A stretch of 64,000 nt of DNA from Dichotomocladium elegans (Eukaryota > Mucoromycota > Mucoromycetes > Mucorales > Lichtheimiaceae), in contig JAIXMN010000013.1 of the NCBI GenBank assembly GCA_025716815.1, forward strand, positions 248,001 through 312,000, in the 5' to 3' direction. The notes beneath the pieces were generated by a model, which searched no databases, was not told the origin of the DNA, and saw only the letters and a program-made list of their open reading frames with translations. Position 1 is the stretch's first letter. Every line of letters begins with the position of its first letter. The position numbers and the translations under genes are program-made. Shown here piece by piece: positions 1-64,000 of this stretch.

Positions 1-1625
1 AGTGTTCTTCCCTAAACCAATATCAAACACCGCGTTTCACAGTACTATGAATACCAAAAGCAAGAACGACCCTTGAAGCAATGCTCTCACTACGTGAACA
101 TTACCAAAACGGGTCTCAACTTCTACCCAAACACTGTCCATGAAATGAACGAACCATATCAGTCCACGGATGTATGTAAAGGTTAATATTACTGATCATC
201 AGCTCTGATTTTTAGGGCTGCCACAGTACGAAAACGTATCTAATGAGATGATTTAAATTATGATACTGTACTTTATTTTCACACTACCGATACTCTGATG
301 CCAGATATTTCTGTGACCCGGCTGCCGAAGCTCCCAGTCGATTTCCAGGGCGGTCTCTATCACCAGGCGCCTGAAAGCGGAAAACGTAAGAGGAAGAACG
401 ATCCATCAGGCTGTGAAGCCCATGCGAGATCAACAGGACCAGCATTTTCCCCCGTTTGGTCTTTATATGTGATTCTATTTCTTTGCCGAACCTAATATTA
501 AGCAGTATATTTTGTTACCATCAATGTGTTCATTCAATTGTTGGTCATCACTTTTCTTTCTTACGTACATTCTATTGAGTTAGCTCTAGAGACACTTTAT
601 GACTTTTTTTTTGCGTGTACTCATCTACATTCACTCGGTCATTCCTCCGATCAGACTACGTGTTACGTAAATCATGCCAAAGTTTTAAGTCATGCTTCAC
701 AGCATCGATTTTGGTTCAGCTGCGCAAAAGGCGTTTGCTTTATTATGTCATTGATATCTGTTATGTGATAGTGGCAAGTCGTTCTCGATTAGATTTATAC
801 TGGACAGCTGATAGTGGTTTGAGAACAGCTTTAGTCTAACCGTCGGATTAACGTGCACGCCCTCTGGCGGGAAGAACTTTGGCATAAGCAACGATGGTAG
901 CAAGGGCTAATACGGCGAGCATCACAATACCATTGCGGTATCGTACAGGGAACGGCTTCGAGTTGCTGGAGCTTGGAAAACACATGTTGGCCTTTTTTTA
1001 TGTGTTTTGTTTTGTCTCGTCGACTTGTTTTATTTATACTGTCGCATGGCTAAATCTAAACAAAGACCCTCCACCATTGACTACTTTCGGGCTTCCATCT
1101 CTGTTGTCAGTTTTGACCACTTCAGCGTTTGCTGAGTTTGAGGTTCCGGCATCTACTTTTGCTTAGTCCCATTCAAACTTGGTGTTGTACGGATAACCCG
1201 GCAACTCATATACATTTTTATTTATCTGAACTTTTTTGCCCTCTTTGTTGTGTTGTTACTTGCGGATATCGCATTGTACCTTTTGCTGAATGCTTTCGAG
1301 AAAATGAGGGAACGAGAGGGGATGAATATAAACCGGATTCAACTTCCCTCGCACACGAATGCATAGATTGCATATGCTTGTCTCATCAGGTATTATTCAT
1401 CTTAAAGAGGTAATTAAAAGTTGAGTCATGTTCAATTCATACGCCCCACTCAATTTTTCGAACCTCGGTGGAGGAGTCCAAAATAGGATATTTCGCACAC
1501 CCAAATCTATTATTTAGATTATGAGGTACACAATGCTTGAGTAAACCATCTTTCTCTTTCACACACCTAACACCTTTCTCTCTCTAATCCTCACACCATC
1601 CTTTGACTATAATACTACTCTTACA
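1..1625. other. Intergenic, no supported gene
   Basis: Only short open frames without splice support or recognisable domains are present. The last 100 bases before the hydrolase start are pyrimidine-rich (CTTTCTCTCT-like), which suits a fungal promoter or 5' leader. No transposon ends were recognised here. Confidence 0.5.
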
Positions 1626-2797
1626 ATGTTTTTATCACGGCCATGGATAGGTGCGATGGTAGTCGGTTTCTGGTCCTCCATACTGCTCCGGGGCAGTCAA
1701 AACCCAAAATCCGCATTGCCATCACTTCGCGTCAACCCTTCAGATTCGTACACCCTTGACTTCTATCCAGGGGGTCATTTCCTCGAGCTTCCCCAGGGAA
1801 TTATGCGCTACTGGTTATTCGGTAATCCCAAAGGAGAACGTGTGGTTCTCGTACACGGTATAAGTTCTGGTGCTGTGACATACGATAAGCTAGCAAGAGA
1901 TCTTGTGCGTCAAACAGCACGACGCGGGAGAAACATAGTGTGATGATGTTTTTCCTATCGGATATTTATATGCGCATGTATATGGATTAGGTGGACGAAG
2001 GATTTCATGTGCTTGTTTATGACCTATGGGGAAGAGGGTACTCGGACGCTCCTCCCGCAAATTATGACGATTCTCTGTACACAATTCAGCTCGCTCTATT
2101 ATTGCAGAAGGTTGGATGGACTAAGGCCCATGTGGTTGGCGTGTCTCTAGGAGGTGGTATTGCTACCTCGTTTTCGGCAGTATACCCGGAATTGGTGGAT
2201 AAGCTAGTTCTCATAGCTCCAGTGGGTCTAATGGAGTCATCCCCATATGTCCGTTATGCCAAAATACTTCGCATCGCGCATCTCCGGCCACTTCTCCACT
2301 CTGCCTGGTTCAGACAGGCTGCCATTGTGTGCATCAATCGCTTTTATCAGATGGCCCGCAGTCCCGAGAGCAAGCAGTCAGCTGAATTTGAGAAGCTTGC
2401 TACCGCCGTATTTTCACAATTTTCAGGTCACGCGGGTTTCTTCCATGCAGTGACCAGCACCGTAATGGACTTCCCGTTTGATGGACTCGCCGACCGTTAC
2501 CGCCTTGTTGCCAAGCATGATATACCTGTGTTGGTGATCTGGGGGGATAAAGACAAGGTATTGCAAGAAACAGAAAGGAGGAAATAATGGTTGGACAGTT
2601 TTCTAAAAAAAAAGGGGGGGGCGGACTGCGTTGGTGGCGGCGTTGTTACCATGTAGACTGTACCCTTTCATGACTCGCAGCGGCTTCAGGAGATCATGCC
2701 TAAGGCACGACTCATCCGATATGAAGGATCCGGTCATGATGTGATCATTACGCGTTACCAATCTGTCGATCAAGATATTATCGAGTTCTTGAAATAA
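1626..2797 (+). CDS. Alpha/beta-hydrolase fold protein, three exons
   Basis: Exons 1626-1904, 1991-2557 and 2681-2797 (introns of 86 and 123 bp, both phase 0) give 320 residues. Visible fold landmarks are VLVHG near residue 76, which precedes the oxyanion loop, the nucleophile elbow GVSLGG (Ser145), the acid strand VIWGDKD (Asp279) and the histidine loop GSGHD (His301), so the Ser-Asp-His triad is complete and in order. The N-terminus begins with a hydrophobic stretch (MVVGFWSSILL) that could anchor or target it to a membrane. The family covers epoxide hydrolases, lipases and haloperoxidase-like esterases; the substrate cannot be told from the sequence. The start is the first ATG after a pyrimidine-rich leader. 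The second intron holds in-frame stops, so splicing is required to reach the catalytic His. Confidence 0.85.
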
Positions 2798-3586
2798 TAC
2801 TGATGATACATCTTTTACCGAAAACAGAACTGTCGAGACAGATTTATCGATTCGGAAGATGCATATTTTTAAAGAGCGGTTAGTTTACTTGGCCGGATAT
2901 GCCGGACTTGGCATTCCGATTCCGTATTTTGGCTACTCCTTATACGAATTTCCAAGGAAGGCACTTGTACTTTGATGTGTATGATTGTTATTCCGCATTG
3001 AAGGGGGGGGGTTATTTCATCACTGCTGCACATATACCAAAGGGAGAATCATGTATAGTGCTTCCAACTTCTTCCACTCCGAAGACCTGTTTGCTTATAA
3101 CTTAGCACCTTGTTTTCTTCGCCACTCCTTTTTTTCTTTTCTCTCTCTCTCTCTCTCTCTCTTTTAGTAAAAGAGAAACAAGACAGCTTAAATAATCCAC
3201 ATATCTACTTCCTCACCTCAAATAGTCCTTGGCGGCACTGCGCGGAGAAAGAGAATAAAAAAAAAGGATTATACATACATACTCTATGTAAAAATAAGTC
3301 TGCTTTTCGCTGCAGGAGCCGCTTAGGTCGGTATTAGGGGTTTATTACGGTGTGAGACATTATCTATTTGCAACCCCATCATCATGTGCACATCCTCCCA
3401 ACCATCTCGATCTGTTTTTTTATCCGTCGGTGGCAATTCGTTTTATCCTTTCATCCATTTCTTTATCCTGTTGCATCTCTTTATTACTCAAACATAATGT
3501 TTCTGATCTGTCACCCATCTCTGTCCATTTGCTTGAAGTCGAAATGGTCTTCTTTGGTTTCTAAGCTTACTTCGGATTCTCACAGC
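2798..3586. other. Spacer between hydrolase and small gene, with (CT)n
   Basis: No coding region was recognised. A pure CT dinucleotide run lies at 3141-3162 and the segment just before the next gene is pyrimidine-rich, as expected of a fungal promoter/leader. Confidence 0.5.
3141..3162. repeat. (CT)n microsatellite
   Basis: Eleven uninterrupted CT units in the spacer upstream of the gene at 3587. Confidence 0.9.
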
Positions 3587-4110
3587 ATGAAAAGCAGCAA
3601 TCACCGCTCTGCAACGATAATCCAACCACCTATTGACCCAAGCTCTCTATCCTGCTCTAATGCCGCAAGTCAACGTCGGAAGAACTCAAATGCATCAGAA
3701 GTCATGTCGCTGTTGTTTCGAAGGCGTGGGTCAAATGCTTCCTCCTCGTCTCAAGAAGAGAAATGCCTGTCTGCCTCTGAGATCCAGAAAATGTTGGATA
3801 ATGCCGAAGATCTCTATGCTTTCGCACTTGATGAGGTAAGAGGTCTAGTCGCAGGGCTCCTTTATCTCAATAACAAGCTCACGCCGTGCTCTAATTATTT
3901 AAGCTCAATTTTGCGTCGGACTCATGGGGATCTTTATACTATGAAGGAGACCAGATTTCGGCGCGTGAGGCGATTGATAACTGTACAAACGCTTTCATGC
4001 AAGTCTTGCACCAGACTCAAGATCATCAACGCTCTCAGCTGCACGCATCTATCACTCCAAAGTTGGCTAGGCTAGAAGAGCAATACAATGCATTACCGCC
4101 AATCCCTTGA
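3587..4110 (+). CDS. Small protein of unknown function, two exons
   Basis: Exons 3587-3835 and 3904-4110 flank a 68-bp phase-0 GTAAG...AAG intron and give 151 residues. The first half is serine- and asparagine-rich and probably disordered. The second half looks folded and mostly helical: SASEIQKMLDNAEDLYAFAL runs across the intron into NFASDSWGSLYYEGDQIS, followed by a helix ending LARLEEQYNALPPIP just before the stop. The way the acidic/aromatic segment continues across the splice supports the model. The frame is open further upstream, but that part translates to leader-like residues, so the ATG at 3587 was chosen. I do not recognise the family; it has no signal peptide or membrane segment. 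Confidence 0.65.
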
Positions 4111-5420
4111 AAAGATCTTTTCCCGTTTTCTACCTCTCCTTTTTTTTGTGCTCTGTATATATAATAGCTTTATTCTGTCCTTGTCCTCTTGTGTGCTTTC
4201 CATCAAAAAAAAAAGTTCATGCCCGCTTATAGCCCCAATATATCGCAATATATTGTATAATCCCTTCACTATCCATGGAGCACACTCGTTACCACATTTG
4301 GCACAAACTGCATCTACTTACGTGTGCTTCTCATTCGCTCGCCAGCACAGTCAAAAGAACCAATAAGTTGCCATCGATTACTGTTTAATCATGGCTCATG
4401 CTGAAGAAAAAGACATTTGGTATAATTTCACGAAGAACATGTCATACATAGTATGCATTTACCCTTGCAATTGTGCATGTGCATATGTACAGTATTATTA
4501 TCAAAGAACAAAGAATAATTCGAGATATTCGTCAGTTAATATCTGAACCTTCTTTATATGACATCACTTAACCGTGAAGGCTACCCAAATGTGCAATTAC
4601 GGTATCAATTGCGGAAGAACTAAAGAAAATAGGTTGGGATTGTTGTTGAACATTGAAGTCCAAGACTGCCCCGGAAGTATTGGAGGGAGGAGGGGCGCAG
4701 AGAGACAAAAGTGACTTCAGCAAATCCAAAGGCCTATTTCTCTTCGCTCTCCCGAAGCTTCATTCAAATAAACAAGGTGTATCTATTAACGGTCGCAAAT
4801 GTAATATTTCCGCAGCCTGAAGCAAGCCAGTCTGGCAGATCCATAAACCATGTTGAGGGACAAGAAAGAAAGAAAGAAAGAAAGAAAGAGACCGTATTTG
4901 GTCAAGGAAGCGGCTGACATTTATGCACAGCAGTCGCCACTATTTATCTACAGTGGATATGGATGTTCCGATTATGTGCTGTTGTGTGTACATACCAATG
5001 GTTTTGAACACCTTGGCAGTATCTTTTGGCTTCATGGCACCGACCTCAAATAGGCTACGAGGACAACAAGTATATCAATCCTATAGGTAATGTATATCTG
5101 GAAGACGCATGACTTTCTGGGTGCCAAGAGGAAACTGTTCCAAGGAAGCTCGTTCATTGGCTCTACCAATCTAGATCCAGCAGGCAATTTGTACCGAGCA
5201 CGCAGTAAATACTGTAGAAGCTGAGACATAGCACATAGCATACAGTGCGTCATCACCGGACTTAATTTACATTATCGTACCGTCTCCTGACAGACAATTT
5301 CTATGGTTTAATCATGTTACTGTAAGACCTGCACAATGTATGGTGACGTTCTTTGAAGGGTCTGGATGGCGCACAAAGGAGCATTGACGATACCACATCA
5401 TAAAACAGCAGAAAATTGTA
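4111..5420. other. Gene-free spacer with a GAAA repeat
   Basis: No convincing coding frame was found. A GAAA tetranucleotide run occupies about 4864-4889. The right edge is the target site of the MITE at 5421. Confidence 0.5.
4864..4889. repeat. (GAAA)n microsatellite
   Basis: Six or more tandem GAAA units in intergenic sequence. Confidence 0.85.
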
Positions 5421-5576
5421 CAGTGACCGCCCGTTATAGTGATACCCTCGGTTCCAGGAAATCGCATCACTAAAACGAATTGGAATAAGCCCTACCTGGC
5501 AATTTTGTTCTTCATAAAGTGTATCGCTATAACGAATTATCATTATAACGAATACCACTATAACGGGCGGCCACTG
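5421..5576. mobile_element. Pogo/Tigger-like MITE with TA target duplication
   Basis: A 156-bp non-coding element. The left end CAGTGACCGCCCGTTATAG and the reverse complement of the right end, CAGTGGCCGCCCGTTATAG, differ at one position, and the arms keep matching inward for several more bases. A TA dinucleotide abuts each end (5419-5420 and 5577-5578), the target duplication of the Tc1/mariner/pogo superfamily. The right arm contains repeated TATAACGAAT units, a feature common in pogo-type termini. There is no transposase, so it must have been mobilised in trans. Confidence 0.85.
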
Positions 5577-5793
5577 TACTGGGTCTGTATGCATAAAAGC
5601 AGAGTGTGTGTGATTGTTATGTGTACGTGCGGGGTTTATATTATACTGTCTTCTTGTCTCCTTCCTTTTCTCTACATAGCGTTTTTCCAGTGGATATGAT
5701 ATTGAGGTATAGTACAGCACATGCAATATTGTGAACCCTCCAGACCACGTACTGGTGTTCCTTCATCTGCTTCCTTTCTTTCATGATGGCTTG

Positions 5794-7131
5794 TTACGAC
5801 TGTTTGCACTCCGGAGCATTTTCTTTCTTTGCCGTGTCCTAAAATGACCCATAATTAGCAAAAACGTTAAACTTGGTATATGGCTTAAAACTTACAATAT
5901 CATCATCATCATCGTCGTCGTCATCGTCGTCGTCGTCGTCATTATTATCATCGTCGTCATTGTCATCATCATCATCATCATCATCATCGCTTTCGTCCTC
6001 CTGGTACAATGGTGTGTCTTTAGGCCACGGTAGTACATAGCCATAAAATCACCGTACCTCATCAAAATCCTCGTATTCTAAAGCCTTGCCTGTGAAGTAA
6101 TCAATAGCACGAGGGATGATCTTGTCCTTAAACTCCTCGCCAGTTTCGTAATCAACCTCAAGTTTGGCATCCAGACCCTCAGCCTCCTCAACATCCAGCC
6201 CCTCCTCACTGTTCGGAAACTCTGGCGGACTGAAGAATCTGAAGAAGGTGTCTGCAGGCACGGTGCGCTTGACGACACGTGTTTTATTGGTACCTAGATA
6301 CGGGTTTCCAGTGTTACACAGACATTCTTCGCTCCTTCCATGACGTGTCCGAGGATTATAGAGCATAATTACCTTTGTGGCGCTGTTTCTTGGTCTCGAT
6401 CTTGAAAGTCAGGTCCTTGCCCTCCTTCCAGTGGATCGTGCACCCCTCTGCGTGGTCGTACACGAAATCGCCATCGTATGCTTGATCTTGGTAATAGTAG
6501 GTTTTGGTGAGAACCTTGTCGGTGAAATATTCGTTCCCATCAGCAAATTCAAATTCAAGTCTGAAGCCTGGTCTGTCCATATATGATAGACGAATGTCGA
6601 TCAAATGTCTTAAGGCTCCCTCATCCTGGTGAGTGATGATCTCCGAGATCTGAGGGTGGTTCTTAAGAGTAGTAAGCCAGAACTCGGGAATGCCTCTCAC
6701 ATCATCCTTCTCATCGCCGTGCGCTGACGTCTCATACTTCGGTAGCTTGATACCACCACTGGCGCCGTCGCTGTCGCGATCTGTCTCTTCTCCCAAAGCT
6801 ACCTCTTCGTTGGTCGGTTCATATAAGCCTTGAACCACCTGCGCCCTCTTGGTATACAATGGCATGTACAGTGCAAGGTATTTTTTCTCCAAGGCCAAAA
6901 CCTCTTCTTGAAAACGACCTTCAAGCTCCGAGTGTTTCTGCTGGAGGCACTGGAGACCATGGATACGGCGCTTGACGGAAATAGGCAACGACTCGGCCAT
7001 CGAACACTTGCCGAACCTTCCTCGAGCAAATGATAAAATGTTGCTTTTTTCTCCAGAACGACCTACGTGTGTTTAATAATGCCTTTTAAAAAACTCTGCT
7101 CTTCTACTAGCGAAACAGGCGGAAAAGCCTG

Positions 7132-7163
<32 letters not shown>

Positions 7164-7331
7164 TTCCATACCAGCCTCTCCGATTTCCGCAATGCTAGAT
7201 ATGCTTGGGTGGAAGTTGGATGCAATCGGCGCAGGAGTGCTAGGTGTGTTTTGGGGAGTCGGTGCGGCAAACGGCCCCTGCTTTCGATTACTGATGCCTA
7301 CGCTTGACGCTGGAGGAAATGGTGTGGGCAT
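5794..7331 (-). CDS. NAP1: Nucleosome assembly protein NAP1, five exons
   Basis: Histone chaperone that binds H2A-H2B, shuttles them into the nucleus and assembles nucleosomes. Exons on the minus strand: 7331-7172, 7062-6373, 6293-6058, 6000-5896 and 5838-5794, giving 411 residues; all four introns (109, 79, 57 and 57 bp) are in phase. Exon 1 carries the fungal NAP1 N-terminal signature APTPQNTP. The second exon holds the long dimerisation helix (ESLPISVKRR onward, LEKKYLALY) and the NAP earmuff fold; exon 3 continues it through DTFFRFFSPPEFP. Exon 4 is an almost pure Asp/Asn acidic tail encoded by a GAT/GAC repeat. Exon 5 ends in CKQS, a CaaX-type farnesylation box as in yeast Nap1. It shares a divergent spacer with the NIC96 gene. 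Confidence 0.95.
7137..7163. repeat. (TA)n microsatellite inside NAP1 intron 1
   Basis: An uninterrupted TA run of about 13 units lies between NAP1 exons 1 and 2, close to the intron 1 donor. Confidence 0.9.
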
Positions 7332-8053
7332 TTACGTGTTAAACTAATCCCATCTACCATTAAAGGGCGATGGACTTACACGCTGGTTTATCCATAACAA
7401 GAAGTTAAAGGTCTTGGTGAGGAAAAAGAAAAGGAAGAAGAAAAAGAAGAAAAAGTAACGTCTCTGTCCTCCGACTAAACGAACCCCTCTCTCTCTCCCT
7501 CCCTTGCACTTCCTCTTACAGGATGTTTGAAAGAACAATTGAGCACCACCCAAAGTCACACGAACATATAGTTAGCGTCTACAAAGTCATTCTATGCCGC
7601 CCAAATGCATCTGCCAATTGGAAAGACGGGAAGGAGCGACGAGAAGAGTAATTCAAACACCACCAAGTCATTGAAACGGAAAACCTGGATAAATCATCTC
7701 ACCCGGTCTCCGTGGATCTTATAGCCTACGTAAACTTGACTAACGCTTACTGACATCACTAGACTGCTCTACTGGAAAGAACAATGGAGTGGGGGATTCC
7801 GGTGCAACTTTTCCCTTGGCCAAATTGACTAAAAATAACAGCATTTCCATACACGTCTGATATCTTCCCCAAAAGGCAGAATACAACCGGTCCACCGCCG
7901 TCACTTTACGTCTACCTGTCTGAGAGTTGGTAACGAAAAATTCCCAAGTCGAGGCAACGGTTTTTTTTTCTTTTTTTTTTCATCTCAGCTTTCATTATAC
8001 ATATCTTCCAACCTCATACTTCCACTATATTTTAGTGCAGAAATCATATTCCA
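7332..8053. promoter_or_regulatory. Divergent promoter region of NAP1 and NIC96
   Basis: These 722 bp separate two head-to-head housekeeping genes. The sequence holds A/G-rich tracts on the NAP1 side and T-rich tracts just upstream of the NIC96 ATG (poly-T blocks near 7961-7980). No coding frame was found. Assignment as a promoter is from gene orientation; no specific factor site was identified. Confidence 0.6.
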
Positions 8054-11000
8054 ATGTCCAGCGAGATTTTCAAACAACTTTACGAGAGTTCAAAGTTATT
8101 GGTAGCCCCTAACGCTTGGGATCGCGCTTCCAACTTTGAACGCGGCATCGACTTAGTCGATACTGAGACGCGACTCTTGTTCACCAACAATAAAGCTAAT
8201 CTAAACGAACAAACCAATGCGTAAGCCACCTTGTAGCTTACTACATTATTAAATCTGATCCATTCGCCGTTCATCAATAGCCATTTCTTTCTAGCACGAA
8301 ACGGTATTAACAGCCAGGATTTGGCTCAGGAACTTGAAACTGTCGATACACATCGTCTGTTTGAAGCGAACGATTCAATCAATGATATTGATGTTGAGGT
8401 AATCTTTTATAAATGGTGCCAAATTGTATGCCAGAGCGACGCACACTAATAGAACGCATGCCTTTTGATTTAGAAATGCCTTCAACAAGCGCATGAGCGC
8501 ATCATTATCGATACGATCGAAGAATGTAGACATAACGTAAGACGACTTCTTCTCTTCCACTTCATTTCGCTAACGAAGAGAGCAATGGCTTTAGGCTTGT
8601 GTGGATTTCGAAGATTGCAACGAACGCGTTATGGAAATCAACTGGAACAACGTGCAGAGACAAATATTAGAGGAATGGGATCATCATCAAGACGCTGGTT
8701 TTCTTATGCGCGGTGATAACTCGATTTTCGGTAATAGCATGGTGAGTTAAAGCATTCCTCATGACCGTACTATGGTCTTTAATGCTGATACGACTGCTTA
8801 TGCCTTATCGTATTATAGCCTGAACCGCTTCGTCGACGTATCGCAGATTATGCTGGAATTGTATCACGCCTCAATGACGCGAGAGTCCAAGGCAACGCAT
8901 TCCCTCTGGTTGAGGAGTTTAGCAAACTGACAAAGCCATCGGATTCAAATCGAGTAAGTATGAGAATAACTGGTAAAAGCGAGGAAAAAGAGAATGGATA
9001 CTGATCCAATGTAGTTTCAGGCTCGTGATATGGCCACGGATGCGTGGGAACTCATCGATATTCTTGCTGAAGAAGGCATTCGCGGCTCTTCCGAAGTGTT
9101 TCCCGCGCATATTGGTGCGTTAAATGCGCGTAGAAAGCTCATCGGCGCGGCGAAGCGCTGGCTGGAGAAGCAGTAAGTTAAACTTTGCGATATTAAGATC
9201 GTATTAAACGCCTGACACAATATTTTGTAGGTTTGTCCAGTATATCGATTACGTCCTATATAAGAATGCGATCCAAATACCGGCCGGGGGTGGCCTGTCA
9301 CCAGCTGTATGCACAAGAGCTTTTATGCGATATACCTTCAGAAAAAACGCAGGCTGGACGGACCCTCGATTTGAGGTAAGTATCCATCTGACTTACTATG
9401 ATTCGTGTCAGGTGCATTGACTATTCTACTAGATTGTCAATGACACACCTATTTGGACATATGTGTATCTTCTTATCCGTAGCGGCCACGATAATATTGC
9501 TCTCGAATACGTAGAGGATAACAAAGACCTCTTTTCCACTGAACCTCGCTTTATTCAGTATTTCCGTGAATATGTAGAATCACCCGAGAAACGGTATGTT
9601 AAAGCTGGGAACACTACCGGGGGTATCCAATATTCTAAACTAGCAATAGATTGCGAAAGGCCACCCGAGATGCTGTTCTTGCTGATTACCAGCAGCTCGA
9701 GTACGGCCAACGGACAGTCGATCCCTACAAATTGATTATCTACAAAATTATTGGCCGGTGCGAGTTGAGCAAAAAGAGCAATCAGGATGTGATCAAATCC
9801 ACGGAAGATTACATGTGGCTACAGGTAAATGATCAAGCTCAGCGCTGTGTGGAATGATACTGAGTCAGATATGTGTGGCAGCTCACACTTGTACGCGAAA
9901 GCACGGATGCTGAGGAGTTTGGATATGAGCGGTACCGTTTGAGTGATCTGCAAAAAATGATGACAAATATCGGACCGAAGCGCTTCGATCCTGACGGAAA
10001 TAGCCCCTTCAACTATTTCAAAGTTCTTCTGTTAACTTTACAATTCGAGCGAGCTATCGACTACCTGTATAAGAACGAAAAAAGTCGTATAGAAGCTGTT
10101 CATTTTGCCATTGCGCTCGCTTACCATGGCCTCCTTCATATCCCAGAAGATCCATTAGCTCCAACCATCGACCTTCGTAAGTAGAGTCAAATTATTAAGG
10201 GCTTTCTGTAATAACGAAGTTTATGATAGTGGTTTCTGGACAAGACGGGCAAGTTAAGATCAATTTCGCTCGCCTCATATACCAATACTCCCGGCTCTTT
10301 TCTACCGCTGATCCCAAAGATACATTACAATACTTTTATCTGCTGTCTTTATACTCTGATCAAGGGTGGTACGACACTGAAGATATGATCATGTTATGCC
10401 GCCAGTACGTTCGAGAACTTGTCCTCGGCAGCAAGGAACCTTTGACGATCTTAGGCACGCGTTCAGCAGAGTTCAAACGCAACGTAAGTTGACCTACAAG
10501 TAGATTATCGTAGTGCTTAATGAGCTAACTCTGGACTAGCAAGGGTTGTTAGACCAGCACAAGAAATTGATGGGCATAACAAGCGAACGAAGCTATGTTG
10601 AATCGATTCTATTGCCGGTTGCTGAAAAATATGCCCAAGATGGCCAGCTTTCTGACGCTATAGCGGTATATGAACTGACAGCAGTGAGTCCTACCATAGC
10701 AATATGCATTCGGCAAACAGGTTTGACCAACATGATGGTTAGGACTACAATCTGGTGATGGATATCCTTAACAAGCAACTTGGTGATGCACTACAACAGT
10801 CTTGCACATCATCTGACCAGGCGTTACAGCAACCGCAAGTTAATAACCACCTATCGGACGAGTATATCGTCAACTTGGCGCTCAGCACGCTCAAAAACTA
10901 TGAAAATCAGCAGCACATTGGCGCTCTAATCGAGGAATCAAAAAAGAACACCGTGTTCATACTCATTAACCTACTCCGATGCCGTAGCCTGTATTATGCG

Positions 11001-11461
11001 GGGGCATACGAACAAGCTTTACAGCTTGTCCGGGAAACCAATGTGATTCCATTTGAAAATAAGTATGGACAAGTTAAGGGAGCAGCCAAGCGCTTCACCA
11101 GTCTAGATGTGGCAATTACGAAGAATATACCGGATATATTGCTCATGGTGACTGACATGCTGTATAAACTATGGGAGGCATTTACGGGCTCTCAGTCATC
11201 TATTCAGCCTGCTGCAAAGCAGGTAGGTCTTTTTGAGAGAATCAAATTGATATATACGAATCTGACAATCTTCAAAACTTTAGACACTTGAAAGGATTGA
11301 AGAAAATATCCGATCTGTCCTGTCATTCATTGGAATGATTCAGTACAAGATGCCTGCCGACATGGTTACTAAGCTCAACAGGTACATCTTGCATTCTAAC
11401 TTAAGTCAAGAAACTCATATTTTTTCTCTTTTTCAGTATCTCCAGCAACATTTGTCGCTAG
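8054..11461 (+). CDS. NIC96: Nucleoporin Nic96/Nup93, fifteen exons
   Basis: Scaffold nucleoporin of the inner ring of the nuclear pore that anchors FG nucleoporins. Exons: 8054-8220, 8281-8398, 8474-8536, 8595-8741, 8819-8953, 9021-9172, 9231-9375, 9433-9593, 9650-9824, 9882-10176, 10230-10483, 10540-10683, 10743-11222, 11284-11381 and 11437-11461. All junctions keep frame and the product is 852 residues, close to the roughly 840 of yeast Nic96. Recognisable family landmarks are the N-terminal FERGLD-like segment (NFERGIDLVDTETRLLF), RNGINSQDLAQEL, NDTPIWTYVYLLIRSG, and the helical solenoid with FNYFKVLLLTLQFERAIDYL. It is almost entirely alpha-helical with no membrane segment. The last exon codes for only eight complete residues. 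Confidence 0.92.
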
Positions 11462-12062
11462 TCAATAAAAAAAGCAATGGCGCTTGGCGACGGGGAACTC
11501 AAGCTGCTAAACATTGGGTACCGTCAACATATCCCTGGAATAGCTGCCCTTTGATGAATTCAAATATATACTTTTTTTTTTACTAATCCATGTCCCAGGA
11601 CAAACCGACCTTTATTGTTTTGGACCAAGGAGTCTCCTGGTGCTCTTCAGAGAAAGAGATCAGCCTCCAATTAGATGAGCAAGGATAACTCTTATGCAAT
11701 CCTAATACAATCCAGGGTGTTGGATAAACCTAAGTTGGCTACTTTGGCCGTTTGGGGGGTATTGAAGGTTCCGACGGGTGTCAGGGTTAGGTAGGCATTG
11801 CTCCGATCCAGTTTCGCATCAACGAACGATCGGGGAAGCGAAGTTTCTCGGGCTCTGTCGTCATACGAACGGAGTTTTTTTTCTTTTTATGGGCACGCAC
11901 CTGACTTGAGGATTTCAGAAGTTTAAAAAAAAGTTTGTTCAACCCTTGGAAGAGTCTGATGCAACTTAAAAAAAAAAAAATTAACGTCTCACTTTTTTGT
12001 TTTTCTTTCCATGAACATCCCATCTTGACTAGCAAAGTCTCTTTATCACGTCTTTTTTACAA
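11462..12062. other. Spacer after NIC96
   Basis: No supported gene. Short poly-T and poly-A tracts occur, and a T-rich stretch (TCTTTATCACGTCTTTTTTAC) directly precedes the ATG at 12063. Confidence 0.5.
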
Positions 12063-12359
12063 ATGGCGTTCATCCAAAATGATATTGACCCCTTATATCT
12101 CCGAGAGGAGCATCTCAAACTATCCAGAGTGCAGAGTTCAGTGTCCTTAACGAGCGACACCTCTGTCGAAACTGACGGAGTTCTTGACAGGCCAGTTACG
12201 GAACATCAGCGCCAATGGTCTCAACATTACTTCCAGGCAGCATCGCGATTGTCGCCAGTGATTGCCATTAGAAGGTTCTTTAACTCGGCATCAACAGACA
12301 GCAGAGGCGCTTCGTCAAGGAAAGAAAACATCGATCGCCTGGTATCATTCTACCTATGA
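12063..12359 (+). CDS. Small hypothetical protein (98 residues)
   Basis: A single open frame with an ATG right after a pyrimidine-rich tract. The product is polar and has no signal peptide or membrane segment; it includes DPLYLREEHLKLSRVQSS near the start and a basic/serine-rich C-terminus. I recognise no family. An alternative 3' end is possible: a donor GTATCA at 12342 and an acceptor CAG ending at 12411 would swap the last residues for a different tail while keeping frame. The composition looks more like coding sequence than the surrounding AT-rich spacer. Confidence 0.45.
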   Translation: MAFIQNDIDPLYLREEHLKLSRVQSSVSLTSDTSVETDGVLDRPVTEHQRQWSQHYFQAASRLSPVIAIRRFFNSASTDSRGASSRKENIDRLVSFYL

Positions 12360-13259
12360 ATAACTCTCTTTGCATATATAATCTATTCCCTTTGACATAC
12401 AACATACGCAGCGCATCACCCCTTTCACCCCTTGTATTATCTATTCCCTTACCCTCTCTGGGTGATCCTATTGTCTTGTCACATTCATTCATTGCCAGGA
12501 TGCCAATATATTCATATACGTATAACGTAGAGCTGGGGGGTGGGAAAGGACGGATGACAGCATACAAACAGATCGAGACTTAGGAACCAATGTAATCTGG
12601 GCTTCTACTCTCTCATCTGTTAATGTGCTAAAAAAAAAAAAAGGAGGACGTCTGGATGCGTCCTGAACGTTTACCACATAGCACCGATTGCAAAGAAATA
12701 GAGACTTCAGCGACGGTAAACCATTCTCACATTGTCACCGAGTGTATTGAGATTTCATATTCCACTTTTCTTCGCTCCCATGGCGGGATATGGTGAACTG
12801 TGTAGGCGAAAAGGAGACACTGAGTTTGGGTCTGATCCACAATGAACCGCTAGTTCATAATCTATGACGACAGTTTGTTCTGGTTTCCAAACATAATTTC
12901 CTAAGGGAGCATAAATTTGTCGCATGGATAGAGAAGGCCAAGAGACATACGCATTAGTCAACAGAAAATATCAGGCCCCCTTCTTACTCTTTAACTTATC
13001 CCAAAGATAGCTAGGTGTACCGTTACGGTAACAATGGCAGAAGCGGGAGGAAAGGATGGATCCGGTGCTGTTGAGCGTCGATGGCAGATGCGACGGCAGA
13101 AGGGTTGGAACAAGGAACGAGGAGGGACAACGTCAACGTCATCGGCAGAAGCAACGAACAAAGCAGACGAAGACAAAAACACCTCGACAAAGCCATGGTG
13201 AGAGACCTGCGCGAGTCCAGTCAAACCACGATCCCACCCAAAGCCCATATGCTCTCCTT
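12360..13259. other. Spacer, no supported gene
   Basis: Contains a poly-A tract near 12630 but no convincing open frame. The stretch from about 13030 is more GC-rich than its surroundings yet carries no recognisable domain on either strand. Confidence 0.4.
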
Positions 13260-13880
13260 CTCGAGGCACTTGAGTTAGACTGCTATCGGTGTCTACAGAG
13301 GATCCGGAATATTAAAAGATTGCAGAATGGAACAAAGGTAACCCTATTGCCTTCTACTTTGCTCTTGACAACTGACCAAAACTGCTCAATTGGATCGCGT
13401 TCAGGCGAGCAGGGGGGAAGATAAACACATCAATATCATCAGTCCTATGGATAAATGCATTATCCATTCTAAAATAACGCTCTCATGCTCTTCATCGAGA
13501 ATACGCGAACCACTCCTCGCGCCAGGTTTCTTAAAGATACTGGAAGAGTCCTTCTCGTACTGTAGCTCCCATCGATCGGCTGAACGAACATGGATTCCAT
13601 AGCAGCTGATGCACTCAGGGCCTTCTGAAACACCCGCTTGAAAAATCTGACCTTGTGTTGGTCAGTGTACGCTGTGTAACTGTACTTGATCCCCGCTTCT
13701 TTCATGTACCCTTTCGCTTGTGAATAGATGTGGTAGTTATCTTTGCAAGATACGCTACTCGGATATTTAGTGCGAGAACAAAGGGATTGCAGAGAGCACA
13801 TTTCTTCATTAACGACCTGATGTTTGACCATCTTTGTAGAAGAAGAAATTGCTCATTTGTGAATGGAAAAGTGCATAAAA
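13260..13880 (-). pseudogene. Internally deleted IS630/Tc1-type transposase
   Basis: Read on the minus strand this starts with MVKHQVVNEEMCSLQS and continues through the helix-turn-helix part AYTDQHKVRFFKRVFQKAL, matching the copies at 27.0 and 53.4 kb. It then jumps straight to the end of the catalytic domain, including PIEQFWSVVKSKV, the segment that holds the third acidic DDE residue in IS630-type transposases. Compared with the 53-kb copy, about 550 bp of the catalytic core are missing, and the join at about 13,467 lies in a shared AATGG. It cannot encode an active transposase. The outer ends are too decayed to place exactly. Confidence 0.8.
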
Positions 13881-14121
13881 GAGAAAGAAGCGACATCTTT
13901 CTGTGGATGCCTGTGGCGCCTTTGATCTTGGAAAATAGTTTATGTCGTTCTTTTTTTTTGGGGGGGAGTGTGTGTGGATGAGTGGGAGTTGTTGGTTACA
14001 TGCCGTATCTTCAGACTTTAATGGCCGATTTCTTAGCTTATTTTCTCGAAGTATTTTTCTTGGAGTTCTATCTTTTCTCTCTGTCCCTCACACACACACA
14101 CACGCCATTTTATTCTCAGTG

Positions 14122-15935
14122 ATGGGCTTATTTACGACGCTAAACTCACTTGCGCACGGTGGCCAACAACAGCCTGATTCATATGTCAAAAAAAAATGCT
14201 ACAGGATTGAGCAAGAACTAGGTATAGGTCAAACGTACAGCGGGCCATAAGACATAATATATACATGTATATATGAAAATACAAAAGATGGCACAAAGGG
14301 AAAGGAAGAAAGAAGAAAAGCCCACAAACGCAGACAATATCATTATTAGGACGAGGGTCCTTTGGATCTGTGAAACGAGCTGTTCGGCTTTCAGATAATA
14401 CACCAGTGGCTATTAAGATCGTCATGAAGAAGACGGTCAAAGGTCGCTTTGATATGGTCCTTTCCGAAATCAATGTGCTCAGGAATCTTCATCATCCCAA
14501 TGTCATTGGCTTTTATGATTTCTTTGAATCTCGGTACGCATAGTAGTAAATGCATGACTGGGTGAACATGACTTGGCGTGAGTGATATGACAATGCTCTC
14601 TGACACAGGTACCATCTTGTATTATTTCTAGTGAAAAGTTTTATATGGTCTTTGAGCTGTAAGCATAGGGGCGATGCTATGCGAGAACTGAGTACAAAAT
14701 TGATATACCCCTATGATTAGTGCTACAGGCGGCGAGCTTTTCGAGCGACTATTTGAACGCGGCAAATTCACCGAGAAAGACGCGGTAGGAAAAAATAAAA
14801 AGAAAAACCCCTTTCTGTCTGCGAGCATTGCAGCCTAAATGGCGAGGGCACACGCGCGCGCGTGTATATGTGTTGGGGCTGGTTATTAGATATCAATTGT
14901 ACGGTCCATTCTTCTTGGTATCGAATATTTACATTCAAAGAATATTGTTCACAGAGGTAAATAGAACATGGGTATATGGTTTCTTTGGGCAAGCGCATAA
15001 TCCTCTTTTGTTAGACATGAAGCCTGAAAATTTATTATTCAAAAGCTCGGATCCGGATGCGGACCTGGTCATTTGCGATTTTGGGTATGAATGGTTCCTT
15101 TATTGTACCTTTAAAGTAATATTTTTTTTTCTATAGAATTGCAAAAGAAACCAGCGACTTATCCATCTTAGAGACCGTATGTGGCTCGCCTCTCTACGTA
15201 GGTTTGTATCACATTGACAGTGTACTTGCTTTATGTGCAGAGAACTCAGAACTCACTCCGCCTATAGCTCCCGAAGTACTCAAAAGGGAGGGATATGGGT
15301 CGCCCGTGGATATGTGGGCTGTAGGGTAAGATTAAGGGCACATGCAATCAGGCAATGCGACTCATCATCATCCGTATTTCGTCTGTCTACCAGTGTGATT
15401 ACCTATATGCTGTAAGTGGTGAGATAAACCAATCTGACTATTTGACTAAGCCAAGTAATCCTACACTGCTTCCCATTTCATACCTAGACTATGTGGCTAT
15501 CAACCTTTTCAAAGCGAGGATCAAAGCGAGTTAATGGATCAGATCATCAATGCAAAGTATCAGTTCCACGAGCGGTACTGGCGCCACATCTCCGAAGACG
15601 GTACATAATGAAAATGAGCATGTACAAGTGTGTATGTGACTGATTACTTCACAACCGTATTAGCAAAGGATTTTATTCGCAAGCTACTTTCACTCAACCC
15701 AGCTGAACGGCTGACAGCTACGCAGGCCTTGAAGGATAAGTGGATGACCGGAAAAAAGGCAGGCGAGGTGGATATCTTACCATCGGTGCGTGGGAACTTC
15801 AACCCACATCGTGCGTTTAAGAACGCCGTCCATGTTGTGAGCGCAATGACTAAGCTTCGTGCGGCTGCGGAAGTGTCACGGCGTGAAAGAGAACGCAAAG
15901 AACAGCAACAGCAAGAGAGACTGGAGTCTGTTTAG
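14122..15935 (+). CDS. Ca2+/calmodulin-dependent protein kinase I-like, eleven exons
   Basis: Ser/Thr kinase of the CaMK group. Exons: 14122-14221, 14350-14533, 14632-14658, 14721-14784, 14890-14956, 15015-15084, 15137-15201, 15268-15325, 15394-15411, 15488-15600 and 15664-15935, in frame throughout, 345 residues. Landmarks: glycine loop GRGSFGSV (34-41), VAIK with Lys56, HRDMKPEN with catalytic Asp148, CDFG with Asp169, and APEVL after the activation loop ETVCGSPLYV. The C-terminal tail FNPHRAFKNAVHVVSAMTKL has the basic/hydrophobic pattern of the autoinhibitory and calmodulin-binding helix of CaMKI. The 27-nt and 18-nt exons are unusually small. Calcium control is inferred from the tail, as no EF-hand is present. 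Confidence 0.9.
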
Positions 15936-16479
15936 ATACGGTGATCGTACTGTTACCTATGGCCCAAAAAGATAAACGCCTCAAGACTTTATTTTCCAAT
16001 AAATTTCGTATTGATAATCCTTCCTCCACACCTCTTGATTTACACTCCAGGGCAGCGCCGGCCATAACCGGGACGGACATACAGCGACAGAGGAATAGGG
16101 CCAGAGGTGGAAAAGGAAGGAGCAGAAAGGCGTCCAGGATCACTCTCTCTTCTATAACGCATCAAGTACGGGTACGATTGCTCGATCTGCAAGGACGAGC
16201 GGATGTTAGATTGCAATAAAACAAATTAGTATGATAGTGATGGTAGCGGATGAGGACTTGGAAGAGAGAGAGAGAGAGACTGACTGGAGTTCGATGAGGA
16301 AGTAATTACTGCGGCCGATCGCATATGCATACTTCCTTTGCGATGACTATGCACAGGGGACTAGAGAAGAGGATGGTTATATTCGATCATAGACGGATAG
16401 ACTATAAGAAAATCCGGAGCCTGACGGCACCTTATTCCCTTTTAAAGTCTGCTTCTTTCATCTAAATCTTTTCGCTTTG
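15936..16479. other. Kinase 3' flank and spacer
   Basis: An AATAAA-like element follows the kinase stop (near 15999). There is a (GA)n run near 16266-16280. The open frames here look like untranslated sequence. Confidence 0.45.
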
Positions 16480-16700
16480 TGATATGCACATCAGCAAGTT
16501 CAGGGTTTTCCCTGCAAGATAGACTACGCAGATATTCTATGTGAGGACAAATGGATTGGAGGGAATACATTTCCTCATCAGAGATATAGCCCATAGTTTC
16601 AGGGCAGCCATGTTCCCCGACGACGTCACCTTGCTCATCTTTGTAAAAAAAAAAAAAAATAGATTACTCATTTCAGAATGTAAAATGGGTATAATAGAAT
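16480..16700 (-). mobile_element. 5'-end fragment of an IS630/Tc1-type element
   Basis: On the minus strand this aligns by eye with the region upstream of and at the start of the transposase in the 53-kb element: shared blocks include ACATTCTGAAATGAG, GAGGAAATGTA and AGAATATCTGCGTAG. Only this 5' portion remains. A poly-A/T tract interrupts it near 16650. Confidence 0.65.
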
Positions 16701-18671
16701 AGACAAAAAGCTGAACAACATTTATAAAGATGGAAGCTCATTTTTGCGATATCTTTCGTCATGCATGCGATATTTGTTTTGTCATCACGCGTAAAGATTG
16801 TTGCACCTGCCATTGCAAGTCGTTAGATATTTTCAGAAGTCTAGTAGTACAATATATTCTCAGACAGAGTGTTCATCTTAAGAAGACATTATGATGGATG
16901 AAATCGCACAAAGCAATGGTTATGTAACAAGGGAAGACGCCTGCAACGAACTTCTGGATAGTCAAACGAGATCCGTACGAAGCAGATATCCGCATCAAAG
17001 TCACTATAATTCATCCAATGATAAGACTGATAAGGCCTACAAAGGGCTGTATGTGCTAGATTGCAGTAAAGACAAGTCTTTTATGGCAGCGCTCATATTG
17101 CATTAGGCCATGGAGCATCAGTATCAGCATAGAAATCCCGAATTAGCGATCCTCTGTCTGCCGCTACGGACTGATCTGCCCTCTTTCTTCTCGTGGCTGC
17201 TATTTGGAGGATCTAAAATGTAACATTTAAGATATGAGATACTGCAACTGCTTCAGGCATTGTTATTGGTCTTGCTCTTGATTTCAATACAGCACTGTAT
17301 ATACTAAATCCAACGTCAGCCATGATCGAACAAACTGGATTCATTTCCATGAATCGATTAGAGCGACGGACTTCCGCCAGCGCATCCAACACTAGTGCTT
17401 CCATGTTCTTGTTCGAAGATGCAGCATGTACCCGAATTCTTCCAGCCTTCCACTACTTGATATGCCATTTAGTCCCATTTCTATGGTCAAAGTTTTCTGA
17501 GCATTATTTCAAGGAATCTTGAGCTTGAATCAGTCCGTGCAAGAGAGCGCCATTGCACTTTAATCCAGGTGCTTTGATCTGAATTTGAGTGATTTTTCTA
17601 CATAGTAGTAAACCCAAAGTTACTATTGCAAGATATGCTTTATATGTATATATAGTATCTTGTGTCTGAGAAAGCAGACTGATAGGCAGCGCAGCCCCAT
17701 ATGTTCAGTATACCCACGGTTCATCAGCGACATGACACTGTTTCGTTTCCATAATAGAATGGATTACCCATTAGAGGATGCGAAGTATATCAAGAAGAAA
17801 AAATGGTTTAAAGTGCTCGAAAGGCTGGTGTTTTATCTGCATAGATTCACGACTTCGCTTACCGAATACAGTGTACTGTATACCGAACGAGTGAACACAT
17901 GTATGAAGGGATCGGCAAGGAACGCAACACAGGAGATACGGATGCGTATCCAAATTAGCAATGATAGATAGGCTGGAAAGGTTCTATTACTGTTTTTGTT
18001 CATGATAGGCGAAGATTACTTTTTTTGAAGCACAAAATCATGACATTTACATGCTAGAAGTCTTTTGTGCACGATTTCGGCTAATGTTAACTTTAGTAGC
18101 AATCAAACTATTGTGACCTAGCGTTACTTGTTATGAAATAACTTTCGATCTCAATCCCATTGCGGTTTTCACAAACAATCAAGGCTTATACTATATTTCC
18201 GTTCAAAAACACACGCACATAAACTGGACTCAAGCTTGTGGAAAAGATAGCGTGGCGGACATCCGGCCCTAATATATGGTATTATGTAATTGAAGAAGAA
18301 ACGACGTGGGACTGATAAGGGATCAGCGACCCCTGAGTATGCTTCTAGTGCAACATCGGCTTTTAGGAAGTTTTCAAACGGTCAATAGGAAAAGCAAAAT
18401 TTAAAGTTTGGTACAGAAGCATTGGGCAACAAAGAAATGAATGCAGGCCTCCGTCGCAGAAGGCGGGTAGGTAGACACGCAGGACCCTTTAAACAGAAAC
18501 CTTGAGCTCCGGAGGAATTGGTACATCCTGTGCCTGGTGGATGGCGTCCAGGCTCGTTTGTTCGGAAGACAAACTTTTCCGTCTGATGTTTTGATCCGGG
18601 GATTTTTTTTTTTTTTGCAGTCTAGCTACGTATACCTCCACTCCGGCGCATGTTTGTCTTATCCTGTCAAG
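16701..18671. other. Gene-poor, probably decayed repeat sequence
   Basis: Several open frames of 60-100 codons occur on both strands (for example 16891-17106 plus, 17213-17404 minus, 17660-17971 plus), but none carries a recognisable domain or splice support. Their mixed, stop-riddled character suggests degraded transposon or gene relics. Confidence 0.4.
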
Positions 18672-18680
18672 GTATAAATA
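18672..18680 (+). promoter_or_regulatory. TATA box
   Basis: GTATAAATA lies 50 bp upstream of the ATG at 18730, a good match to a TATA element at a plausible spacing for a short 5' leader. Confidence 0.6.
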
Positions 18681-18729
18681 CATCGACCCCATCCTTCATA
18701 CTCCTCATTCGCTTACTATCTAGCACATC

Positions 18730-19032
18730 ATGCTGTCTCCCTCTCAGCCTGAATACCTGCAATACGTTCTGTTGCGCTTCGGACATCATCTTTCTGCAAA
18801 CGAGCAACAAAGCTTCTCAACCCGCTATTCTGGTATCGTCCAGAGTTCATCACATGGGACCATGATGCATCAAGCCAAACGCTATATCGCCCACGCATCG
18901 TTGCCAGCAAACCATCATCCCTTGGCGCAACATGCTGTCGTTCACCAATCGATATCAACCGCCACACGATCCCATCGCCGTCGACAAGAGCCTTCGCCTT
19001 ATACCCCAGCCATGGTCTCGTTCTCACAGTAA
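18730..19032 (+). CDS. Small hypothetical protein (100 residues)
   Basis: An intronless open frame preceded at 50 bp by a consensus TATA box. It starts MLSPSQPEYLQYVLLRFGHH and continues His/Ser-rich and polar, with several HH and SQ pairs and no signal peptide or membrane segment. No family recognised. The promoter element argues for a real transcript; the low-complexity composition leaves room for doubt. The antisense frame over the same bases (18,728-19,027) looks like a shadow. Confidence 0.5.
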   Translation: MLSPSQPEYLQYVLLRFGHHLSANEQQSFSTRYSGIVQSSSHGTMMHQAKRYIAHASLPANHHPLAQHAVVHQSISTATRSHRRRQEPSPYTPAMVSFSQ

Positions 19033-19363
19033 TATATAGAGCTCCTGTTTACCCGCCCTCTTCCTCCCCATGTCTAGCGTTGTATTACTAGGTATTTACC
19101 AAATGAATGTATGCCAGTCATTGTCATACAGAGAAAAGCCCAAAGATGGATAATTCTCCTTTTGGGTAACCAAGACATTAGGGCCGAGTATGACTCGCTC
19201 TCTCACCCCGAATTTTTCTGGGTATTTGGACACACGGCATTGTCGGGAAACACATAGCGTTGCTCTTTTGCTTCTGCGGTGTACCTTAGCTTTGGGAACC
19301 TGTGCCGGTCTCCCTCTTCTTTTCTCTCTCTCTCTCTCCTGTTCGAAGAACCGCTTGCCTGCC

Positions 19364-20257
19364 ATGAGTTTAAACTGGGCTATGCTCATTCCCGGCCAAA
19401 ACGAGCCGGTACTGCTTCCCGGCGAACATCAGCACCTCTTCCGTCAAGATGCCGTCAAGGCAAGACTTGATTGTGGCGGACCTAGGTAGATTCAACCAAA
19501 CTGAGCATCTACAAAAAAATAAAATAAATCTTATTGAATCGGTCGATGGTTCCCCGCTTCCCCTTTACCGCCGCTGCCGACGTCGCCACCACCAGTGCTC
19601 AATGGGATGCAAAAGGCAAACTTTACGTTTCAAACCAACGCGTAAGTTCAGCACGACCCATGTCCTCGTCAATGATGCTGTTGAGTTTGAAAAGGAACAT
19701 GAATGGCATGTATTGTGCGAGAGCTTTATTATCCTTTTTTTTTTATAGATCGTCTTTGTCGCCGATGGTGAAAATTCTAAATTCCAATCGTTGAACATTC
19801 CTTTGCGCAGCTTGCGCAACTGGAAATTGCAGCAGCCTTGGTTTGCTGCTAATTATGTCACTGCTGACCTAGTTCCTGTAAGGCCCGGGACGTTGGATGG
19901 GGGGGTGGGGTAGTGAGAAACAAAAGAAAAAAGAAGGCGAGAGAGGGTGTGTATGCGTGTGTGATAGACTGATACGTAGACCCATGTCCGACCCTCGCTG
20001 CATATGCACATGCACATATAGACGCCAGGAGGCGGCTTACCATGTATCGGTACTCTGAATCTCACATTCACAGAAGGAGGTAGGTAACTGCCCTACTTAA
20101 CGCACCCTTCCCCCAATAAAAAGAGCGACTAAAAAGAGCAATATCTTTCTTAGGCGCAATCGAATTTACCACTATCTATCGCAGGTTGCTTGACAACATC
20201 AGTGCTGACTTGACTGAAGCCTTGCCTGCGTATGAACCACCCGCTTACAGCGGATGA
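19364..20257 (+). CDS. WBP2-like GRAM-domain protein, five exons
   Basis: Exons 19364-19485, 19596-19641, 19749-19877, 20022-20079 and 20154-20257 keep frame and give 152 residues. It begins MSLNWAMLIPGQNEPVLLPGE, the start typical of fungal WBP2/UPF0664 proteins, then continues with the PH-like GRAM fold: KGKLYVSNQRIVFVADG, LRNWKLQQPWFAANYV and LNLTFTEGGAIEFTTIY. It ends PAYEPPAYSG, containing a PPxY motif that in WBP2 relatives binds WW domains. It probably acts as a membrane- or lipid-associated adaptor. The exon 1/2 join is the least certain because the acceptor lies after a long pyrimidine-rich intron. It is convergent with the Zn2Cys6 gene. Confidence 0.82.
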
Positions 20258-20497
20258 GAGCAACACTTGTCACAAAAAGTGCGTGAATGTTTTCTTCAAA
20301 GAGAAATAATCTACTTGTCTTGAATGCGCGTAAAAGAAAAAAGAGAGAAAGGCGTAATTTTTTGGTTAGATTGGGTGGGTATATCAAATCAAATCAAGAA
20401 ATATGCTGTGTGTGCGTGTGTGTTTTTTGGCAGGAAGAAAAAGGAATGATTTTGGTATCATATAATTACTGCGAGGCTATCGGCCTCAATGTTATCT

Positions 20498-23400
20498 TCA
20501 TGACATGCCCTTCGTTGCTTGCATATCCTCAAACCCTATTGTGCTAACGGTAGGAGCAATAGCAGAAGCTGCATTATTGGCCATGAGCGGCTCCCATTGA
20601 TCTCCGCCGGTTCCCGCCATTATCAGCTCATGCATCATATCATCACCCATGGGAGTGTCAATAGCCATCGTATCCATTGGCCCTTGTTGAGTATATGCAT
20701 AGTCGGTGTCCAAAGCCATTGTGATATCTTGGGATGGCATATTGTAATTGTTGATGTGTTGTTGTTGCTGCTGCTGCTGGTGCTGCGATGCCCCTGGTTG
20801 TTGCGGTGGTAGGGGCTGTAGTGCCTGAATTGGTTCAAATCCCAAATGTGGGATTGCTGTTGCAGGTGAAGCAGCGGAGGACACAGGAATCATCATTGGA
20901 TCATTTGGAAGGGAAATCGTGTGCCGTCGTGGGTGTGAAGCAGATGTATGAAAGTCAACAGCCCCTCCAAAGGAAGGGTGCGGTGGCAGAACGTGTTGTT
21001 GTTGTTGCTGCTGCTGTGTTGGTTGTTGCGGCGGAGGCGGTGACGGTGTATGTTGCTGTTGCTGTTGCTTATGTTGCAGCGCAGATGGCATATGGTGAGG
21101 TAGAGGCTGTTGTACTCGCTGTATGTGTCGACCAACAGCGTTTAAAGAGGTATGGGGTAGTCGTTCATAATAGGAGGGCATCATAGCCGTCATAGACGAT
21201 TGACGTCGCAATTGTCTCGACAATCGCGGCGGCTGATGCGAGGTCATAGAATAACTCTCGCCTGAAGACTCGCTGACATTCGCGGACCCTGGGTATACAA
21301 AATCCGGTGCAATGGGTGATCCCCTTGCGTGTGCTGGAGGCCAATTGCTTCCGCCCCCAATAGGCTTGCTCATGTGCGCTCGCCGCGTTGCTCGTAAATC
21401 TTCTTGAGAATAAGAAGTCGGGTGGCTTAATCGTTGTTTTCGGCTCAAGTACGCTTGAGGATTCAAAAACTGGGGCTGAAGTTGAGGCGGTTGCTGCTGT
21501 GGCAGCGGCTGCTGGTGGTGGTTGTACAGCGGAATGTTTGCCCCGCTCTGCATCATTAGCGATGCAAATCGGGTCGGGTCCGATATCGTTGCGCTCGAGT
21601 TGAGCAATGTGTTGTCTGTCATATACGGCATCGGCTGGTGAAAACCTTGCTGATGTTGTTGTTGCTGCTGGAAGTGCCATTGAACTGGCTGACCAGCTTT
21701 TGCCATTTGGACGAGATATGATCCAGGCCCGCCTGTAAAAGTATGGCGGCGGTTCGCAATTTTGAGATTTCGGATGGCCGATGTCATGCGCGGCGAGGAG
21801 GATGTGGAGGATGCATCAGACGCAGGGACCCGATCGTTCGGCATTGGCTGCTGTGGTTGTTGCTGTGGTACAGCCGGGACCGACGATGACATGATGGTGC
21901 TTTCGGTAGAGTAGGACGAAACACTATTTGCGCTGCTGTTGTTGTGTTGGACCGGTGGAGAATACGTATTGAGACCAGATACAGTTGCACAGTTCGCTGG
22001 ATCGACTGCCATACGCCCGTACATGTGCGCCAGCTCGGCTTCCTTCATCTGAGACTGGAATTCCATGGCTGGAGATTCGGGTGCGAGGCGGGTGAGGATG
22101 GAGCGTGCTTTGTCATACTGCTGCTTGGCAATCTCGGCAAGGTTTGGGTCAGGGTTGGCCATTTCGGCTCGGTGGATTGTTGCCGCCATCGTCACACAAT
22201 GTATTGTGTGCTGCACTCCGCGAGTCGGGCAATGGAAAACGTCAAAATCGTACGAGTCAAAAAGTGTCTCGGCAATGGTGGTAATGTTAGACGCTGCTGA
22301 GGCACATAATTGCTGATGAGGATAGGGTTCCGTTTCGGCATCAATATCTGGAAGGGAATGAATCATATAGTGGCGGTGCAGCAGAATAACACTAAAATGA
22401 TAGGTCATGTGCAGGAAGGCAACAAAGGGTGACGTGATTGGTTGTTTATCTGCAGGATAGTTCAGATTGCTGTCGGTTGTAGGTGTGTAAGAGAGCGAGA
22501 CAGGAAGTTCGTGGACGAAGTTCTCTAAGTGCGCGTTAAGTAGGAACAATGCCACCTGCTCTTCTACTATCTGGACCTGGGAGCGCTGATCACCCTGTGC
22601 ACTTTGTCTCAAATTGACCCGGCGTATAGTATGGTAGATCTCGGATAGAGTTTTCGAAAGTTGGATTACAAGGTTATTGTTTGTTACAACTTCTTCCAGG
22701 AGTGGCCCCTCCTCGCTAGTGGCGAGAGGGTATTCAGTTGTACAATCATTTGTCGTGAAACTCGGCTCGCGCCCCTGCTCGATGCTATAGCGTTGTATTA
22801 AAACCAAGGCAACACTGCGGTCAGTCGAAACCAATTACCTCATCCCTAGGTCGTAGACAAACACGGTCCAAAATGTCCTTTTTTTGGCTTCGTGTTCCTG
22901 AGGGTCGTGTGGGGCTGTGCTGTCTAGTTTTGACAAACCCATATCGTTACACATCTTGATGGCCTTGCTGAGGTAGAGGCCAGGTCTTCGAAAATAACCT
23001 AGGCGTTTGTAATAATCTTGGTATTTTGCAAGTAGCACCAATGCTTGTATTGTTGATGTGCGCGGTGCGTCGGAATATTCTTCGATTTTAGCAAATGCCC
23101 TTTGATAAAAGGAGAAACCGGGAGGGATGGCGCTGTTAGCGGTTGGGCTGGTGTTGCTGCTGCCGTATTCCGGTGCCCAGCGGGCGGCCACAGCGCACAT
23201 AGCATAGAGCAGTAAAGGCGATGGAGGATTTGTTTTGCTCTCAAACTGTTTGTAAAACAATGGTTTGTGAATCATGGGGACATATCTGTGTACGCTAGCA
23301 AAATATATCTTGATGAGTGATGGCGGTACATCCTGCGGCAACCCGACGGGAGGGAAAGATGATTCTGCGGTAGAGTCTATATCCGTCACCATTAGATCCT

Positions 23401-24339
23401 TCCTGTGCGCTGTTGCAGGGCCGGGCAGGACCGTCGTTGACAAAGAAGAGCCCGGGTGGCCACCATACAATGTCTGCATTCGGTCGATTCGTTCGCGGAT
23501 ATCGTTCACATACATTGCCTGCCCGATCTCATTGATACTATAGCGTTCAGCAACATCGGTAATGGTTGGACATATGGAAGATCCTTCACTGCTGTCATTA
23601 CTACACGGCGCTGCCACAGAAACGCTTGGGCCCTCATCCTCTGCTAGTTGGAATCAGGAGCCATCCAATTCGGTCAGTTAAACTCTATGCAGTCGCAACT
23701 GTCGCAGTCGTCGTTATCAAAATAGCTTGCCTTCTTGAGCCATAACATCGCAGACACTGCTTGATGGTGATGTCGACGATGCCAATGCATTATTGAGAAT
23801 ACGTCGTGCTGGACCATCAATTGACTGTAAAGCTCGCTCGATAACCTGGAGCCGCTGCTCCAGGAGCTCAACATATTGCTTGGGTGGTCCTCGCTTGGGT
23901 GGTATTTTAGCAAACACGCATGGCGTTTCCGATTTGCGGCAACGCGCGCAAGGTTGGACGCCATCGCACTTCACCTATCATAATGATGTTTTTTGTTGGG
24001 AGAAAAGGGAATTGAGATTTTGTCCTATGGGAGCGGGAACCGAGCAAGAAGAGGGATATGAGAACGCTAGGATGACCAACCCATCTGTGGTTTGTCATAC
24101 CCATACGCTGGCTTGCTCGCCTTGTCCCACAGTCTGTACTTCCAGTTCTACCCTTCTCCATTCCCGTTGAAAATAAAGTATACCTTGCGCTTACGGCATT
24201 CGTCGCAAGCACGCGTCGTCTTATTACGTCGATTTTGAGCGTTGGTCGCGGGCCCCGGGGGGTCTTTTTGTTTTAGAGATTTTTTACTTGAATCTGGTGT
24301 TATTGAATCCGGAGAGCCATGATCGAGAGGGTTGTCCAT
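20498..24339 (-). CDS. Zn2Cys6 fungal-specific transcription factor, Gln-rich
   Basis: Minus-strand exons 24339-24184, 23974-23731, 23643-22839 and 22784-20498, 1163 residues. Residues 45-71 form a complete binuclear zinc cluster (Cys45, 48, 55, 61, 64, 71; CX2CX6CX5CX2CX6C), split by intron 1 between CRKRK and VKC. A short coiled coil follows (YVELLEQRLQVIERAL). The middle region with PSLIKIYFASVHRYVPMIHK, the helices through FFRRPGLYL-like YFRRPGLYLSKAIKMC and TFWTVFVYD is the fungal_trans regulatory domain; the exon 3/4 splice restores GMSIEQGREPSF there. The C-terminal 450 residues are disordered with several poly-Gln tracts, typical of activation regions. Intron 2 is a GC-AG intron (donor GAAG/GCAAGC at 23730). 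Target genes are unknown. Confidence 0.9.
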
Positions 24340-26678
24340 TATACAGTAAATGCAGACAAATAGAGGAAGAGGAAGCGGTGGTGATGGTGTCTAATAGGAA
24401 TAGCCAACAAAGAAGAAAAATATACTGAAACCCAAGTGCCTAAATCAGAAGACAACCTTTTTCTTTGGTGGTAAGAACCAATGATTAGGGAAATGAGGGC
24501 TTGTAACGGAGGGTAAGAAAGTGCGAGGGAAGGGAAAAAAAGGCACAAATTGAGAGCATGCGAAAAAAGGCACTCAGCTGAGTTTACTACTGTTGTGAAC
24601 GCTGTTCGGTCTGAAACAAATGATTGACCCAACAACAGTGAACAAGGTATCGTCGCGTAGGGTTCAGATGTGGTGTGTGAAAGGAACGGGCTAAAAAAGT
24701 ATTCGTACTGATAACACCTAGGAGATCGCCATATGCTATGTACTACTCGGTCACAATCAGCTAGAGCCCTGCCCCATCATTGTAATAGTAATATTGCCCC
24801 ATTTAAACAAAAAACTATAAAAAAGTATGTTGGTCATAGATAGTAGGCTGCGAGCATAACAACAGGGTGTCATAGAAGCTACCGCTTTTTTCTTTTTAAA
24901 AAGCCAAAAAAAAAAAATTAAGCACTTTGATGAAATATATTTCATCAAGGATATCCGTTGCCATTTGAGCGGGAGTGCACAAAACATCTTCCTGCAACTT
25001 CTTGCCTCTATTCGCGTCACCTGGTATTAGGATCAAACACTATGATTAAGCATCTCTATAATCAGATGTGCATATCCGGATACCATAGCTTCTGGTCCTG
25101 AAGGGACATAGAGTAAATGCAGATATCCCATTTCCTCTCCCTCTCATAGTTTGATGATGTTGCTGCTGTTGCTGCTGGCCTGTGCGCTATCGGCAGTTGA
25201 ATCCTTCGGGCAGGAGGTTCCAGGTCAAGCTATTGTGCAAGTAGCACGCATCTCACAGTGTTTATTATGGCCGGTGCTCTTTATCATCTGGTGGGTTTCC
25301 TCCTTTTCCATCATGGCGGTACCTACAAAAGTACATTCCCAGTGCTTGAGAAGCCGTGTGTAACACGATGCATAATCTTTCAAATTGATACATACCCAAT
25401 CATCATCGTTAAAAGCGTCTAGAAACAAGAGAGTGCATGATTCGAGCGAGAACTCGACTGCTAAAGGATAGGTTGAATTTGCCATTTATTTTCTCTCATA
25501 TACGGGTAGTATCACTTTGAATAAACATATATTAGCCATAACATAGTCAAACTCTTACATTTTAATATACGATGCGATTGAAACGGGTTTAATTAAATAA
25601 TTGCCAAGTTTTCCGAATCGATTGTTCGTGGAAGGAGATGCGGATCAACGAAATACAAAGCGATTGCGTTCGACTCATTCCTCCGAATGAGAGTAAACGA
25701 CGCATGTTCCCAGCATTGCTTCTTTGATATCCCTTTTGACCTTCTCCGCGTCTTCTTTTGCTTATCCCACTGCTTCTGCAGTTGGTTGCCTTTTCCCGCG
25801 CTTCTTCCTTTGATTCCGCAGTTACTTCTGCAATAGCTTCCGCCGTTGCGAAGAGGCAGTACAAACATTTGCGTAGAAGATTAAACAGATATACTGGAAG
25901 AAAAGCATCTTTAGCACTCGAGCACAACCCCTTGTTAGGTCATGTGTATTTTATCCCTGAATGGTATCCGCTTATCATACATATATGCTGAAGAGTAATG
26001 AAAAGACATAATCTTTACTTATGGTCCAAAGTAGAGGAGGAAATTTTCGTAATCATTTGTTTGACTCCAGGTGATACTTTCCGTCTATACTGGAAAGGAT
26101 CAATCCTGATCGTACTGGCACGATCACAGTAGCGATGGTCTCCATGGAGATATAGAAAAGCAAATAAGAGGGGCTTCATACCGTTATTGATTGCGCTTTT
26201 GATGGATTAACTTCTTGATGACTAATGATAATGTCTGGGGCAATGCGACACTAGAGGGACCAAAACCCAGGATATAATATCCGGCTTCAGATTTATTCTT
26301 CGGAAATTGCTCATGTTGGCGGGGAATATCTGGTTCTAATGTGGGCACATCAGACCAGTGATCCTGTCCAGCCGTAGTTATGCCAAAAATAAAACAGACT
26401 TCCGCGGATGCTGGCCCAATTTACGGGATGTATGGGAGAGAAGGCACTGTGCGGGGTGAGCCGCACAACAGCACCATAAACTACTTTCTATTGCTTTAGC
26501 CACAATGGAATAAGTAAGCCATACTCTGTGCGCAATAATGTACCATCAAAACATGCTTTGCATATTTTAATAATGCGATGTATGACAAAGTAATAGGGGA
26601 AGACCTCTATTGTACAGAGGTATCGGTGGAGAAAGGAATACACACACGAACAACCGTTTTATCCTGTGATGCTTCTTA
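24340..26678. other. Long gene-poor spacer
   Basis: This holds the 5' flank of the Zn2Cys6 gene followed by 2 kb without a supported gene. One minus-strand frame at 25225-25485 (86 codons, begins MANSTYPLAVEFSLES) has reasonable amino-acid composition but no recognisable domain or partner exon. The final bases before 26679 include the TA target site of the transposon that follows. Confidence 0.4.
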
Positions 26679-27687
26679 CACTGTTTTCCCTAATACTGGT
26701 CGGGGTTTGCCCAGAAAACTTTACGCGTGATGGTATTCTTTACTTGTATACCCATCTTACCTTCTGGAACGAGCAGTCTAGTTATTCAAAATACGGTGGG
26801 GCCGTGTCGTTGACGAGGGTGGCTGCCTTAGCTCTATAAAGTATATCGCTGATGAGGAAATGCACGCTCTTAAGTCCATTTGCTCTCATACAGAATATCT
26901 ACATAGTCTATTTTGCATGGGTGACCCTGATCTTGTTGCTCCGCATGTATCAAGCGAAACGCATATATTCAGATGAATGAACCAGACTTTAAGCGAGGCT
27001 ACACAGCGTGCGCCAAAAAGTCAGATTTTTCAAACGGATGTTTGAGAAGGACTTGGGTGCATCAGCTGCTGCAAAACAGCTAGTAACCCACCTTCGTTCG
27101 GTGCAGCGATGGGAATTAGAGAACGGAAAGACGCCGACAGTATTTATAAGAAACATAGACGCAGAAGTCATTCACGTATTCTCAACGAAGAGCGTAAGAA
27201 TGCTATTTTAGATTGGATTGATGAGAATCCATCAATTGTCCGAGAACAACTGATACAGAGATTTAAGGCTCGGTTTCAGCCTGTACATAGAAATAACGAT
27301 GCAAGGTCCAAGATCATCCTGATTTGGTACCATTTTAACATGAAACCATCATGGTATGGCTCAAGGAAGGGACTTATGCAGTAGTTACAGTGGCATAAGA
27401 TAAATATAATCATGGGAGCAATGCGGCATTAGTCACTATTAAATATTGTATGAGACTCCCACAGACACCAGCCAAAATGAAATGATTATCACCATGTGCA
27501 CACCTGGATATGTTGGTGCAATCTGGGTGGTAAAGAAGTGTGATTAGTAGTTTCTGTTGACCAACAAAATCCATTTACTTACTGATGCTATGATTTCATA
27601 CAATTTTATGCGACATTTTCTCTTGGTACCTTGAACGACATTATTTTTATCTTGTACGTATACGAATTTTATTTTGTAACGTGTCAC
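26679..27687 (+). mobile_element. Decayed IS630/Tc1-type element, about 1 kb
   Basis: Left end CACTGTTTTCCC and right end GTAACGTGTCAC are each next to a TA. Inside, the bases encode VRFFKRMFEKDLGASAA-type helix-turn-helix sequence, then VFIRNIDAE-like and NEERKNAILDWIDENPSIV in a shifted frame, then stop-interrupted remains of the catalytic domain. Most of the DDE core is deleted after the RFQPV segment near 27285. Non-functional; related to the copies at 13.3 and 53.1 kb. Confidence 0.75.
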
Positions 27688-27826
27688 TAGTGCTTTATTC
27701 CAAAGAGGTGCGGTCAAAGTCACCAACTTCTTCGAGTCGTACAGGCAGCTAATTTTTTCCCATCCCCACTTTCTACATCTTTTCCGTCTTCCCTCTTCTA
27801 TCTCGCCAGTGAACCAAAAATCACGC

Positions 27827-28852
27827 ATGTTCGCAAAGGAGCGATTGTCTGCCATTGACGCTTCTGGCCGACAGATCAGTCTACTAAATAGTGACAGTTC
27901 GTCCATGGTTGACGATAGTGCTGCGTATAACAATCGACCATTACTGTCGCCCATTGACGTCGAAGACGGTTATTGCTCATCGACGCAATTATCCCCCGCA
28001 ATGGGCAGCTGGAATCTTCAACCCGAAGAAAGCGTCAGCAGTGGTAGCAGCGGTAATAATATTTCATTGCATAATGGTAGCGGTAAGCGTAAATATCATT
28101 GCACGGAGTCTGGATGCAATAAGAGCTTTACGACAAGGTTTGCATAAAGTTCTCTTTATATGTCTCGCCACTCTTTCACTTACTGTCTCATTTAAAGTGG
28201 GCACCTTGCAAGGCATAATCGGATTCACACAGGCGAAAAAAACTTCCCCTGTCTGTTTCCTGGTTGCCAATCCAGGTTCTCTCGACAGGACAACATGATG
28301 CAACATTACAGAACACATATGTCACCAAAGTCTCGTAAATCAAATAAGCGGGCTGCACCGCCTGAGGACACTCGGCCAAAGCCTCGGCTTCACGCTCATC
28401 ATCGGATTTCATCAGATCCCTTTGGCGTTGAGCGTCCGCTTACTATCGATCAGCATTTATCCAATTATCACCGCTCGCTTGTTTCTACAGAACGCTTCTC
28501 GTGCGTCCGGTACGACGGAAGCAATGGCTCTGTAATCAAGACGTCTTCGGCTGAATCGACGGCGACGTCCCCGCCATCGGTTATATCCCAACAGACAGAT
28601 GACAATACAACCGTCCATTCCATGTTTTACCAACACAGGCCTCTTACCTTCCTCTCAAGCACCCCCAAGCACGCTACTACAACATTGCTAGGTCCATCTC
28701 CAAATGAGACACGGTTCCCAATCCCTAGTAACAAAACCCGCCAGCAGCGACAGCCTCATGACGAGGATATCGACCTTGACGATGATAGTAAAGATGGTGA
28801 TCGTTCTGAAAGGCTCTTAAAGCTGGCGCATGTGGTAAGCACATTTGGATAG
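27827..28852 (+). CDS. C2H2 zinc-finger repressor, NRG1-like, two exons
   Basis: Exons 27827-28137 and 28198-28852 (60-bp intron) give 321 residues. The intron interrupts the first finger; splicing at AAAG/TGGGCAC restores SGHLARHNRIHTGEKN. Finger 1 is Cys92, Cys97, His110, His114 and finger 2 is Cys122, Cys127, His140, His144 (CX4CX12HX3H in both), with the RFSRQDNMMQHYRTH pattern typical of Nrg1/Nrg2-type repressors, which act in glucose repression, stress and morphogenesis in yeasts. The flanks are disordered and Ser-rich, with an acidic DEDIDLDDD patch near the end and a conserved-looking C-terminus LAHVVSTFG. A donor-like GTAAGC just before the stop leaves a small chance of a further exon. 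Confidence 0.85.
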
Positions 28853-29414
28853 AATTGCATGCCGCAAAACGGATCGCTTGCACGAAAATAACAGACACAA
28901 AAACGAAAAACAAAACAAATCGAAAAATATCACCTTGTCCTGTATATTTCTCTCTTCTGATATTTTTATCTTTCCTCCTAACTTCCCCCATCTTTCCCGT
29001 CTTTCTTTCTCTATTTTCCCTTTGAAGTATATTAGATATCTTGATATTCTTGAACCATTATGGGAGTATAGCACTTTCTCTTGCATTTGGTCAATGCACC
29101 CTCTCTTTCTATACCTAATTTGGCGCTGTCTAATAGCTTTATTAAGAGTAATCGTCGTAGTCAAATTTTTAGCCAACAGCCGATAACGCTTTTGTTTGCT
29201 GATGGAAGACACTCAACGCGGCACAGACTGAAATCGGAGAGGGAGATGAAATAGGTACAACCTAGACATGGAATAGAGAAAGCACGTAATCCCTTATTGG
29301 CTTCCATTTGATTTTGGATAACCGTGTAGCACATGCTGTAAAATCACCGCTTGGTGCACGTCTCCTCAATAAAATATTTCCCTTGGTATGCTAGACCCAG
29401 GGGCAGGTTCATTA
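28853..29414. other. Spacer after the zinc-finger gene
   Basis: AT-rich with pyrimidine tracts. The minus-strand frame 28817-29212 (131 codons) is lysine/isoleucine-rich, low in complexity and has no recognisable domain, so it is not called. Confidence 0.4.
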
Positions 29415-29886
29415 TACACCTCTTCTCACATTATTTTCTAAATAGTTTTCGTATACAAAAATAAAATAATGTCGTTCGAAATACAAAAGGAATGTCGAAT
29501 ACGTCATTGTCGTATCAACAGAAAAACATTAAACCATCTCCTTTATACTCTGACTTACCAATTCAGCTCACACCAGGCATACGCGGATGTGCACATGGCG
29601 GCAGGACCAAGAACAGGCAACTCTAGAATCATATGGCTCTTTGGTAAAAACAAAAGCAAACAAACAAAGGAAAAGCCCTTCCCAAAGGCAGCCAAATCGC
29701 TGCCACAGCGAATGGTCCAAAATCCTTTCTGAACTCTCTTCCATGGTTTATCAAGTGCGGGTGCGTTGGGCAATTTATAATGGACACAAGATCTCAGATT
29801 CGAATAAAAAGCACGTTGATATCAGGATTCGTCATCTTTCTCGGTGTTTTGTCCCCATGCGTCAAGATTTCTGAGCAAAACCCATT
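29415..29886 (-). mobile_element. Non-autonomous IS630-type element, inverted copy
   Basis: The reverse complement of this block matches the element at 31.1-31.7 kb over most of its length: shared stretches include TTTTGCTCAGAAATCT, GGGGACAAAACACCGAG, GAACTCTCTTCCATGG (in this strand) and GAACGACATTATTTTA-like terminal sequence. Its outer 5' end is truncated at about 29886 compared with the other copy. There is no intact transposase frame. Confidence 0.7.
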
Positions 29887-31133
29887 TTTGGATAACAATG
29901 TATACTGTATCTTTTCATTTTAAACATTGGATATACATGCGTCCGAGGCGAATGGTGAGAACATAAAATTCGATATCTATAACAGCGAAACTGTGGCGCT
30001 GCCTAATCCTTTTTCGAAGACATGGGATATATGCCATATGCAATGGCAAGTAAAATTTTACTACGGGTTGTTCAACATTGATGCATGGATATTTGCCCTT
30101 TTGTCTTTAGGAAAATGTGAATGGAGAAACCAGGATTAGATTCTATCGACAATCATGGTGTTTGGAGCTTGCTTATTTAGATATGTAAATACTGTAGCAT
30201 AGTTTCTTTTGAGCCCACTGCAACCATCGCATCAAGCGGCACGAGCCAGTTTGATTACCTTATTTTATGCCGCATTTGCAATATCTGTAAACCGCAAATA
30301 ACCAGAGCAATAGCGTGCTTTAGTTGTACCAGACCATGCAGACCATACGTATATACGTCGCAAAGCGTAAATATTCCCCGGAATACAGCTAGAATACGTA
30401 TTCAGTGAATCGTAGCAGAGTGGCTGTTATCGGGTTTGCAGTATAACTGGTCAGTTGGGTTTTTCTTCAACTAGAATATTCTGGAGGATATATCATTCTT
30501 TGTTACGTTCAGTGCTATATTCTGCTGTCGCCGATACTATAACATAGGCAACTGTATTTTCTTATATGGCATTGCCGGATGCACCTGACAAATTCTGATG
30601 ATTCCATTCATTATCGGTGATAACGGCAGTGGGCTCTGCTGACTCTGATGCTCAATCAGTCGCTTTTTCTCCAGGGTCTCGATCATTGATTCGTGCAACT
30701 CATTGAAGTTTACATCTGGGTTTGAAGACCTCTAACAATATGTCTTGCCAAGAATGAGAGTATTACTGCACCAGAGACAAGAGCCAACATCTGACATACT
30801 ACCATTCCTAGGTGTGCTGCAGCATTTGCATCGATTACCGGTTCTCCATTAAGATGCACTAGCAATATATGTACCAGTTTGATCCTCCCATACGGACTGT
30901 CGATCGACATGATGGCATTGTAGGGGATATCTGGAAAGATACTTTTTATGGATTGCGAGAAGCAGAATGAGAGATCGCCTACGTATTTGCTCAGAGTAAA
31001 CGTAAATAGCTGTGTATACAAGACGATCATGAGTGTACAGTAACTACATTTTATCTCGTAAGGTGGGCGAGCTTTTGTTCTTTTTGTCGCTATCATATGT
31101 GTCACCTATGGAAACATTGCCTGCGGTATAATA
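29887..31133. other. Segment between two inverted transposon copies
   Basis: About 1.25 kb bracketed by opposed copies of one element. The largest frame is on the minus strand at 30710-31105 (131 codons), with a hydrophobic segment (LALVSGAVILSFLA) near its C-terminus and no recognisable family. It may be a passenger or a chance frame; confidence that it is a gene is low. Confidence 0.35.
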
Positions 31134-31714
31134 CACCATTTTCCAAAATTGAAGTCGTGTCCTAGCAGTTCTGTACTCGCAAGATCCCAAAACTCGAAGT
31201 CGAGTTTTGCTCAGAAATCTTTACGCATGGGGACAAAACACCGAGGAAGATGATGAATCTTGATATTGATTTGCTTTTTACTCGGGTCTGACACCTTGTG
31301 CCCTTTGTAAGCTGTCCAACCGCACTCGTAATTGATGAACCATGGAAGGGAATTCAGAAAGTATATTGGACCATTCGCTGTGGCAGCGATTTGGCTGCCT
31401 TTGGGCAGGGCTTTTCCTTTGTTTGGTTGCTTTTGTTTTTACCAAGAGCCATATGCTTCTGGAGTTGCCTGTCCTTGCTCCTGCCGCTGCTCAATGATGC
31501 ACCATCCATCCTCCGCCATGGGAATTGCTACATGCACATCTGGAAATGCTTGGTGTAATCTGGGTTGGTAAATCAGAGTATTAAGGAGATGGCTTAATGA
31601 TTTTCTGTTCATTAATGAAATCTACGTATTTATCTGTTGATACGACAACTTCGTTTGTATTTTGAACGTCATTATTTTTATCTTGTACACGAAATTTATT
31701 TTGGAAAAATAAAA
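31134..31714 (+). mobile_element. Non-autonomous IS630-type element (581 bp)
   Basis: The left end CACCATTTTCCAAAATTGAA resembles the left end of the Fanzor-bearing element at 53,080, and both ends abut TA (31132-31133 and 31715-31716). The subterminal block GTTTTGCTCAGAAATCTTTA also matches that element. The right end contains ACGAAATTTATTTTGGAAAA. The interior differs from transposase sequence, so it is a deletion or capture derivative mobilised in trans. Confidence 0.75.
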
Positions 31715-31731
31715 TATAATGATTAAGTACG

Positions 31732-32654
31732 TCATGATATACCGGCCCTTAACAACTCGATCATCTTATTGCGGTGGTCGTCTGGATTAAGGTCGTACGC
31801 GGTTTCAAAATAAGCAAGAGCTTTTTTCGCCAGAACCATAAGCTGTTCATTCTTCTTGCCAAATGATGCAGCCTTGGCCTCGTTGAGATGTCGCTTCGAC
31901 CTTTTCTCTTCATTACGTCTACGCCGCTCTGCAGGACGCGGAATAAATTTTCCTCTGTACTGGTCAAGTATCCGCTCATGGTGTTCCCAGAGATCCGCTA
32001 TCACGGGATGTTGTGTCTCATTGCTGCACACAGACAATTTAAGACTAAAGTTACCAGTTAATGCATCAGAAATAACTCTGCTTTGCATGAAAGGTCTCTG
32101 GTAAAGACGTAGATATATAGAACCATTGAAATTTTGAGAGGGCGCAGGCGCTTTTGTCGATGAAGTTTGGACGTGGTGGACATGGGGAACGACGATAGTG
32201 TTTCGATAAGTAATAGGGAAGACGAGGCGAAGAATGGTACGGCAAAGTAACCACAGCAATACTGTCAGATGCGCCATTGCGAGGACGAATTAGTATTATG
32301 CACTATCTTGAAAACGAAAGCAGCCGTTGTGGAAGTAACTATTGCTATCCTACCAGCATGGAAAGTAACCCAGATTATTGGTTTCAAGCACACACTTGCA
32401 GTGCAATTGAAAGCCTCTTGTGAGAGGGATTGTGAAGATCTGTTGTTTTGACCACCGGGGTAGGTGTCATGTTGTTGGAGGGTCCAGGATGGTTGCTGAG
32501 AGAAGAAAATCTTTCCCATGGAGTCGTTTCTTCGAAGAGGTGGTAAATGGCACGACCGGTTACGCAACAGAGGCGCTGGCCCTTCGGCACGGGATAATAG
32601 CCATGATGAAGTGGTGTCTGGTATGTCGAGATCAAGATTCTCAGGAGCCTTCAT
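31732..32654 (-). CDS. Hypothetical membrane-anchored protein, two exons
   Basis: Proposed minus-strand exons 32654-32396 and 32261-31732 (134-bp intron, phase 1) give 262 residues and join two open frames that overlap in different phases. Exon 1 is polar (MKAPENLDLDIPDTTSSW...). At the join a hydrophobic segment ILLWLLCRTILRLVF begins, likely a membrane anchor. The C-terminal half is basic and helical: RGKFIPRPAERRRRNEEKRS followed by VLAKKALAYFETAYDLNPDD, the latter resembling a single TPR-like helix pair. No family recognised. The gene ends 17 bp from the transposon at 31,714. The splice is hand-derived, so the two halves could also be separate. Confidence 0.5.
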
Positions 32655-33919
32655 TTCTGACAATTAATGAAAATAAAGACATGTGCAAATCTGTCTGGAG
32701 GATGAACAAAAAGAATTAAGGTGAATATAAATATGGAGCTTCCGTCTTTACATGGTCAAAAATAAAAGAGGTCCATTCATTTTCATGGATGTTGGACACT
32801 GCGGCATGACACACTGCCGATCTTTATTATCCTGTTTTTATGCACTTTCATATAGATTACGTCTGGTTTCATCGCTTCTCAAGACGCTCAATCATCATCC
32901 ATTCATTCAGCAATTATGTTGCTGAACAGCAGTGCGTAACTTCAATGCAGTACCTGTTGCTGTAGGGGAAAAATGTTTAAAATCTGAAAAATCTGTAGAG
33001 CATGTGTTCAGCATTTTATGTGAATAGCAAGAGCAAAAAAAAAAAAAACTATTTGGCTTTGACTTCATATTCATTGGATATAAATTGCATCTTCACGGGC
33101 AAACAAACTCGTAAAGAGTAAATAAAGGACGCAGTGGTCTTAATTTAAACTATGGGCGAAAGATAGCACAAGCGAGCAAAGTAGGTCTTGTCGGTTCTCC
33201 TGAAGCCCGCAGCAATAGCTCTTGGCCCACGCACTGCGTAAGCCCTCGCATATAGTGCGGACGGACAATCTTCATGCCATTATGTATTTGGATGATCTGC
33301 AATGCATCATTTTTTGGGGAAGGTAATATGACGATCAATCTGAGGACGCAGTAGCTTCAGAAAAAGTTGAAGACAAATGAAGTATGAGGAAGGAAAGAGG
33401 TCACATTAAATGAATGACTTCGACCGGTGCTCTTCGATCAGTTCTCATTCTTTATTCCTTATCAGTCCAAGTAGGTGCCACAACTTCTGCTGAACTATTT
33501 AATGTCAATATTGTCATGCAATTTTTAACCTTTTTCTTCTGAAAAAATGTCCCCCCCTTTTTTTTCACAAGATAAAATAAAATTGCATAAAATCGTCCCG
33601 AAAGGTAGATAAAAACGAAATTCTTGAGTTAATGGCTGCCATGACCGAACGGCCAACCAGTGAGAGAGTTCCTGTTTCGTCGCGCTTACTTTTTGTATAC
33701 CAATGAAGCGTCGTTTTGGTCACTCTAAATACCATAATCTTTGAAGTAACTGCTCTAGGACAATGGGTGATTTCTCAGCAATGCGTTCTAATAACATTAT
33801 CATGCTCGCATCGTGAAAATGCGAACAGCCCCTGGTTGCTCTTTCTTAGAAATGCTGCCGGGGGTCATTTTTATACTGTGATACCTATCGCTATGCTAAA
33901 TGAACATGCATCCCTAGCG
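32655..33919. other. AT-rich spacer without supported genes
   Basis: Contains poly-A (33037-33049) and poly-T/C (33553-33566) tracts. The short frames at 33150-33338 (minus) and 33716-33928 (plus) carry no recognisable domain. The right part merges into a decayed transposon copy. Confidence 0.4.
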
Positions 33920-34175
33920 GTTTTGTAGTAGCAGATGCACTCAAAGTCTTCTCAAAACATCAGTTTCAAAAAGATAGCATTGTCTTTGTTAGTGTACACT
34001 GCCTAGTCGGTTTGAGATCTACTTCTCTCATGTTTATCCTTTCAACTGGAGTTACGTGTGTCAGTAATCCTGTGGACCCTCTTCCGAGATATACTATGCA
34101 AGTATTCGATGTGAGAGTGAATACTTGAAGAGAATATACTCCATCAACAACCTAATTCACAGGTTCCCTTATTTG
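33920..34175 (-). mobile_element. Highly decayed IS630-type 5' fragment
   Basis: Read on the minus strand, this preserves the order of the element's 5' part: an ATG-proximal block, an AGTATATCTCGG-like stretch equivalent to the AGAATATCTGCG of other copies, the spacer with repeated TGACACACG-like sequence, and the helix-turn-helix region ending near TGCATCTGCTACTA. No open frame survives. Boundaries are approximate. Confidence 0.45.
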
Positions 34176-34563
34176 TGAATAAATGCGCTGTTCAATTCAG
34201 ATTACTGAGCGCAATAGATTTTTCCGTGGACATGGCTGCTGAATTGGGGCGAGGGCCAACGGTGCATACCAGAGATGACGTTTATCACAAAACCATGCTG
34301 GATATTGTACGGCCCTGCACCAGGACTCGGATTACGACTTCTAAACACGCATCCTCTATAATGTTAGTGCAGCTGGAGTATTCACGTTTTATATACAGCA
34401 CAACAATGAGGTGCTCGGTAGAAAAAGAATTGATTTTGACGCTTGGTAAATATGGAAAAATCAATAAATTATCCAAACTGTGGTCTCCGGTTTGGTTGGA
34501 TCGATTGATCCTGATTACCGCCATATACACTATATTCTCAAACATTATTGCTAAATTGCCAAT

Positions 34564-34941
34564 ATGAGCTCTAGAGATATCATAGACGCTGAAGATGGTG
34601 AAGTAATTAAGGGCACTCGAGGCACGGAGCGTACTCGCGACGTTATGATTGTTGATGATGAGGAATCAGGGTTCAGTCGCAAATGGAGGCCGATGTCTCG
34701 TTCCGCGCTTCGTAGACACAAGCTGAAGCTTAAGGCAAGAGAAGCTGCTACCGGTACCTCCTTCTCCTTGACTGCCGCTGCGGTTCACACCAAGGCTTTG
34801 CCAGCCGTTACTTTTATGTCCGTCGATCCACATAGCGACGACCCTCAGCCACTCGCCGACATGGACGATTTCGAGTCTGAGGAAGACTTTGTAGCTCAGC
34901 CCAACCGCCTACCTGGAGGTCAACGCACCAAGGCCGCCTGA
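34564..34941 (+). CDS. Hypothetical charged protein (125 residues)
   Basis: An intronless frame beginning MSSRDIIDAEDGEVIKG, with an acidic patch DDEESG, a basic middle part (RPMSRSALRRHKLKLKARE) and a second acidic patch DDFESEEDF. It is more GC-rich and codon-regular than its surroundings. It sits right beside KDZ-type transposase relics and could be the N-terminal part or companion ORF of that element, or a small host gene. No domain recognised. Confidence 0.4.
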   Translation: MSSRDIIDAEDGEVIKGTRGTERTRDVMIVDDEESGFSRKWRPMSRSALRRHKLKLKAREAATGTSFSLTAAAVHTKALPAVTFMSVDPHSDDPQPLADMDDFESEEDFVAQPNRLPGGQRTKAA

Positions 34942-34949
34942 GAAGCGAG

Positions 34950-35586
34950 GTTGCCCGGGCTTGTTCGTACATACTTTAGAGTGAAGGCTGCGGACTTCGC
35001 CCCGACCAGACAATGCAGCAAGCACGTGGGACAAGTGACATATTGGGGAGGAATATGGCCATCATCGCCGTCGACATGCTTAAATCATCTCAGGGAATAA
35101 TTCCCATGCAGAGCGATGGGCATTGTCGACGTTCGGTGTGGCTATTCTAAACAATTACGGAACTTAATGTATTTACAGCTGTAGGAAACACCTCGGACTG
35201 GCACGTCGGACAGATATCACCGCCGATCAGCACCGTGCTTTCAGAGGAGGTGCTTGTCCATCAGCATGAGCATCCTAGCATACACACGTATCGTCCTGTT
35301 TAACACCTCCTTGACGGTCACATGAATATGTTTGAAGACTACTAGTACCAGCATTTTCAATTGAAATATTTGTATCTTTGATTACCAAAGCGGGTTCATG
35401 CGGTCCCGTCAGACAGGCCGTTGGCGCATGGAAGAAATTCCGGAACCGAAGAAGGCCATCCATGGCGCCAACGGGGATAGCAATGGACGGCTTCTCCGTC
35501 GACCTAGGGAATAAGCTTGCTACATCAGTGTGACAGGTTAGTTGCACGTTGCATTCATTGCAATAATGCACGCGAATTACTTTCAC
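34950..35586 (-). pseudogene. KDZ-type transposase N-terminal relic
   Basis: On the minus strand the frame from 35586 contains IRVHYCNECN followed by VASLFPRSTEKPSIAIPVG, LLRFRNFFH and ALVIKDTNIS, the layout of the cysteine-rich (CxC) region in front of the KDZ (Kyakuja-Dileera-Zisupton) transposase domain. Further along, GGDICPTC and VTCPTC look like the following CPxC motif. Frames are broken and the rest of the domain is missing on this strand. The assignment is by motif resemblance and is only moderately sure. Confidence 0.45.
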
Positions 35587-36029
35587 ATCTTAAATACCAT
35601 AACCATTAGTTACCTTACATAGTTCATGGTGCTGCCAAATGGAATATCAGTAACCACCCAGGGAGATATAAGTAATATCCTTGACTGAGCGGTGCTGGCG
35701 TGCAAAATGTTGACCGGCTAGGTGTAGGTATGGATGGGGATGCGCCGGCGGTATATTATCATACTGAGATTGCAAAGAGCGGTTGGAGCCAGAGTGTCAG
35801 CTGCTCCACCAATTTTCGCTCACTCGGTTGAAGCAAGTCAACAGCAGCTGGGCTCTCCGAGACAGACGTTTTCGGTGCGGCGTGCGCCTGCCTCTGCTTC
35901 CCGCTGGCATTTGCAGACATGATCACTTCTGGTGAACAGCAAGTGACACATGGATGCTCGGGAATGGGGAGGAAACATATTGTCAAACACCCCATAAAAT
36001 TCTGTATCAGAAGATGTACCTATCCGCTG

Positions 36030-36461
36030 TCACTGGTGAGGCAATTCAGGGAGAAGTTGGGTAGCGACGTTGATATCATATCCGATGTCACATGCAAGCG
36101 CAAACCACCGCTTCATGCAAGAAATCTTTATGCTATTATGATAACATCGGAAACTAAAACTAACAATTGAAATATGTATAGTATTATTTCCCTGACCTGA
36201 CGGATGCGAGGGGCCCTCCTGCGGTCATTGTGGTCTACGCCTATAGATATGATGCGAAGTGCCAAATGGAGTTCCACCCTTCTTCCGCGGTTCGGTATTA
36301 TCGATGGCGAGTGGGTGGAACGCCTCTGGGCATACCTCGGCAATTTTGCCAGTATGACGACGTACATGACCAGTGGTACCCGCCCTTTGACTTTGACCAT
36401 TGCTCTTGACAACTGGAAAATGGAGAAAGCGTATAATCTGGGTATGTCTAAGATGCTTTAG
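36030..36461 (+). pseudogene. KDZ-type transposase C-terminal relic
   Basis: The plus strand encodes SDVTCKRKPPLHARN, then in another frame YDAKCQMEFHPSS, then GIIDGEWVERLWAYLGNFAS and TYMTSGTRPLTLTIALDNW. The DGExxERLWAxL core and the following Thr/Met-rich segment are the most conserved part of KDZ transposases. At least two frameshifts separate the pieces, so it is non-functional. Its orientation is opposite to the N-terminal relic at 34.95-35.59 kb, which implies a rearrangement or two separate insertions. Confidence 0.65.
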
Positions 36462-37539
36462 CTGACTTAGCGTCGGCTATAATTGAAATACTATATTGGG
36501 CGCACATTAGCCGTCAAATATGGACGTGTCAAGGTTGTCTTTGACAGTGCTGCATATCGGTAAGCTGCTCTCTACTGATTTGGATTTTGCTGCTGGTGTC
36601 CTCGTTTCTTTTTCCCTTCGGCTATATTATCGGTGTAACGTTAGTAGGATAAGGAAATATCTTAAAGTCAGCCGGGTGTCCACCCGATAAATGCATATTA
36701 GTAACTATGTGATGTCGCGCGCTCTTCAATCGTTTGGGCTTATTATGTGAACTTTTCAAGGCAAATGGGGACATCAACATTGCAAAATGCATTTGATATA
36801 CAAAAATAGGAGAAGAGGATGCTGTCCACTCTATCGTTTATGAAAGGAGTTATCTGTTATGCAAATGGGTGCAAAGGAGAAAAGAGGTAGAAGACACCAG
36901 CGACCGAAGGGAGGGGAATGAAGAAGGGAGGAACAGTGAGCTACGTTAAGTAGTCGGAAAAGAAAGAACAGAGTTGCATGGTCGAGAAGGAGTACATGGC
37001 ACGGAAGGGAGAGAGACAGCGTGGTATGTGAATATGTGTATATGTGTGTACGCGGGCGAGTGAGCGAGTGAGCGAGTGGGAGCGTATGTAGCGCCTCAGC
37101 CGTGCCTGATTGAAAGGAGAGAGGCGGATCACCGTACATGCAGCATTCAAATCGCTAAATTTGGTAAATCTATACAGGTTTTTATTTTCCTTTTCGCTCT
37201 TTGTTTCTTGCATACCCAGAGATTCAAGGAGAAATTAATACTGATATCCATACTCATACCCTCAAAGCATTTACCGGCAGACGTTCTCTTCTTCCATAGG
37301 TATCCGTACTAAAAGAAAGACTCCAGGCCTACATACAACACCCATTTCCTTCTGTTCCTCATTCTTAAAAAAATTCCTACATCACGCTGTTCTATTTTGA
37401 ATCCTTTTTTTTTGTCTTGCAGCATGAACTCGTAAGATAAACCGAATTGCCTGTCCCTTTCAAAAAAATCGCCAACTAACGTTTCTCTCTCTTTCTCTCT
37501 CTTCTTTCCTATCTTTTAACTTTTCTAATTCCTATTTTC
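36462..37539. other. Spacer upstream of the PP2A subunit gene
   Basis: No supported gene. A purine-rich stretch at 36880-37080 includes GAGTGAGCGAGTG repeats. From 37300 to 37539 the sequence becomes strongly pyrimidine-rich (TTTCTCTCTC), the usual look of a fungal promoter and leader. Confidence 0.45.
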
Positions 37540-40392
37540 ATGACACCGATTTACTGCTCCAGTTCGGCGAACCCCACTGCTACGACTCTCCTTTCTCCGC
37601 CAGCAATCATTAACGCCTTGACAACAGATACGAAGCAACATAACAATGTGTTGAACAACACCACGACCCATTCTCATCATGAGCGCCATATCCCTCAATT
37701 CTTTTTCCCTTTTGGAAAACCCGAGTCTACACATTTACTGGAACAGCGCAGGCGCAAGATAGTGGTATGATATTTTTACTTCATTTCATCAACCAGAGGG
37801 AAAGGGGAATACGGTGTGAAAAAAGGCATTATGCCTGATGACAATAATTGATTTGGGCTAATAATAAAGTAAAAAAAAAATGGGCCAACTAGTCGTTTGC
37901 ACGCCAACTGTTTGATTCCCACGCGTTTCTGCTCGAAACGCAGTTTGTAGCTATAACACAGGCATGCGATTTGCCTCGGTACATGAACCTTGCACTATTT
38001 CGACGGATCGATTCCATGTACAATCGAGACGAAAAAGTCACCTTTGAGCAATTTACAAGGCAAGTAGAAATGTTAGTTTTCCACATTGGGAATCATCACT
38101 TAATGGCGATTGTGCGTCTGTAGCGGCTGGGCCGATTTATCTAGACAACGGTATGATGACGAATCTATATTCTTTAATATCCTTCGGAAACCGGACTGTC
38201 CATGGTTACTCCCTGAAGACTTTTTGCCAGTCTTAGAAGGTATGTCTCGGAAAAATGCCACGCCCTGCGCGGCATCTGCATTGTGTCACTTCTGTAACTT
38301 ACGGGCCCTTAATGCCTTACTCCTTCCCCCGACGCTTTGCTCTTAGACATTGTCCTCCATCATCCTGGACTGCGGTTCTTAAATGATAACGCCATGTTCC
38401 AAGAACGCTATAGTAAGCGGACTTCCATAGACCGTTATCCCTTATAACATTTCAATGAGAGCTAAGCTCACATGATTATCTACGCTAGTCGAGACTGTGA
38501 TTTGCCGGCTTTACTATGAGGCTCGCTGTCCGAGCGGTAAAATGACCTTTCAGCAATTCCGGCGGTGTGGCTTTGCAAAGATGATCCGAGCTCTAGGACC
38601 TACTGTCGATTTGAATTTGGTAAAGAAAAGAGTAAAGGCGACAACGAAAAAAAAGGGAGAGGGAGGAATGTGAGGTTAAACCTGATGGATATCCGCACAT
38701 CTTATTGAATATAGACCCGCGATTGCTTTTCGTACAAACATTTTTATGTACTCTACTGCAAATTCTGGACGCTGGACGACGATCACGATTTGATCATCTC
38801 GGAAACCAATTTAGCAAAATACAATCAGGCTGCATTGAACTCGCGTGTCGTAGAACGGATCATCCAAAGTGGAACTATACCTGCGTTCTCTCGTGACGGC
38901 TTTACAGATACACATAGTCTAAGCTACTTGGATTATATATGTACGTTGATGGACGAGGACGGGTTGACCACCCGCGCATCCCTCATGCTGTCACAGATGC
39001 CTTATACACATCTTTTTGATATAGGGTTCCTGTTATCTGAGGTTGACAAGAGCACGCCTATTGCCATTGAGTATTGGTAATATATTTTGCAATTACATAC
39101 AAAAAAGATGAGCTGCAAATTAAGAACGTTTTCCTACACCGATTATGCTAGGTTCCGTTGTCTGGATACAGATGGAGATGGAGTTTTATCGGGCTATGAA
39201 CTCGAGCAATTCTGGAAAGAACAAGAATCAAGGTAATTAAGAAAATTAATATTGGCGGTTAGCAAACGAACAGGACCTTTAACTTGTTGTTCATTGCGTT
39301 TTCTCTCTTATTTTGTAAACGTCAGACAGCAATATTACGGAGGTGGAGAGGATGATCATGTCCCATTTCAGAACATTTTATGCCAAATGTATGTTTTCAG
39401 GAGAACTAGAAAAAAAAGAAGGGGTGAGATAGTTTCAAAAAAGCTCATGTCAAATTTTAAGGAATGACCTTATTCGGCCTCACACGCCCGGTCAATTTAA
39501 ATTGGGAGACCTAAAGAAGAATGGCTATCTTGCAGAAAGATTCTTTGATACATTCATCAACTTCGAGCGCTTCCAGGTCCACGAGTCATACCAGGGCTCC
39601 ATCCGGGCCAAACGAGAGCAGGAGCTTGCAAAACTGCGACAACAACACCAACAAATGGACGGTGAAGATGCAGTCTTCTTTTTGGACGAAAGTTTAGGCT
39701 ACTCAATGATCAGGTATGCAACCACTATTTTTTCTCCTTTGCATAAGAATTCTCCTTTCTCATTCTGAACTTGCCACACCTGTGTGCCAAGTGATTGGTG
39801 TGACTATGCCGAGATTGAGTACCAACAGCTCCTGGTAAATGAAGGTTATGATGCGAGCTGGGATGACGACGAGGAAGGGAACGACGACGTGGCGGACAAT
39901 GAAGAAGACTATGAGGCATCAATTGATGAAGAAGCCATTTATGAAGAAGAAGAAGAGGACGACAATGACGATGAGTTAGAACATGCATTTGCGGCAGCGG
40001 CCGCAGCGGCCGCAGCAACGGCAGCAGAAACAGATGAGGACGATGATGAGGAGCTGGATGACGAAGTTATTCACAATGAGACCAACAGCACAACAAGTAC
40101 AAGTGACCAGGACAGTGATACAAGTGCACCAGCGACACCCACCAAAGAGCCTATCGCTGCTGACAATTTGAATGGAAACATCAAAACAAACAGTTGCGGA
40201 TCACATCCACACCAACCTCAGCAGTCCTGGCTCTGGCAGCCACGGCATCATCATATTGAAGAGGATAGTACTAATAACCGTCAAATATGTCGAGAAAATG
40301 ATGAAGGCGGCGGAGAGCAGGAAGATAAAGCAATCGACTGGATCTGGTGGATAACTCGCCAGCGACAGCAGCAATCTTCCAATCTGAATTAG
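37540..40392 (+). CDS. PP2A regulatory subunit B'' (PR72/PPP2R3-like), ten exons
   Basis: Calcium-responsive regulatory subunit of protein phosphatase 2A. Exons: 37540-37764, 37893-38059, 38124-38239, 38347-38412, 38489-38619, 38715-39076, 39152-39232, 39326-39388, 39462-39713 and 39792-40392; 687 residues, all in frame. The start of the conserved core is IPQFFFPFGKP, the B'' hallmark. Two EF-hand-like loops follow the family order: DDDHDLIISETN (256-267) after FYVLYCKFW, and DTDGDGVLSGYE (361-372) after WFRCL. The family SDWCDYAEIEYQQLL segment precedes an unusual C-terminal extension of about 180 residues made of acidic runs, a poly-Ala tract and a His/Gln/Trp-rich tail. Intron 2 is GC-AG (donor ACAAG/GCAAGT at 38060). 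Confidence 0.92.
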
Positions 40393-41533
40393 CACAATAT
40401 TAGACTGAAGAAACTACTTGATAAGCTTATTAATTCTATTTTTTTTTTTTACTTTGTTCCTATTTTGCAGCAGCTTCTGCGCGGTCCCTTTTGAAAAAGC
40501 GTGTGTAACGTCACACCGGGAATTAGCTTATGACGTGAAGCGAGGGAGGGAGCAAGGGGGAATCAGTGGCCTGCTTATTTCCGAAAGCCAAACTTTGTGT
40601 TTCTCTCGCGCGTGTGCTCGTGCTCGCGTGCGATTCAAAGTTTAAGCGCATTAAGTTGGACTGTTGTAGATGTGCCTCTTGGTTACTCGGCGAGAACGGT
40701 TCCGCTGTCGGTGCCTCACATATTATTTCTCTGTCAACCGAAAATCCGCTTATCCTGCTACTAATAAGTTCTCATTTCATTTTTGTAATGTGACTCAAAA
40801 TACGTAAACGTCTTTCACCCTTTACTTTGGGGAAAGGAGTTATGCGCAGACGAAGTATCAAATTATCCAGGTGATGGGAGCCGTATCCATGGAAGATAAA
40901 CAAGTGCCCATCACCTAGCATCTCTCCTCCCCTTTCTTTCTGTTTTTCCGTTACACGGCTTCCCGTCAACATAGAAGCACGCTTGCCAATGTATGACGAA
41001 GTCAGATTGGATGGGGAACCAATTTAAGGAAATATACTGACCACATTCTCATCTCGGATCGTTGGCTTTAGTTTTCTGGGCTGTGATGGCGAGAAAAGAA
41101 GCGTATTCTCTAACCCAAAACTACCCCCGAGCAGGGTGAGAAAGGATCCTTAATTTTTTAAGTGCGTGATCATTGGATTGAGGCAGATGATACCAATAAG
41201 CAAATGAACTCATCTTCGCCCCGCTCACATGACTAATTAGATTGTGTGAGTTGGACGACGGGGACGTTTGTGGATCCTTGGATTGGGCTAGCAGCCTGGC
41301 GTGGCAAATCCCGAGCCAACTAAGGGCCATAGAAAAAAAATATAGTTGGACTGACATCGACAGACATGAGCACCAATATAATATCGCTCATCCATGTTGG
41401 GTCCATCTCGTTTCTCTTCATCCCCTTCTCTTTTCACACACACCTCTCTCTTCTTCTCTTCTATGCTTTAAGGACGGCCCCTTCTCTCCCTTCGTGACAA
41501 TCCATTTATTGTTATCGTAGCGTCCTTTCAACC
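40393..41533. other. Spacer, no supported gene
   Basis: Contains a poly-T tract at 40440-40450 after the PP2A stop codon and pyrimidine-rich sequence from 41390 to the next ATG. The frames seen are short and without domains. Confidence 0.45.
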
Positions 41534-42103
41534 ATGCCATTGGCCACACTGACATACATCCCAGCCAACCATGGCGATAACACCACCCGTCGTGCTTCTA
41601 TCTCCTCGGCTCTCAACTGGCGCAGGCTGCTTCCTTCATCAACAGCACGTAGGAAAAACGAACGGTGTCATTCTTCCCCTACTGCGCTCGCAGGAGCTAC
41701 CGAAAAGTTCATTCGCCACCGCCCCTCAGAGATATCCTGTGGAGACCTGACCGCCAGTGAGTTCGCGATGCTGGCTGGCATTCCGACCATGGCCATTGCT
41801 GGTGCGGCAAGTGATGACGAGCTTTCCTGTGGAAAGAGCGAAAGGGAATTCCCGTCTCCGAAAATTTGGGATCAGGATTTCTGGCTACATCCATCAACAA
41901 GCACTAGCGCCACCACTGCATCATCCGCATTGAGCAATGATGACGATTCATGCCATCCGCATCCGATCCATCGGAACAGCGCCCCCAATATCATTCTTCG
42001 TGGTCGTTTTCAGATTTGCGTGGGGGAGGATACCAGCGACGATACACCAGTGTCTTTATCTGCGCCTCCTGTCTTCGAATGGAAGCGTAAGAAATCACTT
42101 TAG
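41534..42103 (+). CDS. Disordered hypothetical protein (189 residues)
   Basis: An intronless frame with an ATG after a CT-rich leader. The product is Ser/Thr-rich and largely disordered, with patches that look conserved: RRASISSALNWRRLL (a basic motif with a potential PKA-type RRAS site), APNIILRGRFQICVG near the end, and the basic C-terminus VFEWKRKKSL. GC content and codon regularity are higher than in the flanks, which supports a real gene. No recognised domain; a regulatory phosphoprotein would be a guess. Confidence 0.65.
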   Translation: MPLATLTYIPANHGDNTTRRASISSALNWRRLLPSSTARRKNERCHSSPTALAGATEKFIRHRPSEISCGDLTASEFAMLAGIPTMAIAGAASDDELSCGKSEREFPSPKIWDQDFWLHPSTSTSATTASSALSNDDDSCHPHPIHRNSAPNIILRGRFQICVGEDTSDDTPVSLSAPPVFEWKRKKSL

Positions 42104-42567
42104 GGTGCTGCTCAGCCCCCAGACCACCCTATATGCCTTTCCACCAACATTCACTTTACATATGGCCCTTCCCTTTTTCAATCATCATCAGCTCCCTCGC
42201 CAGGCAATTTCTTTACAAACATGCGACATTTTCTTCTTCCTCAATATGTGTATATCTCACGTTACTCTATGTATATATGTTCTTTATCGGTATGGGCGTG
42301 CGTTAAAAAATAAAATAAAATTGTAGACATCTTTTGGCCTTTTTCTTTCTTTCTATCTATCCATCTTCATGTGTGCGTCGCCAGCAAAACTATCAGCTTT
42401 TGACTAACTGCGCACGTGTTTTTACTGTACGTAGTACCTGATCGAGTGCGGTCGGCGTTTTGACTGAAACGTGACGCGAAAACTGGGCCGTTCCAGGAGC
42501 GCGTCTCTCTTCTTACATTCCGAAAGAAAAAAAAAAACACTCTCGATCGCAGGAATCACCAGCTATA
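42104..42567. other. Spacer upstream of RFC3
   Basis: An AATAAAATAAA stretch at 42308-42320 is a likely polyadenylation region for the preceding gene. No coding region recognised. Confidence 0.5.
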
Positions 42568-44104
42568 ATGAGCAAAATGGACATCGATACCCCCATGAAA
42601 AACAAGGGCAAAGGGAAAATGCTCCCTCCAGCAGCTGGAGACATGGATGGCTTGCCCTGGTAGGCGCCTTAACCAGATCTCGCGGATAATGAGCTGCTGC
42701 TTGTTTCCTTCTCTAACGCGAACGTTAGGGTGGAAAAATACCGTCCAAAATCGCTTGACGATGTTGTCTCTCACGCCGACATTACCTCAACTAGTATGTA
42801 TAAGACGGAGGGTGACAGCGCGCCCATTCGATCTCGATAATGCAAGACTTGTATTTATGCCTTCCTCCTGTTCCCAGTCGAAACATTCATCGACTCCAAC
42901 CAGTTGCCTCATTTGCTCTTTTATGGCCCACCCGGTACCGGTAAAACATCGACGATCCTAGCCTGTGCTCGAAAGCTTTATGGCGAAAAATACAAGTCCA
43001 TGGTTCTCGAGGTGGGTCTATCAGACTGGGAAGCATTGACGTCCTGAAAAATTCAGCTAAACATTCTAAATCACGAAAGCTCAACGCATCAGATGACAGA
43101 GGCATCGACGTGGTCCGTGAGCAGATCAAGAACTTTGCCAGTACACGTACCATGTTCAATTCCGGTTTCAAACTGATCGTCCTTGATGAAGCAGATTCCA
43201 TGACAAGTGCAGCACAGGCTGCGCTACGTCGAGGTAAAACTTAAACTTTTTTAAATCGGGTCAGAGAACGGTTACCGACAGCTCAATCCCAATCCATCAC
43301 CACCAGTAATCGAAAAATACACACGGAACGTTCGATTCTGTATTATCTGCAACTACGTCTCTAAAATCATACCGGCTATTCAATCCCGATGTACGCGGTT
43401 TAGATTCGCCCCACTCGAACTTGAGCAGGTTAATGAACGGTTACAAACGGTTATACGTACAGAATGGCAAGTGTGTGGCATTGAGTGCGGATGAACCAGA
43501 TATTCTGATTATTGTTTTGGGTATAGTGTGAATATTACAGAGGATGGAAAGCGCGCGCTATTACGCTTGTCAAAGGGTGATATGCGCCGTGCGCTAAACA
43601 TCCTACAGGCCTGTCACTCTGCATATGAGGTGGTAGACGAGACAGCCATTTACAACTGCACAGGAAACCCACATCCCGAGGATATCTCAACCATTGTCGA
43701 CTGGCTACTTTCAGAGGATGACTTCAACAAGGCATATTCAAGTATGCATATCCCTCACTCTTTGAGAGAGCAGCCAAGATGAACTGACCATGCTTATTCT
43801 CTTTCTTGTAGGCATTGAGAATTTGCAACGCAACAGGGGATTGGCCCTCCAAGACATCATCACCGAAGTATATAACTACATTTGCAGTGAGATTGACCTC
43901 GGATCAGCGGCTCAGATCTACTTGCTTGAGCAGCTAGCAGAACTGGAGTAAGTTCATGACATGAGAAAAGATCTGGATTTATTCTCGACATTTAATTTGG
44001 TTCCATGTAGGTACCGCTTGGCAGAGGGCGCCAATGAACGTGTACAGCTTGGAGCCCTTTTGAGCTCATTTAAATTAGCACTTCGCGAGCAAGCGACAGC
44101 ATAA
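42568..44104 (+). CDS. RFC3: Replication factor C subunit 3, eight exons
   Basis: AAA+ subunit of the clamp loader that opens PCNA and loads it at primer-template junctions. Exons: 42568-42659, 42729-42793, 42878-43011, 43080-43233, 43307-43466, 43527-43741, 43812-43947 and 44011-44104; 349 residues. Box order is canonical: [13 protein letters not shown], Walker A GPPGTGKT (69-76), [13 protein letters not shown], Walker B LIVLDEAD (129-136), and the SRC arginine-finger motif [10 protein letters not shown] (Arg176), then sensor 2 [11 protein letters not shown]. The combination [13 protein letters not shown] plus the short C-terminus fits yeast Rfc3 (human RFC5) better than Rfc2 or Rfc4. Intron 5 is GC-AG (donor AATG/GCAAGT at 43467). 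Confidence 0.93.
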
Positions 44105-44353
44105 AACAAATAGATTGTCTTATATGACCAGTCTTGTGGTTGTTCCTTATGAGGAGAAGCACAATAGCAGTTTGTATTTACCCATTTCCAAGCTCTGTAT
44201 CATGTGGTTCGCTGTAGTAGGCTCTGATGAGGGAAGCAGTCTGCCCTCCGGTGGGGGGACGTCGGTTGTTCAACATGCACTCAGACTGTCACATTTTGAC
44301 ACGGCATCTTCGTCCGAGCGTTTGTTGTTAGACCTCCACCAGCCTCCGACTTC

Positions 44354-45580
44354 ATGTCTAATCCCCTTGATACCAATGACGACGACTCTGGCTTAACTAC
44401 TACAGCATTCATCGACAATGAGTCTGTCTCTGCATGGAATGATCGATTCCAAAAATTACGCCGGGATGCTCTCGTGGGCGGCGCTGACTGTCCGGCAACA
44501 CGCTTTCTCTTTCGTTTGGTTCTAGGTGTTTCCGATCTTGATGATAACGATCATGCCAGTCTCTCGTACCCACAGGATCACACGCCCACTCAAAAGCTTT
44601 CATCCCCTTCTTGCATCGCCTCAACATCGCAGCCTGCAAGGTCATCCTCTCCGTCACACTCTGGAACAGTTGATCATTCATCTATAGACGCAAATCATGG
44701 ATCTCAGCAGACCCTTCCGCAGGCGCCTATTCCTGATCCGACCGTGTTCCAGCAAGATACCTTCTCCACAAAAGTAGGTATTATGTCTTTTGCTGATCGG
44801 CCTCCTGCAAACGCAAATCGTGCCCAGAAACGCAGTGCAAGCACAGCAGCTGAGCAGCCATTGAGCCCAGATACGGCGGGCAGCTCGCTTGCAAAGAAGC
44901 ACCGCACCAGCCACGACCAGACGTATCACAGCACAGAAGAGCTCGGTACAGATACCGCCGCAGCGTCTAAGCTATCACTACCAACACCAGCCAAAACTGC
45001 GAACAAAAACACCTCCACGAAAAAATATTGCATCCTCCATGGCCATTCAAGACATAGTACAGACGAATGCCGGGCAGCTCAGACAATTGATCTAAGTTTA
45101 CAGTCATCACAATCGCCGTCACCGTCGCGGTCATTACCAACCAACGCGCCGGAAAACGGCGTTAGCGATAAAAAGCAATGTGCCATTCATGGCTTTGGCA
45201 GCCATTCCACGAAGGAATGCCGTACACGCCAGCAATTCCTGCAGCTAAAATCTCAAAACGTGAAAACTGGGTCTACCACTAAACCCCCTTCTCATGGTAA
45301 AGGAAAGGGCAAGTCCAAACCTTGCTCTCGGTGCGGCAAAGCGTCAGGGAAAGGTCACAAATGCGGCGGTCAATCGGCCGCGGCCCATTCGCGGTCGGCT
45401 AAAAAGGGGAAATCAGGCAAAAACGTCCGTGCTGGTTCTCTTCCTGCTGCGACAAAGCCTGGCACCATAAAGTCTTCTTCAGCTGGTCTCCAACCTGGCG
45501 CGGATCCCTCCCTCTCTTCTTCCTATTCCCCTTCGCCCTCTTCGTCCAAGCAGCCCAAAAAACGAGCAGAGGATGCTTAG
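44354..45580 (+). CDS. Gag-like protein with CHHC zinc knuckles
   Basis: An intact intronless frame of 408 residues. The N-terminal 60 residues look folded (WNDRFQKLRRDALVGG, FLFRLVLG); the middle is disordered and Ser/Pro-rich. The C-terminal half has two near-identical knuckles, KYCILHGHSRHSTDEC (Cys226, His229, His234, Cys239) and KQCAIHGFGSHSTKEC (Cys276, His279, His284, Cys289), with the spacing of a retroviral knuckle (X2, X4, X4) but His in place of the second Cys. A third site, CSRCGKASGKGHKC (324-337), is followed by a Lys-rich tail. This is the arrangement of Gag or LINE ORF1 nucleic-acid binders, but no protease, reverse transcriptase or LTR is seen around it. It could be a retroelement remnant or a domesticated gag. 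Confidence 0.65.
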   Translation: MSNPLDTNDDDSGLTTTAFIDNESVSAWNDRFQKLRRDALVGGADCPATRFLFRLVLGVSDLDDNDHASLSYPQDHTPTQKLSSPSCIASTSQPARSSSPSHSGTVDHSSIDANHGSQQTLPQAPIPDPTVFQQDTFSTKVGIMSFADRPPANANRAQKRSASTAAEQPLSPDTAGSSLAKKHRTSHDQTYHSTEELGTDTAAASKLSLPTPAKTANKNTSTKKYCILHGHSRHSTDECRAAQTIDLSLQSSQSPSPSRSLPTNAPENGVSDKKQCAIHGFGSHSTKECRTRQQFLQLKSQNVKTGSTTKPPSHGKGKGKSKPCSRCGKASGKGHKCGGQSAAAHSRSAKKGKSGKNVRAGSLPAATKPGTIKSSSAGLQPGADPSLSSSYSPSPSSSKQPKKRAEDA

Positions 45581-47196
45581 ATCGCCGTATGTCTCATCCT
45601 CTATTCAGTCAGGAAATTGCACTCAGATGTGTCCACGCCTTTGTTCAAAAACATGCTCGTATCGTTTTTTCCGGTATAGTAGGAACCGCTGGTGTTGGTG
45701 TTCCTAATAAGATTAGCCCCCTTCATCTCCTCTCTTGTCTTTGGATTGGTATGGCAAGCGTGGTGCGTTTGCTGCAGAGGATTTGTCAATAAAACCCCGC
45801 CCAGAAGAACAATCGACGGATCCTTCTATAATATCATAGGGTGTTAAACATTCAGTGTCAATTCTGGAATAGTTGTATGCATCTTCTGCAAAAGGTCATC
45901 CGCATGCAAGCTTCGGACCAACAGAATATCAATGGGAACCAATGACTGGGCTGATGCTCGCATTACGTACCGGCAGAGGTGTGGTTTTCAGGCCGAGAAA
46001 GTAGCACTAAAATGGCAAATGAGCTATACCGACTTTATGCATAAAACAGAACGATCAGTTTGATGCACGCGTCTTCTGCAGAATGGGCTCACATGGTTTT
46101 GACCTTTAACTACATACTGAGATTACGCATCAAGGGATGTTTTCTAAATTGATTGCAATGATGGTCATATGAAACGACATATAGGGCTAGCCATGCGCTC
46201 CACGATAAGGATTGCGTCCGTCGGGCTGTTTTCCAAGTCGTTGCAACTGACGAATATGTTTAGCAGCCAGATATACCATGTTTTTTTCCGTCACTCTCTT
46301 ACTACACAATACGTACTGTCTTTGCATCGTTCAGATCCTTATGGTGCTCACTCTTCGCAGTTATAATGTATTCCGTGTTAGACCGCGCCAGAAGTGTTTC
46401 TAATAATGTGCGTCAAACAGCTTGACACAACAGTATGAGCATACGCGAGATCGGTTACCTTCTTTCCATAGACAAACATTATTTGTGAGACAGATGCAAC
46501 GGATGGGAATGCTCGTGGACACACATATTGACAGCAACTCACTCTGGGCTTCAAGGTCAGGATACTCTCGACAGAAATAATCATTACTTATTTGAACTTC
46601 TTGATCTCACCTCAACTTGAGCGTCCTGAGAACAATAAAATGACCATTGATCACACGAAACGCCTCCTCAGGCGTGCCTTCTGCGACTGAGGTTGTCGTA
46701 TCTGAGCGTGTCAATATTAAAGTTATTTTCCAGTAACCAGATAGATCGATTGTAAGAGTTTCGACCAATGAAATGTTTCTTTCAACCATTCAGGAACAAT
46801 CTTGGCCGGTGATGTTCAGGAGTTTCGTAAAAAGAGTCACCGTTTTGGCGATTGCTACGTCAGTGGGAATGAGCGAGAAGCAGATCTCAGTTCATGAATA
46901 GTTGTATACCTTATCCATATCTCTATCCATGAAAAAAAAAAGAAAAGCACCGGTGATATCCCGTTTTCTCTTTCTATTTGCATTGGCGTCAATTCACTTG
47001 GCGATTCACGCTTTCGCTGCATGTATGCATATGCATGAATTGAAAAAAAATCAGTAGGGCAATGCAAGGCCCGAGCGCTTATGGCCGCATATGATCAGTG
47101 CTTGTATCACTGCGGTTACCACAAATAGAGACACGTATACTCACAGACTGTTTTCATCGTTTCCACACTCACCCCCCTCTCCTACATACCCAAACG
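45581..47196. other. Spacer with possible decayed frames
   Basis: No supported gene. Two adjacent minus-strand frames (46607-46789 and 46378-46584) have protein-like composition, and a GTGAGA donor sits at the end of the first, but no acceptor or domain could be fixed. They may be a relic gene. The right end is the bHLH leader. Confidence 0.4.
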
Positions 47197-48132
47197 ATGT
47201 ACTCGAACCCTCAACACCACCACCAAGAGTTCATTGGTTCTTCCGAATCATATAACCAGAAACGACATTCCGGGAATCCTTTTGAATCTGAACAAGTTAG
47301 GAATGTCCGCGGATTTATTAGCGGAATGGAACAGCAGCATTCGACTGTCATGGCCATGCATCCGCAGCAGCAGCAGCAGCAACCACAGCAACAGCATCCA
47401 AAAAGGCCCACCACCATGGTAGACTGGTACGGCACTAGCCTTGACTCAAATGAATCGTCGCCCTCGATGTTTGGCGGTATGGTTTCACCCTCAACGTCGA
47501 CAGGCCACATGGATGCCACTGGTAACCACCCAAACTGCCCCACCGTTACTGAAAACGATGAGGATCAAAAGAGGAAGTAAAGTCAGATGTCACAAACATG
47601 AGCGCACATCCAAGTTTGCTGATATCCATTGTATTTCACACACACACACACACACACACATCCAAAGTCTCCAAGAAGCCTTTGAAAAGCGACGTCGAAG
47701 ACGCGAGTCTCACAATGCCGTCGAGCGGCGGCGGCGGGAAAATATCAATGAGCGCATCAACGGTAAGATCCAAGAGAGAGATAGCTTTATGTATGAAGGA
47801 AAAAGTGAGGAGGAACCCCGCTTTGCTGCGTGCGTGCGTCACACACATTGAGTTCCAGGAGTGAGACTGCTTATCTCTTTGAACGACGTTCAATCCGGCT
47901 AGAGCTTTCTGCCCTGCTACCCGATCATCTCATCGAAAGTGCTCCCACAACTTCGAATGTCATGTCGGTCTCCAACCCGCCTGCGAAGGCCATCAACAAG
48001 GGAACCATTCTGAAACTCTCCGTCGAACACATTAGAGAGCTGCAGGATGCTTTGTTACGCTACAAGAATAGAGCCGAACAACTCGAGCGAATGATCCATA
48101 GTGCAAGACGTGGCGAGATGTTTACAGAGTGA
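47197..48132 (+). CDS. bHLH transcription factor, three exons
   Basis: Exons 47197-47576, 47668-47762 and 47903-48132 keep frame and give 234 residues. The N-terminus is His/Gln-rich with a poly-Gln tract (57-66). The basic region RRRRRESHNAVERRRRENIN carries His142, Glu146 and Arg150, the three residues that read a CACGTG-type E-box. Helix 1 is NERINELSALLP; the loop is long and Ser/Pro-rich; helix 2 is NKGTILKLSVEHIRELQ, followed by a short leucine-repeat extension (LLRYKNRAEQLERM). This matches MITF/USF/Cbf1-style fungal bHLH factors; the exact orthologue is not assignable. Both introns fall inside the DNA-binding region, and intron 1 contains a (CA)n repeat next to its acceptor. Confidence 0.9.
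47637..47660. repeat. (CA)n microsatellite in bHLH intron 1
   Basis: An uninterrupted CA run of about 12 units ends 7 bp before the exon 2 acceptor TCCAAAG. Confidence 0.9.
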
Positions 48133-50858
48133 ATCCTAGTCCTTGGCTTCTCTGTCTTTATACCGCATTGATATCCTCCCCCCAAAACCATTCCTTTCTT
48201 TGCTTACACTTTTACCATGAGGAATTTTTTTACGCTTATGTGTGAGTTGCTATTATGGTTCGATCGTTCCATGAAATACTTTGCCTACAAAAAGTCGTCG
48301 CATTTGATTATGTGGCTACTGCTAATATGCAAAATAACAGCCAACAATGACCAGCCATAACTTAGTCAGGTCACCCCCGGTCATGCATTGGATCCTCATC
48401 CATCTGGTGATCCTACATACCCTTTCCTTCTCCTTTGCATCATGTTGAATTCACAGCAACAACATTTGCTCCCCTGATAAAGTCTCTTTACTGATTTAAT
48501 TTGTTGATTTTGATAAAATCAATCTGTCTGTTCCATTCTTCTAACCACTCCGTTGGTCAAACGGAGCGGAATTTATGTATCCTATGCAATCCCAGTTAGT
48601 TTGAGTACGTAGAATTCCGTGGTCCAGGTGCATACGGTGCTAATCAACGCAATTTACATTTTTAGGAATGGTTACTTGTCGCTCTTCATCTATGCGTATA
48701 CGGATATTTCAAACTCTTGTGGCAGTAAACAGCATGTATGCTCCTACCAAGTTGACTCTTTTTTTTTCTTTCTTTTAGCAGAACGAAGACCATCCGGTAT
48801 TCCTTAGTATGTAGATGCTGGAGATAATAAGATATATACAGTATTATACACTCTCATTCAAAAACTTCATTTTTATTTTCTGGCCGTCGACTGCAACCCG
48901 TTCAAGTTGCAGAGGTACCCATTTAAATTTCCATCAATATCATCCTAGACGGCTCTTAATTTGCTTGCCACGGTGGGAATTGCATATTGCAAGGTACAAA
49001 TGAATGTTTCCAATGGAAGCTATGTTGCATCCATTAAGATTAAGCATCAATTCTATTTGAAAACTATCTGAAAGAGGTGATATGGTCGATGATTAGAACG
49101 CTTTCCAGACGGGGTCCTGGATGACAATCTATGAAAACCACAGAATGGGGTCTGACATCGCGAAGAAATAACAATAATGAAAAAAAAAACTACCGACATG
49201 TATAAAAATAGACAATGTTTTATTAGATACATAAATTGATACATGCAACTGAACAATGGCGGCGCTTTCATTTTCGACATCCACTTCCGTAAAACAAATC
49301 CAGGGAACATCTCCATGCAAGTGTCTATTCTCCTGTAGTTTGTCAAGTGCTGATTAAATATGGCACACCAAGCTTAGCCCTGAGAAAGTATGGGCGTATA
49401 TAATCCCAAGGTTACATGGGCGCTGAGTAATGATCCTTTTTACCGCGATACTTTTCAAATGCTTGTTCCATCACCACAAGTGCGACCATTTGTCGCACAA
49501 ATAGTGCTTTGACCATCAAAGAAACAATGGGTGTTCACACGCTTTACTCAAGTCCTCTCCCGCACCCCCCCAAAAAAAACAATAATCATCATATATTCTT
49601 ATTGCTGCATAGTCTTCTTTGTAATAAGTAGCAGGATCAAATAACATTAACCTTGCGTTGCCGCCTATTGATAAACATGTATTGCAATGTACATATCTTT
49701 TTTTATATTGCACCGGAGACTCGTCACGTCGATGTTCACTTCCTCTTTTCTGATCTCAACATATGATCCAAAGCAAGTAGGCAAGACGCGGCATTAGAAA
49801 AGCGCATGTCTCGCTAGTACTGAGAAGAATCCGAGAATGGGGAGGGCGCAAGCAGACGCTGAAGAAAATGTTACCCAAGGTAGGGTATGAAGCACGAGGG
49901 AACATCCTGGCTAGGAAAGAATAACAGTGGTAGCTCAGAAAAGCAGGTCTTTCTCTAGTGCCACCAAGAGCGGCTAGTATGTGCTCGGATGGTGCTGGGA
50001 TGGGAGTTGTGAAAGCCCGGAAAAGCGTACAGTGTTGGATACTTTAAGCTTGATGATGGCGGTTAATATTTTTTAACAGGGAATGTCCAGTTGAGTCGTT
50101 GATAACAAGCACTTGTCTGATTTGCAGAGGGGGTGCGTTCCCGACATATTGGTATGTCCTAATAAATAGGTATGTAACTGGATTTACTCCAGGTTCAGTT
50201 TTTCTCATGACCCCCAAAAGGATATTCCATCGTGTCACTCAACCAGAATCATATTTTACGTTCCGCCGAGGCTTGATTTTCCCAAAAGATTTCGGTCAGA
50301 CGTGAAAAAAGCAGCTTCCCAGGAGGACCCGTAGAAAGACAAAAACGACTAGAGGGAGGCTTCGACCTACTAAAAGAACATAGATATAGTGCTATTTATG
50401 GGTGGGTTAGTCGCCGCAGAAAGAGAAGCGTCCACAAGTGTGTGCGGGGAATACACCTGCATATATCCAAGACCCGACAAGGACGACGAACGGTTCAAGC
50501 CCTCGAGGGGTCAGGAAGGCGCGCTCGCGCGTTCCTGCACACGAAGCAGGATACTACATTGATAATATTAGCTCTAGGTAGTACCAATGAGATTTTCTAT
50601 CTAGACTGAGCGGGATGGGAGGGCTCGACTTTTTGCTGACAGGACCTAAAATGGATATGGATAGAAGGACACATCTTGGTTGGGGCATATAAAAACTTTG
50701 CATCTTGAGCAAACCATCTCTTTTGCTTCTTTTCTTTTCTCTTCTTCACCCCGACACTTCTTTTTCTTTCTTTCCTTTTTTTTTGTAAACACCAACTCCT
50801 CGTCACTGGCTGGCGTATCTCTCTGTTTTAGAGTCTTCATTCCTTTCTCCCTGCGAAC
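48133..50858. other. Long spacer, no supported gene
   Basis: 2.7 kb with only short frames. Features seen are a T-rich stretch near 48761-48775, a GC-rich imperfect palindrome at 50513-50536 (AGGAAGGCGCGC/GCGCGTTCCT-type arms), and pyrimidine tracts at 50720-50790 that lead into the ankyrin gene. No tRNA or transposase signature was recognised. Confidence 0.45.
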
Positions 50859-52852
50859 ATGGATAACCTCAGCTACTCTTTCGATCGTGTTCATATCGGT
50901 AGCAATAACCGCAGTGATCTGCCCCTCAGCGCCCGTGACTGTCTTGTCAGACTCTTGGATCAAGTCCAGGACGATAATATCAGGCACCGTGCCCAGGCAG
51001 AACTCCGGCAGCTGCTAACTAACCACGAGCAGCTCATCAGTGTGCTTCAACAACGCACCCAGGCTGTCGAAAACGAAAACAATCAGTTGAAGACAATGAT
51101 CGCCGATCAGCAGCAACGCTACGAGAAAGCCGTACGTGAAATGCAATTCTTTAAGAAGAAGTATGACATGATAAGCAAACAATCCCGGAGAACATCCATC
51201 AGTTCAGAGTCCCCAAGCGAAATATCTGCACACTCCAACTCTCAGAATGGTAATGGCAACATCAAAATGAACGGCAGCACCAGCACCAGCAGCGTCAACA
51301 GCCATCAATACCAACCAAACACACCCCTTCCGTCAGTACCACCACCTCAGCAACATAGCCTACCGCCTGTGCCTGAGCCTGAGCCTATAAATTTTCCTTT
51401 GACCCCGACAAGTCCGCAACCGTCCGTCAATTCGGGCGACATTTCTCATCTTCTAAAACCCTCTCGATCTTCTTCCTCATCCACGGCGTCCTCCAACGTT
51501 CAGCATTATCAGTCTTTCTGGTCAAACAATCTTAATAATGCCCCACCTCTGCCTTCCAACGCTTCCATTCATTCTTCGTCGTCTTCATCTGCTACTGCCT
51601 CTCGATACCAGCACGCGCCTAGCAACAGTATCTATAGTTTCAGCAGCACAGAAGGTTCAGGGCCATATCAGCAATATCAATCTATTCAGCCGCTACCACA
51701 GCAACCATTGTCGCCGCCGCCACCTCCGCCATCTTTCCAGCAACCTCTGTCGCCACCGCTGTCCGTGCCCTCCTATGCTTCAGTACCGAGACATAATGCA
51801 TCTGTGTCGTCTGCTTCGGGCCCGGCTTCTTACGGCAATTTCAATGTGGTCCAGCAACGCCGCGTAGACCCGCTCATGTACGGCGGGTCTGACTCGCTGT
51901 GGGATACGATCGCGAAAAACAAGGGCAAGGACCCTGCTGTGGAGAAAATTGTCTCGGACTTCTTGCGGCGTGGCGGTTCCCCGAATGCTGCCAGGCAGAC
52001 ACCATCGGTCAAGAGCGTCAAACTCGGGTATGGCCTTGTGCATGCAGCAGTGACAGTGAAGGCGTTGAGCACACTTGATCTCCTGTTGCAACAAGGTGCA
52101 AATCCAAATGCCATGACTCTTTCTGAGGCCATAGAGGATAAGGTAAAAAATCGAGTTTATCCATACCGCGTTGGACACCTGGAAGGGGTTTTTTTTTCTT
52201 TCTTATTTACTGATACCAATATCCTCTTGATTTGCAGGTGTCGCCCTGTTATCTCGCAGCGAGAATCGGCTGGCTTCCCGGTCTTCAGCGCCTTGTCCAG
52301 GCTGGTGCAGACCTTATCCAGGCTCGTGGAGAAGGTACGCTCCAGAAGACGGCCCTTCACACGGCTGCAGAGCATTGCCACGCTGCGGTGGTCGAGTTTA
52401 TTGTAGGCTACACGGAAGGTGCTCTCAATCTGGAATTGGACAGCCAAGGTGCAACGGCCCTTCATTACGCAGCGCAGTCAGGCCATGCTGATCTTGTGAG
52501 TTTCCTCATCCGGTCATGCCACATTCCAGCCGATCAGGTCGACAATCGCGGTGAACAGCCGATTCATTGGGCTTCCCGCGCTGGATGTCTCGAGGTCGTG
52601 AGCTTGCTGGTCGAGCGTTTCGGCGTGGACTGCAACGCCTATGTTCCCAAGAGTGTGCCTACACCTCTCGAACTTGCCAAATCTAACAAACACAAGCGGG
52701 TCATCGATTATCTCAAAGGCGCTGGTGGGTTGTCGTCAAAGAAGATGGATAAGAAACGAGAAGAGGAAGAGTTCAAGAACTCGTCTTCTTCGAAGCACTT
52801 GCAGTCTACTCTGGCGCGCAACGGTCTCCTAGGGGACGACGGTTTCTTTTGA
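50859..52852 (+). CDS. Coiled-coil and ankyrin-repeat protein, two exons
   Basis: Exons 50859-52142 and 52238-52852 (95-bp intron, phase 0) give 632 residues. Residues about 40-105 form a coiled coil (QAELRQLLTNHEQLISVLQQ, NENNQLKTMIADQQQRYEKA). Residues 110-330 are disordered, rich in Ser, Pro and Gln with polyproline runs that could bind SH3 or WW domains. After MYGGSDSLWDTIAKNKG the C-terminal half holds ankyrin repeats: YLAARIGWLPGLQRLVQAGA, TALHTAAEHCHAAVVEFIV, GATALHYAAQSGHADLVSFL, QPIHWASRAGCLEVVSLLV and TPLELAKSNKHKRVIDYLK. Probably a scaffold or adaptor; partners unknown. The tail is charged (KKMDKKREEEEF). Confidence 0.88.
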
Positions 52853-53079
52853 TAGGCAAACCGGAGAGGGTCCGCACCTGTACACCTAAAAGCACCCATT
52901 TTCGCACACACGCACACGCACACTCTTTGTCATGTTCTATCTCTGTTCTTCTTCGCAGCCTCTTGCTCTCCACCGCTCATATACATATATAAATGGAAAA
53001 AGCACCCATCCACAAACACACACACACACACATATGCACAACCCTTCATCAATACCACTTTCATTCAAACTTATACATA

Positions 53080-53100
53080 CAGTGTTTTCCAAAATTAAAA
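53080..53100 (+). repeat. Left terminal inverted repeat of the Fanzor element
   Basis: Starts CAGTGTTTTCC directly after TA; the same TTTTCCAAAATT core starts the element at 31134. Confidence 0.65.
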
Positions 53101-53285
53101 TTCGTACCCCAGCCAGTTCTGAAGTCGCAGGATTACAAAAATAGAAGTCGTGTTTTGCCCAGAAATCTTTACGCATGATGACAAAGCAAATGTCGCAATA
53201 CACGGCGAAATATGTCGCTCAAAAAAACTTGGCAAATTCATCTCTACTCATTTACATTCTGAAATGAGCAATCTATTTTTTTACA

Positions 53286-54299
53286 ATGGTCAAGGCCATG
53301 TTGATGAAGAAATGTACTCTGCAATCCGTTTGTTCTCATACAGAATATCTGCTTAGCAAATCTTGCAAAGATGACTTTGAGCTTACTGCCACGCACATTC
53401 CCAAGAGAAAGGATACAGACATTCGGATGAAAAAAGCGGGGATCAAGCGCAGTTACACAGCATACACTGACCAAGACAAGATCAGATTTTTCAAACGGAT
53501 GTTTGAGAAGGTATTGAGTGCATCAGCTGCTAGCAATCCATGTTCGTTCAGCTCAGCGACGGGCATCACAGTACGGAAAGGACCCTGACAGCATTTTTAA
53601 GAAACGTAGAGGCAGAGGTCGTTCATGTATTCTCAACGAAGAGGATAAGAGTGTTATTTTAGAATGGGTTGTTGAGAATCCGTCAATTGTCCTAGAGCAG
53701 CTGATGGAACAACTGCTCCAGAGATTTAAGAGTCTCAAAGTATCCAAAACGACGCTCCATCGATTTATGAAAACCGAATGCAATTTGTCATTGAAAATGG
53801 CTCGGTTTCAGCCTGTAGACAGGAATAGCGATGCAAAGGTCCAAGAACGCCTTGACTGGGTGCGCAGACGGGACAGGACCGACATCGACCTTAGAGAAAA
53901 CTGCGTTTTTCTTGATGAGTCTGGATTCCATATTAACATGAAGCGCAGCATGGCATGGTCCAAGAAAGGGACTTGTGCAGTGGTTACAGTGCCGAATGCA
54001 AGAGTAAAAACAGCTACCATCTTGGGAGCAATCTCGGCATCAGGCATCATTAAATGTAGCTTGAGACTCCCACGACTACTAGCCAAAGAAGAAACAGAGC
54101 GGGGCAGCCCGCAGCTGCAAGCAAGGAAACTATCACTGGACATTATTATCTCAGCTTCCTTAAGGCTACCATGGATGAAATGGATAAGCATGAACATCTG
54201 AAGGGACATTATTTGGTAATGGATAATGCACCCATTCATAAAGCTGAGGATATTGATGTGCCTATCTTCCACTCTCACCGCGCCCAGGAGGAGGAATAA
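53286..54299 (+). pseudogene. IS630/Tc1-type DDE transposase, frameshifted
   Basis: The best-preserved transposase of this family in the window, still broken. Pieces in order: a helix-turn-helix part (AYTDQDKIRFFKRMFEKVL), a frame change near 53525 where about ten bases present in the 27-kb copy are missing, a second helix-turn-helix segment (EDKSVILEWVVENPSIVLEQ, SKTTLHRFMK), and the DDE_3-type core with FLDESGFHINM (first Asp) and AWSKKG. A second frameshift near 54090 precedes GHYLVMDNAPIH (second Asp). The frame ends at RAQEEE before the PIEQFW block, which the 13-kb copy retains, so the third acidic residue is absent. No active protein is possible. Confidence 0.85.
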
Positions 54300-54573
54300 G
54301 GTATCTTATTCCTAGGAATATGAGTTTCAGATTAGAGAGTTCCCAGGGTAAGTGATATGAATACATGGTCCGTAGTTAGTATGTCTGCGTTGCACACTCC
54401 TATCTTTAAATTGTTAAAGTTTGGTATCCGCGTGGCTACATTGTGATGAGCACAATTGTTCCATCAAAAAAGTTGATGTATAAAGGAAACAAGGATGAAA
54501 AAATGCAGTAGTAGAATGTTTCCCTAAAAAGGAACATGGATACAGTGCATTCATTGCATTTGCCAAGGAATGA

Positions 54574-54738
54574 ATGCTTGACATTGAAGAGGAGGGTGAT
54601 CTTGAACTCATCCACCAATTAGAGGGCCGGTTGCAGCGGATGAACCAGGAGGCCCTGAGCAGTGCCTACTCCTCACCACGCTCTCCGGTAACTGTCCAAC
54701 AGGCTGAAATCGATAACCTATATAACATTTCGTTGTAG
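54574..54738 (+). other. Short ORF between transposase and Fanzor
   Basis: A 54-residue frame, MLDIEEEGDLELIHQLEGRL onward, with helical, coiled-coil-like character, then a Ser/Pro linker and a short helix ending NLYNISL. It could be the remnant of a longer transposon protein. No family recognised. Confidence 0.3.
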
Positions 54739-55046
54739 TGAGTATTTTTGCTTATCATATGATATGCACTTCATAGTACCGCATCCACGCAGGTTGGAAT
54801 GGGGACCTTGATTTACTATAAAATAATGAGGTTCGACCAAGCCGTTTTTCTTTACCACTTGCCTATTCTAAAACCCGTTACAAACACACTCGTATTACAC
54901 ATCTCTCTCACCTTACACAATTCATACAACCCAAGGCGAAGAACACAAAAGCACATTCCGACATTAGACGGTAAGGCTTCTGGAATAAGACATGACTAGA
55001 AGATTTGTGCTAAGAGATAATATCACAGCCCTCTACTGGTGAAGAC

Positions 55047-57225
55047 ATGGAACAACCTGTCGACCCCACCAGGAGGAGGGGCGTAAACCCTGCCCAGCCC
55101 AACCTCAGGCCCCCTGACCGTATGTTAGGTGTCAAGACCTCTATACGAGGCATCCGCTGGAACCCCGCCTACCGCCAACCGTTGATGGACTTGGTCGCTG
55201 TTGTCCATGCGACAACAACCCATGCGTACAGCTTCGCCAAGTACATCTTCCTACGTAAGCGCGAACGCGAGCCGGACTTCAACCTCCAACAGTTCCTGCA
55301 CGAAAAGTTCTTCTCTGAGGTGTGGCTCTCCATGCTCGACAAGCGAGTTCGTCCAACCCGGGGGATTTTCCGGCGAGTGCCGAGCTCTGATCGGCGAGTT
55401 TTTGGAGGATTACCTCGAGGCCACCCAGTACCAACGGCCGCAACTCAAGAACTCCCAGCAATGCTCTGCGTTCGAAGGTAAGAAGATGCTTGTTGCATAC
55501 TGCAACAATATCAACATGCGGTTCGGGCAGCACCTTCGGCGCGCGGTGAATGCTCTCCTGAACATTCGAGAGCGGAAAGCGGCGAGGAGACGTGAACCGG
55601 ACGCACTCGGCTGGACCGAGGAGCAAATCCGCCAGGATATTTACGACACCATCACTCGCCATGCCACAGGCTTCAAGCTCGCCATTGCCCGCCGAGGTGT
55701 GCGGAGGGATGACATTCCGGCGGAACCAGCTTTTCTCAGGCAAGCGTTCGACCAGATCCAACCGGTCTTGGATGCTTATCCCCAAGGGTACCAGTTCCAA
55801 AAACAAAGCATCTACTACGACGCCAAGGCGCGTTCATCCAACCACTTCCGGCCGTTCATAGAGCTTGCCTATGTTTTCCAACGCAATGGTCTTCGCAGCT
55901 TCCAATGTTTTCCGCTTCGCCGATCCTGGGCCCCTTGCTATATGCAGATCGACACCACGATTCTTGTCCAGCATATTCTAAAGAGGCCAAGACACGACAT
56001 CAGCCAGAAGTTGGCTCTGTGGGGAGAGGTTGTGGACCTCGACTCTCGTGCTTTCAGACCCCAGGAAGGCGGAACGATCGAGTTCCATGGCACAATCCAT
56101 ACCGGTGGAGTAGGCGTCACTGTTTTCAAGAGGACGAATAATCAACGACCATCATACGGAGCAAAGCACCGAGGAGTCGAGGATGAGACCAATTATGTCA
56201 GCATGCTAACATCACAGAAACACCAGAACATTGCTGGTAGGTGCGTCACCGTCGACCCTGGGAGGAGGGACCTCCTTTTCTGCGTCTCAGAGAATTCCAG
56301 GCCGGAGCGAGGTGCCCGTCTGACGTTCCAATACACCAAACCTCATCAGGACAAGGTGCGCAAGACCAAGAAGTACCGCAGGTTATTGCAGAGGCTCAAG
56401 AATGAGGAACCTGAAGTCGTGCATGCCGAGGAACGCATGGCTGGCGAACATTCCCGCAGCTTGGATCGTGCCGATTATGACCGCTTCCTGCTTGTCCGGT
56501 CCCAGGTGTCCCAAGTTCTCGAGGACTTCTATGCGAATACTGCCACCCATAATGCCGATCCCCAACCTCTTTTCCGAAAGCTCCGTCTGTCGTCGTACAT
56601 CAACAAACAACGAGCAGATGAGAAGCTGAGGGACGGTCTGATCAACAAGTTTGGCCCCAACGCGGTATTTGTGATGGGTAAGTGGTCTGCCCCGAACACT
56701 CGATACCACTAGCCAATCCGCGGTGTTGGATTCCGGCGACTTCTCAAGCAAGGCGAACGTCGCTTTGATGTATACTTGATCGACGAATTCAAGACCAGCA
56801 GATGTTGCCCCGCGTGCGAGACCGAGAGCCTTTCTATTTTCCGGAGGGTACCCAACCCACGCCCCTATCGAAGAGCCGAGAATCCAAACGTTATCTGTCA
56901 TGGCCTGCTACGGTATGAAGCCTTATTCGCGGAGGAGTTTGATAATCTAATGTCGCTTATTTTGTGCAGATGCTCAAATCAAAACTGTACAGCAGGCATG
57001 GCAAAGGGCGCTCCTCGGCAGCGATTGTGGAACCGTGATATGGCGGCCTGCCTGAATATGATACATATTCTCAGGAGTTTTCGGGCCGTTGGCATGGTCC
57101 CGGAAAGGTTTCGGCGAGCACCTGCGGGTGGTGACAGGCGCCTAGCAAGAAGGGCTAGATCACCAGAGCCCGACGAGCGAAGAGTGAGACGAAGAGGACC
57201 AGGACGAGGTCGCCAACAGCGATGA
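55047..57225 (+). pseudogene. Fanzor1-like RNA-guided nuclease (TnpB homologue), two lesions
   Basis: Eukaryotic TnpB relative; family members use a guide RNA to cut DNA with a RuvC domain. Exons 55047-56912 and 56970-57225 (57-bp intron) would give about 706 residues once one base of shift near 55,335-55,365 is allowed for. The N-terminus contains VKTSIRGIRWNP and VHATTTHAYSFAKYIFLR. RuvC-I is CVTVDPGRRD (Asp403), RuvC-II YLIDEFKTS (Glu580) and RuvC-III LWNRDMAACLNM (Asp645): all three acidic residues are kept. The zinc site is split as in Fanzor1: CPAC (587, 590), then HGLLRCSNQNC across the intron (623, 628). The C-terminus is Arg-rich. Lesions: the frameshift at or near a five-G run, and an in-frame TAG at 56710-56712 between TRYH and PIRGVGF. 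It is the right-hand passenger of the IS630-type element. Confidence 0.9.
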
Positions 57226-57425
57226 TTTTCCGTGTCGGTTATCGCCGGCACACATCTGGATACCTTCGGGGTAAGTTAAAGTGTTGGGGAAGGGATAATA
57301 TTTTCTGGTGACTAAAATCTCTCAACCAATCGATGTGAAATCCTTTCCATCTTGATACGCCATTTTATTTATTTTCATGCGACATAATTTTTCCCCACCT
57401 GCGAAATTTATTTTTGAAAATAAAG
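57226..57425 (+). ncRNA. Candidate guide-RNA (omega RNA) region of the Fanzor element
   Basis: In characterised Fanzor loci the guide RNA comes from the end of the gene and the adjoining 3' non-coding DNA, with the guide reaching to or past the transposon end. Here 200 bp separate the Fanzor stop from the right terminal repeat. The last 110 bp resemble the right ends of the other family copies, so at most the first 90 bp look private to this element. This is an inference from position; no folding could be run. Confidence 0.3.
57405..57425 (-). repeat. Right terminal inverted repeat of the Fanzor element
   Basis: Reads AAATTTATTTTTGAAAATAAAG up to the TA at 57426; similar to ACGAAATTTATTTTGGAAAA at the right end of the 31.1-kb copy. 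Confidence 0.55.
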
Positions 57426-57483
57426 TACACAAAAATGGGAGCCTATAATCATACATATAACTTTTTTTATTGATAGTTATATA

Positions 57484-57506
57484 ATATATATATATATATA
57501 TATATA
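57484..57506. repeat. (TA)n microsatellite
   Basis: An uninterrupted TA run of about 11 units lies 60 bp past the right end of the Fanzor element, within the 300-bp gap before the next transposon relic. Confidence 0.9.
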
Positions 57507-57724
57507 AACAGATTGTATTGCTGGTCTCGCATCCCTTCAACCACCACGATAGACCCTTCTTTGGACTTTGTTGGATTGCCGCATATCCTCTGAAGATCGA
57601 GTCAAAAACAGGCGATACACCAAATTTGCGTGCCTTTGTGTAAATCCACCTCTATGTAGAACAAAAAAAAAAGCAAGGAACGTCGGTATTTCAGACCTGC
57701 TGACCGTTTCCCTTTCTTCATACC

Positions 57725-58450
57725 TCGACATTCTAAAATAAGCAATCAATTTCTTTACGATGGCTGAGATCATGATACTGACGAATTTGGCTGCCCTGGG
57801 TCTATGGGCTATCCATGTTATTGGTGACCGATTCCACTCGCTTGAATCTGGTTATGGCCACAGAGAATATCTGCGTATCGTAGTCGATTTGCAACACCAG
57901 CACTGACATTTATGATTATGCACTGATTTCAAAGAGAACGAACACGTGGAGATGAAAAGATGCGTAGCTCTTCGGTGTATTATGCCGCCTATGAACAAGA
58001 TCAGCGGTTTCAAGAGCTAATACGTTCGAGTGCACCAGCCGCCGCAAAACAAAAGCGTACGTAGAGACAGGGATCGTTCACGTATTCTCAATGAAGAAAA
58101 CAAGGATCCTAGGTTAGAATCGGGATCAGCCAGAAATCGATATATTTTTCTAGACCAGCTCGCATTATGGGATTTATATGATGCTCAAAGACTTCAAATC
58201 GACGCCCTAACGAACTGTGAAACTTGTCCTTCAAAAGAGAGTCGATTTCAGCATGTAGAGAGGAACAGAGATGGCAAGTTTCAAAAGCGTCTCCATGGTT
58301 GATATTGATTTTGGGGAAAAAAGGAAGTTTTACTTTCGTTGATGCATGTGGACCCCATATTAATATGAAATTCAACGTGCCATCTTCAGCGGCTGTAGTA
58401 CGTACAAATACCAAGTTCGGTAGTGGACAAAGCTCGTATTGATATATCTA
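57725..58450 (+). mobile_element. Decayed IS630/Tc1-type copy
   Basis: Begins with TAAGCAATCAATTTCTTTACGA-type sequence equivalent to the transposase leader of the 53-kb copy. It goes on through GAATATCTGCGTATCG and a short ASAAAKQ-like block, then RDRDRSRILNEENKD, the second helix-turn-helix leader, and later SFVDACGPHINM, a corrupted first-Asp segment. Large parts are missing between these. Non-functional. Confidence 0.65.
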
Positions 58451-58541
58451 AACTATCTCTAGATATATTATCTTCAATCTACACATCAGAATAGGCTTTG
58501 GATATTGAGCCCGGTTGCACGTTAGACGATAACTATACAAT

Positions 58542-59196
58542 TTATTTATTGTCACTAAGAAGGACATCGCCCTCACTCTGGGATTGGCTGAGGTCCACCG
58601 AGCTGATGTTTTCATTGCGAAGAACTTGGTGCTGTCGTGCATGTCGAAGCTGATCAGTCTCTAGAATGATGGACCGTAGCTTTGAATCAAGAGGGAGCCG
58701 GGTGCGCAGTGTCTGCATGCCTTTTTCCATGCCTAATGCAGCACCCAGAGCGAGGCCGGTAAAGAAACCCACTATAGAGAAAGAAGTCAGTTATGTAGAC
58801 GTATATCTCGGATATACTACGACCGACTTACAAATTGTTGGAATGCCAGTGCGCTTTGGCCGGGATTTATCTAAAAAGGGATACACACACATAACACACG
58901 ACATACATATGAGAGAGGTGTCAGCTGCGAAGCAATGTCCTCTTTGTGGTAGAATTGTATCCTTACTCCATAAATGACCAGCGAGACCTAATGAACCGGC
59001 ACCAACAGTGGCTATACACGATCAACTGGCCACATCAATCTTCGATCGCCCATTGTGTCGAATGTGTCATGAGTACGGGTGTTTTACCAAGATTAATGAC
59101 ATTGAAAACCGCAGAACGGATCACCTCGCGCTCTTGTTCGTTGGGTTCGTATTTGCTGAGTGTTTGCTTGATTTCATCCTTTTCCTCTTTTGACAT
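58542..59196 (-). CDS. Small protein with two glycine-rich hydrophobic segments
   Basis: Minus-strand exons 59196-59088, 59011-58967, 58870-58832 and 58771-58542 (introns 76, 96 and 60 bp) give 140 residues in frame. The N-terminus MSKEEKDEIKQTLSKYEPNE is a charged helix. Two Gly/Ala-rich hydrophobic segments follow, the first ending NLATVGAGSLGLAGHLW and the second PTILGFFTGLALGAALGMEKG, separated by a basic loop (NKSRPKR). This hairpin-like layout recalls OCIA-domain and other small mitochondrial inner-membrane proteins, but the identity is not established. The tail is polar. It shares a 129-bp divergent spacer with the DUF4203-type gene. Confidence 0.65.
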
Positions 59197-59325
59197 TTTG
59201 TTTCTATGCAGGGTTAGAGAACAAAGAGGATTATTTTTACGTGACTGAGCGTATAAATGGGAATGGGGATGGATTGGGGGACTTCTTAACGCTTTCTTTG
59301 CCCTCGTCTCCCTCCGCTCCGATAA
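59197..59325. promoter_or_regulatory. Short divergent promoter
   Basis: Only 129 bp separate the two start codons at 59196 (minus) and 59326 (plus), so both genes must be driven from this stretch. It contains GTATAAATGG at 59250-59259, a TATA-like element on the plus strand. Confidence 0.5.
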
Positions 59326-60278
59326 ATGTACACGAGTCATCATCCCGCTGTCGCTCCAATGGTTCCAGACCTGAGTGAGGCTTACGATGGCTCGGAAATA
59401 CAAGTCCATATAGCCATTTGGGCTGTCCTTCTGATGCTACTTGGGATCTTTCTTATGTCTGTCTCGTTCCAGTTCTTTATTGTTTCAATTGGAGTTGTCG
59501 GTTTTTATATTGGCGGTAAGCATCCCAATCCACAAAACTTTTTTCCTTTAGGAAACATTGAATCGTATGAACGGTGCTGTATCCATATTATCTATATAGC
59601 CTCCATTACGTGGATCCTGCTAACGTATGCTGAGCCGCTCAAGGAAAGGTACCCACACGCAACCGTTCTATTTACATGTGTCAGTATTGCTGGTGGTCTC
59701 GTGTTTGCCGGCGTCACTGTCGTTTTCTGGTGCAAATCCATGTATTTGATCAGCAGTAAGCCTGTCCCACCATCCGCGCACATATTTCCTCCACCACTCT
59801 TTAATTTTGTCTGACGCTCTTATCCATGATATCGTTATACATTGGTATTCTCCTTCCACCGCCTCGACAAGCTGCTGCTGGCTATATTCTGTCCCTATTT
59901 CTGTGGTCCTGGAAACCAGACTACATCATCCTGAATGCGTACGCGCGCAATTTTGCCGGCCTCGGAGTTTCCTTGGCTTTTGGGCTTTCCATGTTGGTGA
60001 TCGAGTTTCTTGCTGTCTGCACGTCCACTGCGCTTATCGGGGCATATACATTTGCCATTGGCCTTGATCTCATCCTCCGCACTGGCTTAGTGAATGGGCC
60101 GCGATCCCTGTTCGATCTTCGTTCACACAATATCGCCTACAACGTCTCAGATAAGATTTATGCGATGCTCGCAGGAGTCATTGTGCTCTGGCTCCTCAGC
60201 ACCATATTGCAGCTCGTCCTCAATCGTGGTAAACGATTTGGGGTAAACGTTGTAAAGAAAGAGATTGATGACCTTTGA
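59326..60278 (+). CDS. DUF4203/TMEM198-like multi-pass membrane protein, three exons
   Basis: Exons 59326-59515, 59552-59755 and 59872-60278 give 266 residues. The first intron is only 36 bp and lacks stops, so it could be retained; the second (116 bp, acceptor CGACAAG) is needed to reach the next membrane segment. About seven hydrophobic segments follow one another: IWAVLLMLLGIFLMSV, FFIVSIGVVGFYIG, CIHIIYIASITWILLTY, SIAGGLVFAGVTVVFW, AGYILSLFLWSW, GLGVSLAFGLSMLVIEFLAV with ALIGAYTFAIGL, and YAMLAGVIVLWLLSTILQL. The glycine-rich helix pattern fits the TMEM198/DUF4203 family (seven-pass, function in fungi unknown). An alternative start is Met12 at 59359. It is convergent with the RasGEF gene, 92 bp apart. 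Confidence 0.75.
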
Positions 60279-60370
60279 TCATAGCAATGACATTGGTTCT
60301 CTTTTTTTTTTTAATAAAAAATTGGGTATAAATATAGAAATAGATAACAGTGGGTAGTTGTTCGATAACT

Positions 60371-62587
60371 TTACGAAGACTGCTGTGGCATCCAGTTGGC
60401 TTGGCGCTTGGATTGCATCCTCCGAAATGCGTCCAGAGCATCATCTTTGCGCCTCGCCTGACGTGACTTTTCAAACTCGCCATCCATCATAGTGCTCGAA
60501 TCAAGCTCATCCTCATCTAGCGTCTCAAGCGTGTAGCCTTGCCATTCGCAATCTTGTACCTTCCGGTTGATTTCTTGCTGCCAGTCGTCCTCCATTTTGG
60601 ATGCATGGTATCCCTTCCATACCTCCGAGTCCTCCGATTGCGTAGATGATCCGCGTCTTTCTGGAGTGCTGGATTCAAGCGGCGGGCTGGGGTACCCAAC
60701 CCATTTCTCAGACTCGCTGTCGTCTTTGGTGGCATGATGGTACATATAACCATGCCACTCCTCCTCAGGATCTTCTGTGTCCTCTTGCTCAGCAACAGCT
60801 GATTCTTCCTGCGCGGACAGAAGACTCCCGGCATCCCGCATCGAAGTAGCAGGGGACACAACCACTGAGGATGAAGTCGTCATCGACTGAGATGTGGCCT
60901 TGTCGGACCGCACCGCCAAAGAGAGCTTGCTTGACGGGATGAATTCAGGTGCTGAAGGTGACAGCCGTGATCTCTTTGTTTGATTGCTGGCAGACGAATC
61001 TTGGTGCGATGAGTTCGTCGTTACTGATTGGGCTGCTTGACTTTTTCCTGTCATCCCAGCTTTGTGATCTCCCCACACGTTATGCAAATCGTCTTCCTCC
61101 ACTGTCGTAGCCTTGTTATCTGAAGTTTTGTATTCTTCTGTACTCGTTTCCGTTGGCTCCAGGACTTCGGGCTTTACGACAATGCGCAATTCATCGGTCG
61201 CAATTCCGCCATCGCCATCGCCATCGCCATCACTGCCATTATTGTCCTCGTCGTCCTCGTCATGGTTGTCGTTGTGATTGTCATGGCTTGTTTCTTCGGA
61301 TGCCTTCTTGCTACCAAGTGCGAGAGAGGGACTTTCGGGGAGGTCAAATGCCCGTGATCGAAAGTCGGTTGTAACCGGTGTCGGTGGTATCGATAACGAC
61401 GGCGACTCAACCTCCATCTCGTCGTCTTCTTCCTCCTTGTCGCAGGCCAGTTCTTCCCCGGGGGCGAGTTGCTCAACTTGGATGCTTTCCTCAATCAGCT
61501 GATCTTTTGTCAGGAAAACGCGGGACACGAGCCAGTGATACAGCTGCAAGTCGCCCGGCACAAGTTGATTTAGGTCAGTTGGTGGCTGGATAATCGTGCG
61601 GATGCCATCGAGCTGCACAGGCTTGACCGACATGCGCTTGCTCTTATGTTTGTGATGATTATCCTCCAGAAGCAGTTCGTCGGGAGGTACTTCAGATGTA
61701 CTGCTCTGTTTGCAGAGTTCAAGAACGCTCACCACCTGAGATAATTTCCGGGCGCCTGGTGCTGAAAGCACTGCCGAACCAGATGCCTCGTCGCCTGCAG
61801 TATATTCCTTGACAATCAATTTGATATCTTGCAAATGGGGTTGAATCCATGGAATAGCAATTGTCTTGTTCCTTTGGCTGTAAAAGGTTTCCAACTTGCG
61901 GCTAAGTAAGTCGTGGTACGCTTGAAAGTTTTTGGACGGCGATATGATCTGAGCAAGGTCGCGATACAGGTCTCGTGTGCGAGACGGGCATGTATGCCAG
62001 AGTTTTCGGAGTCGACGAACCTCAGGAAGCATCAAAGCTTTCATAATAGCTGCAAAACCGGAAAAGTCCCGGTACACATGAACAAGAAGATAGGCTGTGC
62101 GCACAAGATGAGTAATGAGATTGTCTTTGGGATGCACGGGGGGCACCACGGGCGAGGAGGCATTCAGCTCCGACCAATAGATAAGCTGATGAGCGAAGCT
62201 GTTGGTCAGGTAGCGATGGAAGTCGACAAGATGAATTAGATTTGTATGCTTCTTGTCCAAGTTGCAGAGCCATTTCTTCTTGAAAATGACCTTCTCAAAA
62301 AGTTGGCAGTCCACCGCAGCCACTTGTCGAGCCAACACGTCAGGTTCCCAGTTGAATGGGGTAGCAACCTCTACAGCCTCCATTTGCTGCTCGACTGTCT
62401 CTAAACGATGCTGTTCCACCCTGGTGTCTTCAATCAGTCGTCGTAGAAGGCTAACTTCCACACGCGGGTCGGTGGCTTGCTTTGCGTGAGAAAGCCTCTC
62501 GGTCGCTTGAGCATAAGCATTTTTGCATATATTGGACGACTTGACGAGGGGGGAGACCGGTACAAGAGGAAGACTTCCTGCAGCCAT
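60371..62587 (-). CDS. RasGEF-domain protein, intronless
   Basis: A single 738-codon frame. Residues about 70-300 form a CDC25-type RasGEF domain: FNWEPDVLARQVAAVDCQLF opens the catalytic core, then HTNLIHLVDFHRYLTNSFAH (helical hairpin region), RTAYLLVHVYRDFSGFAAIM with the conserved FSGF-like contact, KALMLPEVRRLRKLW and PWIQPHLQDIKLIVKEY near the end. It would exchange GDP for GTP on a Ras-family GTPase. No clear N-terminal REM domain is present beyond a short helical stretch. The C-terminal half is acidic and Ser-rich, with repeated WxGY motifs (EEWHGY, EKWVGY, EVWKGY, CEWQGY), possibly short docking sites. It shares a 169-bp divergent spacer with MSM1. Confidence 0.88.
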   Translation of the reverse strand: MAAGSLPLVPVSPLVKSSNICKNAYAQATERLSHAKQATDPRVEVSLLRRLIEDTRVEQHRLETVEQQMEAVEVATPFNWEPDVLARQVAAVDCQLFEKVIFKKKWLCNLDKKHTNLIHLVDFHRYLTNSFAHQLIYWSELNASSPVVPPVHPKDNLITHLVRTAYLLVHVYRDFSGFAAIMKALMLPEVRRLRKLWHTCPSRTRDLYRDLAQIISPSKNFQAYHDLLSRKLETFYSQRNKTIAIPWIQPHLQDIKLIVKEYTAGDEASGSAVLSAPGARKLSQVVSVLELCKQSSTSEVPPDELLLEDNHHKHKSKRMSVKPVQLDGIRTIIQPPTDLNQLVPGDLQLYHWLVSRVFLTKDQLIEESIQVEQLAPGEELACDKEEEDDEMEVESPSLSIPPTPVTTDFRSRAFDLPESPSLALGSKKASEETSHDNHNDNHDEDDEDNNGSDGDGDGDGGIATDELRIVVKPEVLEPTETSTEEYKTSDNKATTVEEDDLHNVWGDHKAGMTGKSQAAQSVTTNSSHQDSSASNQTKRSRLSPSAPEFIPSSKLSLAVRSDKATSQSMTTSSSVVVSPATSMRDAGSLLSAQEESAVAEQEDTEDPEEEWHGYMYHHATKDDSESEKWVGYPSPPLESSTPERRGSSTQSEDSEVWKGYHASKMEDDWQQEINRKVQDCEWQGYTLETLDEDELDSSTMMDGEFEKSRQARRKDDALDAFRRMQSKRQANWMPQQSS

Positions 62588-62756
62588 TTTTATGTGGGGT
62601 CAAAAGTAAGAAAAGAAGACCAATCTATGCAAACCAAATGGGAAACAAGTAGTAGGAGTGGAAATAAAAAATGAATTTCAGAGCGAAAATCTCATTTTTT
62701 TTTTAAAGTTGCTCGGGGGTCCAAGCAACTTTGGGAAAAAAAAAAGGGTCAACATC
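62588..62756. promoter_or_regulatory. Divergent promoter of RasGEF and MSM1
   Basis: 169 bp lie between the start codons of two head-to-head genes. It holds poly-T (62697-62704) and poly-A (62736-62745) tracts, common nucleosome-excluding elements in fungal promoters. Confidence 0.5.

Positions 62757-64000
<1,244 letters not shown>

Follow-up and report, generated by a model that had tools for sequence, protein, structure and literature searches.

The element described here lies in a window of 64,000 nucleotides from contig JAIXMN010000013.1 of Dichotomocladium elegans. The fungal origin of this DNA, already recognised in a preliminary description, is borne out by 54 Zn2Cys6 matches, as against none in the 14 control genomes. 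The element extends from 53,080, the first base after a left TA, to 57,425, the last base before a right TA, and includes the following features, all on the forward strand:

53,076-53,079, +: CATA left flank, consisting of CA and the target duplication's left TA; a TAM is predicted here from the CA at readable family A left ends and the reported SpuFz1 TAM, CATA (PMC10432273)
53,080-53,104, +: left terminal inverted repeat (TIR-L), imperfect, from alignment with the right end and the identical start in other copies
53,268-54,299, +: remnant of a Tc1/IS630-type DDE transposase, frames broken, without the third catalytic residue (Pfam DDE_3; tblastn with an intact relative)
55,047-56,912, +: Fanzor exon 1, interrupted by a frameshift (near 55,360) and a stop codon (56,710-56,712)
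56,913-56,969, +: GT-AG intron of 57 nt within the split zinc site (68 nt in L007), whose removal joins CSNQNC to the rest
56,970-57,225, +: Fanzor exon 2, with CSNQNC and RuvC-III NRDMAACLNM, through the stop codon (sequence motifs, spliced frame)
57,226-57,427, +: candidate scaffold of the omega RNA, filling the stretch between the Fanzor stop and the right TA and conserved at this end of the element in families A, B and D
57,232-57,251, +: hairpin in the candidate omega RNA; compensatory changes are seen between families
57,401-57,425, +: right terminal inverted repeat (TIR-R), from alignment of the ends
57,426-57,427, +: right TA of the target duplication, from the TA at the ends and the single TA that empty paralogous sites of a family B insertion contain; the RNA scaffold is predicted to end with it
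57,428-57,447, +: right flank, predicted to act as the guide in an RNA that is read outwards across the right end, by analogy with SpuFz1, whose RNA reaches 14-15 nt into the flank (PMC10432273)

The observation made in the preliminary description is confirmed, largely as described. The unit is flanked by TA, and its terminal inverted repeats are imperfect in an end-to-end alignment, as are those of the C57 element. TA is found on both sides of clean-ended copies, and two empty paralogous sites of a family B insertion each have a single TA. For L046, the empty-site paralog is ambiguous, showing a 39-bp gap together with a TSD difference; L110 and L111 are clearer. Assignment to a Tc1/IS630-type transposon is upheld by the TA duplication, the inverted ends and the DDE_3 domain of relatives. 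The other copies in the window had been said to lack the Fanzor; they are instead pieces of transposase or end sequence, none longer than 418 bp and 75-92% alike, and not cargo-free sisters. Being old fragments, they do not provide the before-and-after view of cargo gain that had been expected of this locus.

The Fanzor motifs (DPGRRD, LIDEFKTS, CPAC, CSNQNC and NRDMAACLNM) are all present as claimed, the split zinc site being connected once the intron is spliced out, and the distance of about 750 bp holds between the Fanzor ATG at 55,047 and the end of the last transposase frame at 54,299. The gene of the window copy is broken twice, by a length difference near 55,360 and by the internal stop, which is read through in L007. 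The latter is one of the copies with the same ends found elsewhere in the genome and carries an intact Fanzor. No Pfam model reaches the cut-off with the translated gene (the best is Cas12f1-like_TNB, E 0.02-0.04); the assignment to Fanzor1 rests on the match to solved Fanzors: the only PDB sequences matching the L007 protein at E ≤ 0.001 are PpFz1 of Parasitella (2e-128) and SpuFz1 (1.1e-55), and the match runs across the catalytic motifs. The published Fanzor1 motif, D-X(125,275)-[TS][TS]-X-X-C4 zinc finger-X(5,50)-RD (PMC3627910), is found in the spliced L007 protein as D403 of DPGRRD, T583-S584, cysteines up to C628 and R644-D645, positions read from the alignment with the solved Fanzors. 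The best protein relatives come from Mucor and Rhizopus, with up to 47-48% identity. PF26935 is carried by 20 of 22 protein relatives and was not reported for the query Fanzors in the profile scans.

The 'DDE transposase' of the preliminary description stands as to type and falls as to integrity. Pfam DDE_3 is recovered on two pieces of the window transposase (E 8.3e-06 and 1.2e-05), both below the cut-off, the frames are broken, and a tblastn match with an intact relative ends at residue 393 of 475, short of E418. The third catalytic residue is likewise not reached in any of the 8 near-full family A copies examined. Two relatives with the same type of ends, L029 and L030, show what the window copy lacks: their DDE/D transposases are intact, 475 aa long, 99.8% alike and free of stops, with DD34E spacing read from the sequence (DDE_3 in L029, E 1.8e-30), and they would serve as sources of transposase in trans. 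A working transposase-Fanzor pair at the window locus is not supported, since both genes are broken here. The frameshift and nonsense codon in the Fanzor and the broken transposase mark this copy as dead, and its sequence identifies the element as a decayed member of a Tc1/mariner-type (IS630, DD34E) transposon family that carries Fanzor1.

A candidate guide (omega) RNA is marked by a hairpin that lies immediately within the right end and shows compensatory changes. Across families 93.3% of its cells are paired, with 21 double changes, a level attained by none of 500 shuffles, and the right-end region is retained in Fanzor-less derivatives. RNAalifold over the full candidate RNA yields nothing beyond the 5' hairpin and a single weak stem, the folding energy of the whole is no better than that of shuffled sequence (z -0.59), and in 53,000-57,600 Rfam gives no match at E values up to 1.

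At the opposite end, CATA precedes 17 of 17 readable left ends of family A, the family of the window copy, including 10 of 10 places of the genome-wide end pattern, against a background of 8.5% for CA before TA in the window. In a second Fanzor family (B) the motif is TATA, at 36 of 37 left ends; the B-like locus L130 carries CATA. The residue aligned with SpuFz1 R291 was considered as the cause of C versus T and rejected: family A (CATA) has R and family B (TATA) has M, but M is found in C57 (CATA) as well, in an alignment made by eye with a numbering offset of 394 inferred from D383/N385.

The presence of Fanzor1 in mariner elements and of CA before the left end was known beforehand, and the flank motif fits RNA-guided re-cutting of the empty site. 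The Fanzor would bind an RNA whose transcription runs outwards across the right end, with the right flank as its guide; the target would be the unoccupied version of this locus, in which CA and the single TA would form the TAM ahead of the guide match. A cut in the empty allele would be repaired by copying the element in, so that insertions with the TAM on the proper side would be kept and others lost in time. The Fanzor would be retained for the benefit it brings to its own element. In the copies examined the family A transposase appears to be dead, and for this reason movement probably depends on transposase supplied in trans by relatives such as C57. We infer both the cutting itself and the maintenance of the transposon by re-cutting. 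Taken as a whole, the sequences are probably best explained by a decayed Fanzor1 transposon with RNA-guided retention and movement in trans.

Family D and C57, a complete 6.9-kb element with both an intact transposase and an intact Fanzor, are arranged differently. Here the Fanzor lies on the strand opposite the right-end candidate RNA and points away from it, while the TAM-like flank is still opposite the RNA: the motif remains at TIR-L (3 of 3 in family D; CATA in C57) and the TIR-R flanks of family D are variable. The genome would thereby record CATA and TATA as family-specific TAMs. We tentatively propose, as something less than probable, that Fanzor and guide RNA need not form one transcription unit, that the two motifs are such TAMs, and that Fanzor function is selected where the element's own transposase is dead. 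The TIR-R RNA may instead be no partner of the inverted Fanzor, the true omega RNA lying 3' of that gene or being borrowed from other elements. This has appreciable weight, though we consider it doubtful: omega RNAs have so far been described 3' of the gene on the same strand (in the portion of PMC10432273 drawn on here), and they diverge fast, so that a motif scan could miss one, but in L123, L124, L127, L128, L131 and C57 the scan places the core RNA motif exclusively at the TIR-R side and on the strand not used by the Fanzor, and the flank motif has stayed opposite to it. Among the matches listed in a literature search on orientation, no earlier report of an inverted Fanzor/RNA arrangement was found, which is weak evidence of novelty.

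The main rival for the motif itself is a target preference of the transposase, with the Fanzor irrelevant to where copies survive. All lineages read, Fanzor-less ones included, have A at -1, and at -2 they have C or T with L096 as the sole exception; among the Fanzor-less relatives, CA is present in L024, L026, L027 and L032 and TA in L023, L031 and L034. Family A and the C44/C57 group, which holds an intact transposase, have CATA in common, so that motif and transposase lineage are not separated here. A transposase targeting TA is, however, expected to treat both sides alike, and the motif is one-sided (C at left -2 in 15 of 15, G at right +2 in 2 of 16, p 5e-7). Moreover, the Spu-1 elements of Spizellomyces punctatus, about 2.1 kb long and described without a transposase between their repeats, keep CA before the left end, and the TAM of their Fanzor, SpuFz1, is CATA (PMC10432273, in the part available). 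We regard transposase preference as unlikely, and retention by re-cutting as the better account of the motif.

That the Fanzor is a neutral passenger of no benefit to the element is more improbable still. The window copy and many others are broken, yet the gene has a dN/dS of 0.45 over 21 pairs and of 0.58 for private changes (p 0.003 vs. neutral). The dead transposase, compared with the frameshift-spoiled L005 and L018 left out, has a neutral value of 1.12. The Fanzor evolves under constraint and the dead transposase neutrally, although the direct contrast between the two genes on private changes is not significant (p 0.30). In family B, 16 matches share the same uninterrupted 639-aa frame, which is weak evidence of selection because the copies are young. 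The least plausible reading, nested insertions with ends at 53,080 and 57,425 from different elements, draws on the imperfect repeats and is refuted by the multi-copy comparison: L002, L006, L007 and L010 start and stop at identical element bases with different flanks, so that both window ends come from one insertion, and these two ends are also the ones brought together in the deletion derivatives L019 and L020.

A single genome provides a natural experiment here: its families differ in flank motif, derivatives lacking the Fanzor have kept the RNA, one family has the gene flipped, and the Fanzor is under constraint next to a transposase that is dead. Should the motif be confirmed as a TAM, insertion sites alone can reveal TAMs, and RNA-guided retention in eukaryotes would gain support; if the Fanzor works with a divergently encoded RNA, this RNA need not derive from the Fanzor mRNA.

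Several known systems invite comparison. In the IS607 TnpB element the invariant base next to the right end is part of the RNA scaffold rather than of the guide, and the same would have to be true of the TA in the present case, although that element uses a bacterial serine recombinase and the present one a TA-targeting DDE transposase (excerpts of PMC10711439). Fanzor1 elements with a Mariner-like transposase and TA duplications, some with the Fanzor only, are known and recur here; those in the excerpted account of PMC3627910 come from viral, Hydra or other hosts, and that excerpt is silent on a flank motif, a guide RNA and an orientation switch. PpFz1 of Parasitella parasitica (PDB 9cf0), the closest solved relative, has DPGRRD and the same zinc and RuvC-III layout. 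It differs in its reported TAM, ATN as opposed to CATA at family A flanks, and in an extra FRI domain between the matched stretches, for which the family A protein has no matching insert (PMC11423790, as excerpted). The closest parallel is SpuFz1/Spu-1, which shares Fanzor1, the inverted repeats, CA before the left repeat, CATA, a right-end RNA (here a candidate) and Fanzor-less 'ghost' elements that keep the RNA region. Unlike Spu-1, as far as the available part of PMC10432273 describes it, the elements studied here have transposase-bearing relatives, a second family with TATA and one family in which the Fanzor is inverted with respect to the RNA.

The Tc1/IS630-type unit at 53,080-57,425, which bears a Fanzor1 gene in its 3' part and TA on both sides, sits on C28, one of the 122 contigs in a 39.4-Mb assembly. 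The fungal host is corroborated by Zn2Cys6 matches, 54 in the assembly against 0 in 14 control genomes. The preliminary description took both ends as one insertion and named different insertions as its refutation; other copies (genomic loci, L) begin and stop at identical element bases with different flanks, and the ends are thus those of a single insertion. An ankyrin-like frame recognized by eye at 52,214-52,852 stops ~225 bp before it. Directly 3' of the unit, at 57,742-58,302, frames look to the eye like what is left of an older transposase of the IS630 type, and a DNA search with the unit gives no match there. The search locates old fragments of related elements (75-92% identity, each at most 418 bp) in these parts of the window:

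13,464-13,869, old related fragment
16,513-16,799, old related fragment
26,850-27,482, old related fragment
31,139-31,237, old related fragment
33,923-33,996, old related fragment

The Fanzor gene starts at 55,047, holds a 57-nt GT-AG intron in its zinc site, and is broken twice in the window copy, once near 55,360 by a difference in length and once by a stop codon at 56,710-56,712. In L007 (contig C79) it is open over 706 spliced residues, and this protein upholds the earlier Fanzor1 assignment, aligning across the catalytic motifs with the solved Fanzor1 proteins PpFz1 (E 2e-128) and SpuFz1 (E 1.1e-55); the profile check proposed for it fails in Pfam, where no model scores above its cut-off. 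The closest named relatives are Mucor and Rhizopus proteins, which share at most 47% identity across the greater part of the length.

Genome searches return at least 76 matches to the unit and at least 92 to its Fanzor piece, both being lower bounds on matches rather than loci. The unit's own family, A, includes eight near-full copies (L001-L007, L010), of which L005 is in two pieces and L006, L007 and L010 carry internal deletions. The transposase frames in the window are broken. A relative of 475 aa is intact in L029 and L030 (DDE_3 E 1.8e-30 on L029), with catalytic residues read from the sequence as D281, D383 and E418. The match of the eight near-full copies to this protein stops at residue 376 to 409, and the E418 equivalent is therefore absent from all eight; as far as examined, family A appears unable to move itself. 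Its Fanzor has a dN/dS of 0.45 and its transposase fragment 1.12 (21 non-independent pairs from seven copies). For private changes the values are 0.58 for Fanzor (p 0.003 vs neutral) and 0.86 for the transposase fragment (p 0.61), and these do not differ significantly (p 0.30).

Shorter family A derivatives of ~1.2 kb (L019-L021) fuse element positions 1-890 to 4011-4346, L021 extending only to 4338, and therefore retain the candidate RNA. L008, L009, L012 and L013 share 90-94% identity with the window in the Fanzor half and only 78-82% in the left half, except for one 53-bp stretch, and their transposase is cut off near element position 743. These halves may be modules with different histories; either module exchange or unlike selection on the two may be at work. 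In L025, three ~370-bp stretches (~1,310-1,678; 2,482-2,852; 3,973-4,339) with a common inverted end motif and TA interrupt or adjoin one Fanzor copy of family A, a pattern that would fit three insertions of a further short family flanked by TA.

The second Fanzor family, B, has at least 40 left and at least 40 right ends, and provides the uninterrupted 639-aa Fanzor frame found in 16 of the 92 Fanzor-piece matches; L046 and L047 keep only an N-terminal piece of transposase. L129 (C34:132,000-138,000) combines a badly broken Fanzor, A-like in its REC motif, with a B-like right-end RNA hairpin, possibly as a chimera of families.

The two bases before the left TA show two family-specific motifs. 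CA is present at all 17 readable ends of family A and its closest kin, 15 from fetched loci (L001-L004, L006-L008, L010, L013, L018-L022 and L043, the locus of L005) and two from sequence patterns (C1:1,413,234; C52:2,584), leaving out the unreadable L009, L011, L012, L014-L017 and L025. Genome-wide, the end pattern without CA occurs at 10 places, all of which are recovered when CA is added before it. Family B has TA at 36 of 37 ends (20/20 and 14/15 in two sets, plus L046 and L047), the sole exception being GA in L096; among further B-like loci, fetched for other purposes, L125 and L126 have TA and L130 has CA. The C44/C57 group has CA at 6/6 (L028, L029, L030, L037, L038, L040). Relatives with no detected Fanzor have either CA (L024, L026, L027 and L032, followed in L032 by TG) or TA (L023, L031, L034). 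As background, CA precedes 8.5% and TA 8.7% of TA in the window.

The constraint is one-sided. In family A, C occupies left -2 in 15/15 against G at right +2 in 2/16 (2/17 if the omitted L003 right end is included; p 5e-7); in family B, T occupies left -2 in 36/37 against A at right +2 in 14/22 (p 0.001); and the families differ at -2 (15 vs 36 ends, p 3e-13), all p values assuming independent insertions. Two empty sites are paralogous to one family B insertion (L060/L079):

C36:201,040-201,230, paralogous empty site L110
C45:205,400-205,590, paralogous empty site L111

Each has one TA and the same flanks, which identifies TA as the duplicated sequence and the flank as genomic DNA. Both empty sites read TGTA, against TATA at the filled site.

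Directly 3' of the Fanzor stop, at 57,232-57,251, the candidate omega RNA forms a hairpin whose loop is identical, with co-changing arms, in right ends of families A, B and D and in L023, L024 and L032. Among 30 right ends, exact search finds the loop in 25, L043 and L014 of family A have a one-base variant, and L036, L037 and the short fragment L119 gave none. On 13 rows (right ends minus near-duplicates), 93.3% of cells are paired, with 21 double-sided changes and a covariation score of 0.604, each of the three values being reached by 0 of 500 shuffles; slid controls are far lower, and two other measures are weaker, being reached by 131 and 15 of 500. Against the candidate, the folding of the whole 202-nt stretch is not stronger than that of shuffled sequence, and Rfam gives no match for it.

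In L123, L124, L127, L128 and L131 the RNA-bearing right terminal repeat (TIR-R) lies upstream of Fanzor, on the opposite strand; L128 is grouped here by gene order, its RNA resembling that of L125. Family D, with a 3.46-kb element and 119 matches (six near-full copies and many partial), has this inverted gene, with frame breaks in the fetched copies. The two bases before the TA at the left repeat (TIR-L) are TA at 3/3 readable ends (L123, L124, L131), and TIR-R flanks vary across the five inverted loci (TA, CG, TG, TC, AA). Since L123, L124 and L131 have both ends in common and different flanks, family D has moved as one unit. A complete element has the same inversion:

C57:1,657,823-1,664,696, 6,874 bp, transposase and Fanzor frames intact (Fanzor intron borders set by eye)

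Its order is CATA, TIR-L, transposase (plus), Fanzor (minus), RNA (plus), TIR-R and TA, and tblastn (E 1e-3) detects no normally oriented Fanzor remnant beside the RNA.

Beside this observed anatomy, flank motif, hairpin and constraint, a mechanism may be proposed in which Fanzor would cut the empty allele and the element would then be copied back in. Tc1-type excision leaves a footprint, which would separate the TAM from the guide match, so that the likely target would be an allele that never carried the element. Published work on SpuFz1 supports the mechanism: its TAM is CATA, CA precedes its left ends, and its ghost elements retain the RNA region (PMC10432273). IS607 TnpB assigns the right-flanking base to the scaffold (PMC10711439); should CATA be the TAM here, the TA past the right end would likewise be part of the scaffold. 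Fanzor1 within Mariner elements is already known (PMC3627910). Other papers may describe them, but three features go beyond the portions of literature compared: flank motifs of two kinds, each tied to its family; a Fanzor gene turned around, with RNA and motif keeping their sides; and a Fanzor constrained beside a dead transposase.
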